From contig JAUIDB010000029.1 of NCBI GenBank assembly GCA_030429235.1, positions 1 to 51,201 of the forward strand: a DNA stretch of 51,201 nucleotides, written 5' to 3'. Position 1 is the stretch's first letter; the number at the start of each line of letters is the position of its first letter. The stretch is from Thermoanaerobaculia bacterium. Lineage in GTDB: Bacteria; Acidobacteriota; Thermoanaerobaculia; Multivoradales; JAIOJS01. The translations under genes were made by a program, and so were the position numbers. The notes under the pieces are model-generated. The model saw only the letters and a program-made list of their open reading frames with translations, ran no database searches and was not told the origin of the DNA. Of the stretch, positions 1 to 51,201 are shown one piece after another.

Positions 1-157
1 CGACCAACGTCACGCACGATGTGACGCCAACGGCGGCACGAGCCGAACGGGATTCGCTCGCCAACACCCCCTCCGACGCTCCCAACACGACCAACGTCAC
101 GCACGATGTGACGCCAACGGCGGCACGAGCCGTACAGAGATTCGCTCGCCAACACCC
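1..157. repeat. Two-copy direct repeat, period about 87 bp
   Basis: Copy 1 (1-70) and copy 2 (88-157) are nearly identical and differ mainly around 44-52 versus 131-140, where copy 2 has one extra base. Each copy holds a 6-bp inverted repeat CGTCAC/GTGACG (8-26 and 95-113). The period of 87 is divisible by three, so this could be the end of a repeat-containing CDS outside the window, but the single-base indel between copies breaks the frame. More copies may lie to the left. Function unknown. Confidence 0.7.
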
Positions 158-174
158 CAACCAAAGGTTGGGGT
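154..174. other. Perfect 9-bp hairpin beside the repeat
   Basis: ACCCCAACC and GGTTGGGGT pair perfectly around an AAA loop. It immediately follows repeat copy 2. There is no T-run on either side, so a rho-independent terminator is possible but not well supported. Confidence 0.4.
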
Positions 175-202
175 GGTGCCGCCGACATCCCCCCCTCGCC
201 GA

Positions 203-226
203 CAAACCGGCGCGAACGCGCCTGTT
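203..226 (-). terminator. Possible terminator hairpin downstream of tRNA-Ser
   Basis: Directly after the encoded CCA of the tRNA, the - strand reads AAAC, a one-base mismatch, GGCGC, a short loop, then GCGCC and GTTT. These pair into a GC-rich hairpin ending in a short T-containing tail. Position and structure fit processing or termination of the tRNA transcript; the U-tract is poor. Confidence 0.4.
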
Positions 227-318
227 TGGCGGAGAGGGGGGGATTCGAACCCCCGGCCCAGGTCACCCCGGGCAACTGCTTAGCAGGCAGCCCTGTTCGG
301 CCACTCCAGCACCTCTCC
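227..318 (-). tRNA. tRNA-Ser (anticodon GCU)
   Basis: On the - strand the gene begins GGAGAGG at 318, pairs with CCTCTCC at 237-231, and is followed by discriminator G (230) and a genomically encoded CCA (229-227). The anticodon loop is CTGCTAA with anticodon GCT, closed by GCTGC/GCAGT (one G-U pair). The long variable arm and the T-loop GGTTCGAATCC are those of a class II tRNA-Ser. It reads AGC/AGU codons and lies divergent from tkt. Confidence 0.95.
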
Positions 319-384
319 GCAGACCCCGTCAGCGGGCGGCTGCGGGGCGATCAGCGATCGGCGCAGCCCGTTTTGGGGCGCCCC

Positions 385-413
385 ATTGTAGACTCGGCCT
401 CCCGGCGAGTCAA
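385..413 (-). promoter_or_regulatory. Sigma70-type promoter of tRNA-Ser
   Basis: Reading the - strand, a -35 box TTGACT (413-408), a 17-nt spacer and a -10 box TACAAT (390-385) lie about 60 nt upstream of the mature tRNA 5' end. Box quality and spacing are close to the consensus. Confidence 0.7.
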
Positions 414-477
414 AGGCCCGCCGGCCACCCACCTCCATACGATTCCATCCGCACCGACCGCTAGGACTTCCGCCGCC

Positions 478-2502
478 ATGACTGAGACCACGACCGATCC
501 GCTCGCCGGTCGGGACGACGCCGACATCGCCATCAATGCCATCCGCTGCCTCTCGATCGACATGGTCGAGGCGGCCAACTCCGGCCACCCCGGAGCGCCC
601 ATGGGACAGGCCGCGATGGCTTACACCCTGTGGAGTCGCTTCCTCCGGTTCGACCCCGCGCGACCCGACTGGCCCAACCGTGACCGCTTCGTCCTCTCTT
701 CTGGGCATGCCTCCGCCCTGATCTACTCCCTGCTGCACCTCTCCGGGTTCGACCTGGCGATGGAGGAGCTGCAGAACTTCCGCCAGCTCGGATCCAAGAC
801 GCCGGGTCATCCCGAGTACGGCCACACGCCGGGCGTCGAGACCACCACCGGCCCCCTGGGTCAGGGTTTCGGCAACGCCGTCGGCATGGCCCTGGCCGAG
901 ACCATCCTGGCCGCCCGCTTCAACCGGCCAGGCGCGGAACTGTTCGACCACCACACCTGGGTCATCGCCAGTGACGGAGACCTGATGGAGGGTGTCTGTG
1001 CCGAAGCGGCCTCGATCGCCGGCCACCTACGGCTCGGCAAGCTGAACGTCCTCTACGACTCGAACCACATCTCGATCGACGGTTCGACCGATCTCAGCTA
1101 CAGCGAGGATGCAGGCGCGCGCTTCGCCGCCCTCGGCTGGCACGTGCAGGAGGTCGCCGACGGCAACGACGTCGAGGAACTCAGCCGAGCCCTGCAAGCC
1201 GCGCGGGACACCGTGGATCAACCTTCGCTGATCGTAGTGACGACCCACATCGGTTTCGGAAGTCCCAACAAGCAGGACTCTGCCGCCAGCCACGGCGCGC
1301 CGCTCGGTGCCGACGAGGTCCGGCTGACCAAAGAGGCCCTCGGCTGGCCCCAGGAACCCACCTTCCTGGTTCCGGAGGCAGCGCGACGCGCCTTCTCCGG
1401 GGCTCGGGAACGTGGCGCAGCCGCAGCCGCGAGTTGGGACGAAACCCTGCGGAGCTACCGACAGAGCCATCCCGAGCTGGCGGCCGACCTCGATCGGCGG
1501 CTGGCGGGTGAGCTCCCCACCGACTGGACCACGGCCCTGCCATCCTTCGAAGTCGGCAGCAAGCTGGCCACGCGCGCCGCCTCGGGCAAGGTCCTGAACG
1601 CGATCGCCGACACACTGCCCGAACTGATCGGCGGTTCTGCCGATCTCTCGGGATCCAACAACACCCTGATCGCCGGCGAGGCCGACTACTCCCCGGCCGA
1701 CCGGGGGGGACGCAACCTCCGCTTCGGAGTCCGCGAGCACGCCATGGGTTCGATGATGAACGGCATGGCGCTATCCGGTCTCCTCCGGCCCTACGGCGGC
1801 ACCTTCCTCATCTTCTCCGACTACATGCGGCCGGCCGTCCGTCTCGCCGCGCTGATGAACCAACCGGTCACCTACGTCTTCACCCACGACTCGATCTTTC
1901 TGGGCGAGGACGGCCCGACGCACCAGCCGGTCAGCCAGCTGCTGTCACTGCGGGCGATTCCCAACCTCACGGTCCTGCGCCCGGCCGACGGCAACGAGAC
2001 CCGCGAAGCCTGGCGCATCGCCATGGAGCGGTCGGAGGGGCCCACCGCACTCTGCCTGACCCGACAGAAGCTCCCCATCCTGGCCGAGACCGCGGCCCAT
2101 GCGGACCCCGGTGTGGCCCGCGGCGGCTACGTTCTGGCCGACCACGGAGAGCCTCAGCTCGTGCTCCTGGCCACGGGCTCCGAGGTGCACCTGGCGCTGG
2201 CCGCGCAGCAGCGCCTGGCCGCCGAAGGGGTGGGAAGCCGGGTGGTCAGCCTCCCCAGCTGGGAGCTGTTCGATGCCCAGAGCGCCGAGTACCGCGACCG
2301 CGTCCTGCCGCCCCGATTGACCGCGAGGTTGGCGATCGAGGCGGGATTGCCGCTCGGCTGGGAGCGCTACGTCGGGCCGCAGGGTCGCATCATCGGCCAG
2401 GACGGCTGGGGTGCTTCGGCGCCGGCCGCCGACCTCGAGCAGCACTTCGGCTACACCGTCGAGCGAGTGGTCGAGGACGCGCGCCGTCTGCTCGGAAGCT
2501 GA
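478..2502 (+). CDS. tkt: Transketolase
   Basis: Thiamine-diphosphate enzyme that moves two-carbon ketol units in the non-oxidative pentose phosphate pathway; cytoplasmic. The product has 674 aa, normal for the family. Visible motifs are [10 protein letters not shown] near residue 35, [17 protein letters not shown] near 76, the ThDP/Mg motif SDGDLMEG near 167 with NHISIDG near 198, the catalytic-Glu region [14 protein letters not shown] near 418, and [14 protein letters not shown] near 475. I chose ATG 478 because family homology starts just after it; the reading frame is open further upstream across the tRNA gene, which is not coding. The next gene follows after 6 nt, so the two are probably co-transcribed. 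No clear promoter is visible between 319 and 477. Confidence 0.96.
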
Positions 2503-2508
2503 TCCACG

Positions 2509-4248
2509 GTGAAACACGCCCCTGGCCCTCGCGAGCACCCGCCCGATCAGGGTGAAGTCTCCGAGCGGCGGCGGGTCTGGGAGGCGCTGCTTCCACTCTC
2601 CCTCTTCGCGGCGGTCGCGGCCTGCTTCAAGATCCGCTCGTACGATGTCTTCTGGCACCTGGTGGCGGGACGCTGGATTCTCGAGCACCAGCGCCTACCC
2701 AACCCCGATCCCCTGCGCTTCACCGCCGAAGGCCACGAGTGGATCGATCACGAGTGGCTCTTTCAGCTGTTGTTGGCGACGATCGAGGCGGTCGGAGGCC
2801 TGCCGGCGCTGGCGCTCTTTCGGATCGTGGCCACGGTGGCCTGCGCGCTCCTCCTCTGGGCCGCTTGCCGACGAGCCGGCGCTGGTCCCACCGCGGCCGC
2901 CGCCTGGGCCGGGCTGGCGATCTTCCTAGCCCGCCCCCGACTCTTCTTGAGGCCAGAGCTCCTCACACTGGTGCTCCTGAGCCTGTTTCTGTGGCTCCTC
3001 CTCCGCTACCGAGTCCAGCCCCGCGGCTCCACGGCCCTGGCTCTGGTCGGGCTGACCCTGATCTGGGCCAACGCTCATCCCGCGGTGCTGATGGCTCCGG
3101 TGCTAGCGGCGGCCTTTCTCGTCGCCAGCCGTTGGTCGCAGAGCGGTTCCCACCGCTGGAGCCAGGCGATCGGGCTCCCCGCCACCCTCCTCCTGACCAC
3201 CCTGATCAACCCTTCGGGCTACCACCTCTGGTGGGTTCCCGTCGAAATCTCGGGCGCCCTGGCCGAGCTCCCCGGAACCAATCCCGAGTGGCTCCCGCAG
3301 TGGAAGCAACCGCTCGCCGGCTACTGGTTGCTGGTCGTGACCTCGGTGGTGCTCACCAGCTGGGTGTGGCGCCGCACTCGGCGGATCGACCTCGGCACCG
3401 CCGCCGTAGCGCTGGCGCTGGCTTGCCTCGGCGCCACTTCGGTCCGACAGCTCGCTCCGTTCGCCATCGGAGCGGTCCTGCACCTCGCCCGCACTCTGGC
3501 GTGGCTCGATCGCCCACCGCTAGCAATCCGCTACCAACGAGCCCTGCTCTGGTGCCTGGCGCTGGTCGGCCTCGCCTACCTGCACTTCCCGCCACAGGAT
3601 GGGCCGCTACGACCACGTCAGGGACGCTACGCCAGCGGCCTCGGCTTGTTGGAGAACCGGTATCCGGAAGCGGCGGCCGACTTCGTGGTCGCGCACCCCG
3701 AGATCGGTCGTCTCTACAATAACGTCGCCTACGGTGGCTACCTCCTGTGGCGCCTCTATCCACCCCGTCAGGTGTTCAACGATGGCCGCAACGAACTCAA
3801 CCCCGGGTTCTTGCGGGAGATCGCCGACGCCCGCTCCGACGGTCGGAAGTGGCACCAACTGTTCGCTCGGTACCAGCTCGTCGGCGCGCTGGTGCGCTAC
3901 GACGAGCGACGACGACCGGTCGTCGATCTCGCGACCGACCAACCCGAAGGCCAGGAGGCCGAGGTCGAATGGTTGACCTCCAACGAAGTCCTCTTCCCCC
4001 GTTCGCACTTCGCGCTCGTCCACTGGGATGACGTTGCCATGGTGTTTCTCGACCGTCGACCCGAACACCGTGCCTTGATCGCGGCCTACGAGTACCGCGT
4101 GGTGCGACCAGAGGATCTGGACGGAACCGTGGCGGACGCGCAGGACCCGACGCGCCGTCTGGCGATCCTGGAGGAGCTACGCCGCAAGCTGCAGGAGGAC
4201 TCCGGGTCGCGCCGGGCGTTGGAACTGGTGCGCCGCCTGCAGGAATAG
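2509..4248 (+). CDS. Polytopic membrane protein, GT-C-like
   Basis: Predicted inner-membrane protein of 579 aa with about ten hydrophobic segments between residues 25 and 360 and a soluble C-terminal part of roughly 200 aa. Near residue 44 it carries SYDVFWHLVAGRWILEH, followed by DPLRFTAEGHEW and IDHEWLFQLL. This pattern occurs in lipid-sugar-dependent GT-C-like membrane proteins in which acidic residues lie in the first outer loop. The GTG start lies 6 nt after tkt. The gene converges on the GT-C gene at 4262, and a short inverted repeat TAGCGT/ACGCTA spans both stop codons. A glycosyltransferase role is inference; substrate and direct family name are unknown to me. Confidence 0.75.
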   Translation: MKHAPGPREHPPDQGEVSERRRVWEALLPLSLFAAVAACFKIRSYDVFWHLVAGRWILEHQRLPNPDPLRFTAEGHEWIDHEWLFQLLLATIEAVGGLPALALFRIVATVACALLLWAACRRAGAGPTAAAAWAGLAIFLARPRLFLRPELLTLVLLSLFLWLLLRYRVQPRGSTALALVGLTLIWANAHPAVLMAPVLAAAFLVASRWSQSGSHRWSQAIGLPATLLLTTLINPSGYHLWWVPVEISGALAELPGTNPEWLPQWKQPLAGYWLLVVTSVVLTSWVWRRTRRIDLGTAAVALALACLGATSVRQLAPFAIGAVLHLARTLAWLDRPPLAIRYQRALLWCLALVGLAYLHFPPQDGPLRPRQGRYASGLGLLENRYPEAAADFVVAHPEIGRLYNNVAYGGYLLWRLYPPRQVFNDGRNELNPGFLREIADARSDGRKWHQLFARYQLVGALVRYDERRRPVVDLATDQPEGQEAEVEWLTSNEVLFPRSHFALVHWDDVAMVFLDRRPEHRALIAAYEYRVVRPEDLDGTVADAQDPTRRLAILEELRRKLQEDSGSRRALELVRRLQE

Positions 4249-4261
4249 CGTTTCGTCGACG

Positions 4262-5923
4262 CTAGGGCAGCGGTTCCAGTCGCACCGGAAGGTCACGGTT
4301 CAGCGTCGATCGCCCCTCGATGGTGACTCCCGTCGCCTTGAAGTGGCGGTCGGCGTGGCGCGCCCCGAACTCGATCCCCAGCAGCAAGCAGACCGTGGCC
4401 GCAACAGCGTAGAGCAGCCACTTCGGGGCGCGATCGAAACGCCACGCCGGTGGTTCGCGGCGCCGCCAGGCCTCGAGCCACTGCGCCCCGGCCACCAGGC
4501 AGACAGCCAGACCCGCCAGGGAAAAAGGAAGCCAGAGCAGACCCTGCCGAGCGTAGCCAAAGAACATTGCGGTCGACGCCAGGACCACCAGCCCCGGAAG
4601 CGCGATCAACCCGAGGAACCGCCGTGACCGACCGCCAGCGCGCCACAGTTGAACGAAACCCACCAGGTACAGCGGCAGGAACCAGAGCCCGCGACGGGAG
4701 TCTGGGACGAAGAGGTCGACCGCACCCCGCTCCCCGACCCAGCCACCGGGCCAGTTCCACTGCGTCCAGCCGAGCTGCCAGGCGCGACCGGCCAGCCGCC
4801 AACGGCGCAGAACCAACACCACGAACTCCCCAGGGTGGTCGCTGATCCAAGCCCAGGCCAGCCGATCGCCGTGCAGCAGGAACTCGAGGTGTTGAGGGTC
4901 GGTCAGCTCGAGCCGACCGGTCTTCATCTGCGACGAAATAAGGTCGCGGGAAAACGTACCGTCGGCGTCACCGTGATTGGCCAGGGCGAGGTTCAACGGC
5001 GCGTAGAGCGTCACCGGCACGAAGGTCGGAAGCGGTTCGCTCATGCGCGGCCCCATCGTACGGTTGAGCTCCTGCAGGTTGCGTCGGTTCTCCAAGGTCC
5101 ACGGGGTGACCACGAGCAGCCAACCGACCACCAACAGTCCCCAGGGGAGCCAGACTCGAGGCTGCCGGTGCTCGGCGCGACGGCAGACTCCGTAGGCCGC
5201 CACCGCCAGGACCAGCGGCACCAGGAGCATCGACTCGGCCCGGGTCAAGGCGAGGCAACCGAGAAGGAGCCCCAGGACCAGACCCCACCCCCAGGGTCGC
5301 GAACCAGCTCCTTCGTGAGCCGCCAGGGGGTGCGTCAACTTGCGGCTGAACAGCAGCAACGTGACCATCAGCAGCGCGAGGTAGAGCACCTCGGTCACGG
5401 GAGCGACCGACAGGATGTAGAGCCCAAAGTGGTAGGTCGCCAGCAGCGCCGTGAGGAGGGCGCACACGTGCCCGAGGTAGGGCCTCACCAGCAGATAGAG
5501 CAGACCGATGGTGGCGCCGCCGATCACCGCCAGCAGACAGCGCACCGTGAAGTGGGGCACCTCGGCTCCCGCACCACCGGCGCCGACCAGCCGATGGACG
5601 CCGGCCAGAAAGTACGCAAACCCGGGCGGGTGGAAGGGAATGCCCGAGTCGTAGAGCCGATCGGCGAGGATGGCGCGAGCCCAACGGAAGAAGGTCTCCG
5701 AGTCGCCCTCGTAGAAGAAGGAGAAGGGCCAGTCGCGATAGTGGTCCGCCAGCAGGAAGAGGATCCGATGCAGGCCGGCCAGCAGGGCGATTCCGAGGGC
5801 CCACCACCCCTCGTGAAGGGTGGTCTCTCGGCCGCGACGAGCCGCGGCGGTCGTCCCGGGGGTGGTTTCTCGTTTCCCGGCCGACGGTCTCGATCGGCGG
5901 CGCCCCGACCGCTTCTTCCCCAT
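4262..5923 (-). CDS. GT-C glycosyltransferase, PMT_2/ArnT-like
   Basis: A 553-aa membrane protein with a basic, low-complexity N-terminus (residues 1-40), then about ten transmembrane segments and a short extracytoplasmic tail. After the first membrane span the outer loop carries YEGDSETFFRWARAI near residue 75, the position where GT39/PMT_2 enzymes keep their acidic catalytic residues, and then FHPPGFAYFLAG. Such enzymes move a sugar from a polyprenyl-phosphate donor to lipid or protein outside the membrane. ATG 5923 is preceded by AGGAG. It is divergent from the ACT gene and convergent with the membrane protein at 2509. The acceptor cannot be told. Confidence 0.82.
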   Translation of the reverse strand: MGKKRSGRRRSRPSAGKRETTPGTTAAARRGRETTLHEGWWALGIALLAGLHRILFLLADHYRDWPFSFFYEGDSETFFRWARAILADRLYDSGIPFHPPGFAYFLAGVHRLVGAGGAGAEVPHFTVRCLLAVIGGATIGLLYLLVRPYLGHVCALLTALLATYHFGLYILSVAPVTEVLYLALLMVTLLLFSRKLTHPLAAHEGAGSRPWGWGLVLGLLLGCLALTRAESMLLVPLVLAVAAYGVCRRAEHRQPRVWLPWGLLVVGWLLVVTPWTLENRRNLQELNRTMGPRMSEPLPTFVPVTLYAPLNLALANHGDADGTFSRDLISSQMKTGRLELTDPQHLEFLLHGDRLAWAWISDHPGEFVVLVLRRWRLAGRAWQLGWTQWNWPGGWVGERGAVDLFVPDSRRGLWFLPLYLVGFVQLWRAGGRSRRFLGLIALPGLVVLASTAMFFGYARQGLLWLPFSLAGLAVCLVAGAQWLEAWRRREPPAWRFDRAPKWLLYAVAATVCLLLGIEFGARHADRHFKATGVTIEGRSTLNRDLPVRLEPLP

Positions 5924-6043
5924 GCCGCTGGGCTCCTACGCGCGGACCGTCCGGCGGGCGGACACAGTGGGACGACGGAGTACGGACGACATGGTCGGCC
6001 GATTGTGACAGAGTGCAGGGCGCCGCGCCGAGAGGAGAGCACC

Positions 6044-6457
6044 ATGTCCGACTCGAACCCACCCGAACGCCCCCGCCAGCTGACGCTGAAGCTCCACCCC
6101 GGGCGACTCGCGGTCTGCCGCCTCGAGCCGAACCAGTCCCTGCCCGCCTGGCTGGCGCGCGCCGAGTTCTACGCTGTCACCCGCACCCCGCAGGAACTCT
6201 CGCTGATCGTGCCCGAGGACTGGGTGGGACGAGACTGGAAAGCCGAGACCGGCTTCCGCGCCCTCGGCGTGGTCGGGACGCTCGACTTCTCCTGGGTCGG
6301 GATCCTCGCCGAGCTCACCGCAGCGCTGGCGAACGCCGAGGTGAGCGTCTTCGCCATCTCGACCTACGACACCGACTACATCCTGGTGCGAGAAAGCGAT
6401 CTCGCTCGTAGCCGCGGCGCGCTCGAAGCCGCCGGGCACCGAGTCGAACTCGACTAG
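6044..6457 (+). CDS. ACT domain-containing protein
   Basis: Small protein of 137 aa with two ACT-like halves: LTLKLHPGRLAVCRL followed by LSLIVPEDWV, and a second half with GTLDFSWVGILAELTAALA and VSVFAISTYDTDYILVR. The second half is the typical amino-acid-binding ACT fold with the loop that contacts ligand at GVVGTLDFSWVGIL. Such stand-alone proteins are thought to bind amino acids, but their role is not established. ATG 6044 follows GAGGAG by a normal distance. The gene ends 16 nt before the convergent serS stop. Confidence 0.85.
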   Translation: MSDSNPPERPRQLTLKLHPGRLAVCRLEPNQSLPAWLARAEFYAVTRTPQELSLIVPEDWVGRDWKAETGFRALGVVGTLDFSWVGILAELTAALANAEVSVFAISTYDTDYILVRESDLARSRGALEAAGHRVELD

Positions 6458-6473
6458 CTTCGGGCTCCCCGAA

Positions 6474-9653
<3,180 letters not shown>

Positions 9654-9657
<4 letters not shown>

Positions 9658-11822
9658 GGTTGCTCGACCGAGCCGAAGCCCTCGCCTTCGTCGCGGCGGC
9701 CTGCCTCGCCCCGCTTCTACCCTGGTTGTTCGCTCTGCCCGAAGACGGCCTGGCCCAGACCGCCCGCTGGCTGCCGTTCGGAGCGGTAGCGTGCTGGTGG
9801 ATCGCTCGTCGGGTGGAGTGCCCTGGGGTCACCCTGCGGCGGCTCGCCAGCGGCACCGCCGGCTGGTGCGCCCTGGCGACGTCGGTCACCCAGGGAGGCC
9901 TGACCTGGGGTTCGCACCTCGCGATCGCCGTGCTCTACGCGCTGCTCGGGTCTGTGGTCCTGGTCCTGTGGCCCCGACTCCGCCAGACGGTGGGCCAATC
10001 GCAACCCCGCCGGCCCCCGCTGGTCGCCTTTGCCCTGCCCTGGATCGTCTACGTCCTCCTGATGCCCTGGTCGACGGTGCAGCGACCGCCGGACGGCGAC
10101 GAGCCGTACTACATGCTGATCGCCCACAGTCTGGCCTACGACCTCGACGTCGACCTGTCGAACAACTACGCCCAAAACGACTCGCTCCACTTCCTCGACC
10201 GGGCCCTGGAGCCACAGCTCGGCGACCCGGTGGATCGCGACGGCTCGCTCTATTCGCGGCACAACGCGTTGCTGGGAGTCGTGCTCACGTTGCCCTACCG
10301 ACTGGGGGGGCGCCCCGGTGTCCTGCTGACGATGACCCTCTTCGGTGGGCTGCTGGCCTGGTGGAGCCTCCGGTTCCTGCGCAGGATCTACCCCGAGCCC
10401 GAGTTCGTGCCGGCGGTGACGACCGCCTGGGGTCTCCTCGCCCTGACGCCGCCGCTCCTGCTCTACGGGCATCAGGTGTGGACCGAAGTTCCCGCCACTC
10501 TGCTGCTCCTCGTGGCCTGCGACGCTCTGCTCGGCCGACCGCGTCCGAGTACCACCCTGCGTCTGGGCGCCGCCGTCCTGCTCCTCCCGTTCTTGAAGTT
10601 CCGCTACGCGCTGCTCTCGGGCATGCTCCTGATCGGGGCGGCACGACGTCGGCTCGACCGAACACGGCTCGTCCTCCTCGGCCTCGGACTCCTGGCCGTC
10701 GGCGGGTTGATCGCCGGAGTCAACCTCCACCTCTTCGGTGGCATCCTCAAACACTACTCGGTCGACGAGCTGAGACTCTACGAACGTCCCCTGATCAGCT
10801 ACGTGCGGGCCACGCTCGGCCTGGCCTTCGACGGCGCCTTCGGTCTCTTTGCGGCCGCCCCCCTCTGGATCCTCCTCCTGCCCGCCCTCTTCGACCGCAC
10901 GGTGCGGCAGAATCCGGCGCTGCGTCAGGGTCTGCTCCTGCTCGCGCCCTACCTCCTGTTGGTCGCCTCGCGTCAGGAGTGGTTCGGAGGCTGGTCCCCT
11001 CCGTTCCGCTACGCGCTGCCCGCCCTGCCGTTCCTCGCCCTGGCGCTGGTGCCCGTGGTGCGCAAGGTCGACTCTCCCAGCCGCCGGCTGCTGGTCTCTG
11101 CCCTCGGAGCCCTGACCGCGCTGTTGACGTTGACCTGGCTGGTCGTGCCCGGCTGGACCTACAACCTGGCGGACGGTGGAAACCATCTGATCGACCACCT
11201 ATCGCGGCGCACCGCCAACGACCTGCGCCTCCTGTGGCCGAGTTACGTGCGCACCGCGGCGGCGGCGTGGCTCTGGCCTCCGCTCGTCACCCTGGCGACG
11301 CTCGGCCTGTGGTACGCCCTCCCGCGGCGGAGGGGGCACCGCGTCGAACCGACGACCGTCGCCCTCAGCGGCCTGTTGGCGGCCAGCGCCCTCTTCCTGG
11401 TGGCCGGAGCCCGCCTCCCCACCGGTACCATCGAGTTCGAAGATCCCCACGTACAGGCCCGCGCCGGGAGCCTCTATCCCGATCAATGGACCCCCGATCG
11501 GCAACGATTCCGCGGCGGCCGCACCCTCCGCCAGGGAGACTCGCTGCTGGTACCGGTGATCGACCGCTCGGAGTCGATCGACCTGGCGCTGGAACTGCGC
11601 TTCATCCAGAACCTGCCCCAAGCCACCTCGCTGACGATCGCCAGTGGCCCCCGGACGCTGGCGCAGTGGACCGCCGATCAACCCGACGCCTGGCAACGGG
11701 TACTCTTCGAGGCGCTGCCCTGGGTACCAGATCAGCCCCTGATTCTCACCGTGGAACCGCCACCCGAGACCGAATCGGTCAATGGGATTCTGCTCGACCG
11801 GGCGGAGATCCGCTGGCGATGA
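9654..11822 (+). CDS. GT-C family membrane glycosyltransferase-like protein
   Basis: A 722-aa protein with about a dozen transmembrane helices up to residue 590 and a roughly 130-aa C-terminal soluble beta-rich domain. Near residue 142 the outer loop reads PPDGDEPYYMLIAHSLAYD, the acidic GDE.YY pattern of GT39/ArnT-type enzymes that use polyprenyl-linked sugars. FLKFRYALL and EWFGGWSPPFRYALPALP are further family-like stretches. The GTG start overlaps the preceding TGA by 4 bp, and the stop overlaps the next ATG by 4 bp. It probably transfers a sugar onto a periplasmic glycan made by this operon; the exact reaction is unknown. Confidence 0.78.
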
Positions 11823-12757
11823 CGGACCAGGTCGCAGCCGTCGTCCCCACCGTGCAGGGGGGAGAACGACTGGCGCGGGCCCTACGGAGCCTGCGGGCCT
11901 CGACCGAACCGGTCCGGGTCACGGTGGTCCACCAGGGACCCGAGCCACTCGACGCCTCCCTGCGACCGCTCTACGACCACGGCATCGAGGTCCCCGACCG
12001 GCTCGGATTCTCCGCCGCCAACAACCTCGGCCTGGCGGCCAACCGAGACGTCCCGTACTGGGTGCTGCTCAACGACGACGCCGAGGTAGAACCCGACTGG
12101 CTGGCGCTCTGCCTCGAGCAGCTGGCGGCAGCTCCAGAGGCCGCCGGTGTCCAGGGGGTGAACTGGCTCGCCCGACCCGGCTCGGCGGAACGATCCCGGA
12201 TCGACGGCTACGGCATCGGTTGGAACCTCCGGGGCTGGCAGGCGCGTCAGCTCGGCCGGGACCGAGACACGGCGCCGGGCCACGAACCGTTCGAGCTGTT
12301 CGGCGTCTCGGCCACCGCTTGCCTCGTGCGGCGCCAGGCGCTGGAGGCCGCCGCCCTGCCCGACGGCAGCCTGCTCGACCCACGACTCGACACCTACTAC
12401 GAGGATGTCGACCTCGCGGTGCGATTGCGCGCTCGAGGATGGTCGGCGATCTGCCAACCGCAGGCGTGGGCCCGGCACCTCGGCGGCGGCAGCGCCGCCT
12501 CGCTGGGTCGACGCCGGCTGACCTTCCTGTACGGCAACCGCTACCTGGTGGTCGCGCGACTGCTCGGGCGCGACTTCGGCGCCGCGCGCGCGGCGATGTG
12601 GCGGCGCGATCTGCGCGATCTCGCCCGTTCCCCGTTACGGCTCCCGGGAATTGTCGGCGGCTGGCGCCGAGCTCGACGCCTGCTACCGCAGTTCAGGCAC
12701 TCCGGCCCGCCAGTCCTCTCGACCTCCGAGCTCGCTCGGTTCGGAGGTACCCCGTGA
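11819..12757 (+). CDS. Glycosyltransferase family 2 (rhamnosyltransferase-like)
   Basis: A 312-aa cytoplasmic GT-A enzyme. It begins with VAAVVPTVQGGERLARALRSL, has the nucleotide-sugar and metal site LLNDDAEVEPDW near residue 84 (DxD equivalent DDAE), and the acceptor-site motif YYEDVDLAVRLRARGW near 195, all typical of WbbL-like GT2 proteins. A C-terminal hydrophobic/basic stretch may attach it to the membrane. ATG 11819 overlaps the previous stop as ATGA. It is the first of three consecutive GT2 genes, which suggests a repeat unit of at least three or four sugars. Confidence 0.88.
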   Translation: MTDQVAAVVPTVQGGERLARALRSLRASTEPVRVTVVHQGPEPLDASLRPLYDHGIEVPDRLGFSAANNLGLAANRDVPYWVLLNDDAEVEPDWLALCLEQLAAAPEAAGVQGVNWLARPGSAERSRIDGYGIGWNLRGWQARQLGRDRDTAPGHEPFELFGVSATACLVRRQALEAAALPDGSLLDPRLDTYYEDVDLAVRLRARGWSAICQPQAWARHLGGGSAASLGRRRLTFLYGNRYLVVARLLGRDFGAARAAMWRRDLRDLARSPLRLPGIVGGWRRARRLLPQFRHSGPPVLSTSELARFGGTP

Positions 12758-13656
12758 CGGCGCCAGAACTCTCGGTCGTGGTGGTCCACTGGCACGACGA
12801 GGCGGCCCTGGCCGAACTGCTGGCCGCAGGGATCGAAGCCGACGACGGGGTCGAGTGGATCGTGGTCGACAACAGCCAGAGTGGCTCGTCTGCCTCCCGG
12901 TCGGACCAGGTGGTCTGGGTCACTCCGTCCACCAACCTCGGTTTCGGTGGTGGTGCGAACCTCGGAGTCTCCACAGCGCGCGGCAGCGCGATCCTGATCC
13001 TGAATCCGGACGCCCGCCCCGCACCGGGAGCCCTCGACGCCCTCCGACGGGGGCTGCGAGAGCACCCCGAGGCGGCCGGCCTGGTGCCCCGCCTCCACGG
13101 CCCCACCCACGAACCACAGTGGCGCTGGCAGCTCAAAGCACTGCCGACTCCCTGGCAGCTCCTGGCGCACGCACTCTTCGTCGACCCGGTGCGCGGCCCG
13201 CAGGAGGAGCCCGCGGCGGGCACACCAATCGCACAGCCGGCCGCAGCGGCCCTCCTGCTCCGCCGCCCCACCCTGGAGGCGGTCGCCGGGTTCGATCCCC
13301 GCTTCCAGCCGGCCTGGTTCGAAGATGTCGACCTGGCCCGACGACTCGCGGACCGGGGCGGCCAGCTGCTGTACTACCCCGCGGCCGAGTTCACCCACGG
13401 TCAGGGCGGTTCGGTGGCCCCTCTCGGCTTCGATCGGTTCCTCTGGGCCTACTACCGGAACTTGACTCGCTACCTCCAGCGTCACGGCGGGGGATGGCGG
13501 CGGCTGCTTCCTCCCCTTCTGGCGCTCGGCATGGGTTTGCGCTTGGCGCTACTGCCCGTTCGAAAGCCCGCCCGCGCAACCAGCCGCCGGGTGGCAGCCC
13601 GGGGATTGACGCGAGTTCTGCTCGGAGCTCTCAGCGGCTGGAGGTGGGCCCCTTGA
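12754..13656 (+). CDS. Glycosyltransferase family 2
   Basis: A 300-aa GT-A fold enzyme: ELSVVVVHWHDEAALAELL at the start, TNLGFGGGANLGV near residue 62, the DxD-type site LNPDARPAPG near 82, and FEDVDLARRLADRGG near 188. The C-terminal end (250-290) is hydrophobic and arginine-rich, likely membrane-associated. The GTG start overlaps the upstream TGA (GTGA), and its own TGA overlaps a TTG start downstream. It acts on undecaprenyl-linked glycan precursors by context; the sugar is unknown. Confidence 0.88.
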   Translation: MTAPELSVVVVHWHDEAALAELLAAGIEADDGVEWIVVDNSQSGSSASRSDQVVWVTPSTNLGFGGGANLGVSTARGSAILILNPDARPAPGALDALRRGLREHPEAAGLVPRLHGPTHEPQWRWQLKALPTPWQLLAHALFVDPVRGPQEEPAAGTPIAQPAAAALLLRRPTLEAVAGFDPRFQPAWFEDVDLARRLADRGGQLLYYPAAEFTHGQGGSVAPLGFDRFLWAYYRNLTRYLQRHGGGWRRLLPPLLALGMGLRLALLPVRKPARATSRRVAARGLTRVLLGALSGWRWAP

Positions 13657-14693
13657 CCCCTGCACCGTCGACTCGCTCGGTCGCCGTGCTGATGGTGATC
13701 CACGACGATGCCCACGACCTGCCGCCCTGTCTGGCCGCGGTCGCGGCGCTCGACCCGGCCCCCGAGGAGCTGTGGATCGCCGACTGCGCGAGTTCGGACG
13801 ACGGTGTGGCCACGGCCCGAGCCCACTGGCCGTCCGGGATCGCCGGCGAGGTCCTCGAACTCGGCGAGAACCGCGGCTTTGCCGGTGGCATGAACGCGGC
13901 GTTTGCAGCCTCGACCTGCGACTGGGTGTTGACCTTGAACGCCGACGCGCGGCCGGCCCCCGACTACCTGGAGCGTCTGCTCGCCCTGGCCGAGTCGCAA
14001 CCCACGCTCCAGCCGGGAGCGGTGACCGGACGCCTGGTACGGTTTGCCGTACCCGAGGAACCGCGCCGCCTCGACGCCTGCGGAATCTACCTGACCCCGA
14101 CCTGGCGACACCTCGACCGCGGCTCTGGCGCCGTGGATCAGGGCCAGTTCTCGACCCCGCAGCGAGTCTTCGGGGGCACCGGTGCCGCGACCCTCTTCCG
14201 CCGCGACGCCCTCCTCGACGTGAGCTTCCCGGGAGGAGAGGTCTTCGACGGCTCGTTCCACACCTTCCGCGAGGACGCCGAACTCTGCTTCCGACTCCAG
14301 GTGCTGGGCTGGGACGTCCTCTACGCCCCCGCCGCCCGGGCGGAACACCGGCGGTTCAACCTACCGCAACGTCGATCCGCCATCCCGGCGCGCTTCAACT
14401 ACCATTCGCTCAAGAACCGCTACCTGATCCGCGCCTACCACCAGACCTTCGGCAACTTCCTGTGGACTCTACCCGCCACCCTCTTTCGCGACCTGGCCGC
14501 CCTGGTCTGGGTACTGCTACGGGAACGAACCTCCCTCGCCGCCTACCACTGGCTCTGGCAGCACCGCACCTCGATCCTCGCGCGGCGCCGGTGGCTTCGG
14601 AAACGGCGTCGACGCCCAGGCCGGGCGCTCGACCGCTGGTTCCTCCGGCGCGCCCTGCCTCTGCCCGATCCGGAAGCCGGGATCGATGACTGA
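13653..14693 (+). CDS. Glycosyltransferase family 2
   Basis: A 346-aa GT2 enzyme: SVAVLMVIHDDAHDLPPCL at the start, ENRGFAGGMNAAFAAS near residue 72, LNADARPAPDY near 95 as the metal/nucleotide site, and FREDAELCFRLQVLGW near 206. I chose TTG 13653 because GGAGGT (13641-13645 region) sits at a normal distance before it and because TTGA gives the same 4-bp overlap seen at the other junctions of this operon. GTG 13644 is the alternative and would add three residues. The stop overlaps the next ATG by 8 bp. Confidence 0.86.
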   Translation: MTPAPSTRSVAVLMVIHDDAHDLPPCLAAVAALDPAPEELWIADCASSDDGVATARAHWPSGIAGEVLELGENRGFAGGMNAAFAASTCDWVLTLNADARPAPDYLERLLALAESQPTLQPGAVTGRLVRFAVPEEPRRLDACGIYLTPTWRHLDRGSGAVDQGQFSTPQRVFGGTGAATLFRRDALLDVSFPGGEVFDGSFHTFREDAELCFRLQVLGWDVLYAPAARAEHRRFNLPQRRSAIPARFNYHSLKNRYLIRAYHQTFGNFLWTLPATLFRDLAALVWVLLRERTSLAAYHWLWQHRTSILARRRWLRKRRRRPGRALDRWFLRRALPLPDPEAGIDD

Positions 14694-15810
14694 CCGCGAC
14701 ACGAACCAGCCGTTGCGGGTAGCCCTCCTGGGCAGTCGGGGGATTCCCGCTCGCTACGGTGGGTACGAGACCCTGATGGAGGAGTTGGCTGGCCGTCTGG
14801 TCGACCGGGGTTTCGCCGTCACCGTCTACTGCCGCTCGCACAACACGCCGCGAGACCTCCGCGAGTATCGCGGGGCTCGGCTGGTCACCCTGCCGACCCT
14901 GCGAGGAAAACACCTCGACACTCCGGTGCACACCCTGCTTTCGGTCTTCGACGCTGTGTTCCGGAGGTTCGACGCCGCCCTGGTCGTCAATTCCGCCAAC
15001 GCCCTGTTCGTGCCGGTGCTTCGCCTCGGTCGGATTCCCGTCACCCTCCACGTCGACGGGATCGAGAAACGGCGGGCCAAATGGGGCTGGTTCGGGCGCG
15101 CCGTGTACGCCCTCTCAGAGCGTCTGGCCTGCTGGGTGCCGACCCGCCTGCTGACCGACGCCGAAGTCATCCGCGAGCACTATCGACAGCGCTACGGAGC
15201 CGACTCGGCGATGATCACCTACGGGGTCGAGAAGGCACTTCCCCCAGGCACGGAAACCCTGGAGCAGTTGGGTCTCCGCTCGCGTGGGTATCTGCTCTAC
15301 GTCAGCCGCTTCGAGCCCGAGAACAACCCGCACCGCGTGGTCGAGGGGTTCGCCGCCACCGCCACGGAACTGCCCCTCGTGATGGTGGGCGACGCCCCCT
15401 ATGCCGACGACTTCATCGCCCGACTCAAGGCCGATGCCGACCGGCGGGTGCTCTTCCCGGGCGCCATCTACGGAGAGGGGTACCGGCAGCTCTTGTCCCA
15501 CGCCTACGCCTACATCCAAGCCACCGAGGTAGGGGGAACCCACCCCGCCCTGGTCGAGGCCATGGGCTACGGCAACTGCCTGGTGGTCAACGACACGCCG
15601 GAGAACCGTGAGGTCGCCGGCCCCGAGGCCCTGTACTTCCGCGCCCACGAACCCGCGACGCTCGCCGCCGCGCTGTCCGAAGCCGTCGAAGACCCCTCGC
15701 GAGCCGAGCGTCTGCGACGCGCCTCGGAGGCTCGGGCGGCCGAGCACTACAACTGGGAACGGGTGGCGGACCAGTACGCAGAACTGCTGGCCGAGTTGGC
15801 GGCGAGCTAA
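14686..15810 (+). CDS. Glycosyltransferase family 4 with DUF1972 N-terminus
   Basis: A 374-aa GT-B enzyme. Residues 10-190 form the DUF1972 acceptor-side domain, recognised by LGSRGIPARYGGYETLMEEL near residue 10, and residues 200-370 are the group 1 donor domain with LLYVSRFEPENNPHRVVEGF near 203 and ATEVGGTHPALVEAMGYGN near 278, whose acidic residues hold the nucleotide-sugar. Members include rhamnosyl- and fucosyltransferases of capsule and EPS pathways. ATG 14686 overlaps the previous gene. A 135-bp gap separates it from the initiating phosphotransferase, containing a 6-bp hairpin GGGCGG/CCGCCC (15828-15846) and a -10-like TAGAAT (15852-15857). Confidence 0.9.
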   Translation: MTDRDTNQPLRVALLGSRGIPARYGGYETLMEELAGRLVDRGFAVTVYCRSHNTPRDLREYRGARLVTLPTLRGKHLDTPVHTLLSVFDAVFRRFDAALVVNSANALFVPVLRLGRIPVTLHVDGIEKRRAKWGWFGRAVYALSERLACWVPTRLLTDAEVIREHYRQRYGADSAMITYGVEKALPPGTETLEQLGLRSRGYLLYVSRFEPENNPHRVVEGFAATATELPLVMVGDAPYADDFIARLKADADRRVLFPGAIYGEGYRQLLSHAYAYIQATEVGGTHPALVEAMGYGNCLVVNDTPENREVAGPEALYFRAHEPATLAAALSEAVEDPSRAERLRRASEARAAEHYNWERVADQYAELLAELAAS

Positions 15811-15945
15811 CGATCTCGGGCCCAGAAGGGCGGTTTTACCCCGCCCAGAGGTAGAATGAGTCCAACGAACCGGCCTCCGGACTCGTAGGCAAGAGGGATT
15901 GCCACGGAGTCTTCCCGCGAATCGATCGGTGTGAACTAACCAACC

Positions 15946-17397
15946 ATGCTCAAAGAACGCGCTCGCGCCATCAACACCGCCACCTTCCTGGTGGATCTCG
16001 GATTGGTGGCCCTGGCGTTCGTCGCTGCCCACTGGTTGCGCGACTTCGTCCTGCCCTGGATGGCTTCTGGGGCGTTCCCCACCCACCTCTATCCGCTGAG
16101 CGCCTATCTGCCGTTGCTGCCGCTGGCGCTGGTGGTCTGGGCGCTCTTCCTGCTGTCGAGCCAGCAGTACCGGTCGCACCGGACGGTTCCCCTGTTCGAG
16201 GACGCCTGGTCGATCCTGCGCGCCAGTGGAGCTGCCGCGATCCTCTTCACCCTGCTGCTCTACACCCTGCGTCTCGACGAGCAGGTGCTCGAGAGCGACC
16301 GGGTCAGCCGTACCTGGCTGATCCTCTTCGGCACCCTGGCCTGCACGCTCCTGCTGGCCGAGAAGCTGTTCGTGCGCTCGGCCTCGCACTACGTGCGCAG
16401 TCGAGGCTTCAACTACCGGACGCTGCTCATCGTCGGCACCAGCCCGGCCGCACGCTCGATCGCCCGCAGCGTCGAGGGCCACGCCCACTGGGGGTTCCAG
16501 CTGCTCGGCTTCGTCGAGACCGATGGCGAACCGATCGGGCTGGTCGACGGCTACCCGATTCTGGGCCAGGTGCAGGACCTGCCCAACCTGGTCCGCGACC
16601 AGGTGGTCGACGACATCGTCTTCGCCGTCAGCCGCACCCAGCTCGGCCAGATGGAGGACGTCTTCCTGGCGCTGGAGGAGCAGGGGATCCGGACCATGCT
16701 GGCCCTCAACTTCTTCCCCCACGCCAAGGCCAAGGTGCGGCTGTCCGAAATCGACGGCATCCCCTTCCTCACCTTCTTCACCGGACCGGGCAACCCTCTG
16801 CTCCTGCTGGCCAAACGCTCGATCGACGTGGTGGTGTCCGGTTTCCTCCTCCTCTTCGGCTGGCCCGTGGTGCTGGCCGTCAGTCTCGCCATCAAGATCA
16901 CCTCGGGAGGATCCGTCCTCTTCCGGCAGACGCGGTGCGGACTCAACGGCCGCCGCTTCACGCTCTACAAGTTCCGCACCATGGTGGAGGGAGCCGAGGA
17001 TCGCCGCCACGAAGTAGAGCACCTCAACGAGATGGACGGCCCCGTATTCAAGGCGGCCAACGACCCGCGCGTCACGACCCTCGGCCGCTTCCTGCGCAAG
17101 TTCAGCCTCGACGAGCTACCCCAGCTGTGGAACGTGCTGCGGGGTGACATGAGTCTGGTCGGGCCGCGGCCTCCGATTCCGGAAGAGGTCGCCAAGTACG
17201 AGCGCTGGCAACGACGCCGGCTGTCGATGAAGCCGGGCCTGACCTGTCTCTGGCAGGTCAACGGGCGCAACGACGTCGATTTCTCGAGCTGGATGGCACT
17301 CGACCTGGAGTACATCGACACCTGGTCGCTGGGTCTCGACCTGCGCATCCTCGCCAAGACGATCCCGGTCGTCCTCACCGGGCGCGGCGCCAGCTGA
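15946..17397 (+). CDS. Polyprenyl glycosylphosphotransferase (initiating enzyme)
   Basis: A 483-aa membrane enzyme of the WcaJ/EpsL type that transfers a sugar-1-phosphate from a UDP-sugar to undecaprenyl phosphate, the first step of exopolysaccharide repeat assembly. Four or five transmembrane helices (10-130) precede a Rossmann-like domain (about 145-270, with RTLLIVGTSPAARSIARSV). A further helix near 285-310 leads to the bacterial sugar transferase domain with TLYKFRTMVEGAED, FSLDELPQLWNVLRGD, MSLVGPRPPIPEEV and KPGLTCLWQVNGRND. All catalytic landmarks are present. The gene closes the polysaccharide cluster; no Wzx, Wzy, Wza or Wzc homologue is recognisable in the window. Confidence 0.93.
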   Translation: MLKERARAINTATFLVDLGLVALAFVAAHWLRDFVLPWMASGAFPTHLYPLSAYLPLLPLALVVWALFLLSSQQYRSHRTVPLFEDAWSILRASGAAAILFTLLLYTLRLDEQVLESDRVSRTWLILFGTLACTLLLAEKLFVRSASHYVRSRGFNYRTLLIVGTSPAARSIARSVEGHAHWGFQLLGFVETDGEPIGLVDGYPILGQVQDLPNLVRDQVVDDIVFAVSRTQLGQMEDVFLALEEQGIRTMLALNFFPHAKAKVRLSEIDGIPFLTFFTGPGNPLLLLAKRSIDVVVSGFLLLFGWPVVLAVSLAIKITSGGSVLFRQTRCGLNGRRFTLYKFRTMVEGAEDRRHEVEHLNEMDGPVFKAANDPRVTTLGRFLRKFSLDELPQLWNVLRGDMSLVGPRPPIPEEVAKYERWQRRRLSMKPGLTCLWQVNGRNDVDFSSWMALDLEYIDTWSLGLDLRILAKTIPVVLTGRGAS

Positions 17398-17433
17398 CCC
17401 CGCTGCCCGAAGGGACACCAAGATCCTGCCGTC

Positions 17434-18105
17434 TCAGGGGCAGGTGTCGAAAGCCGCCGTGTCTCCCGTCGCCGGCGCGAAGACACCGAGATCGTTCGGA
17501 TAGACCCGACTGACTCCGTGCTCCGTGTCGGTTACCGTAATGGTGTACTCGACGTTCGAGGCCACGGCAAAGAAGACCCAGAAGCGGTTGAAATCGGGGT
17601 TGCCGCAGGCATCGAGGACCTTGATGATCACCTCGAGGTTATCCTCGCTGAAGAACCAGAAGAAGCCGGTATCAGCGGTGAAGGGAATCGCGTGCCCCAC
17701 CCCGGTGCGATCCCTGAAGCCCCGCCAATCGACCTGAACCTGGAAGCGACCGTCGTTGAGACAGAGCGTGCGGTCGTCTTCGACGCAGAGGCCCGTGGGT
17801 ACGTCGTCGTCGACGATGGTGACCAGCGTTTCCGAGATCGTTCCGAGGGTGGCTCCGCCGGTGGGATTCGAGAGCCGAAGTCGCAGGGTTTCGTGGTTCT
17901 CGGTCTCGGCATCTTCGAGAATCGGGATGTCGAGGAAGCGGTTGTCGTCGTCGCCATCGGCCCAGTGGAGGGTCCCCGCGAGGGCGGTGTAGTCCAGACC
18001 TTCGGTGGCGCTGCCGGCGATCGTGGTGTAGTCGATCGATACCGCGCCATCGTCGCCGCCCACACGGCGGACGGTAAGGCGAGCCAGACCGTCGGCCTCC
18101 CCCAC
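17434..18105 (-). CDS. Calx-beta domain protein, 3' part of a frameshifted gene
   Basis: A 223-aa reading frame with a Calx-beta domain (VSIDYTTIAGSATEGLDYTA, then LSNPTGGATLGT and TLVTIVDDD) followed by a C-terminal domain: LCLNDGRFQVQVDWRGF, TGFFWFFSEDNLEVIIKVL, VEYTITVTDTEHGVSRVYP. I remember that latter type mainly from secreted Acidobacteriota proteins. The GTG at 18105 is unlikely to be a true start: the same frame continues upstream as DPGAIRLGSATLTVGEADG, the natural first strand of the Calx-beta fold, up to a G7 tract (18149-18155). One extra G there would join it in frame to the cupredoxin ORF upstream, giving a single secreted protein of 364 aa. Confidence 0.7.
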   Translation of the reverse strand: MGEADGLARLTVRRVGGDDGAVSIDYTTIAGSATEGLDYTALAGTLHWADGDDDNRFLDIPILEDAETENHETLRLRLSNPTGGATLGTISETLVTIVDDDVPTGLCVEDDRTLCLNDGRFQVQVDWRGFRDRTGVGHAIPFTADTGFFWFFSEDNLEVIIKVLDACGNPDFNRFWVFFAVASNVEYTITVTDTEHGVSRVYPNDLGVFAPATGDTAAFDTCP

Positions 18106-18107
18106 GG

Positions 18108-18527
18108 TCAGGGTGGCACTGCCCAGCCGGATCGCGCCAGGATCGTTGCCCCCCCACCACCGCCGCCGGAAGGCTCGACGAGGATGCTACCGACCATGCC
18201 GAGACCGACGTGGGCTTCGCAGACGTAGTTGATCAGCCCCACCTGGTCGAAGGTGAGGGTGAACGACCAGGGAGCACTGGAGGGATCTCCATCACCGCCC
18301 TGTCCGTCGCAACCTTCGGCGCAGCGGAACCCGCCGTCGTTCGATTGCACGTTGTGGAATCCACCCCCGTTGACGAAAGTCACGGAGTCGCCGACATCGA
18401 TGGTGAGATCCTTGGGCACGAAGGTGTTGTTGCCCGTCGCCGTGACGTTGAAGTTGCCCGCCGCGATCGGACCACTGACGAGAAACCAGAGGGCGATGGT
18501 GCCCAGGACGGAGGAGCATCGACTCAT
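18108..18527 (-). CDS. Secreted cupredoxin, 5' part of a frameshifted gene
   Basis: A 139-aa ORF starting at ATG 18527 behind AAGGAG. Residues 1-23 are a signal peptide. The mature part is a plastocyanin-like fold with all four type 1 copper ligand positions visible: His in GGFHNVQSN, then Cys, His and Met in NYVCEAHVGLGMVG. After LVEPSGGGGGG the frame ends in 14 residues of unrelated sequence (ATILARSGWAVPP), which is the shadow of the Calx-beta frame. The abrupt change occurs exactly at a G7 run, so the ORF is read here as the N-terminal half of a cupredoxin-Calx-beta protein broken by a -1 slip, a sequencing error or a real frameshift. Confidence 0.78.
   Translation of the reverse strand: MSRCSSVLGTIALWFLVSGPIAAGNFNVTATGNNTFVPKDLTIDVGDSVTFVNGGGFHNVQSNDGGFRCAEGCDGQGGDGDPSSAPWSFTLTFDQVGLINYVCEAHVGLGMVGSILVEPSGGGGGGATILARSGWAVPP
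18149..18155 (-). other. G7 homopolymer at cupredoxin/Calx-beta frame break
   Basis: Seven G on the - strand follow GGT GGT in a poly-glycine linker. With eight G the upstream frame would read Gly-Gly-Asn-Asp-Pro-Gly into the Calx-beta domain, and the total length 18527-17434 plus one base is a multiple of three. This is the junction of the two ORFs. Confidence 0.75.
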
Positions 18528-18713
18528 GTATTCTCCTTGCCTCGTGGTGGTCCTCGATGGCAACGCGGTGCCGCTACGCGGCCAGTCAGCCACCAGCTCC
18601 CCGGACGGCTGAAGAGGCGGGGGAGAGCCCTGGCTCCAGCTCCGAGGTGCGGTACCGCGGATCGAACGTCGGACCTCATGGTACCGCAGTTCCCCCGATC
18701 CGCCCCGACGGCC

Positions 18714-19286
18714 CTACTCTTGGGGCGCGCTGTCCTCCACCCGAAACGCCTGGTAGCTCCAGGTCTCGGGCAGCAGCGTTCCATCGTCGTACAGACGGTC
18801 CTTGCGTACCACGAGGTGGTCGGCCGAACGCGCCTCGATCACCAGTCGACCGATGTAGGCCCCGTAGTCGTCCCGGCCGGTATCGATCTCGAGGAAACGG
18901 CCAGCGAGGTAGGCGCCATCGATGTCCAGCACCTCGGACTGCCCGGCTTCGGTGGGGTGCCAGCTGACCTTCCAACGCTGGCTCGCGGCGTCCCAGCTGC
19001 GCCGCGTGACGCCGTTGACAGCGAAGCGCTCGAAGGCGATCCGCATGTCGGCCTCCAGCACATCCCCGGCCTCGGACCAGGCGACTTCCATCGTGCCTTC
19101 GCCGGCCAGAGTCGAGATCGGAGAGTTGCGGATCTGCGCTTCCACGCGCCAGCTCCCCACCAGTAGGTTCAGTCCCTGGGGTCCCTCTCCGAGGCTCGAC
19201 GCCGGCGGATCGGCGGCCAACGGGCCGCTCAAGGCGCAGAGGGTCAACATCCATCCCGCCGCCCAGCGGGTCCTCGTTCGGGCCAT
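18714..19286 (-). CDS. Secreted DUF1579-like protein
   Basis: A 190-aa protein with a signal peptide (residues 1-25, ending PLAADPP). The rest looks like a lipocalin-type barrel: LLVGSWRVEAQIRNSP near residue 41, MEVAWSEAGDVLEADMRIAF, SWDAASQRWKVSWHP, then strands up to PETWSYQAFRVE. The GxW near the first strand and alternating hydrophobic strands fit the DUF1579/lipocalin-like group found often in secreted proteins of soil and marine bacteria. The start ATG 19286 has no strong Shine-Dalgarno. It follows pdxA on the same strand after 61 bp that contain a perfect hairpin, so it may be transcribed apart. Ligand unknown. Confidence 0.7.
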   Translation of the reverse strand: MARTRTRWAAGWMLTLCALSGPLAADPPASSLGEGPQGLNLLVGSWRVEAQIRNSPISTLAGEGTMEVAWSEAGDVLEADMRIAFERFAVNGVTRRSWDAASQRWKVSWHPTEAGQSEVLDIDGAYLAGRFLEIDTGRDDYGAYIGRLVIEARSADHLVVRKDRLYDDGTLLPETWSYQAFRVEDSAPQE

Positions 19287-19317
19287 GGCGAAACTCCAAA
19301 GTCGTGACAGGTTGATC

Positions 19318-19337
19318 GTCGTAAGGCTTCTTACGAC
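19318..19337 (-). terminator. Hairpin after pdxA, candidate terminator
   Basis: GTCGTAAG and CTTACGAC form a perfect 8-bp stem with a 4-nt loop, 10 nt beyond the pdxA stop codon. No U-tract follows on the - strand, so this may terminate with help or only protect the mRNA end. Confidence 0.5.
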
Positions 19338-19347
19338 CCGCCGCGCT

Positions 19348-20364
19348 TCAGGTTTCTCGTCGGCGCTCCGCCAGCAGCTCCAGCGTGGTCGCCACCACGG
19401 CCTCCAGACTGGTCGGATCGGCCAGACCGCGACCCGCGATGTCGAATGCCGTACCGTGGTCGACCGAGGTCCGCAGATACGGGAGACCGAGCGTCCAGTT
19501 GGTGGCGGCGGCCGGGGCCACCGTTTTCACCGCGATCAGACCCTGGTCGTGGTAGAGCGCCAGGACCCAGTCGAACCCTCCCGCCTGGGCCCGGGCGAAG
19601 AGAGAGTCCGCAGGCAGAGGTCCCACCACGTCGACGCCCCGTTCCCGCGCCGCGTCCACCGCCGGCAGCAGGACCTCCTGCTCCTCGGATCCGAGCAGCC
19701 CCCCTTCGCCAGCGTGCGGGTTCAGTCCGGCCAGAGCGATTCGCTGCGCGCCGTGCTGGTGCAGGCAGAAGAGCGCCTCGAGAGTGCTGTCGGTCGTGAT
19801 CGCTTCCAGTGCGTCCCGCAGCGGTTGGTGCACCGTCAGCAACGCGACCTTGAGGCGAGGGGCGACGAAGGCCATCAGGTAGTCGCGACCGTAGCGGGCT
19901 CGACCGGCTCGTTGGGCCAGGTAGTCGGTATGCCCCCGAAAATCGGAGCGCTCGGAGAGCGCGATCGAGGCCTTGCTGACGGGCAGCGTGATCAGGGCGT
20001 CGGCCAGCCCCCGCTCGACCAGGCTCGCTCCTAGATCGAGACAGGCCAATGCGGCCGCCGCGTCCGCCGGTCCCGACGCCCCCAGGGAGACCGAGCGGGG
20101 CCTATCGACCGGATCGAGTACCAGGACCGTATCGTCTTCGCTCCCTAGCGTCGGCGGAAGCTCGTCCACCGACGAGATCGGTACGAAACGCAGTCCGTCG
20201 AGGCCGCCCGCGGTGGCCGCGACCGCCTCGCAGGCGGCGCGCTCGGCGACGAACAGCGGCCGGTACGCCGGGGACCGCCGATGGGCCAGACGCAGGAGCA
20301 GCTCCGGACCGATGCCGGCCGGGTCGCCCTGGGTGAACACCAGACTCGGCAGCGAGCTCCCCAA
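19348..20364 (-). CDS. pdxA: 4-hydroxythreonine-4-phosphate dehydrogenase
   Basis: Pyridoxal 5'-phosphate biosynthesis (DXP-dependent route): NAD-dependent oxidation of 4-phosphohydroxy-threonine; cytoplasmic homodimer with a divalent metal. The 338 aa show FTQGDPAGIGPELLLRL at the N-terminus, FRGHTDYLAQRAG near 142, LNPHAGEGGLLGSEE near 214, ALYHDQGLIAVK near 270 with metal-binding His, and LGLPYLRTSVDHGTAFDIAG near 292. The start is TTG 20364, chosen because it is the only start codon just before the conserved N-terminus; a GTG 24 nt later would cut into the first strand. It lies 24 nt after hfq and appears to be the last gene of the ricT-like/hfq/pdxA operon. Confidence 0.94.
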   Translation of the reverse strand: MGSSLPSLVFTQGDPAGIGPELLLRLAHRRSPAYRPLFVAERAACEAVAATAGGLDGLRFVPISSVDELPPTLGSEDDTVLVLDPVDRPRSVSLGASGPADAAAALACLDLGASLVERGLADALITLPVSKASIALSERSDFRGHTDYLAQRAGRARYGRDYLMAFVAPRLKVALLTVHQPLRDALEAITTDSTLEALFCLHQHGAQRIALAGLNPHAGEGGLLGSEEQEVLLPAVDAARERGVDVVGPLPADSLFARAQAGGFDWVLALYHDQGLIAVKTVAPAAATNWTLGLPYLRTSVDHGTAFDIAGRGLADPTSLEAVVATTLELLAERRRET

Positions 20365-20388
20365 CGCTCTCGTTCCGCGGTCGTCGAC

Positions 20389-20712
20389 TCAGGAGTTGGA
20401 ACTCTTGCGCCGCTGGCGCTTCAGTTCCTCCTCTTTGAACATGTAGCGGATGTTGTGCTTGGGGATCAGCAAATTCGGCCCGTCGTAGCGGTTCAGTTTG
20501 ATCGCACCCTTGTCGTACCACTCGATCCAGCCCTTGAGTTCCTCGCCGTCCTGCAGCACGACAATCATCGCGGTCTTGTTCGCCATCTGCTTGAGGTAGT
20601 AGAACTCCTCGGCGTTGGTCTGCTCGGGAGGACTCTGCTTGCGGCGCACGGTCCGCGGTCCGTCCTTCTTGAGCTCAGCCATGTCGGGTCGAATCAGTTT
20701 CCGGTTGCTCAT
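20389..20712 (-). CDS. hfq: RNA chaperone Hfq
   Basis: Sm-like hexameric RNA-binding protein that pairs small RNAs with mRNAs. The 107 aa carry a basic extension of about 35 residues, then the Sm1 motif ([20 protein letters not shown], near residue 47) and the Sm2 motif ([16 protein letters not shown], near 80) in which KHNI replaces the enterobacterial YKHAI. The C-terminus is a short basic tail. This matches the acidobacterial/deltaproteobacterial style of Hfq. ATG 20712 lies 8 nt after the PSP1-domain gene stop, so both are surely co-transcribed. Confidence 0.93.
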
Positions 20713-20720
20713 GGTACTTA

Positions 20721-21443
20721 CTACGAAGCCGCGCTCGACCTCGTCTCCACTGGGCGTTGGTATTGATCATCCTCGTAGGCGAGACAGCACAGGAGCCGGC
20801 CGCACTGCCCCGAGATCTTGGAGGGATTCAACGACAGGTTCTGTCGTTTGGCCATCTGGATCGAGATCGGCTGGAACTCGGTCAGCCAGGTCGAGCAGCA
20901 GAGGGTACGGCCGCAGATTCCGATCCCCCCCAGCAGGGCGGCCTCGTCGCGTGAACCGATCTGGATCATGCGAACCCGGATCGAGAAACGATCGGACAGA
21001 TCGCGGACGAGCTGACGAAAGTCGACCCGGCCATCGGCCGTGAAGTAGAACAGGGCCTGTCCGCGGTGCAGGGGGAACACCACCTTCGAGACCTTCATCT
21101 CGAGCCGCAGGTCCCGCGCCCGCTCGCGGCAGAACCGCTTGGCCAGGAACTCGTTCTTCTTCTGGCGCCGCCGGGCCTCGAGGTCGTTCTCGTTGGCGGC
21201 GCGCAGGATCTTGAGGGCAGAGGACTTCTGACAGGGCTTGAAGACCGGCATCGGCGACTTCTCGACCCGACCGAACAGGGCGCCATCGTCACCGTCGACC
21301 ACCACCTGATCGCCGTACCCGAACCGGACACCACCGGTGGCACACAGCGTGAGGTTGGTCTCTTCGTCGAAGCGAACCCCGACGAAGGTCTCCTCGACCG
21401 CCGTCGACATTCCCTTGTACTGACATCCGGAGCAGCCACCCAT
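20721..21443 (-). CDS. PSP1 domain protein, RicT/YaaT-like
   Basis: A 240-aa protein of the PSP1 family. The N-terminal half has a Cys-rich start ([12 protein letters not shown]) and [17 protein letters not shown]; the PSP1 core is [19 protein letters not shown]; the C-terminal half has [16 protein letters not shown] and [16 protein letters not shown], the Cys clusters that in Bacillus RicT hold Fe-S clusters in the RNase Y specificity complex. I chose ATG 21443 because MGGCSGCQ is the usual start of the family, although the frame is open 39 codons further. It is the first gene of the operon with hfq and pdxA, driven by the promoter at 21609-21637. A link to RNA processing is inference from family and neighbour. 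Confidence 0.88.
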
Positions 21444-21608
21444 CTGTCGTTCCGTTCCTCCATCCAGTCTGCTCGAGCCTCGAGACTCGACTCGCGCCAC
21501 CGCCAGCGACGTGAGGACGAGGACCCGACGCCGGGAAACGGGTCGATACCGATCCACCACGATCGGTGGAAACCGCTCATCACCATAGTGCTTAGCGACG
21601 CTGAAGGC

Positions 21609-21637
21609 AGTATCGCACCGCCCCTCGAGTGTGTCAA
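21609..21637 (-). promoter_or_regulatory. Sigma70-type promoter of ricT-like/hfq/pdxA operon
   Basis: On the - strand: -35 TTGACA (21637-21632, full consensus), 17-nt spacer, -10 GATACT (21614-21609). Transcription would start near 21602, giving a leader of about 160 nt before ATG 21443. I recognise no riboswitch in the leader. The 257-bp gap between the VOC stop and this gene holds nothing else I can name. Confidence 0.65.
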
Positions 21638-21700
21638 CGCGATGCGGGCCCGCCGCATTCCAAGGTCCCGCTTCCCGGCCCGTTAAGCCACCCCCGAAGG

Positions 21701-22057
21701 CTAGAATCCGCCCTCGTAGACGATGACCTGGATACCGTTGGGATCCACCAGGTAGAGATAGGTCGAACCCCAGGGCCGGGGACGCGGCCCCTGCCGCTCG
21801 AGCGAGGCGGGTAGGGCCGCGACGAACGCCGCCAGGTCCTCGACGCGGAACTGAAGGCTCAGTCCAGCGAAGTCGTGCGGCTGCTCGCAGAGGTAGATCT
21901 CAAGCAACGAGGCATGATCCTGCGACGTGAAGGAGAGGATCACGCCGGTGTCGTCGTCTCCCGCCCAGCGCTCGACCTCGTGCATCCCGAAGAGCTCGCG
22001 GTAGAAGGAGATGGTCTCCTCGTAGCGCGGCGTCGAGATCTTCGTCTTGAGGAGCAC
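21701..22057 (-). CDS. VOC (glyoxalase/bleomycin resistance) family protein
   Basis: A 118-aa single-module protein of the vicinal oxygen chelate superfamily: KISTPRYEETISFYRELFGM at the N-terminus, HASLLEIYLCEQP in the middle, LSLQFRVEDLAAFVAAL, and the C-terminal YLYLVDPNGIQVIVYEG in which family members place a metal-ligand Glu (here at the end). Reaction unknown; many such proteins are glyoxalases, dioxygenases or resistance proteins. It lies 16 nt after purD and is the last gene of the sodC-ispH-pta-purD operon. Confidence 0.85.
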   Translation of the reverse strand: MLLKTKISTPRYEETISFYRELFGMHEVERWAGDDDTGVILSFTSQDHASLLEIYLCEQPHDFAGLSLQFRVEDLAAFVAALPASLERQGPRPRPWGSTYLYLVDPNGIQVIVYEGGF

Positions 22058-22073
22058 GTCGCGAGTGGGCGAC

Positions 22074-23390
22074 TCAGCCGCGCAGATCGGCCGGAACCCT
22101 CCAGATCCCGGAGCCCGAACTCGGGTCGAGCACGGCGCGACCGATATCGCGGCGCAGGATCTTGCTCGGCCAGTCGATCAACTGGCTCGCTCCGTAGGCG
22201 CGGCGCAGAGCTTCGCGCAGCGTGTGGCCGGTGGCGCACACGTTGAGTACCCGGCCACCGGCAGAGACGATCTCGCCGTCGACCGCCGCCGTCCCGGCGT
22301 GGAAGATGGTGACTCCGGCCACCTCCGCCGCAGCCTCCAGGCCTTCGATCGCTTCGCCCTTGACCGGCTTGACGGGGTAGCCGCGACTGGCGAGCACGAC
22401 ACAGGCCGAAGCCTCCTTCTTGAACTGCATTCGCGACAGGTGGAAGTTGCCGGCCGCACCCGAAGCCAGGATGGGCAACAGATCGTCCTCGAGCCGCAGC
22501 ATCAGCGCCTGTGCCTCGGGGTCACCGAGCCGGGCGTTGTACTCCAGGACCTTGGGTCCGTCCTCGGTCAGGATCAGTCCGGCGTAGAGCACGCCCCGCA
22601 GCTCGCGCCCTTCGGCCGCCATGCCGTCGATCGTCGGCTTGATCACCTCTTCGAGAATCGTCGCCGCCGTCTCCTTCTCGAGCACTCCGGAGGGGCTATG
22701 GGCGCCCATGCCGCCAGTGTTGGGTCCGTCATCCATCTCCCCGAGGCGCTTGTAGTCACGACAGGCCGCGAACGGCAGGGCGTGGCGCCCGTCGGACAGC
22801 ACGATGAAGGAGACCTCCTGGCCCTCGAGGTACTCCTCCACCACCACGCGGTCGGCACTCGCCCCGAAGCGCCGCTCGTCGAAGAAGAGGTCCAACGCCT
22901 CGTGGAGCTCGCGCTCACCGATCGGAATCATGACCCCCTTGCCGGCGGCCAGGCCGTCGGCCTTCAGCACCACGGGGAATCCGTACTCCGCTGCGGCGCG
23001 TTCAGCTTCGGCCCGATCGTGCGCCACGGTGAAACGGGCGGTGGGGATCCCGTGCTCCTGCATGAACTGCTTGGAGAACACCTTGCTCGACTCGATCTCG
23101 GCCGCCTTGCGCGTCGGCCCGAAGATCGGCAATCGGCGGCGCTTGAACTCGTCGACGATCCCCAACGCCAGGGGCAGCTCGGGGCCGACCACGGTCAGGT
23201 CGATGCCGATCTCGCTGGCGAAGTCCGCCAGCTGGTGGATCTCGTCCGCCGCCAGCGGCACCAAGTCGGCAAACTCCGCGATGCCCGGGTTGCCAGGAGC
23301 GCAGTACAGCTCGGTCAGCTCTGGGCTCTGTGCGAGCTTCCAACAGATGGCGTGCTCGCGGCCTCCGCCGCCGATGACCAATACCTTCAT
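22074..23390 (-). CDS. purD: Phosphoribosylamine--glycine ligase
   Basis: Second step of de novo purine synthesis: ATP-dependent joining of phosphoribosylamine and glycine. The 438 aa show [19 protein letters not shown] at the N-terminus, the GARS ATP-grasp core with FPVVLKADGLAAGKGVMIP near 140 and NTGGMGAHSPSGVLE near 225, and YNARLGDPEAQALMLRLEDD near 288. Two adjacent ATG codons follow GGAGGA; I took the second (23390), which matches the family start. The upstream pta stop overlaps this site (ATGATGA). Length and motifs are normal. Confidence 0.95.
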   Translation of the reverse strand: MKVLVIGGGGREHAICWKLAQSPELTELYCAPGNPGIAEFADLVPLAADEIHQLADFASEIGIDLTVVGPELPLALGIVDEFKRRRLPIFGPTRKAAEIESSKVFSKQFMQEHGIPTARFTVAHDRAEAERAAAEYGFPVVLKADGLAAGKGVMIPIGERELHEALDLFFDERRFGASADRVVVEEYLEGQEVSFIVLSDGRHALPFAACRDYKRLGEMDDGPNTGGMGAHSPSGVLEKETAATILEEVIKPTIDGMAAEGRELRGVLYAGLILTEDGPKVLEYNARLGDPEAQALMLRLEDDLLPILASGAAGNFHLSRMQFKKEASACVVLASRGYPVKPVKGEAIEGLEAAAEVAGVTIFHAGTAAVDGEIVSAGGRVLNVCATGHTLREALRRAYGASQLIDWPSKILRRDIGRAVLDPSSGSGIWRVPADLRG

Positions 23391-24358
23391 CATTTCCTCC
23401 GATCGGCGGCCTGAAGGGCGGCCACCGTCATCACATCGACAATGTCTTCGGCCGAGCAACCGCGAGAGAGATCGTGAATGGGGGCGGCGAGGCCTTGCAG
23501 CAGTGGACCCACCGCTCGGACACCCCCCACTCGCTCGCTCAGCTTGTAGGCGATATTACCCGAGTCGAGGTCCGGAAAGACCAGCACGTTGGCCGCCCCC
23601 GCCACCGGACTGTCCGGCGCCTTGCGAGCCCCGATCTCCGGCACCAGGGCCGCGTCGCCCTGCAGCTCTCCGTCGAAGGCGAAGTCGACGTTGCGTTGGC
23701 GCAGGATCTCGACGGCCTGGCGGACCTTTTCGACCCGTGGGTGTCGCGCGCTGCCCAGCGTCGAGAAGGAGAGCAAGGCCACCCGGGGATCGACCCCGAG
23801 CAGGAGTCGGCAGGAGGAGGCCGCGGCACAGGCGATGTCCGCCAGTTGCTCCGGAGTCGGATCCGGTACCACGCCGCAGTCGGCGTAGATCAGGCTGTCA
23901 CCGCGGGGCGGTTCGATGAGAAAGCAGGAGGAGACGATCGAGAGTCCGGGCTGGACTCCGACGCCGCGCAACGCGGCCCGCACGGTGTCCCCAGTGGTAG
24001 CGACCGCGCCCATCACCGCCGCCTCCGCGACCCGATGGCGCACCATGAGGCAAGAGAAGAGCAGCGGATCGGCCACCGCTTCGCGGGCCTCGGGATCGCT
24101 CACGCCACGACGCCGCCCGTACGACTCGACCCAGGCCTCGAAGCGCGCGTGGTCCCGTGGCTCGACCACCTCGATTCCCGGCGGCGCGGTGCTCGTTCCG
24201 ACCAGGATCGGTTGGGCCCAGCCCTCTTCGGCCAGCCGCTGGGCTGCGGTCAGGACGCGCGGATCCTGCCCCTCGGGAAGCACGATGCGGGGTGGTCTGC
24301 CCAGGGTCCGGGGCAATTGGCGCGCCCGGACCCGGAGCGCCTGCAGGGCCTTACCCAC
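23390..24358 (-). CDS. pta: Phosphate acetyltransferase
   Basis: Interconverts acetyl-CoA and acetyl phosphate; cytoplasmic. The 322 aa correspond to the short, single-domain form. Family stretches: [20 protein letters not shown] near 22, [54 protein letters not shown] near 205, [20 protein letters not shown] near 236, and [20 protein letters not shown] near 267. The gene overlaps ispH upstream by 8 bp and purD downstream by 1 bp. No acetate kinase gene lies nearby; acs at 35931 offers the other acetate-activating route. Confidence 0.92.
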
Positions 24359-25235
24359 TCGCGGTCACCCGGCGCTGGGCCAGCTCCTGGACCCGTGCCT
24401 CGACCTCGGCGATCAAGTAGTCCGGGGTCGAGGCTCCGGCGGTGACCCCCAGGATCTCGACCTCGTCGAGCCACTCGGCCCGCACGTCGTCGACATCGTG
24501 CACCAGGTAACTCGGCTTGTGGCGCTCGCAGATCTCCCACAGATGCCGGGTGTTGGCGCTGTGCTTGCCGCCGATCACCAGGACGGCATCGATCTCGGGG
24601 TCGCGGGCCAGCGCCACCGCCGCGTCCTGATTCTCCTTGGTGGCGTAACAGATCGTGTCGGTGCGCGACGCGGCGGGGTTGGCGGTCTCGATGACCCGCG
24701 CCACCTCTTCGTACTCCTCGGCGTTGAGCGTGGTCTGGTACAGGATGCGGATTCCCTGGGGATAGGCGGACCAGTCGATCGCCGCGGCCGCCTCGACTGT
24801 CGACAGCACGTGAAAGCTCCCCGGTTCCAGGTCCTTGACGTAGCCGATGATCTCGCGGTGTCGCGAGTCGCCGATGAAGACGAGGTGGAGCCCCTCTTGC
24901 CGCGCCCGTTCGGCGTCGTCGTGTACGTCGTAGACGAAAGGGCAGGTCGCGTCGAGCACCCGCAGGCCTCGGCGTCGTGCGGTCTGGAGGTACGAGCGCG
25001 GCACACCGTGGGCGGAGAAGACGATGGTGCCGTCTCGCACCTCGTCGAGGGAGTCGACCGTTCGCACCCCCAGCTCCTCCATCTCCTCGACCACCCGTTC
25101 GTTGTGCACCAGCTGGCCGAGAATGGCCCCGCGTCCGCCGGCGGCGGCGAACTTCTTGACCTCGCGGTCGGCGATGCGCACGCCGGCGCAGAAGCCGTAC
25201 TTCTCGGCCCGGCGGAGGGTGAGCGGTCGGCTCAT
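24351..25235 (-). CDS. ispH: 4-hydroxy-3-methylbut-2-enyl diphosphate reductase
   Basis: Last step of the MEP isoprenoid pathway: [4Fe-4S] enzyme giving IPP and DMAPP. The 294 aa carry the three cluster cysteines in [13 protein letters not shown] (near 15), [17 protein letters not shown] (near 97) and [13 protein letters not shown] (near 196), plus the His in [11 protein letters not shown] and the substrate-binding stretch [21 protein letters not shown] 25235 follows GAGGA at a normal distance; the open frame upstream belongs to the sodC shadow. Its Fe-S need links it to the suf operon a few kilobases away. Confidence 0.95.
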
Positions 25236-25242
25236 CGAGTCC

Positions 25243-25911
25243 TCACTCGGTCGCGTCGGAGTCGGCGGCTTCGTCCGCCATCTCCTCCATGTCGCCCATG
25301 TCGTCCGCGGGCAGCGCGCCCAACGCGACGACCCCGCAGGCGATCCGCGGGCCCGCGGCTCCCGAAGGCTGCGATTCGAGATCGTCCTCGCCACCGTGCA
25401 ACACCACCGCCCGTCCGACGACGGAGTGCTCGCCTTCGCCGACCGTGAGCAGGTCCGTGGTCAGGGTCAGGGTGCCGGTACCGTCCTCTCCCACCGTCAG
25501 GTTGCCCCAGTCACCGGCGTGGCGGGTGGCGGCCTCGGGACCGGCGTGGTCGACGCCAGCCGGGTTGAAGTGGCCGCCGGAGGACTTGAAGTCAGCCGAG
25601 CTGCAGTCGCCGACCTCGTGCAGGTGAAAACCGTGGTGGCCGGGTTCGGCCCCGCTGACCTCGCCGTGGACGGTGACCCCGCCCTCGCCTTCGGTGAAGG
25701 TCACGGTGGCGGCGACGTCCATCCCCTCGGCCGGCGTCAGGACGGCGTAGGCCATGGTCGGCACGACCGCTTCCGGCTCGTAGGGCTCCATCGCGTCGGC
25801 GGTCTCCTCGGTGGCCACGACGGCCTCTTCCGAAGCTGGCCCGCCGCAGGCCACGAGGGCGAGCAGGCTGGTGGTGGCAAGGCTGGCAAGGACTCTAGAG
25901 TGCAGTTTCAT
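25243..25911 (-). CDS. sodC: Cu/Zn superoxide dismutase lipoprotein
   Basis: Periplasmic or membrane-anchored SodC that dismutates superoxide. The 222 aa start with a lipoprotein signal (LLALVACGG, Cys near 22), an acidic linker, then the SOD barrel with copper/zinc ligands in HHGFHLHEVGDCSS, GGHFNPAGVDHAG and HAGDWGNLTV, the late VVGRAVVLHGGEDDLESQP, and the disulfide partner RIACGVV. After the barrel there is an unusual acidic, methionine-rich tail (DDMGDMEEMADEAADSD) which could bind copper. ATG 25911 is preceded by GGAGG with 8-nt spacing. First gene of the ispH/pta/purD/VOC operon. Confidence 0.92.
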   Translation of the reverse strand: MKLHSRVLASLATTSLLALVACGGPASEEAVVATEETADAMEPYEPEAVVPTMAYAVLTPAEGMDVAATVTFTEGEGGVTVHGEVSGAEPGHHGFHLHEVGDCSSADFKSSGGHFNPAGVDHAGPEAATRHAGDWGNLTVGEDGTGTLTLTTDLLTVGEGEHSVVGRAVVLHGGEDDLESQPSGAAGPRIACGVVALGALPADDMGDMEEMADEAADSDATE

Positions 25912-26002
25912 CGACGGATCCTCCGGGGTGTGTTCTCGAAGCTGCATCTTAGCAACTTCCCGACCCGCCACCGGGTTCCTAGGGCGGGCGCGTGCCGGCC
26001 GG

Positions 26003-26875
26003 TCAGTCGTGGATCACGAGACCGGCATCGCTGCCGTGCGCCGCCCCGTGGGCCACGCGCAGGCGCTGCAGCCAGTCGGCGAACGACTCGCCCGAGCGCA
26101 GCTGCGCCGCTCCCACCACCCCGCGCCAGGCGAGGCTTCGCTCGCCGACCACGACCCGCAGACCCAACAGGTCGGCGACCAGACGACGCAGCGCGCGGTC
26201 GGCTCCATCGACCGAGGCGAAGAGGACGAGCAGCAGTTGATCCTCGCTCCAGCGTGCCGCCCAGTCGCTGCCGCGGAGCTGCTGGTCGACGACCCGGGCG
26301 ACCCCGGCCATCAACTCGCGGGTCGCCGCTGGCTCCTCGTTTTCGGACCACGAGGTCACGTCGACCAGGGCCGTGGTGAGAGGAAGGTGGTCCCGTTCGG
26401 CCAGACTCCGGTTCTGGCGCAGCCGCTCCACGGCCGAAGCGCGGTTGGGGAGCCCGGTGACGTAGTCCTGACCCGCCAGGTCGGCGAGGAAACCAGCCCG
26501 GAGCTCGGATTGCTCTTCGAAAACCACGGCGGACGAGACCAGGCGCGCCGCGACGTCACGGCGCCGCGAAGGACCCGGCTCTGAGGACTCGAACACACGA
26601 CCGAGGGCCTCGTCCGCCCGGTCGAGGGGGCGGACCAGGCCGCTGCCCAACAGCACGAAGAGGACCGCACCGCCGGCCAAGGCCGACCACAGGGCAGGAC
26701 GCAGCAGATCCGCGGGCGCCAGCAGCCCCGCCGCGATCACCGGCCCCCCGACCACGAGCAGCGCCAGGACCAGCCACTTGCCGAGATAGGTGGGCGGAAA
26801 GCCGAACCGGCTCCAGGCGCCGTGCAAGCCCGGCGCTCTACGCTCTGGGGGGGACGACCGCTGCTTTGCCTCCAC
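26003..26875 (-). CDS. Membrane protein with degenerate GGDEF domain
   Basis: A 290-aa protein: two transmembrane helices (about 31-50 and 60-80), a short linker with an amphipathic helix, then a domain opening GQDYVTGLPNRASAVERL, which is the usual DxLTGLPNR entry of GGDEF domains. At the catalytic position the sequence is WAARWSEDQLLLVLF, so GG[DE]EF has become SEDQL. It cannot be expected to make cyclic di-GMP; it may bind GTP or a partner. The start is GTG 26875 behind AAGGTGG. The Shine-Dalgarno lies inside a perfect 6-bp hairpin (26879-26895) right after a TATAAT box. Confidence 0.75.
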   Translation of the reverse strand: MEAKQRSSPPERRAPGLHGAWSRFGFPPTYLGKWLVLALLVVGGPVIAAGLLAPADLLRPALWSALAGGAVLFVLLGSGLVRPLDRADEALGRVFESSEPGPSRRRDVAARLVSSAVVFEEQSELRAGFLADLAGQDYVTGLPNRASAVERLRQNRSLAERDHLPLTTALVDVTSWSENEEPAATRELMAGVARVVDQQLRGSDWAARWSEDQLLLVLFASVDGADRALRRLVADLLGLRVVVGERSLAWRGVVGAAQLRSGESFADWLQRLRVAHGAAHGSDAGLVIHD

Positions 26876-26897
26876 TCACGCCACCTTTCGTGGCGCC

Positions 26898-26903
26898 ATT
26901 ATA
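26898..26903 (-). promoter_or_regulatory. -10 box of degenerate GGDEF gene
   Basis: A perfect TATAAT on the - strand, with transcription start expected near 26891, 16 nt before GTG 26875. I do not see a good -35 at 16-18 nt, so activation by a regulator is possible. The first transcribed bases form a hairpin CGCCAC/GTGGCG that covers the ribosome binding site. Confidence 0.45.
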
Positions 26904-26943
26904 GGCGAGGGGGCACAGCCCAATCGGGGGACGCGCGCGACCG

Positions 26944-27390
26944 CTATTCGGTGCTCACCGCCTGGTCGGTACCATCGAGGGCCGCCTGCAGCGTGTGCCA
27001 GGCGAGGGTGGCGCACTTGACCCGCATCGGGTACTCCCGCACCCCGGACAGGGCGATCAGCTTGCCCAGCTCCTCTTCGTCCGCCACCGCATCTCCGGTC
27101 AGCAGCCGATGGAAGCGCTCGAAGAGTTGGCGCGCCTCCTCCACCTCCAGCCCGGCCAGTGCTTCGGACATCAGCGAGGCGCTGGCAGTCGAGATCGCGC
27201 AGCCCTCTCCGTCGAAAGCCACATCCTCGATCCGACCATCGCGTACCGAGAGGGTGACGCGCACCTTGTCGCCGCAGAGCGGGTTGTACCCCTCGGCCTC
27301 TCGGTTGGCCTCGGCCGCCACGCCGCGGTGCCGCGGCCGCTTGTAGTGGTCGAGGATGATTTCCTGGTACAGGGATCGCAGATCACTCAT
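26944..27390 (-). CDS. sufU: Fe-S cluster assembly protein SufU (NifU-like)
   Basis: Sulfur-transfer partner of SufS. The 148 aa carry LYQEIILDHYKRPRHRG near 6, the three cysteines in NPLCGDKVRV (near 39), GEGCAISTASASLMSEAL (near 64) and RVKCATLAWHTL (near 126), plus the Asp of CGD and the region between the second and third Cys that is typical of SufU rather than IscU. ATG 27390; the frame is open upstream into the sufS stop region. It lies 46 nt after sufS and is the last gene of the suf operon. Confidence 0.93.
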   Translation of the reverse strand: MSDLRSLYQEIILDHYKRPRHRGVAAEANREAEGYNPLCGDKVRVTLSVRDGRIEDVAFDGEGCAISTASASLMSEALAGLEVEEARQLFERFHRLLTGDAVADEEELGKLIALSGVREYPMRVKCATLAWHTLQAALDGTDQAVSTE

Positions 27391-27436
27391 CGTGACGAAG
27401 CCTCGTTTCGGAAAGGGCTGGAGTCGGGCGACCGCA

Positions 27437-28681
27437 TCAAGCGAAGAGCTCCCGGACCCGCTCGAGGCCGGCGACCAGCGCGTCGATCTCCTGACGGGTG
27501 TTGTAGAGCGCAAAGGACGCGCGCGCAGTGGCCGCGATGCCCAGGGAGTCCATCAGGGGTTGGGCGCAGTGGTGGCCGACCCGAACCGCGACGCCTTCGG
27601 TGTCGAGAATGGTCCCGACATCATGGGCGTGGACACCGTCGAGCAGGAAGGAGAGCACCGAGGCCTTGTTCGCGGCGGTACCGACCAGCTGGACCCCTTC
27701 GATCGCCGCGACCTGCCGGGTGGCGTACTCCAACAGATCGTGCTCGTGGTTTGCGATCGCCTCGAGTCCGAGCGCGTCGAGATAGTCAAAGGCCGCCGCC
27801 ATGCCCACCGCGCCCGCGATGTTGGGCGTCCCCGCCTCGAAACGGGCCGGCGCCTCGGCGAAATCCGTACCCTCGAAACTCACCGTCCGGATCATCTCGC
27901 CGCCGCCCTGGTAGGGAGGCATCGCCGCCAAGAGCTCGCCGCGCCCCCACAGGGCACCGATCCCGGTGGGTCCGTACGCCTTGTGAGCCGAGACGGCGTA
28001 GAAGTCACATCCGAGGCCCGCGACGTCGAGTTGGAGATGCGGTGCCGCCTGGGCGCCGTCGACCACGGTGACCGCGCCGCGCTGCCGTGCCAGCTCGCAC
28101 ACCTCGGCCACCGGCAACACGGTGCCCAGTGCGTTGGAGACGTGGGCTAGACCGACGATGCGGGTCTGGGGGCTGAGCCGCGCCTCGAACTGCTCGAGAT
28201 CGAGCTGTCCGGTGGCATCTAGCGGAGCCACCACGATGCGAGCCCCGGTCTGCTGCGCCACCAGCTGCCAGGGCACGATGTTGGAATGGTGCTCGAGCTG
28301 GGTGAGCAGAATCTCGTCGCCCGCGCCGAGGCGGGGACGGGCGAAACTCTGCGCCACGAGGTTGATCGCTTCGGTCGTCCCTCGGACGAACACGACTTCG
28401 CGACGATCTCGCGCTCCGAGGTGGCGCGCGACCGTATCGCGAGCCCCCTCGTAGGCATCGGTCGCCAGCTGCGCCAGGTGGTGGACTCCCCGGTGCACGT
28501 TGGCGTGCTTCTCCCGGTAGTAGGTCTCGATCGCCGCGATCACCTGGCGCGGTTTCTGCGACGACGCCGCGTTGTCCAGGTAGACCAGGGGCCGGCCCCG
28601 GACCTCGGTGGCCAGGATCGGAAAGTCCCGACGACAGACTTCGACGTCCAGGGTGCTGCGTTGCTGCGTCGCTGTCGTCAT
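27437..28681 (-). CDS. sufS: Cysteine desulfurase SufS
   Basis: Pyridoxal-phosphate enzyme that releases sulfur from cysteine as a persulfide. The 414 aa show VYLDNAASSQKPRQVI near 33, HANVHRGVHHLAQLATDAYE near 58, the His of LEHHSNIVPW near 124, VDGAQAAPHLQLDVAGLG, the PLP lysine in AVSAHKAYGPTGIGALWG near 228, and the catalytic Cys in RVGHHCAQPLMD near 366. The short loop before that Cys marks the SufS (group II) type. ATG 28681 follows AAGGGCGG. It lies 49 nt after sufD. Confidence 0.95.
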   Translation of the reverse strand: MTTATQQRSTLDVEVCRRDFPILATEVRGRPLVYLDNAASSQKPRQVIAAIETYYREKHANVHRGVHHLAQLATDAYEGARDTVARHLGARDRREVVFVRGTTEAINLVAQSFARPRLGAGDEILLTQLEHHSNIVPWQLVAQQTGARIVVAPLDATGQLDLEQFEARLSPQTRIVGLAHVSNALGTVLPVAEVCELARQRGAVTVVDGAQAAPHLQLDVAGLGCDFYAVSAHKAYGPTGIGALWGRGELLAAMPPYQGGGEMIRTVSFEGTDFAEAPARFEAGTPNIAGAVGMAAAFDYLDALGLEAIANHEHDLLEYATRQVAAIEGVQLVGTAANKASVLSFLLDGVHAHDVGTILDTEGVAVRVGHHCAQPLMDSLGIAATARASFALYNTRQEIDALVAGLERVRELFA

Positions 28682-28730
28682 CGAGCCGCCCTTTCTAGGT
28701 CGTTGGTTGAGTCTGTCGCCGGCGCGCTGG

Positions 28731-30056
28731 CTAGACGGCCTGACGGACGATCTCGCCCTTTGGCAGGCGCGAGAAGAGGAACTCCTCGAGGTCGGTCCGC
28801 ACCGACTCGAGTCGAATCCGGTCCACGATGTCGCGGGCGAAAGCGTAGATCAGCAGGCTCTTGGCCGCCTCTTCGCCGATCCCCCGCGAGCGCAGGTAAA
28901 ACACCGCGTCGGCGTCGAGCTGACCGACGGTCGAACCGTGGGTGCAGCGCACGTCGTCGGCGTGGATCACCAGCTGGGGGTTGGTGTGCACCCCAGCGTC
29001 GCTCGACAGCAGCAGGTTGCGGTTGGTCTGCTTGGCGTCGGTCTTCTGGGCCTCCGGATGCACGTGAATCAGGCCGTTGAAGACCGCTCGCGACTGCTCC
29101 TCGAGGATCCCCTTGTAGAGCTCGTAGCTGTTGCAGTTCGGCTTCACGTGTTCGACCCACATGTGGTTGTCGACGTGCTGCCGACCCCGCGTCAGGTAGA
29201 GCCCGTTCAGGGTGCACTCCACCCCTTCACCGTCGAGCACCGCCCAGACGTCGTTGCGCACCAGCCCGCCTCCGAAGGAGAGCGAGTGGGTCGAGACGTT
29301 GGCCGCCCGTTCACAGTGGTAGTGCTGCAACGCAATGTGGGTGGCGTCGGTGCGCTCCTGCTGCAGCCGGTAGTGGTCGACGACCGCCGCCGGGTCGGCC
29401 GCCAATTCGGTGACCGGACAGGTCAACGACTCGGTGCCGAGGCCGACGTAGCTCTCGACCAGCGTCACCTGAGCGGCCTCGCCGGCCACGATCAGGTTGC
29501 GGGGGAAGGCCATCCGGCGTTCGCCGGGACCGGCCACGAACAGCAACTGGATCGGTCGCTCGACCACGGTCTTGGCCGGTACGGCGACGAACGCGCCGTC
29601 GGCGAAGAGCGCCGTGTTCAACGCGATGAAGGCTTGCCGATCGAAGGGAGCGTACCGTCCCAGATGGTCGTGGGCGGTCACGTCGCCACCCTCGAGCGCG
29701 GCGGCCAGACTGCCCACCCGGACCCCGTCGGGCAACCCGTCGAGGTCGGAGAGTCCCGCCACGAAGTGGCCATCGACAAACACGGCCCGCGCCATCTCGG
29801 GGTAGATCCAGGGCTCCAGCTGGTCGAGCGTCACCGCCGCCGGTGCCACCGCTAGTTCGTACTCGGTGCGAGCCACCGGGCCGACGTTGGTAAAGCGCCA
29901 GTCCTCGTCCCGCTTGGTGGGGAACCCGAGTTCGGCGAATCGATCCCGCGCCGCCTGGCGCCAACCCGGACGCGGCGTCGGTTCCACGGTCGCCCGACCC
30001 GGCTGGTCGAACGCCGCGAGGTAGGAGTTCTCGGCAGCAGCTACCACGTTGCTCAT
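28731..30056 (-). CDS. sufD: Fe-S cluster assembly protein SufD
   Basis: Scaffold subunit of the SufBCD complex. The 441 aa have the N-terminal FPTKRDEDWRFTNVGP (near 45) and the right-handed beta-helix core, with QHYHCERAANVSTHSLSFGG and GRQHVDNHMWVEHVKP, and a C-terminal helix part DAVFYLRSRGIGEEAAKSLL. ATG 30056 lies 4 nt after sufC; TTG 30071 would overlap sufC and is less likely. Conserved His in the beta-helix core fits a cluster-binding interface with SufB. Confidence 0.93.
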   Translation of the reverse strand: MSNVVAAAENSYLAAFDQPGRATVEPTPRPGWRQAARDRFAELGFPTKRDEDWRFTNVGPVARTEYELAVAPAAVTLDQLEPWIYPEMARAVFVDGHFVAGLSDLDGLPDGVRVGSLAAALEGGDVTAHDHLGRYAPFDRQAFIALNTALFADGAFVAVPAKTVVERPIQLLFVAGPGERRMAFPRNLIVAGEAAQVTLVESYVGLGTESLTCPVTELAADPAAVVDHYRLQQERTDATHIALQHYHCERAANVSTHSLSFGGGLVRNDVWAVLDGEGVECTLNGLYLTRGRQHVDNHMWVEHVKPNCNSYELYKGILEEQSRAVFNGLIHVHPEAQKTDAKQTNRNLLLSSDAGVHTNPQLVIHADDVRCTHGSTVGQLDADAVFYLRSRGIGEEAAKSLLIYAFARDIVDRIRLESVRTDLEEFLFSRLPKGEIVRQAV

Positions 30057-30060
30057 CGGA

Positions 30061-30843
30061 TCACGCTCCAACCGGGGCGGCGGAGGTCGCTTCGGACGCG
30101 AGTTCGGCCTCGAGCCAGCCGTAGCCCTTGTCCTCGAGTTCGTGAGCGAGCTCCTTGCCTCCCGAGCGCACGATCCGACCGTCGACCAGCACGTGCACGA
30201 AGTCGGGCACGATGTAGTCGAGTAGCCGCTGGTAGTGGGTGATCACCAGGAAGCCGCGATCTTCGGCCCGCAGGCTGTTGACGCCGTTGGCCACGATCCG
30301 CAGAGCGTCGATGTCGAGACCGGAGTCGGTCTCGTCGAGCACCGCGAGCTTGGGCTCGAGCACCGACATGTGGAAGATCTCGTTGCGCTTCTTCTCACCG
30401 CCGGAGAACCCTTCGTTCACTGGGCGATTGAGGAGCGTCTCGTCCATCTCCACCATCTTCATGCGCTCGCGCACCAGGCGGAGGAAGTCGACGGCGTCGA
30501 GCTCGTTCTCGCCCCGGTGCTTGCGCACGGCGTTGAGCGCCGCCTTCAGGAAGTAGGTGTTCGACACGCCGGGGATCTCCACCGGGTACTGGAAGGCCAG
30601 GAAGATACCCTCGCAGGCTCGGATCTCGGGATCCATCTCCAGCAGGTCTTCACCCTGGAAGTCGATCGAGCCCTCGGTCACTTCGTACTCGTCGCGACCG
30701 GCGAGCACCTGGGCCAGAGTGCTCTTGCCACTCCCGTTGGGCCCCATGATGGCGTGCACTTCGCCCGGTTTGACTTCGAGGTCGAGGCCCTTGAGGATCT
30801 CGTTGTCCTCGATCGAAACGTGTAGGTTCTGGATCTTCAACAT
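30061..30843 (-). CDS. sufC: Fe-S cluster assembly ATPase SufC
   Basis: ABC-type ATPase that drives the SufBCD scaffold. The 260 aa show Walker A GPNGSGKSTLAQVL near 35, the SufC-specific FSGGEKKRNEIFHM (ABC signature) near 143, and Walker B LAVLDETDSGLDIDAL near 163 with a downstream H-loop in LVITHYQRLLDYI. ATG 30843; AAGGAG is about 10 nt upstream. The 128-bp gap to sufB holds no gene and nothing I can name. Confidence 0.96.
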   Translation of the reverse strand: MLKIQNLHVSIEDNEILKGLDLEVKPGEVHAIMGPNGSGKSTLAQVLAGRDEYEVTEGSIDFQGEDLLEMDPEIRACEGIFLAFQYPVEIPGVSNTYFLKAALNAVRKHRGENELDAVDFLRLVRERMKMVEMDETLLNRPVNEGFSGGEKKRNEIFHMSVLEPKLAVLDETDSGLDIDALRIVANGVNSLRAEDRGFLVITHYQRLLDYIVPDFVHVLVDGRIVRSGGKELAHELEDKGYGWLEAELASEATSAAPVGA

Positions 30844-30971
30844 GGCGGAACTGCTCCTTCTATCGGGGGAGCCGGGCTACGACCCGGCGACAACTCTTTG
30901 GAAACGGTACGGAAAGGGACGGGGACGCTCGAACGATCAACCGACCGAGCTGGAGAGCCAACCGAGCCTGG

Positions 30972-32426
<1,455 letters not shown>

Positions 32427-32489
32427 GGGAAATCTCCCTATCGATTCGATCGGGGGGCGGACGCTCGCGGCGACGGCCCCGGGGTATTG

Positions 32490-32951
32490 CTAAGGCTGAA
32501 GGCTGGAGTGGGCCGAACGCGAAGCGAGCTGGACCAACTGGGGTCCCATCGGTCCCGCCATCTGACGGAGACTGATGCCCTGTAGGGCTTGGCGCACGGC
32601 GGTGTTGATCAGCTGCCAGTTGGCTTGCAGGGGGCAGGAACCCTCCTGCTGACACTCTCCGGGGCCATCGTCGATACATTCGGTCATGGCGATGGGACCC
32701 TCGAGGCTGAAGATGATCTCGGCGACCGAGATCTCCTCCGGAGCACTCACCAGGCAGTACCCACCCTTGGCTCCGCGGTGGGAGTCCAGCAGTCCATCCC
32801 GCGCCAGCATCTTGAGGATCTTGCTCACGGTCGGAAGCGGCAGTCCCGCCGCTTCGGCCAGCTCCGGAGCGTTGAAGAGACGCTCGGGCTCGGCCGCCAT
32901 ATGCGACAGAAGAACGATGCCATAGTCGGTCTGTTTGGTGATGCGTAGCAC
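32490..32951 (-). CDS. Rrf2 family SUF operon regulator
   Basis: A 153-aa winged-helix Rrf2 protein: ITKQTDYGIVLLSHMA at the start, FNAPELAEAAGLPLPTVSKI as the recognition helix near 27-46, GAKGGYCLVSAPEEISVAEI near 61. Three cysteines, in TECIDDG, GECQQ and GSCPLQ (about 91-106), have the C-x7-C-x5-C type spacing that binds an Fe-S cluster in IscR and in the SUF regulators of this family. GTG 32951 is the start, with AGGA about 8 nt upstream. Its gene is the first of the suf operon; the palindromic site 32967-32989 overlaps the predicted transcript start, so it probably represses its own operon when Fe-S supply is sufficient. Confidence 0.92.
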   Translation of the reverse strand: MLRITKQTDYGIVLLSHMAAEPERLFNAPELAEAAGLPLPTVSKILKMLARDGLLDSHRGAKGGYCLVSAPEEISVAEIIFSLEGPIAMTECIDDGPGECQQEGSCPLQANWQLINTAVRQALQGISLRQMAGPMGPQLVQLASRSAHSSLQP

Positions 32952-32966
32952 GTGGGTTTCCTGGTA

Positions 32967-32989
32967 AATAGAACCATATCGGTACTATT
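32967..32989 (-). promoter_or_regulatory. Palindromic operator for the Rrf2 regulator
   Basis: AATAGAACC and GGTACTATT are inverted around ATATC, 8 of 9 positions pairing. The AT-rich palindrome in a GC-rich genome begins 6 bp after the -10 box and covers the predicted +1, the classic place for repressor binding. Assignment to the neighbouring regulator is inference. Confidence 0.7.
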
Positions 32990-32995
32990 TTCTCC

Positions 32996-33023
32996 ATGAT
33001 AGCAGCGGACCTGGAATTGTCAA
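32996..33023 (-). promoter_or_regulatory. suf operon promoter
   Basis: On the - strand: -35 TTGACA (33023-33018, full consensus), 16-nt spacer, -10 TATCAT (33001-32996). Transcription would begin near 32989, about 38 nt before GTG 32951. It drives the regulator and sufBCDSU. Confidence 0.8.
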
Positions 33024-33117
33024 GATTTTGTCAGCCGCTCGACCGACCGCTCCTCCGGCGTCCCAACCACCGTTCCCACCCTTGTGATGCCGCCCTTCAT
33101 GGTCCAGAATCCGAGGT

Positions 33118-33477
33118 ATGCACGCGGTCCGCCACCTCACCACCGACGACGCCCTGGAGCAGGCCTGGTCGGCGTCGCACCAACGCCCGGTCTTCCTCTT
33201 CAAGCACAGCTTGATCTGCGGTACTTCGATGGTGGCCTTCGAGCAGTATCAGCAGTTCGCGCAGGCGGTGGACGACGCGGCGGAACTCACCCTGGTCGAG
33301 ATCCAGCCCCACCGCCCGCTGTCAAACGCCATCGCCGAACGCAGCGGCGTACGCCACCAGTCCCCTCAGGCCCTCCTCCTGGTCGACGGCAAAGTCGTAT
33401 GGAGCAAGTCGCACTACAGCATCACGGTCGACAGCCTGCGCCAGGCCCTCGAGGCGGTGGCGACGCCGGTCCCCTGA
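33118..33477 (+). CDS. YtxJ family monothiol bacilliredoxin
   Basis: A 119-aa thioredoxin-fold protein of the YtxJ/DUF2847 family. It has RPVFLFKHSLICGTSMVAF near 23-41, with one Cys (about residue 34) in the KHSxxCxxS position, then ELTLVEIQPHRPLSNAIAER, a cis-Pro region HQSPQALLLVDGKVVWSKSH. YtxJ proteins are thought to reduce bacillithiol mixed disulfides. It is divergent from the suf operon, and bacillithiol is known in Firmicutes to help Fe-S cluster handling, which makes the neighbourhood meaningful. ATG 33118 has only a weak GAGG just upstream. Confidence 0.8.
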   Translation: MHAVRHLTTDDALEQAWSASHQRPVFLFKHSLICGTSMVAFEQYQQFAQAVDDAAELTLVEIQPHRPLSNAIAERSGVRHQSPQALLLVDGKVVWSKSHYSITVDSLRQALEAVATPVP

Positions 33478-33502
33478 CCCCCTCGGACGGCGGCGCAGAG
33501 CT

Positions 33503-34579
33503 CTAGCCCACCGCGGCCGGCGGTTCCGGCGGTGGTTGGACCCCGCTGGGGGTCGCGACCACCGGGCGAGCGCGCGGCTGGGCCGCCAGCAGGGTCGCCA
33601 CCCAGCCGAGCTCTTCGCTGCTCTCGAGCACAATGCGGACGATGACCGTCAACGGCACCGAAAGGAACATACCCACCGGTCCCCACACCCACCCCCAGAA
33701 CACCAGGGAGGCGAAAACCACCAGCGGCGACAGGCCGAGCCGTCGGCCCAGGAGCTGCGGCTCGAGAATGTTGCCGAGCAGCAGGTTGACGCCGCCGTAG
33801 AGCAGCACCACCCCCAGCGCCAGGACAGGCCCGAGCTGCGCCAGGGCCAGCAGGCAGGCCGGCAGCGCGGCCAGAATCGAGCCGAGGTTGGGGATGTAGT
33901 TGAAAAGGAAGGCCAGGATGCCCCAGAGGATCGGAAAGTCGAGGCCGAGCAGGCCCGTGCCCAGGCCGATGATCAACCCCGTCGCCGCGCTCACCGCCGT
34001 CTTGATCACCAGGTAGCGCTGGACGTGCTCCACGGCGTGGCCCCAGCGCTCCAGCGTCCGCTCCGAGTCGTCGAGGGCCAGGCTGAGCTTTGCCGGCAGT
34101 CGAATCACCTCGAGCAGCAGGAACACCAGGGTGATGAAGACCAACACCAGGTTGGTCACCACCGTAGCCAGGCCGCGCAGGGTACCGACCGCGAGATCGA
34201 GGATCGCCGAAGGATCGGCCCGCCCCAGCCCGAGCTCGGCCAGCGTCACGAGATCCCGGTCCGCCAGCCACTCGTCGAGGTCGACCGCCACCTGCCGCAG
34301 CCGCTGCTGATACCCCGGCGCCCGCTCGACGAATCCGGCCACCGACTCGCTGAGCAGGACTCCCGCCCCGATGATCACCGCCAGCGCCGCCGACACGGTC
34401 AGCAGGATGGCCAGCCAGTTCGGCAGTCGTCGCCGCAACCAGGTCATCAGCGGCAGGGTCAGGATGGCGAGGAAAAGCGCCAGGAGGAAGGGCTGAATCA
34501 GCGCGGCCGCCGCCTTGAGTCCCGCCACCACCACGACGAACGAGGCGAGGGGTAGAAGGACCTTGGGGGCACGATTCAT
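33503..34579 (-). CDS. AI-2E family transporter
   Basis: A 358-aa membrane protein with eight predicted helices and the typical layout: paired helices at 8-60 (LPLASFVVVVAGLKAAAALI, LPNWLAILLTVSAALAVIIG), an outer soluble section around 90-145, then GLIIGLGTGLLGLDFPILWG near 205, FLFNYIPNLGSILAALPACL near 230 and GGVNLLLGNILEPQLLGRRL near 262, the family hallmark. Members include YdiK/PerM/TqsA; substrates are mostly unknown. I chose ATG 34579; a GTG two codons earlier is possible. Last gene of the NYN/acs operon, 25 bp from the convergent ytxJ-like gene. Confidence 0.88.
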   Translation of the reverse strand: MNRAPKVLLPLASFVVVVAGLKAAAALIQPFLLALFLAILTLPLMTWLRRRLPNWLAILLTVSAALAVIIGAGVLLSESVAGFVERAPGYQQRLRQVAVDLDEWLADRDLVTLAELGLGRADPSAILDLAVGTLRGLATVVTNLVLVFITLVFLLLEVIRLPAKLSLALDDSERTLERWGHAVEHVQRYLVIKTAVSAATGLIIGLGTGLLGLDFPILWGILAFLFNYIPNLGSILAALPACLLALAQLGPVLALGVVLLYGGVNLLLGNILEPQLLGRRLGLSPLVVFASLVFWGWVWGPVGMFLSVPLTVIVRIVLESSEELGWVATLLAAQPRARPVVATPSGVQPPPEPPAAVG

Positions 34580-34645
34580 CGCCACCGAGGATATCGCATT
34601 GCCGACCGCAGAACGATCCTGATCGGTACCGGCCGCGGCTCCCTC

Positions 34646-35923
34646 TCAGTCCCCCGTGGAGGCGGGGAGCGACGCGGTCAGACCCGCCGGCCAGTCGACG
34701 CGGGCGATCTCGAAGAGGACCGCCTGATACTCCCCGAGATCACCGTGGCGAAAGGGCGACACCCAGTGCCACACGATCTCGCCCTGGGGGTTGATCTCGA
34801 GCGCCGTTCCCTCGTAGGAAGAGGTCACCAGCAGATTGCCGTTGGCCAAGGGCTGCACGCTACCGGCCTGCGACGAACGCAGTGACCAACCGTCGCGCGG
34901 CGGCAGCTGATCGACCACCTGGCCCTGTTCGGGATCGATCCAGAGCACGCGAGAGGAACCTGCAGTGCCGCCGCGGTTGTCGAACAGCAACCAACGGCCG
35001 TCGGGTAGCACCACCGGTTCGTGCTGCCGCCGCCAGCCGCCACGAAGGAGTCGATCGACCTCGCCGGTGGAGGGATCGAGCAGCACCAGGGAGTCGATCT
35101 CGCGCAACGACACCAGCAGGTAGTCACGGGGAGGCTCGTCGGAGGCGAGATCCGGAGTCCAGGAGATCAGCTGCACCGTGTTGCTGTGCAGGATGTCGGC
35201 GCGCACCCCCGCCGACTGGTGCACGAGTTCGCTCCAGTCCGAGGCCAGCAGGGGCTCGAGCAGGGACCACCGTTGCAGGATCTCCCCCGTAGCCGGGTCG
35301 AGTTCGACCACCGAGTCCTCGAGGAAGGCCTCCTCCCGCTCGGGCAGGGAGCGTTCGCTGACCTCCTTGAGCAGGCTGAACAGCCGGCCCCCTTCGGTGA
35401 GCCGAACGTCGTTGTAGAAGCCCCCCGGCTGGGCCCAGAGCAGGCTCGAGTCGGGCGCCAGCCGCACCAACCCACCGCCCTGGTAGAGACCGATGATCGA
35501 CCCGTCGTCGAGCAGCCGCGCCCGGCGGAAGGATCCGGTCTCGATGTCGACGGGAAAGCCGGGGAAGGCGCGTTCGTACGGCATCCGCCAGCGCCAGCCG
35601 GCGCTGCCCTCGGCGTCGAGCAGCAATACCTCCGGCCCGTGCCCGGAGGTCACCAGGTTCCAACCCGGCGCGACCTGCTCGGGGGCCGCGAAGAGGACCC
35701 CCTCGTCGGCCGCCGGCGGACCCGCCGAGCGCGCGTACGGCAACGACAGCTCTCGCCCCTGCAACTCGCGGTCGGGCACCAGGCGGCGGCTGTCGAGCAC
35801 CCACCAACCGGGAGGACGGACCTCGCCGAGCTCGGTTTCCGGCGCCGGGCGACGCACCCACCAGCTCAGGACCAGCCCCAGCCCGAGCAGCAGTACCCCG
35901 AGCCCGATCCCCCACCGCTTCAT
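34646..35923 (-). CDS. Arylsulfotransferase-like beta-propeller protein
   Basis: A 425-aa protein with one N-terminal membrane anchor (residues 4-23) and an extracytoplasmic beta-propeller of repeated blades such as DDGSIIGLYQGGGLVRLAPD, REIDSLVLLDPSTGEVDRLL and NGNLLVTSSYEGTALEINPQ, ending EIVWHWVSPF. DILHSNTVQLISW near 245 matches the pattern around the conserved His in ASST/arylsulfotransferase-type proteins. Catalysis is not proven; many such proteins are only structural. ATG 35923 lies 7 nt after the acs stop. Confidence 0.68.
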   Translation of the reverse strand: MKRWGIGLGVLLLGLGLVLSWWVRRPAPETELGEVRPPGWWVLDSRRLVPDRELQGRELSLPYARSAGPPAADEGVLFAAPEQVAPGWNLVTSGHGPEVLLLDAEGSAGWRWRMPYERAFPGFPVDIETGSFRRARLLDDGSIIGLYQGGGLVRLAPDSSLLWAQPGGFYNDVRLTEGGRLFSLLKEVSERSLPEREEAFLEDSVVELDPATGEILQRWSLLEPLLASDWSELVHQSAGVRADILHSNTVQLISWTPDLASDEPPRDYLLVSLREIDSLVLLDPSTGEVDRLLRGGWRRQHEPVVLPDGRWLLFDNRGGTAGSSRVLWIDPEQGQVVDQLPPRDGWSLRSSQAGSVQPLANGNLLVTSSYEGTALEINPQGEIVWHWVSPFRHGDLGEYQAVLFEIARVDWPAGLTASLPASTGD

Positions 35924-35930
35924 GGTCCGG

Positions 35931-37865
35931 TCAGCTCTCGCGGTCTCCCGCCTCCACCAACGATTGGACCACCGACGGGTCGGCCAGCGTACTGGTGTCG
36001 CCTAAGTCGTCGGTCTTGCCGGCCGCGATCGATCGCAAAATGCGCCGCATGATCTTGCCCGAACGGGTCTTCGGCAGCCCCGGCGTCACCACGATCCGGT
36101 CCGGCTTGGCGATCGGTCCGATCTCTTCTCGAACCTGCGTCTCCAGCGTGCGGACCAGCTCCACCTCATCGAGAGCCGCCGCCTCGTCGGTGACGATGAC
36201 GAAGGCCTGGATCCCCGTCCCCTTGATCTCGTGGGGGAATCCGACCACCGCCGCCTCGGCCACGTAGGAGTGTGCCACCAGGGCGCTCTCGACCTCGGCC
36301 GTGCCCATGCGGTGGCCCGAGACGTTCAGCACGTCGTCGACCCGGCCGGTGATCCAGTAGTAGCCGTCCTCGTCGCGGCGGCACCCGTCGCCGGTGAAGT
36401 AGAGACCGGGGAACCGTTCGAAGTAGGTGGTGAAGTAGCGCTGGTGATCGCCCCAGATGGTCCGCGCCATCCCCGGCCAGGGGCGCCGCAGACAGAGGTT
36501 CCCTTCGACCCCGTTGCCTTCCAACTCGTGGCCCTCGTCGTCGACCAGGATCGGCTCGATCCCGAAGAACGGCAGGGTCGCCGACCCCGGCTTGGTCGGC
36601 GTCGCCCCCGGCAACGGGGTGATCAGAATGCCGCCGGTCTCGGTTTGCCACCAGGTGTCGACCACGGCGCAATCCCCGCGACCCACGACGTCGTGGTACC
36701 ACTCCCAGACCTCCGGGTTGATCGGCTCGCCGACCGTGCCCAGGACCCGCAGACTGCGGCGCGAACTGGACTCCAACCACTCGTCGCCCTCGCGGGCGAT
36801 GGCGCGCAACGCCGTCGGCGCGGTGTAGAAGATGTCGACCTCGAGATCGTCGACCAGGCGCCAGTAGCGCGAGGCATCGGGGTACATCGGGGTCGATTCG
36901 AAGAGGACGGTGGTGGCGCCGTTGGCCAGCGGCCCGTAGACGATGTAGGAGTGGCCGGTGATCCAACCGCAGTCGGCCGCGCAGCAGTAGACGTCGTCCG
37001 GGTGCAGGTCGAAGACCAGGCGATGGGTCAACGAAGCGTAGAGCAGGTAGCCCGCCGTCGAGTGCAGTACGCCTTTCGGCTTGCCGGTCGAACCGGAGGT
37101 GTAGAGGACGAACAGGGGATCTTCCGACTCCATCGGCTCGGCCGGGCACACCGGTCGCTCGCGCGCTGTCTCCTCGTGCCACCAGCGGTCGACGCGAGGA
37201 TTCCAGGCGATCTCGCTGCCGGTGCGCTCGACCACGAGCACGTGCTCGACCGAGTCCTGACCAATCAGCGCCTGGTCGGCGATCGTCTTCAAGGGGATCG
37301 TCTTCCCACCCCTCAGCCCCTCGTCGGCGGTGATCAAGACGCGGCACTCGGCGTCGACGATGCGGTCGCGCAGGGCGTTGGCCGAGAACCCGGCAAAGAC
37401 CACCGAGTGGATGGCTCCGATGCGCGCGCAGGCCAGCATGGCGTAGGCCAACTGCGGCACCATGGGCAGATAGATCGCCACCCGGTCGCCCTTGCGCACC
37501 CCGAGTCGCCGCAACACGTTGGCGGCGCGCGCGACCTCGGCGGCCAGCTGGCGGTAGCTGATCCGCTGGTACTGCCCGACCTCGTCCTGGGCCCAGATCA
37601 GGGCCGTCTTGTCGGGCTGGGTGGCGAGATGGCGATCGATGCAATTGGCGGTGACGTTGAGTTGGCCCCCTCCGAACCACTCCAGGTCGAGCTGCCGGAA
37701 GTCGCCGCGTACCGCGGAGTCGGGCTCGCGGATCCAGTCGAGGCTTTCGGCCTCGCGCCGCCAGAACGCCTCGTTCTGCTCCAATGACTCGGCGTGCCGC
37801 CGTCGGTACTGCTCGAGCGATCCGACCTCGGCCGCCGCCGCGATCGCCGGCTTGACCGGTATCAC
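35931..37865 (-). CDS. acs: Acetyl-CoA synthetase
   Basis: AMP-forming acetate--CoA ligase. The 644 aa are full length: acetyl-CoA synthetase N-terminal domain from [20 protein letters not shown], then the P-loop [16 protein letters not shown] near 265, [20 protein letters not shown] near 415, the hinge [20 protein letters not shown] near 530 and the lysine acetylation site [15 protein letters not shown] near 610. I chose GTG 37865, which overlaps the NYN gene stop as GTGA and has AGGGGG upstream; the open frame further upstream is the NYN shadow. Length then equals the family norm. Confidence 0.95.
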
Positions 37866-39118
37866 CGGCGCCCCCTGGAGCGCCCCCCGGGCAGACTGGC
37901 GATGTACGAGCCGGAACGCTTGTCGCGTTGTAGTTCGATCGCTCCCATCGATTCGCACGCCTCGAGGAGCTCCGAGAAGCTCGAGTAGCCGTAGTACCCC
38001 TCATTGAACGAGGGGCGCTTGCGCTGCATGGTCTGCTTGATCATCGAGCCCCAGAGGACGTCCTTGTTCTCGCGCAGCAGCGCCTTCATCGAATCGGTCA
38101 GGAGCGTCACCATCTCCTGCTCCTTGTCGGTCATCTCGTCGATCTTGGGACCCGCCTCGGCCTCGCGCCAGATGTCCTCGTAGTAGATGAACTCGTCGCA
38201 GGCGTCGATCAGGATCTTCGAGGTCGAGCCCTTGACCCCGACCGCGATCACGTACTTGTTGTTCTCCTTGAGCTTCGAGACCAGCGGCGAGAAGTCCGAG
38301 TCGCCCGACAGCAACACGAAGGTATCGAGGTGCTCCTTGGAGTACGACAGGTCCATGGCGTCGACCACCATGCGGATGTCGGCCGAGTTCTTGCCGGAGT
38401 AGCGCTTCTGGGGAATCTCGATGAGCTCGATCCCGGCCTCGTGGAAGGGGCGTTTGTAGTCGGCGTACCGCGACCAGTCGCAGTAGGCCTTGCGCACGAT
38501 GATCTTGCCCTTCTCGAGCAGGCGCTCGAGCACGATGTTGATGTCGAAGGTCTTGCCCGTGTCCTTGGCGCCCCGGGCGACGTTCTCGAGGTCGCAGAAC
38601 AAGGCCAGCTTGCGCTCGTCGTCGTTCGACGGTCGCAGGTCCGGGATCGAGATCACGATCTCGCGGTTGGCGTCGGCTTCGGGCAACGTCACGTTGCCGC
38701 CGGCGGCGGAAACCTGCACCTCCGCCTCGTCCCGGGTGCGCCGCGCCCGGCGGCGCGGGGGACTGGCCTCTGGCGGGTCCGAAGCGGAGGCACCGCGCTG
38801 GCCTTCGTCGCGCCGCTCGGAGGCTTCTCCGGCGCTCGTCTCTTCGGTGCGACCCCGGCCGCGGCGACCGCGCCCGCGGCCGCTGCGTCGCCGCGACTCG
38901 TCGCTCGTGGCGGAGGAGGAATCGTCTCCTGCCTCCCCGGGTTTGGGCTCCGGCATCGGCTCGGCCGCCGCCTGCGACACGACCTCGACCAGGCTGGCCG
39001 GCTCGGCCGGGGCGCTGCCGTTGCGAGCTCGGCGACCGCGCCGTCCCGAGCGGGGCGCCGCCCCGGTTTCACTCTCGTCTCCCCCGTCGGCCGTGGGCCG
39101 CAGCCACCATGGTGCCAT
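37862..39118 (-). CDS. NYN domain protein with C-terminal OST-HTH/LOTUS domain
   Basis: A 418-aa protein of the LabA/DUF88 group. Residues 1-130 are disordered, rich in Arg, Gly, Ser and acidic residues ([24 protein letters not shown]), as in RNA-binding tails. The NYN nuclease domain begins [18 protein letters not shown] near 148 and keeps the acidic residues in [22 protein letters not shown] and [15 protein letters not shown]. The C-terminal part (about 330-405) fits a LOTUS/OST-HTH fold: [20 protein letters not shown]. It probably binds and cuts or guards RNA. ATG 39118 follows AGAGGAAG; a GTG 12 codons upstream is less likely. Translationally coupled to acs. Confidence 0.87.
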
Positions 39119-39283
39119 CGACTTCCTCTCTCGGATCGGTTCGAATCCGCTCACTGTTAGGTGTGGGTGCGACGACCCCCCGAGTCGAGCGGTCTCCGCC
39201 GAGGGGCGGGTCGCGACCGGGAAGCGTCGGATCGATCGAGTCTACCACCCGGAACGGCAACGCATTCGGGCTAAGATCCGGCC

Positions 39284-39901
39284 GTGTCACGTCTTGCCCT
39301 CCTCGTCACCGGAGCCTCCGGCATGCGCCTACCGGTCTTCCTGCTGCGAGCGCTCGCTCAGGAACCGTCGCTCGAGCGCCTCCACCTGGTGGTCAGCGCC
39401 GGCGCCAGCCAGGTCCTCCGACACGAGATCCCGGGGGAGCGACCGGGAGCCGAAGCCCTTCTCAACTGCGCCGACATCTCCGACGACGACCCGCGGATCG
39501 TCGTCCACCGCGACAACGCCCTCGATGCTCCGATCGCTTCCGGCTCCTACCGCCTCGACGGCACCATCATCCTGCCCTGTTCCAGCGCCACCCTCGGCGC
39601 CCTGGCCACCGGTACCGGCCACCAGCTCATCCACCGCGCCGGAGCGGTCGCCTTCAAGGAGCGCTGGCCCCTGCTGCTGGGATTCCGCGAGACGCCGCTC
39701 TCTTCGATCCAGCTCGACAATCTGGCCCGCGTGGCGCGAGCGGGAGCGACCGTCATCCCGCCGATTCCCGCCTTCTACCTCGGGGGCGAGTCCCTCGACC
39801 ACTTCCTCCAGGCGTACGTGGTACGCCTGCTCGACCACCTCGGCCTCGCCCCGGCCGCGCCTGACCTACGCTGGGGAGAAGACCCTGGCGCGGAGACCTG
39901 A
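39284..39901 (+). CDS. ubiX: Flavin prenyltransferase UbiX
   Basis: Makes the prenylated FMN cofactor of UbiD-type decarboxylases. The 205 aa show LALLVTGASGMRLPVFLLRA at the FMN site, the Rossmann-like middle YRLDGTIILPCSSATLGALA with the conserved Pro-Cys-Ser, AVAFKERWPLLLGFRETPLS near 125 and VIPPIPAFYLG near 160. GTG 39284 has no Shine-Dalgarno; a -10-like TAAGAT (39272-39277) lies 6 nt before it, so the transcript could be leaderless, but no -35 is obvious. Followed after 4 nt by the rhodanese gene and then ubiA: a quinone biosynthesis operon. Confidence 0.9.
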   Translation: MSRLALLVTGASGMRLPVFLLRALAQEPSLERLHLVVSAGASQVLRHEIPGERPGAEALLNCADISDDDPRIVVHRDNALDAPIASGSYRLDGTIILPCSSATLGALATGTGHQLIHRAGAVAFKERWPLLLGFRETPLSSIQLDNLARVARAGATVIPPIPAFYLGGESLDHFLQAYVVRLLDHLGLAPAAPDLRWGEDPGAET

Positions 39902-39905
39902 TCCG

Positions 39906-40343
39906 ATGAACCACCCAGAACTCACGCCCGGCGACGCCGCAGTGCGCCTCGACCAGGACTCCGACTGCATCTACCTCGACGTTCGCACCCCCGAGGAGTT
40001 CAGCCAGGGGCATGCCCCCGGCGCCTGGAACATTCCCATCTTCCTGGCCGATCCCGCCAGCGGCCAGATGACCCCCAACCCCGAGTTCACCCTGGTCTGC
40101 CAGGCCGTGCTGCCCCCCGAGACTCCCATGGTCGTGGGCTGCGCCTCTGGCATCCGGTCGCAGCAGGCGATCGTCACCCTCTCCGACTTCGGCTACGACC
40201 AGCTGAGCAACCTGCGGGGTGGCTTCTCCGGCCGGCGCACCCCCAGCGGCGAGCTGATCACCCCGGGCTGGGCCGACAGCGGCCTGCCCACCGAGACCGG
40301 CGACGGCGGCGAGCACAGCTGGGCCAGCCTGCGACGGCGCTGA
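39906..40343 (+). CDS. Rhodanese-like domain protein
   Basis: A 145-aa single-domain rhodanese: [20 protein letters not shown] near 20, [15 protein letters not shown], and the active-site loop [19 protein letters not shown] near 78 with the catalytic Cys in CASGIR. Such proteins carry persulfide sulfur. Nested between ubiX and ubiA, 2 nt before ubiA; a link to quinone synthesis is only positional. ATG 39906. Confidence 0.9.
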
Positions 40344-40345
40344 CG

Positions 40346-41239
40346 GTGTCCAGCACCACCCTCCCGGCACCCCCCGAGACCCGCAACCGCCTGGCGGTGG
40401 TGCTCGAGATGATCAAGTTCGAGCACACCCTGTTCGCGCTGCCCTTCGCCTTTCTCGGCATGTTGCTGGCGGCCGAGGGCTGGCCGTCGCTCCACACCCT
40501 GTTCTGGATCGTGGTCGCCATGGTCGGAGCCCGCAGCGCCGCCATGGCCTTCAACCGCCTCGTCGACCGACAGATCGATGCCGCCAACCCCCGGACCCGC
40601 TCCCGCGCCCTGCCCGCCGGCCTGGTCAGCCCGCGCTTCGTCACCCTCTTCGTGCTCGCCAGCTCCGCCCTGCTCGTCCTCGCCGCCTGGCAGCTCAACC
40701 CCCTGGCGCTCGCCCTCTCGCCGGTCGCCCTCGGGATCCTGCTCCTCTACTCCTACAGCAAACGGTTCACCGCCCTCTGCCACCTGATCCTCGGCCTCGC
40801 CCTCGCCGGCGCTCCCCTGGGAGCCTGGATCGCGGTCCGCGGCGACCTCACCTGGCCCCCGGTCCTGGTCGGCGGCGCCGTGCTCTGCTGGGTCGGTGGC
40901 TTCGACATCCTCTACGCCCTCCAGGACCAGGAGTTCGACCGCCAGCGCGGCCTCCACTCCATCCCCGCCCGCTTCGGCACCGTCGGGGCCCTGTGGATCT
41001 CCGCCCTCCTCCACCTCGTCATGCTGCTCTGCCTGGCCCTGCTCCCCCGCCTCTACCCGCCCGGCCTCGGCCCCCTCTACTGGCTCGGCTGGGCCGGCTG
41101 CGCCGCGCTGCTCACCTACCAACACGCCATCGTGCGCCCCCACGACCTGTCGCGGCTCAACGCCGCCTTCTTCACCGCCAACGGCATCCTCTCCACCTGG
41201 CTCTTCCTCGCCGTCGCCGCCGACTTCTGGTTCCGGTGA
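40346..41239 (+). CDS. ubiA: UbiA family prenyltransferase
   Basis: Integral-membrane polyprenyl transferase that attaches a prenyl chain to an aromatic quinone precursor (4-hydroxybenzoate, or the futalosine-pathway equivalent as in MqnP). The 297 aa, about eight helices, carry the first Asp-rich motif [19 protein letters not shown] near 66 with RALPAG, and the second [20 protein letters not shown] near 188. GTG 40346. With ubiX this suggests a ubiquinone-type or futalosine-menaquinone route; which one cannot be decided here. Confidence 0.9.
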
Positions 41240-41410
41240 GGCCCGAGGTCCCCCGGGAACTGGCGGGCCAGAACCAACGGGGTGAGCCCGCGCTGACGCT
41301 GGACCACCTCCCCACCAGCCACAGGTACCGGCCGAACCCTCTCGCAGCCACTGCTCGCACCCCCGATCGACGAGCCGCCGCACCGCCCACTCATCGAGTA
41401 GGGTTGACCC

Positions 41411-41803
41411 ATGTACCTCCGTGCCCTCCTCCTCTGGCTGCTCCTCATGGTCCTGGCCATCGCCAACGGCGGATTCCGCGAAGCCCTGCTCACCCCCCGA
41501 CTGGGAGCCCCTGCCGCCCACGTCGTCAGCACCCTCCTGCTCTGCCTGCTGATCGCGGTCACCAGCTACACCACCATCCCCTGGCTGGCTCCGCCCACCC
41601 CATCGGCCGCCCTCGCCCTCGGAACCCTCTGGCTCGTCCTGACCCTCGCCTTTGAATTCGGCTTCGGCCACTACGTGGTCCACAAACCCTGGAGCGAACT
41701 CCTGGCCGACTACAACCTACTCGCCGGCCGCGTCTGGATCCTCGTCCCCGTCACCGTCTTCCTGGCCCCCCTCCTCGCCGCCCGAACGCGCGACCTCCTC
41801 TAG
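41411..41803 (+). CDS. Small membrane protein
   Basis: A 130-aa protein with four predicted helices (4-22, 38-56, 67-85, 103-122) and conserved-looking FEFGFGHYVVHKPWSELLAD between the third and fourth. I do not recognise a named family. ATG 41411 lacks a Shine-Dalgarno; TAGGGT (41399-41404) lies 6 nt upstream, the same spacing as at ubiX. Last backbone gene before the integron array; 170 bp after ubiA. Confidence 0.7.
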   Translation: MYLRALLLWLLLMVLAIANGGFREALLTPRLGAPAAHVVSTLLLCLLIAVTSYTTIPWLAPPTPSAALALGTLWLVLTLAFEFGFGHYVVHKPWSELLADYNLLAGRVWILVPVTVFLAPLLAARTRDLL

Positions 41804-41871
41804 CCGAGGCCCGCCCGATCGCCGCCCCGCACCGCCCCCACCGGCCCGAGGCAATCGACTCCACAATACAA

Positions 41872-41985
41872 ACGCGCCCCTACTTTCCGCCTAACCCACC
41901 TCTGCCAACCCACCTATCCCTAGCCCCAACAGCCAGTTGACGGAAACCTCCCCTTCCCGAAGCGCGCCCCCGCTTTCCGCCTAAC
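41872..41985. repeat. Two 24-bp direct repeats before the array
   Basis: CGCGCCCC, three variable bases, then TTTCCGCCTAAC occurs at about 41873-41895 and 41962-41985. Each copy ends GCCTAAC, identical to an attC outer box. They could be recombinase-binding direct repeats of an attI region or the scar of lost attC sites. The flanking 41804-42055 has no gene I can see. Confidence 0.45.
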
Positions 41986-41999
41986 ACTCTCGGAAAGCG
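41971..41999. other. 9-bp perfect hairpin upstream of array
   Basis: CGCTTTCCG and CGGAAAGCG pair fully around an 11-nt loop that contains GCCTAAC from the second direct repeat. No T-run follows. It may terminate transcription from the 41411 gene or be part of the old attachment site. Confidence 0.45.
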
Positions 42000-42055
42000 A
42001 GAATCTGGTACAAAACCACGCCCCCGCACCGTCGAGCCCGCGGCTCTCCGCACGC

Positions 42056-42084
42056 TTACAATTCAAGTCGAGTCAAGGCATAAT
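42056..42084 (+). promoter_or_regulatory. Candidate cassette promoter (Pc)
   Basis: -35-like TTACAA (42056-42061), 17-nt spacer, -10 CATAAT (42079-42084, 5 of 6), pointing into the cassettes. The predicted start of transcription (about 42091) coincides with the ATG of the 38-codon leader ORF. The -35 is weak. Confidence 0.45.
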
Positions 42085-42090
42085 GACTCC

Positions 42091-42207
42091 ATGAGCGTGA
42101 CCGATGGCGAGAATCCAGCAGCCGACCCTACCGGGGCCACCGGTGCTCCATTCCCCTTCCCATTCCACCTAATCACTTGTTGGGCGGCCGTGCAACGATA
42201 TGAGTAG
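42091..42207 (+). CDS. Putative leader peptide across the cassette insertion point
   Basis: A 38-codon ORF (MSVTDGENPAADPTGATGAP, then PF repeats) starts at or near the predicted +1 and is therefore leaderless if transcribed from the candidate Pc. It runs through GTTGGGC (42179-42185), where cassettes insert, and its TAG stop (42205-42207) lies just past the ATG of the cassette-1 gene (42200), overlapping it by 8 bp. The cassette-1 gene has no Shine-Dalgarno of its own, so coupling would make sense, as with ORF-11/ORF-18 in class 1 attI1. Whether it is translated is unproven. Confidence 0.4.
   Translation: MSVTDGENPAADPTGATGAPFPFPFHLITCWAAVQRYE
42179..42185 (+). other. First recombination core (attI-like position)
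   Basis: GTTGGGC with exchange point between G42179 and T42180. Nothing resembling an attC stem precedes it, so this is the array's proximal end and stands where attI should be. Expected neighbour intI is absent: no integrase-like ORF on either strand from 41239 to 42179. Confidence 0.7.
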
Positions 42208-42586
42208 TTTGGCCTACGCCTTAGTCGCGGCTGCGCTGTCGGTGATCATCGGTGGCCTCTTAGGGCTGTGGCTTGTGTTGGTCAGGCGAGTTGCACCGCG
42301 AGTTGTCGAGCCTCTGGTTAGCCCGCTGCAGTTCATCGAACACAGTGTCGGCGGTGTTTCTAGAGACCGTTTGCCCTACGAGGGGCAAGCAGATCTCGCA
42401 GGCAGGTTTGCCATTGTGGTTCGAGACTTCAGTCAATCGCCCGGTGGCAACTCAGCTAAGGGCAAGGTAATGATAGGTGGCGAACGCTGGAATGCCGTAT
42501 CTGAGGCGGCCCTCTTGAAAGGCGACAGGTGTCGCATTGCGGAAGTGCGCGGACTTGTGGCCGTAGTCGAGCCCTTTGAAGGATAG
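42200..42586 (+). CDS. Cassette 1: NfeD-like membrane protein
   Basis: A 128-aa protein: N-terminal transmembrane helix (about 5-28), a linker of 35 residues, then an OB-fold domain with GQADLAGRFAIVVR and GKVMIGGERWNAVSEAALLK to GLVAVVEPFEG. The GxxxxxGxRWxAxSxxxxxxGxxxxV pattern is that of the NfeD C-terminal domain, which helps membrane quality control with SPFH/stomatin partners. No partner protein is encoded here. No Shine-Dalgarno; the start is overlapped by the leader ORF stop. Function in a cassette context is unknown. Confidence 0.75.
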   Translation: MSSLAYALVAAALSVIIGGLLGLWLVLVRRVAPRVVEPLVSPLQFIEHSVGGVSRDRLPYEGQADLAGRFAIVVRDFSQSPGGNSAKGKVMIGGERWNAVSEAALLKGDRCRIAEVRGLVAVVEPFEG

Positions 42587-42595
42587 CGGGCGGCC

Positions 42596-42724
42596 GCCCA
42601 ACCAACCGCTGAACCGGACCCAACACGTGCTCGCCACAAACTCACTTCAACTTGCTTGGCTCACCGGTCTTCCGCCTGCCGAGGTGGTCTTGCCAGTTGG
42701 GCCGGTTAGCTCCATCCGTTAGGC
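42596..42724 (+). repeat. attC site 1
   Basis: 129 bp from GCCCAAC (42596-42602) to GTTAGGC (42718-42724). The left box matches the TTGGGC at the start of cassette 1. Confidence 0.9.
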
Positions 42725-42739
42725 CGCTGACGAATCGAC

Positions 42740-43222
42740 ATGCACGCAGTCACGAGGCGCTTTGCTCACCTTCTCGCAGCCCTCGGGCTAGCTGTCCCTT
42801 CCGTTCTGACTTTGCTCAACAACGACTTCTCGCTGTTGACGCCCTTCCCTTTGCCCCTGTTCGTTCTTCAATGGGTTCTGGGCTGGGCGGTTGTCGTGGT
42901 TGTTCCCGTGGTTTACCTGTTCTTCGTTTACTTCGGGCGTTCCGAGCGGAACTGGCCGAAAGTAGTTCTCCAGTTGGCATCTCTCCTACTTGCCAGCCAA
43001 GTCGTCTACATCGCCTGGGCTTGGACATGGGGTGTCACAATTCACGGGCTTTCCCATACGGTCCAAGTCAGTTCCCTTACTCTGCTGTTTTCTGGGGCAA
43101 CGGTGGGCCTGGCGATCGTTGGCCGACGCACCAGAAACTCCTGGGCGACACCTTCTGCATTGTGGCTTGTCTTCTTCGCTCTTGCTTGGTGCGCTTTCCC
43201 TTTCATCGGAGAGGCACCTTGA
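42740..43222 (+). CDS. Cassette 2: polytopic membrane protein
   Basis: A 160-aa protein of unknown family with about five hydrophobic segments (8-26, 37-65, 78-97, 106-127, 136-153). Segments include LQWVLGWAVVVVVPVVYLFF and SALWLVFFALAWCAFPF. ATG 42740; no ribosome binding site visible, so translation may depend on upstream cassettes. I cannot assign a function. Confidence 0.7.
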   Translation: MHAVTRRFAHLLAALGLAVPSVLTLLNNDFSLLTPFPLPLFVLQWVLGWAVVVVVPVVYLFFVYFGRSERNWPKVVLQLASLLLASQVVYIAWAWTWGVTIHGLSHTVQVSSLTLLFSGATVGLAIVGRRTRNSWATPSALWLVFFALAWCAFPFIGEAP

Positions 43223-43238
43223 ACTGTCTAGACCAGCG

Positions 43239-43367
43239 GCCTAACCACCCGCTGAACCGGACCCAACACGTGCTCGCCACGAACTCACTTCATCGCCCTT
43301 GGTTCACCAGCCTCGTGTCTGTCCAAGGCGGTGGCCAGTTGGGCCGGTTAGCTCCAGTCCGTTGGGC
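43239..43367 (+). repeat. attC site 2
   Basis: 129 bp from GCCTAAC (43239-43245) to GTTGGGC (43361-43367). Left box complements TTAGGC at the start of cassette 2. Confidence 0.9.
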
Positions 43368-43629
43368 CGCTGGGGCGGGACAGAGTCTGGCTAGGGCCTT
43401 CGGCCCTGACGTCTCGTCCGGACCGTTCGATCGCGTTGGCAGCATTGCCGACGACTGCGACCGCCGCCCACCATCCCAGCGGTGGCAACGTCGTCACCCC
43501 GGCCAGTGCGACATCTGTTCGTGGCGCTCCACCACCCGACCCCCTCGGCTGGACCAGCATGAACGCGGTCCAAGACCTTCGAATAGAGCCGCTGTCGACA
43601 GGTGGTAGCGGTACGATGTTGACCAGCTG
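43368..43629 (+). other. Cassette 3: gene-free cassette body, family A copy 1
   Basis: About 262 bp without a supportable gene. It begins CGCTGGGGCGGG, contains the hairpin AGGGCC-TTC-GGCCCT (43393-43407), GTTGGCAGC, GCATGAACGCGGTCC and ends GGTACGATGTTGACCAGCTGG. Very similar to cassette 6 and more distantly to cassette 15. Small indels shift every possible frame between the copies on both strands, so a protein is unlikely; an RNA or regulatory element is possible. Confidence 0.7.
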
Positions 43630-43758
43630 GCCCAACCAACCGCTGAACCGGACCCAACACGTGCCTGCCACAAACTCACCTCGTCACATTTGGCCCACCG
43701 ATCTTCCGCCTGCCGAGTTCACCCCGCCGGTTGGGCCGGTTAGCTCCATCCGTTGTGC
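43630..43758 (+). repeat. attC site 3
   Basis: 129 bp from GCCCAAC (43630-43636) to a non-consensus GTTGTGC (43752-43758). Left box matches the start of cassette 3. Confidence 0.88.
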
Positions 43759-43797
43759 GTCCTGCCAGAGGTCCAAGCTCAAACTAAGGAGTCCTAG

Positions 43798-44022
43798 TTG
43801 AATCCAGTAACCGTCACAGTTGGTGCCGCTGCCATCCTGTTTGGCCTCTACATGTCCTTCCTGCGGATTACTAATCCCGCCAAATTGGGCAAACTGGAAC
43901 CGATGAAAGAACGCTTCGGAACCGCCGGGGCCGCTATTCACTTCATCGCCTATTCGGTTGTGCCAGTTGCCTACGGGATTGTGACGATCCTGGGTGGCCT
44001 CAAAGGCGATCCCCTCTTCTAG
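43798..44022 (+). CDS. Cassette 4: small two-helix membrane protein
   Basis: A 74-aa protein with two hydrophobic segments (about 5-20 and 45-66) separated by LRITNPAKLGKLEPMKERFG. The start is TTG 43798, chosen because AAGGAG (43786-43791) lies 6 nt upstream. The second helix AAIHFIAYSVVPVAYGIV and short cytoplasmic loop are like a family of small hypothetical proteins in many bacteria; no function is known to me. Confidence 0.75.
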   Translation: MNPVTVTVGAAAILFGLYMSFLRITNPAKLGKLEPMKERFGTAGAAIHFIAYSVVPVAYGIVTILGGLKGDPLF

Positions 44023-44058
44023 CTCCTCCTCTTGACTCGCGACCCGCTTCCTCAGGCC

Positions 44059-44187
44059 GCACAACAAACCACTGAACCGGACCCAACACGTGCCTGCCAC
44101 AAACTCACTTCATCCCGCTTGGCTCATCGGTCTTCCGGCTGCCGAGGTCACCTCGCCAGTTGGGCCGGTTAGCTCCATCCGTTGGGC
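44059..44187 (+). repeat. attC site 4
   Basis: 129 bp from GCACAAC (44059-44065) to GTTGGGC (44181-44187). The unusual left box exactly complements GTTGTGC at the start of cassette 4: compensatory change. Confidence 0.9.
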
Positions 44188-44213
44188 GGCCGTGGACACG
44201 GTATTCACGACGA

Positions 44214-44762
44214 ATGGCTAACAGAACCTATTTGATTCCGCACACTAGCTCTGATCCAGGGGTCAATGATCTCGACCGCTTCGCCGTCTTGAAGGCGGCC
44301 AACTACTCTCTGCCGGTACTCTGGTTGGCGCTCTTCAAAGACCGCAACCGGGCATCGAGATCCCTAGAGGTCTGCGACGCGGAAGGGCAGTCTTTCTTCG
44401 AGGAGTTCCCCACTCTCCACACGTCGCTGTCTAACGCACTCGAGAATTGGGGCCAGCGGCGTGGGGTCTTGGAGGGCTTTCTCCCTGAAGAACTCCATAC
44501 CTATCTTCGGCGCTGGGATGACACGCTGTCGGCACTAGCAACGCCATTCATCCAGGTCGAGTTGAGCGAGCTCGCGATGATGATGGAACCTCAGGAGTTT
44601 GAGGAGTCCCTGAACCTCAGCTTGAGTGCTCTCGATACTCTCGATGAGACCGCTCTAGCGGAGTTCTTTTCTCAAGCGGCGTTCGAATTCCGGAGCCGGA
44701 ATGCTCCAATTGGCTACGACGAGGCAACGGTTGAGTTCAACCTACTTGGCTTTGACTGGTAA
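44214..44762 (+). CDS. Cassette 5: hypothetical protein
   Basis: A 182-aa soluble, acidic protein with no family I recognise. It has mostly helical, leucine-rich sequence (LPVLWLALFKDRNRASRSL, LSNALENWGQRRGVLEGFLP, EFEESLNLSLSALDTLDETA) and ends in FEFRSRNAPIG plus a short tail. ATG 44214 has no clear Shine-Dalgarno. Length and charge resemble immunity-type or small regulatory proteins, which is only a guess. Confidence 0.7.
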   Translation: MANRTYLIPHTSSDPGVNDLDRFAVLKAANYSLPVLWLALFKDRNRASRSLEVCDAEGQSFFEEFPTLHTSLSNALENWGQRRGVLEGFLPEELHTYLRRWDDTLSALATPFIQVELSELAMMMEPQEFEESLNLSLSALDTLDETALAEFFSQAAFEFRSRNAPIGYDEATVEFNLLGFDW

Positions 44763-44770
44763 CTGCGGCC

Positions 44771-44899
44771 GCCCAACCAACCGCTGAACCGGACCCAACG
44801 CGTGCTTGCCACAAACTCACTTCAACCCGTTTGGCTCATCGGCCTTCCGCCTGCCGAGATGGCCTGGCCAGTTGGGCCGGTTAGCTCCGTCCGTTGGGC
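44771..44899 (+). repeat. attC site 5
   Basis: 129 bp from GCCCAAC (44771-44777) to GTTGGGC (44893-44899). Confidence 0.9.
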
Positions 44900-45163
44900 C
44901 GCTGGGGCGGGGCGGAATCTAGGCCGGGCCTTCGGCCATGACGTCTCGCCCAGACCGTTCGATCGGGTTGGCAGCGTTGTCGACGACTGCGACCGCCGCC
45001 CCACCATTCCAGCGGTGGCAACGTCGTCACCCCGGCCAGTGCGACATCTGTTCGTGGCGCTCCACCACCCGGCCCCCTCGGCTGGAACAGCATGAACGCG
45101 GTCCAAGACCTTCGAATCAGAGCCGCTGTCAACAGGTGGTAGCGGTACGATGTTGACCAGCTG
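44900..45163 (+). other. Cassette 6: gene-free cassette body, family A copy 2
   Basis: About 264 bp, close to cassette 3 along its whole length, with the hairpin reduced to GGCC-TTC-GGCC (44926-44938 region) and several one-base indels. No ORF is conserved between the two copies. Confidence 0.7.
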
Positions 45164-45292
45164 GCCCAACCAACCGCTGAACCGGACCCAACACGTGCTT
45201 GCCACAAACTCACTTCGTCCCGCTTGGCTCATCGACCTACCGTCTGCCGAAGTAGCTTCGCCAGTTGGGCCGGTTAGCTCCATCCGTTGGGC
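45164..45292 (+). repeat. attC site 6
   Basis: 129 bp from GCCCAAC (45164-45170) to GTTGGGC (45286-45292). Confidence 0.9.
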
Positions 45293-45427
45293 CGCACTGG
45301 CCGGGCTACCTAGCTTCAAGGCTACTAGGGAAGGTGACCGGGGGCATTCACGTACTCTGTTCATGGCACCTCGATTCGCTGCATTCGCTTCGGACTTCGC
45401 TTCCGCAGGCGCCCGAGGCTAGACCCC

Positions 45428-45718
45428 TTGGTCGCCCTGCTTGTGTTGGCTTGGTGTGTTGCTCTCAAGCTCTCAGTGGACGCAACGAGGGCAAGGGCCG
45501 TCGCCCTCGGCATCTTTGTCGGTATCTGCTTTTGCCTTGCCTCGGTCATCGAGTCCGGCAGCTCTGCGATCCTCTGGCGACAGAGTGTCGCTTTTCTGAT
45601 CGTCGCCACCATCTCGACTCTCTCGTTCAGTCGTACCGATGGCATCATCTCGGGGGTCTTCGTGGTCGTGGTCGGCACCATTGCCATGTTCGCCGCAATA
45701 CCTGTAGCGCTGGGCTAG
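45428..45718 (+). CDS. Cassette 7: small membrane protein
   Basis: A 96-aa protein with three hydrophobic segments (about 1-18, 25-42 and 50-95, the last probably two helices). TTG 45428 is the only start codon at the head of the frame; no ribosome binding site is clear. A tiny ORF upstream (ATG 45363 to TAG 45422) ends 5 nt before it and may couple translation, or an undetected frameshift could extend the protein. No family recognised. Confidence 0.55.
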   Translation: MVALLVLAWCVALKLSVDATRARAVALGIFVGICFCLASVIESGSSAILWRQSVAFLIVATISTLSFSRTDGIISGVFVVVVGTIAMFAAIPVALG

Positions 45719-45748
45719 TCTTGCTAGACTGAACTCTTTACCGGTGCG

Positions 45749-45877
45749 GCCCAACCAACCGCTGAACCGGACCCAACCCGTGCCTGCCACAAACCCACTT
45801 CATACCGCTTGGCTCATCGGTCTTCCGCATGTCGAGGTCACCTCGCCGGTTGGGCCGGTTAGCTCCATCCGTTGGGT
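45749..45877 (+). repeat. attC site 7
   Basis: 129 bp from GCCCAAC (45749-45755) to GTTGGGT (45871-45877). Confidence 0.9.
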
Positions 45878-46517
45878 GCCCCGCCCAACCGACCTTGCCT
45901 TCCGAATACTCGTCCCCCTTGCCTTGTTCGCTCTCGCGCAGTCTGCGCAGGCACGACTTCCCGGGATAGCGCCCGACGAGTTTCTCTTGGCCGCGCCGTG
46001 TGCCTACTACGGCACGGTTTCTTCAGTTATTGAGGAGACCTCCTCGAGAACCAACAGTGTGATTCGCGAAGTCCACGCTGTCCTGACCGGGTTGACTCTG
46101 GAGAAGGGGCAGGGGTGCCCCAGTATGGAGTCGATGACACTCAGGCTCTACGCTGAGTATCACTCATCTCATCCCGTTGAAGGGCAACAAGCCCTGTTCT
46201 TCCCGAAGAGAACCAACGGCGTCTGGCTCGAGGCCGTCTATGGTCGAAGCTACTGGCCAATCGAGGCATCGATTGAAGAGACCCCTGCCATCCGAGTTGA
46301 CTGGAGGAACGACTTCCTCTCCAAGGTCGTTCCGGTTCGGTGCTTCCCACATCTAGAGCAGGCAACCGCAGTCGCTTCCCTATCCAAAGTCCTGTCCTGG
46401 CTCCGATCGGGCAAGTCTCAATCAGACAACTCCGAGAACTGTCTAGACTCTGCTTGGAACGAACTACTTCGGGACCTGGCGATTGAACAGAAGCGTCTCG
46501 AACAAGCGCTGGACTAG
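45876..46517 (+). CDS. Cassette 8: secreted protein of unknown function
   Basis: A 213-aa protein. GTG 45876 overlaps the last bases of attC 7, which makes a signal peptide of about 23 residues (LAFRILVPLALFALAQSAQA). The mature part has two Cys (AAPCAYYGTVS, GQGCPSM), a beta-rich middle (MTLRLYAEYHSSHPVEGQQA, LFFPKRTNGVWLEAVYGRSY) and a helical, charged end (LLRDLAIEQKRLEQALD). No family recognised. Having its start codon within the recombination core means that the N-terminus could change when the cassette moves. Confidence 0.7.
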   Translation: MPRPTDLAFRILVPLALFALAQSAQARLPGIAPDEFLLAAPCAYYGTVSSVIEETSSRTNSVIREVHAVLTGLTLEKGQGCPSMESMTLRLYAEYHSSHPVEGQQALFFPKRTNGVWLEAVYGRSYWPIEASIEETPAIRVDWRNDFLSKVVPVRCFPHLEQATAVASLSKVLSWLRSGKSQSDNSENCLDSAWNELLRDLAIEQKRLEQALD

Positions 46518-46556
46518 TGATCGAAGCGACAAGACAAACAACGTCCTTCCCGGAAC

Positions 46557-46685
46557 ACCCAACCAACCGCTGAACCGGACCCAACACGTGCCTGCCACAA
46601 ACTCACTTCAACGCTCATGGCTCACTGTTCTTGTGTCTGTCGAAAGCGGTGGCCGGTTGGGCCGGTTAGCTTCCGTCCGTTAGGC
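46557..46685 (+). repeat. attC site 8
   Basis: 129 bp from ACCCAAC (46557-46563), complementary to GTTGGGT at the start of cassette 8, to GTTAGGC (46679-46685). Confidence 0.9.
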
Positions 46686-46712
46686 CGCTCTGGGATCAGC
46701 CTATTCATCAGA

Positions 46713-47138
46713 ATGAAGCTCTACCACTACACCCATGGCTTCTACGCCGCAGCGATCCTCTACTCGGGAAGAATCGGCTTGAGCTATCAGACAGATGGAG
46801 TCGAGAAACCAGCGGCCTGGTTTAGCTACTCCGAAGAGTGGGAGAACAAGGCAGCGGAGCCTCCGGTCAGAACGGTTGACTGGTTCTCAGAACGGTGGCG
46901 CTTCCAAATCATGCCCAAGGCAGCGCCTCACAGCTGGGAGGATTGGCGTCGCATATCGGGTTGCGGTGTCGAGATGGCTGATCAGCTCGCCAAGGGTGCT
47001 GAAGTCACGAGATGGCGAGCGTCATTCTGTGAGGTTTCATCGTCGTCCTGGCAAGCCGTTGAACGGTTCGTTCACGACACCTGGCAAGAGGTACCTGCAT
47101 GGAGCGCGGCTGTTCGTTTCAGTCAAAGTCTGCGCTGA
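46713..47138 (+). CDS. Cassette 9: possible ADP-ribosyltransferase-fold protein
   Basis: A 141-aa protein starting MKLYHYTHGFYAAAILYSGR and then KPAAWFSYSEEWENKA. A YHYT-type start followed by a short helix and Gly-containing turn (SGRIGLSY) recalls the H-Y-E-like NAD site entry of ART-fold proteins such as DarT and KptA. A possible catalytic Glu lies later (SSSWQAVERFVHDTWQEVP). The resemblance is only in short stretches, so I call it possible. ATG 46713, no ribosome binding site. No antitoxin is obvious in the same cassette. Confidence 0.55.
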   Translation: MKLYHYTHGFYAAAILYSGRIGLSYQTDGVEKPAAWFSYSEEWENKAAEPPVRTVDWFSERWRFQIMPKAAPHSWEDWRRISGCGVEMADQLAKGAEVTRWRASFCEVSSSSWQAVERFVHDTWQEVPAWSAAVRFSQSLR

Positions 47139-47141
47139 GCG

Positions 47142-47271
47142 GCCTAACCACCCGCTGAACTGGACCCCATAGGATGCTGGCACAAACTCACGTCGTCTCA
47201 TTCGGCTCATCGCGTTTCGCTCCGGCGGTCGAGTGTGGCCAATGGGGCCAGTTAGCTTCCGTCCGTTAGCC
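47142..47271 (+). repeat. attC site 9
   Basis: 130 bp from GCCTAAC (47142-47148) to GTTAGCC (47265-47271). Its inner part differs from the main type (GAACTGGACCCCATAGGATG), a second attC subtype shared with site 10. Confidence 0.88.
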
Positions 47272-47297
47272 GTCTTTGGCAACTTCAACTCCTCCTC

Positions 47298-47519
47298 ATG
47301 TCTCAGACGATCTATATCTACCTGCTCGATGAAGGCGTTGATTGCTGGCGCCCAGTCCAAGCCGAAAAGCTGGAGGACGAACTTTTTCGGATATTGACTC
47401 CAAACCCAGACCCTGACGACGAACGATGGGAGTTTGAGTGTGGTGCGACTGTGCAGTGTAGGTGGCGACTCCTAGATGGAGGGCTGTCCCTTGTTGCGGT
47501 GAGACAGGCTCCGGTCTAG
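47298..47519 (+). CDS. Cassette 10: small hypothetical protein
   Basis: A 73-aa soluble protein, IYIYLLDEGVDCWRPVQAEK at the start, then LFRILTPNPDPDDERWEFEC and GATVQCRW. The YLLDEGxDxWRPVxA pattern is a widespread small hypothetical family that I recognise from many bacterial genomes, often also in cassettes; no function is known. ATG 47298 without a Shine-Dalgarno. Confidence 0.8.
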   Translation: MSQTIYIYLLDEGVDCWRPVQAEKLEDELFRILTPNPDPDDERWEFECGATVQCRWRLLDGGLSLVAVRQAPV

Positions 47520-47572
47520 GGTTCAATGAAATGCCAGCCTCAACACTCGCCTGCCGACCATCGTTCTACGCC

Positions 47573-47702
47573 GGCTAACCAACCGCTGAACCGGACCCAA
47601 TAGGATGCTGGCTCAAGCCAACAATCTCGTTTCTAGGCTCACCGCTGCTGGCTTCGCGAAGCGCGCTCGCCAATTGGGCCGGTTAGCTTCCGTACGTTAG
47701 GT
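47573..47702 (+). repeat. attC site 10
   Basis: 130 bp from GGCTAAC (47573-47579), exact complement of GTTAGCC at the start of cassette 10, to GTTAGGT (47696-47702). Central loop contains CTTCGCGAAGCGCG, so the terminal structure differs from the main type. Confidence 0.88.
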
Positions 47703-47744
47703 GGCGGAGGAACCTGACTACCCTGTGGAAGGGGAGATGTCACG

Positions 47745-48236
47745 ATGTCCAATAGTTTCGACTCTCCAGACGATGAACCGCTCTTCATCGCGATCGCTGA
47801 TGACGACCCTCGTATGGTGGCAGCCTATTCCCTTGCTGCGCGCACGGTCGATCGCTTTCTCGTCGCGGTTACTCGCACTGGCGACCACTTCTGCTGTGCA
47901 AAACTCAAGTTCCGCGATCCCGACCTCTCTGACTCGCTCGGCGAAGATCGCTTCGTCTACCTATGGCTCTCTGGCGTGGTTTACCACGCGGCCGAGCGCC
48001 TGTTCTCGGGCGAGTTCTTCGAGGTACCACCGGAGTTGGCGCAGTGGCATCACGTTGGCCGGCGACTGACCTTCTCGGCCGAGGACATCTTCGATTGGTT
48101 TGTCCTCGACGATGGCGAGCTTGACGGTGGTTTTACAATGCGCGTAGCCCGCGACTCCCTTCCCGAGGCTGAGCGAGCTTCCTACGATTCCTACGTAGGC
48201 GCTCGAAGCTACGCACCGATTCCCGACGGGGCGTAG
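47745..48236 (+). CDS. Cassette 11: DUF2314 domain protein
   Basis: A 163-aa protein with DPRMVAAYSLAARTVDRFLV near 21, GDHFCCAKLKFRD, EDRFVYLWLSGVVYHAAERL, FSGEFFEVPPELAQWHHVGR, and DIFDWFVLDDGELDGGFTMR near 113-133. This order matches DUF2314 (YegJ-type) proteins, whose role is unknown. ATG 47745 has GGGGAG about 9 nt upstream. Confidence 0.82.
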   Translation: MSNSFDSPDDEPLFIAIADDDPRMVAAYSLAARTVDRFLVAVTRTGDHFCCAKLKFRDPDLSDSLGEDRFVYLWLSGVVYHAAERLFSGEFFEVPPELAQWHHVGRRLTFSAEDIFDWFVLDDGELDGGFTMRVARDSLPEAERASYDSYVGARSYAPIPDGA

Positions 48237-48246
48237 TTGGCTCGCC

Positions 48247-48375
48247 ACATAACAAACCGCTGAACCGGACCCAACAGTTGCTCGCCGCAAACTCACTTTC
48301 TTCTCCCGGGCTCAACGCCGCTGGCAACGTCGAACGGCGTGGCCGGTTGGGCCGGTTAGCTTCCGTCCGTTAGGC
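48247..48375 (+). repeat. attC site 11
   Basis: 129 bp from ACATAAC (48247-48253) to GTTAGGC (48369-48375). The only site whose left box does not fully complement its cassette start (GTTAGGT would need ACCTAAC). Confidence 0.85.
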
Positions 48376-48392
48376 CGCTTGGCGAGAAGCCT

Positions 48393-48923
48393 ATGACTAT
48401 GCAGCAACTCATCAATGAGCAGCTCGGCCCTGAGGACGACCCGGCTTTCTGGGCGCAAGCCGTGCCTGATGTACTCAGACTCTCGGTCCACGGTGCTGAG
48501 GATGTAGGCCGGCTGCGGCACCGCGTCTTCGCCCAGGTTGGGGCCTGCTCGCACTGGCTCCGGCCCCATCAGACGAGGTGGTCGGCAGCCGGGGGGTTCG
48601 CCTGGCCCTCAGGCTACGGCGCTAGCGGGTACAGCCGAGCTGGCCTACCAGAGTTCGATTGGTCAATCCTGGTCGAGTTCGACCGGAGCTCCAGTACCTG
48701 GCTTCCCGCAGCCAGGCTAGAAGGTAAGAAGAAGCTCGTTCTGCGGGTCGCCGTGCCAACGCGGACAGCACGCCACAGTCAGGCCGCCGTTCACACCCTC
48801 TGGTCGCCAGGCTCTCCCGTCAATCCGAAAGTGAAGCAACGACGGATCTTTGGCTTTCGACAATCGGAAGGCCTATGGGCTTGCGAAGCCGACATGGTTG
48901 TGGCTACTCATGGCGCGGCCTAA
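48393..48923 (+). CDS. Cassette 12: hypothetical protein
   Basis: A 176-aa soluble protein of unknown family, rich in Trp and Arg: LSVHGAEDVGRLRHRVFAQV, FDWSILVEFDRSSSTWLPAA, KKKLVLRVAVPTRTARHSQ, and WACEADMVVATHGAA at the end. Two in-frame ATG lie at the start (48393 and 48399). The stop codon TAA is inside the attC outer box GCCTAAC, so the attC begins within the gene. No function assigned. Confidence 0.7.
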   Translation: MTMQQLINEQLGPEDDPAFWAQAVPDVLRLSVHGAEDVGRLRHRVFAQVGACSHWLRPHQTRWSAAGGFAWPSGYGASGYSRAGLPEFDWSILVEFDRSSSTWLPAARLEGKKKLVLRVAVPTRTARHSQAAVHTLWSPGSPVNPKVKQRRIFGFRQSEGLWACEADMVVATHGAA

Positions 48924-49046
48924 CCAACCGCTGAACCGGACCCAACAGGTGCCTGCCACAAACTCACTTCATCCCGCTTGGCTCATCGGTCTTCCGTCTG
49001 CCGGGGTGGCGTCGCCAGTTGGGCCGGTTAGCTCCGTCCGTTATGT
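48918..49046 (+). repeat. attC site 12
   Basis: 129 bp from GCCTAAC (48918-48924) to a non-consensus GTTATGT (49040-49046). Confidence 0.9.
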
Positions 49047-49062
49047 TGCGTAGGGAAAGTAG

Positions 49063-49368
49063 ATGAGGGTGCGAATCGAGGCCAACTTCACGCCAACTCA
49101 CGAGGAACCTCGCTTCTTCGTTCGGCAGCTCGACGAGAGCGATGACGGCTATGCACTTGGCTACCGAGTCGAGATCCAACTGCTAGACGACTACGGTCTC
49201 GGCTCAGCCTCAGTTCAGTTGCGTGTTGGCGAGGTAGCGACGACGGGTTCTATTGACGTTCCACTTGCGGTCGTCGAGGCAGCTCATGCGGGCCTCAACG
49301 ACTATGTCGACTCCAGGGGTCTTGTCTGTCCTCCGAGCTTTCTCGCGCCCACCAAGCAGAATAGCTAG
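49063..49368 (+). CDS. Cassette 13: hypothetical protein
   Basis: A 101-aa protein: RVRIEANFTPTHEEPRFFVR, GYRVEIQLLDDYGLGSASVQ, VPLAVVEAAHAGLNDYVDSR. It alternates beta-like segments and ends in a helix. ATG 49063 has AGGGAAAG 4 nt upstream. No family recognised. Confidence 0.7.
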   Translation: MRVRIEANFTPTHEEPRFFVRQLDESDDGYALGYRVEIQLLDDYGLGSASVQLRVGEVATTGSIDVPLAVVEAAHAGLNDYVDSRGLVCPPSFLAPTKQNS

Positions 49369-49409
49369 GCGGGGTGTCAACGTCCTGCCTGAAACGCCCT
49401 TGACTCGCA

Positions 49410-49538
49410 ACATAACCAACCGCTGAACCGGACCCAACAAGTGCCTACCACAGACTCCCCTCGTCACGCTTGGCTCATCGGTCTACCGCCTACCGAGCTC
49501 ACCTCGCCAGTTGGGCCGGTTAGCTCCATCCGTTGGGC
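49410..49538 (+). repeat. attC site 13
   Basis: 129 bp from ACATAAC (49410-49416), exact complement of the odd GTTATGT at the start of cassette 13, to GTTGGGC (49532-49538). Confidence 0.9.
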
Positions 49539-49568
49539 TGCAGCGGCACCGGCTTCGAGGTCGGCGCG

Positions 49569-50039
49569 ATGACCGAGAATCGAGACAACCTCCTTTCGTT
49601 CCGCCCGGGTGACCAAACCTATCTTGCTGGGCCGGAGCAGCCGTACTTCTGTTTCTCGGCAACTCTTAGAGTCTTTGGTGATCAGCTAGACCTCGACGCA
49701 ATCACGTCAGCGCTGGAAACGGCCCCGACAAGCTTCCACCGGAAGGGCGAACGCAGGTCTCCTCGCAGCCCGGAATTCAAACACGACATGTGGTGTCTTG
49801 AATCGCCTCTTTCAGAGGACGAACCACTTGGTCGCCACCTGGAGTGGCTCTACGAGAACCTGAGTTTGAAGTTCGACTACCTGATCTCCTTGAAGGAATC
49901 AGCGGCCGTAGACATCTTCTGCGGCTATCGAAGTAACAGCGCGACTGCTGGGTTCTCAGTTGAGCATCAAGCACTGAAGATCTTTGAGGCTCTCGACGTG
50001 CCGTTCGACGTTTCAGTCATAGTTCTGGAAGATGAATAG
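49569..50039 (+). CDS. Cassette 14: DUF4279 domain protein
   Basis: A 156-aa protein with FCFSATLRVFGDQLDLDAIT near 28, SALETAPTSFHRKGERR, then MWCLESPLSEDEPLGRHLEW and VDIFCGYRSNSATAGFSVEH. The order beta strand, DxxxITxxLxxxPTxxxxKGE and Trp-Leu-Glu-Ser is that of DUF4279, a small domain of unknown role. ATG 49569 has GAGG 8 nt before it. Confidence 0.75.
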   Translation: MTENRDNLLSFRPGDQTYLAGPEQPYFCFSATLRVFGDQLDLDAITSALETAPTSFHRKGERRSPRSPEFKHDMWCLESPLSEDEPLGRHLEWLYENLSLKFDYLISLKESAAVDIFCGYRSNSATAGFSVEHQALKIFEALDVPFDVSVIVLEDE

Positions 50040-50090
50040 TCTCATTGTTGTAGGTCGGTCCGTTCCCTGCCGGGCCGTCTTCGAGCTGCA

Positions 50091-50219
50091 GCCCAACCAA
50101 CCACTGAACCGGACCCAACACGTGCCTGCCACAGACTCACTTCATCCCGCTCGGCTGATCGATCTTCCGCCTGCCGGGGTGACGTCGCCAGTTGGGCCGG
50201 TTAGCTCCGTCCGTTGGGC
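50091..50219 (+). repeat. attC site 14
   Basis: 129 bp from GCCCAAC (50091-50097) to GTTGGGC (50213-50219). Confidence 0.9.
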
Positions 50220-50482
50220 CGCTGGGGCGGGGCAGAATCTAGCTAGGGCCTTCGGCCCTGACGTCTCGACCGGACCACTCTCTCGAGTTGGCAGCAAGAT
50301 CGACTACCGCAACCATCGCCAGTGGCATCCCAACCTTGGCCACGTTCTTGGCCTCACCAGGGCAACGGCCACTCGAAGCCTTCCACCGCCCGGCCCTCCC
50401 CAGCGAAGCAGCATGAACGCGGTCCTGAACGCTCGGCTGAGGCCACCCTTGGAGAGGTCCACGGTACGATCTTCTCCAGCTG
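50220..50482 (+). other. Cassette 15: gene-free cassette body, family A diverged copy
   Basis: About 263 bp. The first 60 bp are nearly the same as in cassette 3 (CGCTGGGGCGGGGCAGAATC, hairpin AGGGCC-TTC-GGCCCT near 50244-50258), the middle has diverged, then GCATGAACGCGGTCC and ACGGTACGAT...CCAGCTGG return. Conserved ends with a drifting middle argue for a functional non-coding element. Confidence 0.65.
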
Positions 50483-50612
50483 GCCCAACCAAATCACTGA
50501 ACCGGACCCCACAAGTGCCTGCCATTAAAGCACTTTCAACCTTCAGGCTCCACGCCGCCGACTCCGCCAGGCTCCCTCGCCGGTGGGGCCGGTTAGTTCC
50601 CGTACGTTAGGC
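50483..50612 (+). repeat. attC site 15
   Basis: 130 bp from GCCCAAC (50483-50489) to GTTAGGC (50606-50612). Diverged inner part (AATCACTGAACCGGACCCCA). Confidence 0.88.
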
Positions 50613-50624
50613 TGATTCGGCAAC

Positions 50625-51149
50625 ATGTACGACGTTCATGACGACGAAGTAGTCGAAATCCAGAGCGCTCCTCGACCAAACGTAGGAGCACCGCTCCCCG
50701 CGATGATCGCTGCCGAATCTGCGTTGTCGATTGCCTATATTGTCTCCGAGCCGGATCCCAACTGGGACGGGACGTATGTCAGCGTCGTCTCGAGCAACTC
50801 CGACGACCAACCCATCGCGATCGTTCGCTTCGACCGACCGTATGCTCACGTCTTTGGACCGCCAAACGACGAGGCGTTCTCGGGCCACCCGCTGGCATCT
50901 CGCGGGTTGAAGCCATATTCCGTAAGCCAGATCAACAACTCCTCCTGGATCGACTCGCTTGAGCGCATGAACTCAGTGCATCCGTATCATCTTCCTCGAG
51001 CCTTCTCTGGACTTCGTCACTATGTATTCTCGTTTCACGATTCCACCTTCGAGTGCGTTGCTCGTGGGTTGTCTCTCGAGCTACACCGCGGTTCGATGAA
51101 CTCAGCATTGCGGCTCATGCTTGACAAGTTTCGTGAGAATTCAGCCTAA
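50625..51149 (+). CDS. Cassette 16: hypothetical protein
   Basis: A 174-aa soluble protein: IVSEPDPNWDGTYVSVVSSN near 39, IAIVRFDRPYAHVFGPPNDE near 65, AFSGHPLASRGLKPYSVSQI, SWIDSLERMNSVHPYHLPRA and RHYVFSFHDSTFECVARGLS near 132. The FGPPNDEAFxGHPLxxRGL and FHDSTFECVA stretches belong to a hypothetical family I have seen across several phyla; function unknown. Its TAA stop lies inside the outer box of attC 16. ATG 50625. Confidence 0.78.
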   Translation: MYDVHDDEVVEIQSAPRPNVGAPLPAMIAAESALSIAYIVSEPDPNWDGTYVSVVSSNSDDQPIAIVRFDRPYAHVFGPPNDEAFSGHPLASRGLKPYSVSQINNSSWIDSLERMNSVHPYHLPRAFSGLRHYVFSFHDSTFECVARGLSLELHRGSMNSALRLMLDKFRENSA

Positions 51150-51201
51150 CCATGCGCTGAACCGGACCCAACACGTGCCTGCCACAAACTCGCTTCATCC
51201 C
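51144..51201 (+). repeat. attC site 16, cut by window end
   Basis: Starts GCCTAAC (51144-51150) followed by GCTGAACCGGACCCAACACG as in the main type. The right half lies outside the window. Confidence 0.85.

Follow-up and report, generated by a model that had tools for sequence, protein, structure and literature searches.

The window analysed here, a stretch of 51,201 nucleotides from a Thermoanaerobaculia bacterium, is the whole of one contig (C91) in a 4.85 Mb genome assembled in 92 contigs. Its last nine kilobases are occupied by an array of sixteen integron cassettes, all in a single direction, running from 42179 up to the contig end at 51201; a repeat search recovers sixteen in-register repeats at 42596-51201 (family D5). 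Fifteen attC sites are complete, each 129-130 bp long as the initial annotation had described them, and the sixteenth (51144-51201) is truncated by the contig end. The right edge of the array is the end of the contig, not merely of the window, and the array almost certainly continues beyond it. The 15 complete sites follow the plan R''-L''-L'-R', with GCCCAAC...TGAACCGGACCCAAC...GTTGGGCCGGTTAGC...GTTGGGC, and the first core of the array is GTTGGGC at 42179. It is preceded by backbone genes and by a leader, here called attI2, whose counterpart attI1 lies beside the integron integrase gene (intI) on another contig (C73):

40346 to 41239, plus strand: UbiA-family prenyltransferase gene (ubiA; Pfam PF01040), the left backbone flank; its partner gene, presumably mqnE, is on contig C70
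41411 to 41803, plus strand: gene for a membrane protein of 130 aa, situated after ubiA and before attI2; it is the last backbone ORF, and relatives lack it at their ubiA-mqnE junction
41860 to 42181, plus strand: orphan attI leader (attI2), a homologue of the attI/intI leader region at C73 77742-78067, without intI
41870 to 41895, plus strand: first copy of a leader direct repeat (AAACGCGCCCCTACTTTCCGCCTAAC; family D8), conserved in attI1, with two 15-nt exact blocks common to both leaders
41960 to 41985, plus strand: second copy of the repeat (family D8), conserved in attI1, with shared blocks CGAAGCGCGCCC and TTCCGCCTAAC
42055 to 42084, plus strand: promoter-like site and candidate Pc, CTTACA-N18-CATAAT, facing the array
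42165 to 42188, plus strand: attI2 core, 24 bp, identical to that of attI1, with CCACCTAATCACTTG and TTGGGCGGC on either side of the recombination point (G/TT) at 42179/42180

The cassettes that follow are:

42180 to 42718, plus strand: cassette 1, ORF 42200-42586 with an NfeD-like C-terminal domain (Pfam PF01957, 8e-12), attC 42596-42724 (151 bits with the attC model)
42719 to 43361, plus strand: cassette 2, ORF 42740-43222 for a membrane protein of no Pfam family, attC 43239-43367
43362 to 43752, plus strand: cassette 3, ORF-less, member of a seven-copy family, attC 43630-43758
43753 to 44181, plus strand: cassette 4, ORF 43798-44022, attC 44059-44187
44182 to 44893, plus strand: cassette 5, ORF ending at 44762, attC 44771-44899
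44894 to 45286, plus strand: cassette 6, ORF-less, member of the seven-copy family, attC 45164-45292
45287 to 45871, plus strand: cassette 7, ORF 45428-45718, attC 45749-45877
45872 to 46679, plus strand: cassette 8, ORF ending at 46517, attC 46557-46685
46680 to 47265, plus strand: cassette 9, ORF ending at 47138, attC 47142-47271
47266 to 47696, plus strand: cassette 10, ORF 47298-47519, attC 47573-47702
47697 to 48369, plus strand: cassette 11, ORF 47745-48236 with a DUF2314 domain (Pfam PF10077, 7e-11), attC 48247-48375
48370 to 49040, plus strand: cassette 12, ORF 48393-48923, attC 48918-49046
49041 to 49532, plus strand: cassette 13, ORF 49063-49368, attC 49410-49538
49533 to 50213, plus strand: cassette 14, ORF ending at 50039 with a DUF4279 domain (Pfam PF14106, 1.3e-16), attC 50091-50219
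50214 to 50606, plus strand: cassette 15, ORF-less, member of the seven-copy family, attC 50483-50612
50607 to 51201, plus strand: cassette 16 (cassette X), ORF 50625-51149, attC 51144-51201 truncated by the contig end; common to the intI-bearing array

Nine cassette proteins from the window were compared with PADLOC and gave no match. The ORF-less family has seven copies of about 268 nt with conserved ends, spread across both arrays (window 43366-43632, 44898-45166 and 50218-50485; L029 197-462; and, on the minus strand, L031 13174-13441, 4894-5160 and 1382-1649), and an invariant CGGTACGAT block close to the 3' end. Gene-less Vibrio cassettes reportedly carry a promoter (PMC11014356), and by analogy the present family may have one. 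A structured RNA was considered for the family and found no support, the covariation term being only -0.2.

Are the array repeats integron sites, and did an integron integrase assemble them? All the expected attC elements are found in the window sites: the four boxes R'', L'', L' and R', the RYYYAAC and GTTRRRY ends, and a foldable inverted repeat (alignment A1). With the 15 complete sites as input, a covariance model finds 61 copies genome-wide, confined to four contigs (15 on C91, 34 on C70, 10 on C28 and 2 on C73). An alignment of 93 sites, taken from the present genome and a congener, was fitted to the attC model and is hence biased in its favour; it has 92.4% of cells paired and a covariation score of 0.220, compared with 0.126 when shuffled and no more than 0.072 once the partners are slid. 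Two-sided changes are strongest in the L-box helices. Folded as single strands, the bottom strands form the L''/L' stem in nearly all 15 sites, with modest overall z-scores (+0.2 to -2.7). The array has no match in Rfam, and no attC homologues were found in plasmids. Entry of cassettes as circles cut at G/TT would predict that the 5' edge of each complements its own R'' and not that of its neighbour. Of the 16 cassettes in the window, 15 have a 5' core in exact agreement with their own R'' and the remaining one has a single mismatch, whereas agreement with the next cassette is seen in just 3 of 15; shuffles gave a mean of 4.4 own matches and never reached 15 in 100,000 trials (P<1e-5). The repeats are not a product of chance, because the 61 model copies are confined to four contigs and the L-box covariation and own-R'' matching point the same way; the matching, moreover, is direct evidence from sequence for assembly of the array by an integron integrase.

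The ORF end at 41803 given in the initial annotation stands, but the stretch between it and the first core is not plain backbone: a diverged attI with a promoter-like site had been missed. The leader matches that on C73 at 72% identity over 329 bases (blastn, E=3e-40), with no third copy in the genome, and at 71.3% over 324 nt when the two leaders are aligned. The two are homologous from a point 26 bp before the intI start codon position as far as the core, and no intI is left. Both leaders have a pair of direct repeats ending CCGCCTAAC, and each has exactly one sigma-70-like site, at the same aligned position and facing its array, where 0.2 are expected per region; the site at 42055-42084 is the sole such match in 1.3 kb (0.2 expected). 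Across 149 genomes of the class, and with one mismatch allowed, CACCTAATCACTTGTTRRRY has two occurrences, which lie at the two array starts of the present genome. A DNA-level comparison with 59 relatives finds the window attI in its own genome alone, and the core was not found in viral contigs; the leader of the congener, of which about 150 bp is assembled before its contig ends, does not match attI1. By its homology, then, the stretch before the first core is a real, diverged attI. That integron integrases also insert off target, at attG sites, is documented (PMC12444791 discusses it), and cassettes placed at a random secondary site of this kind would give an attC cluster without attI; with 322 bp before the first core homologous to a real attI leader, promoter-like site included, such an origin is scarcely credible here. 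The attI2 platform may derive from a complete integron platform that shed its intI on landing between ubiA and mqnE, or else from a copy of the leader.

No integrase-like stretch lies in the gap between 41803 and 42179, as had been claimed, or elsewhere in the window, and tblastn gives only chance-level matches to intI there. One IntI in the genome exceeds the curated cut-off, at C73 76757-77701 on the minus strand (TIGR02249, 443.7 bits); it is full length and without stops, among solved structures it is closest to the integron integrase of Vibrio cholerae (2a3v, 1e-83), and its catalytic tyrosine-recombinase motifs are intact (GSGMRLQE, HTLRHSF, LLGHRNV, EIYTHV). Its matches in genome contigs are at most 64% identical and spread over many phyla. 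On C73, divergently from intI, come an attI and then two cassettes whose attC are of the same type; the contig ends in the first part of a third. The array of the window thus has an attI at its 5' end, as judged by homology to the intI-linked attI1, and lacks the adjoining intI of a complete integron; with 15 complete attC and the sole IntI over cut-off on C73, it belongs with the clusters of at least two attC sites lacking a neighbouring integron-integrase that IntegronFinder defines as CALINs. The initial reading of a sedentary integron-type array, made by one integrase type and without adjacent intI, was right. It had left the integrase as lost, elsewhere or supplied in trans: elsewhere is borne out, there being an intact IntI on C73 and the near-end window attC scoring like those beside intI in one covariance model, while supply in trans is something we infer. 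An intI just to the right, which would have made this an ordinary integron, is not seen either, the candidate continuations C70 and C28 being without IntI over cut-off.

Some further features concern cassettes and integrases outside the window. The first cassette beside intI on C73 (L027 8072-9034, minus strand) has an ORF in reverse orientation that encodes a TIR domain (PF13676, 3.5e-21) and matches the PADLOC ThsB-like and PDC-S66 profiles, and this front-position ORF is likely to be a phage-defence gene. A cassette on C70 (L031, about 12198-13020, minus strand) reads by eye like a nucleotide-binding TIR-type protein (FVVHGHDDATKAELE...). The congener's integron integrase (G001:C373, L049) is about 70% identical to that on C73 and adjoins orthologues of genes at 6.4-16.4 kb of contig C16 of the present genome (G000), unlike the present one, which adjoins an M28/PDZ-like peptidase; because the intI neighbours differ in this way, the platform has, on the evidence of gene order, been relocated within the genus. 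In a further relative (G017:C2, L192), intI (9357-10298) and attC-like sites (10972-13675) have apparently the same orientation, versus divergent on C73, and this integron is possibly of the inverted-integrase type.

The first reading had missed another feature: the cassette at which the contig end cuts off the array is also part of the intI-bearing array. The 5' part of cassette X is identical over 111 bp to the end of C73, starting CG/TTAGGC, the integrase cut point, and the 127 bases at the end of C91 also open, without a difference, both C28 and the reverse complement of C70; between the two ends of X the assembly has a single copy, and the identity covers the shared ends. There are two entries to X and two exits, as expected for a cassette in two arrays: X is common to both and broke the assembly. 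Beyond the shared bases, the two exits have the 5' half of the attC in common and differ in the 3' half (positions 128-198 of C28 and of the C70 reverse complement). As the sequences stand, a hybrid attC is present in at least one copy of X; this is unexpected from plain G/TT exchange, and because the copies differ in this way homologous recombination probably took part alongside integrase action.

Could the two arrays be a single ordinary integron split by assembly, the window holding the distal part of the C73 integron? Draft assemblies do inflate CALIN counts (PMC9024848), and this one breaks inside cassettes. But the arrays differ at both ends: their 5' ends are distinct, with leaders only 71-72% identical and so not from one read set and with unlike backbone flanks, and so are their 3' ends (C28 and C70); moreover, the orientation of C91 places backbone, not array, on its 5' side. 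A split integron is accordingly very improbable.

Which continuation belongs to which array is indicated by gene order in relatives. The ubiA and mqnE genes are adjacent in seven relatives, the sole congener among them, and separated in the present genome, with ubiA to the left of the window array and, beyond the array on C70, in matching orientation, a gene that we take to be mqnE from reading its protein rather than from a family search. Because of this, the simplest reading, with a C91-C70 join drawn from synteny and not from the assembly, takes C91 on into C70 (about 49 attC and 36 kb) and C73 on into C28 (about 12 attC), and makes insertion of the array between ubiA and mqnE derived in this lineage. 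The left flank of C73 shares no neighbours in relatives with the right flank of C28 or of C70. About 26 kb without convincing attC (C70 316136-342068) separates the end of the C70 array from mqnE. In the congener, a weak attC (G001:C396, L191, 10082-10205) is on a contig with homologues of the C28 right-flank genes, which suggests that the 3' end of the C28 array is conserved in the genus.

The main rival among interpretations is that the window holds a dead relic that no longer moves: a second complete integron that lost intI long ago and exchanges no cassettes, with X shared through homologous recombination between repeats. The hybrid attC of X fits this, CALINs are usually seen as degraded integrons (PMC9024848), and the attC at the far end of C70 decay (62.7, 58.8 and 47.5 bits). 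Against it, the near-end attC equal in quality those beside intI, the leaders have diverged by 29% and yet retain the attI core and promoter-like site, and the 5' edge of the identity of X falls at the integrase cut point; on balance we think the relic unlikely. We find it considerably more convincing that the window is the 5' part of a sedentary array on its own attI without intI (a CALIN with an orphan attI), for which IntI would be supplied in trans from C73. The C73 enzyme would act on both attI and on the attC type that the arrays share, taking cassettes out of one array or the other and putting them back at attI1 or attI2, with exchange at G/TT, and the promoter-like site of each leader would transcribe the front cassettes. 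Two observations weigh against this array served in trans: about 29% of positions are different between attI1 and attI2, and IntI may on that account use one of the two poorly, and the attC 3'-half difference between the copies of X is not produced by clean integrase transfer. A fuller version, in which one IntI works on two active attI, each with a cassette promoter, giving two independently expressed fronts on a common cassette pool, is offered only tentatively, as an idea with rather less than an even chance of holding.

Arrays without integrase in genomes with a complete integron are common and already known. In RefSeq, CALINs are nearly equal in number to complete integrons and average almost 6 attC (PMC9024848). 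In about half of Xanthomonas genomes they are found outside the usual integron locus, and they are described as mobilisable in trans by a functional IntI (both PMC12444791). The window array resembles these in having several attC in one direction, no nearby intI and a complete integron elsewhere in the genome. It differs in having its own attI with a promoter-like site, a feature that standard software does not seek outside class 1 integrons (PMC9024848), and, if C70 is its continuation, in having about 49 attC against an average near 6 (PMC9024848), in which case it exceeds the intI-bearing array. Since CALINs, nearly as numerous as complete integrons, are usually taken for debris, the genome offers a natural test case for whether they can be live second platforms, and the comparison of attI1 with attI2 indicates bases possibly required by an IntI of this type.

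The Vibrio superintegron and the sedentary integrons of Xanthomonas share with the window a long unidirectional array, homogeneous long attC, mostly small genes of unknown function, ORF-less cassettes and a V. cholerae-related IntI, but the window locus is without intI and the genome has two separate attI platforms. One enzyme serving two arrays, as is probably the case here, is an uncommon arrangement that has already been reported: a similar pair of arrays is known from Shewanella prophage M16-3, with two arrays per genome, each starting from an attI, and intI at one only. Both arrays of M16-3 have the same Shewanella-type attI and are inside an inactive prophage, whereas in the present genome the attI leaders are about 29% apart, the flanking genes look like those of an ordinary chromosome, and the array is far larger. 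What sets this genome apart is an attI that has diverged and yet stayed conserved, promoter-like site included, together with an integrase-less array that is probably the larger of the two.
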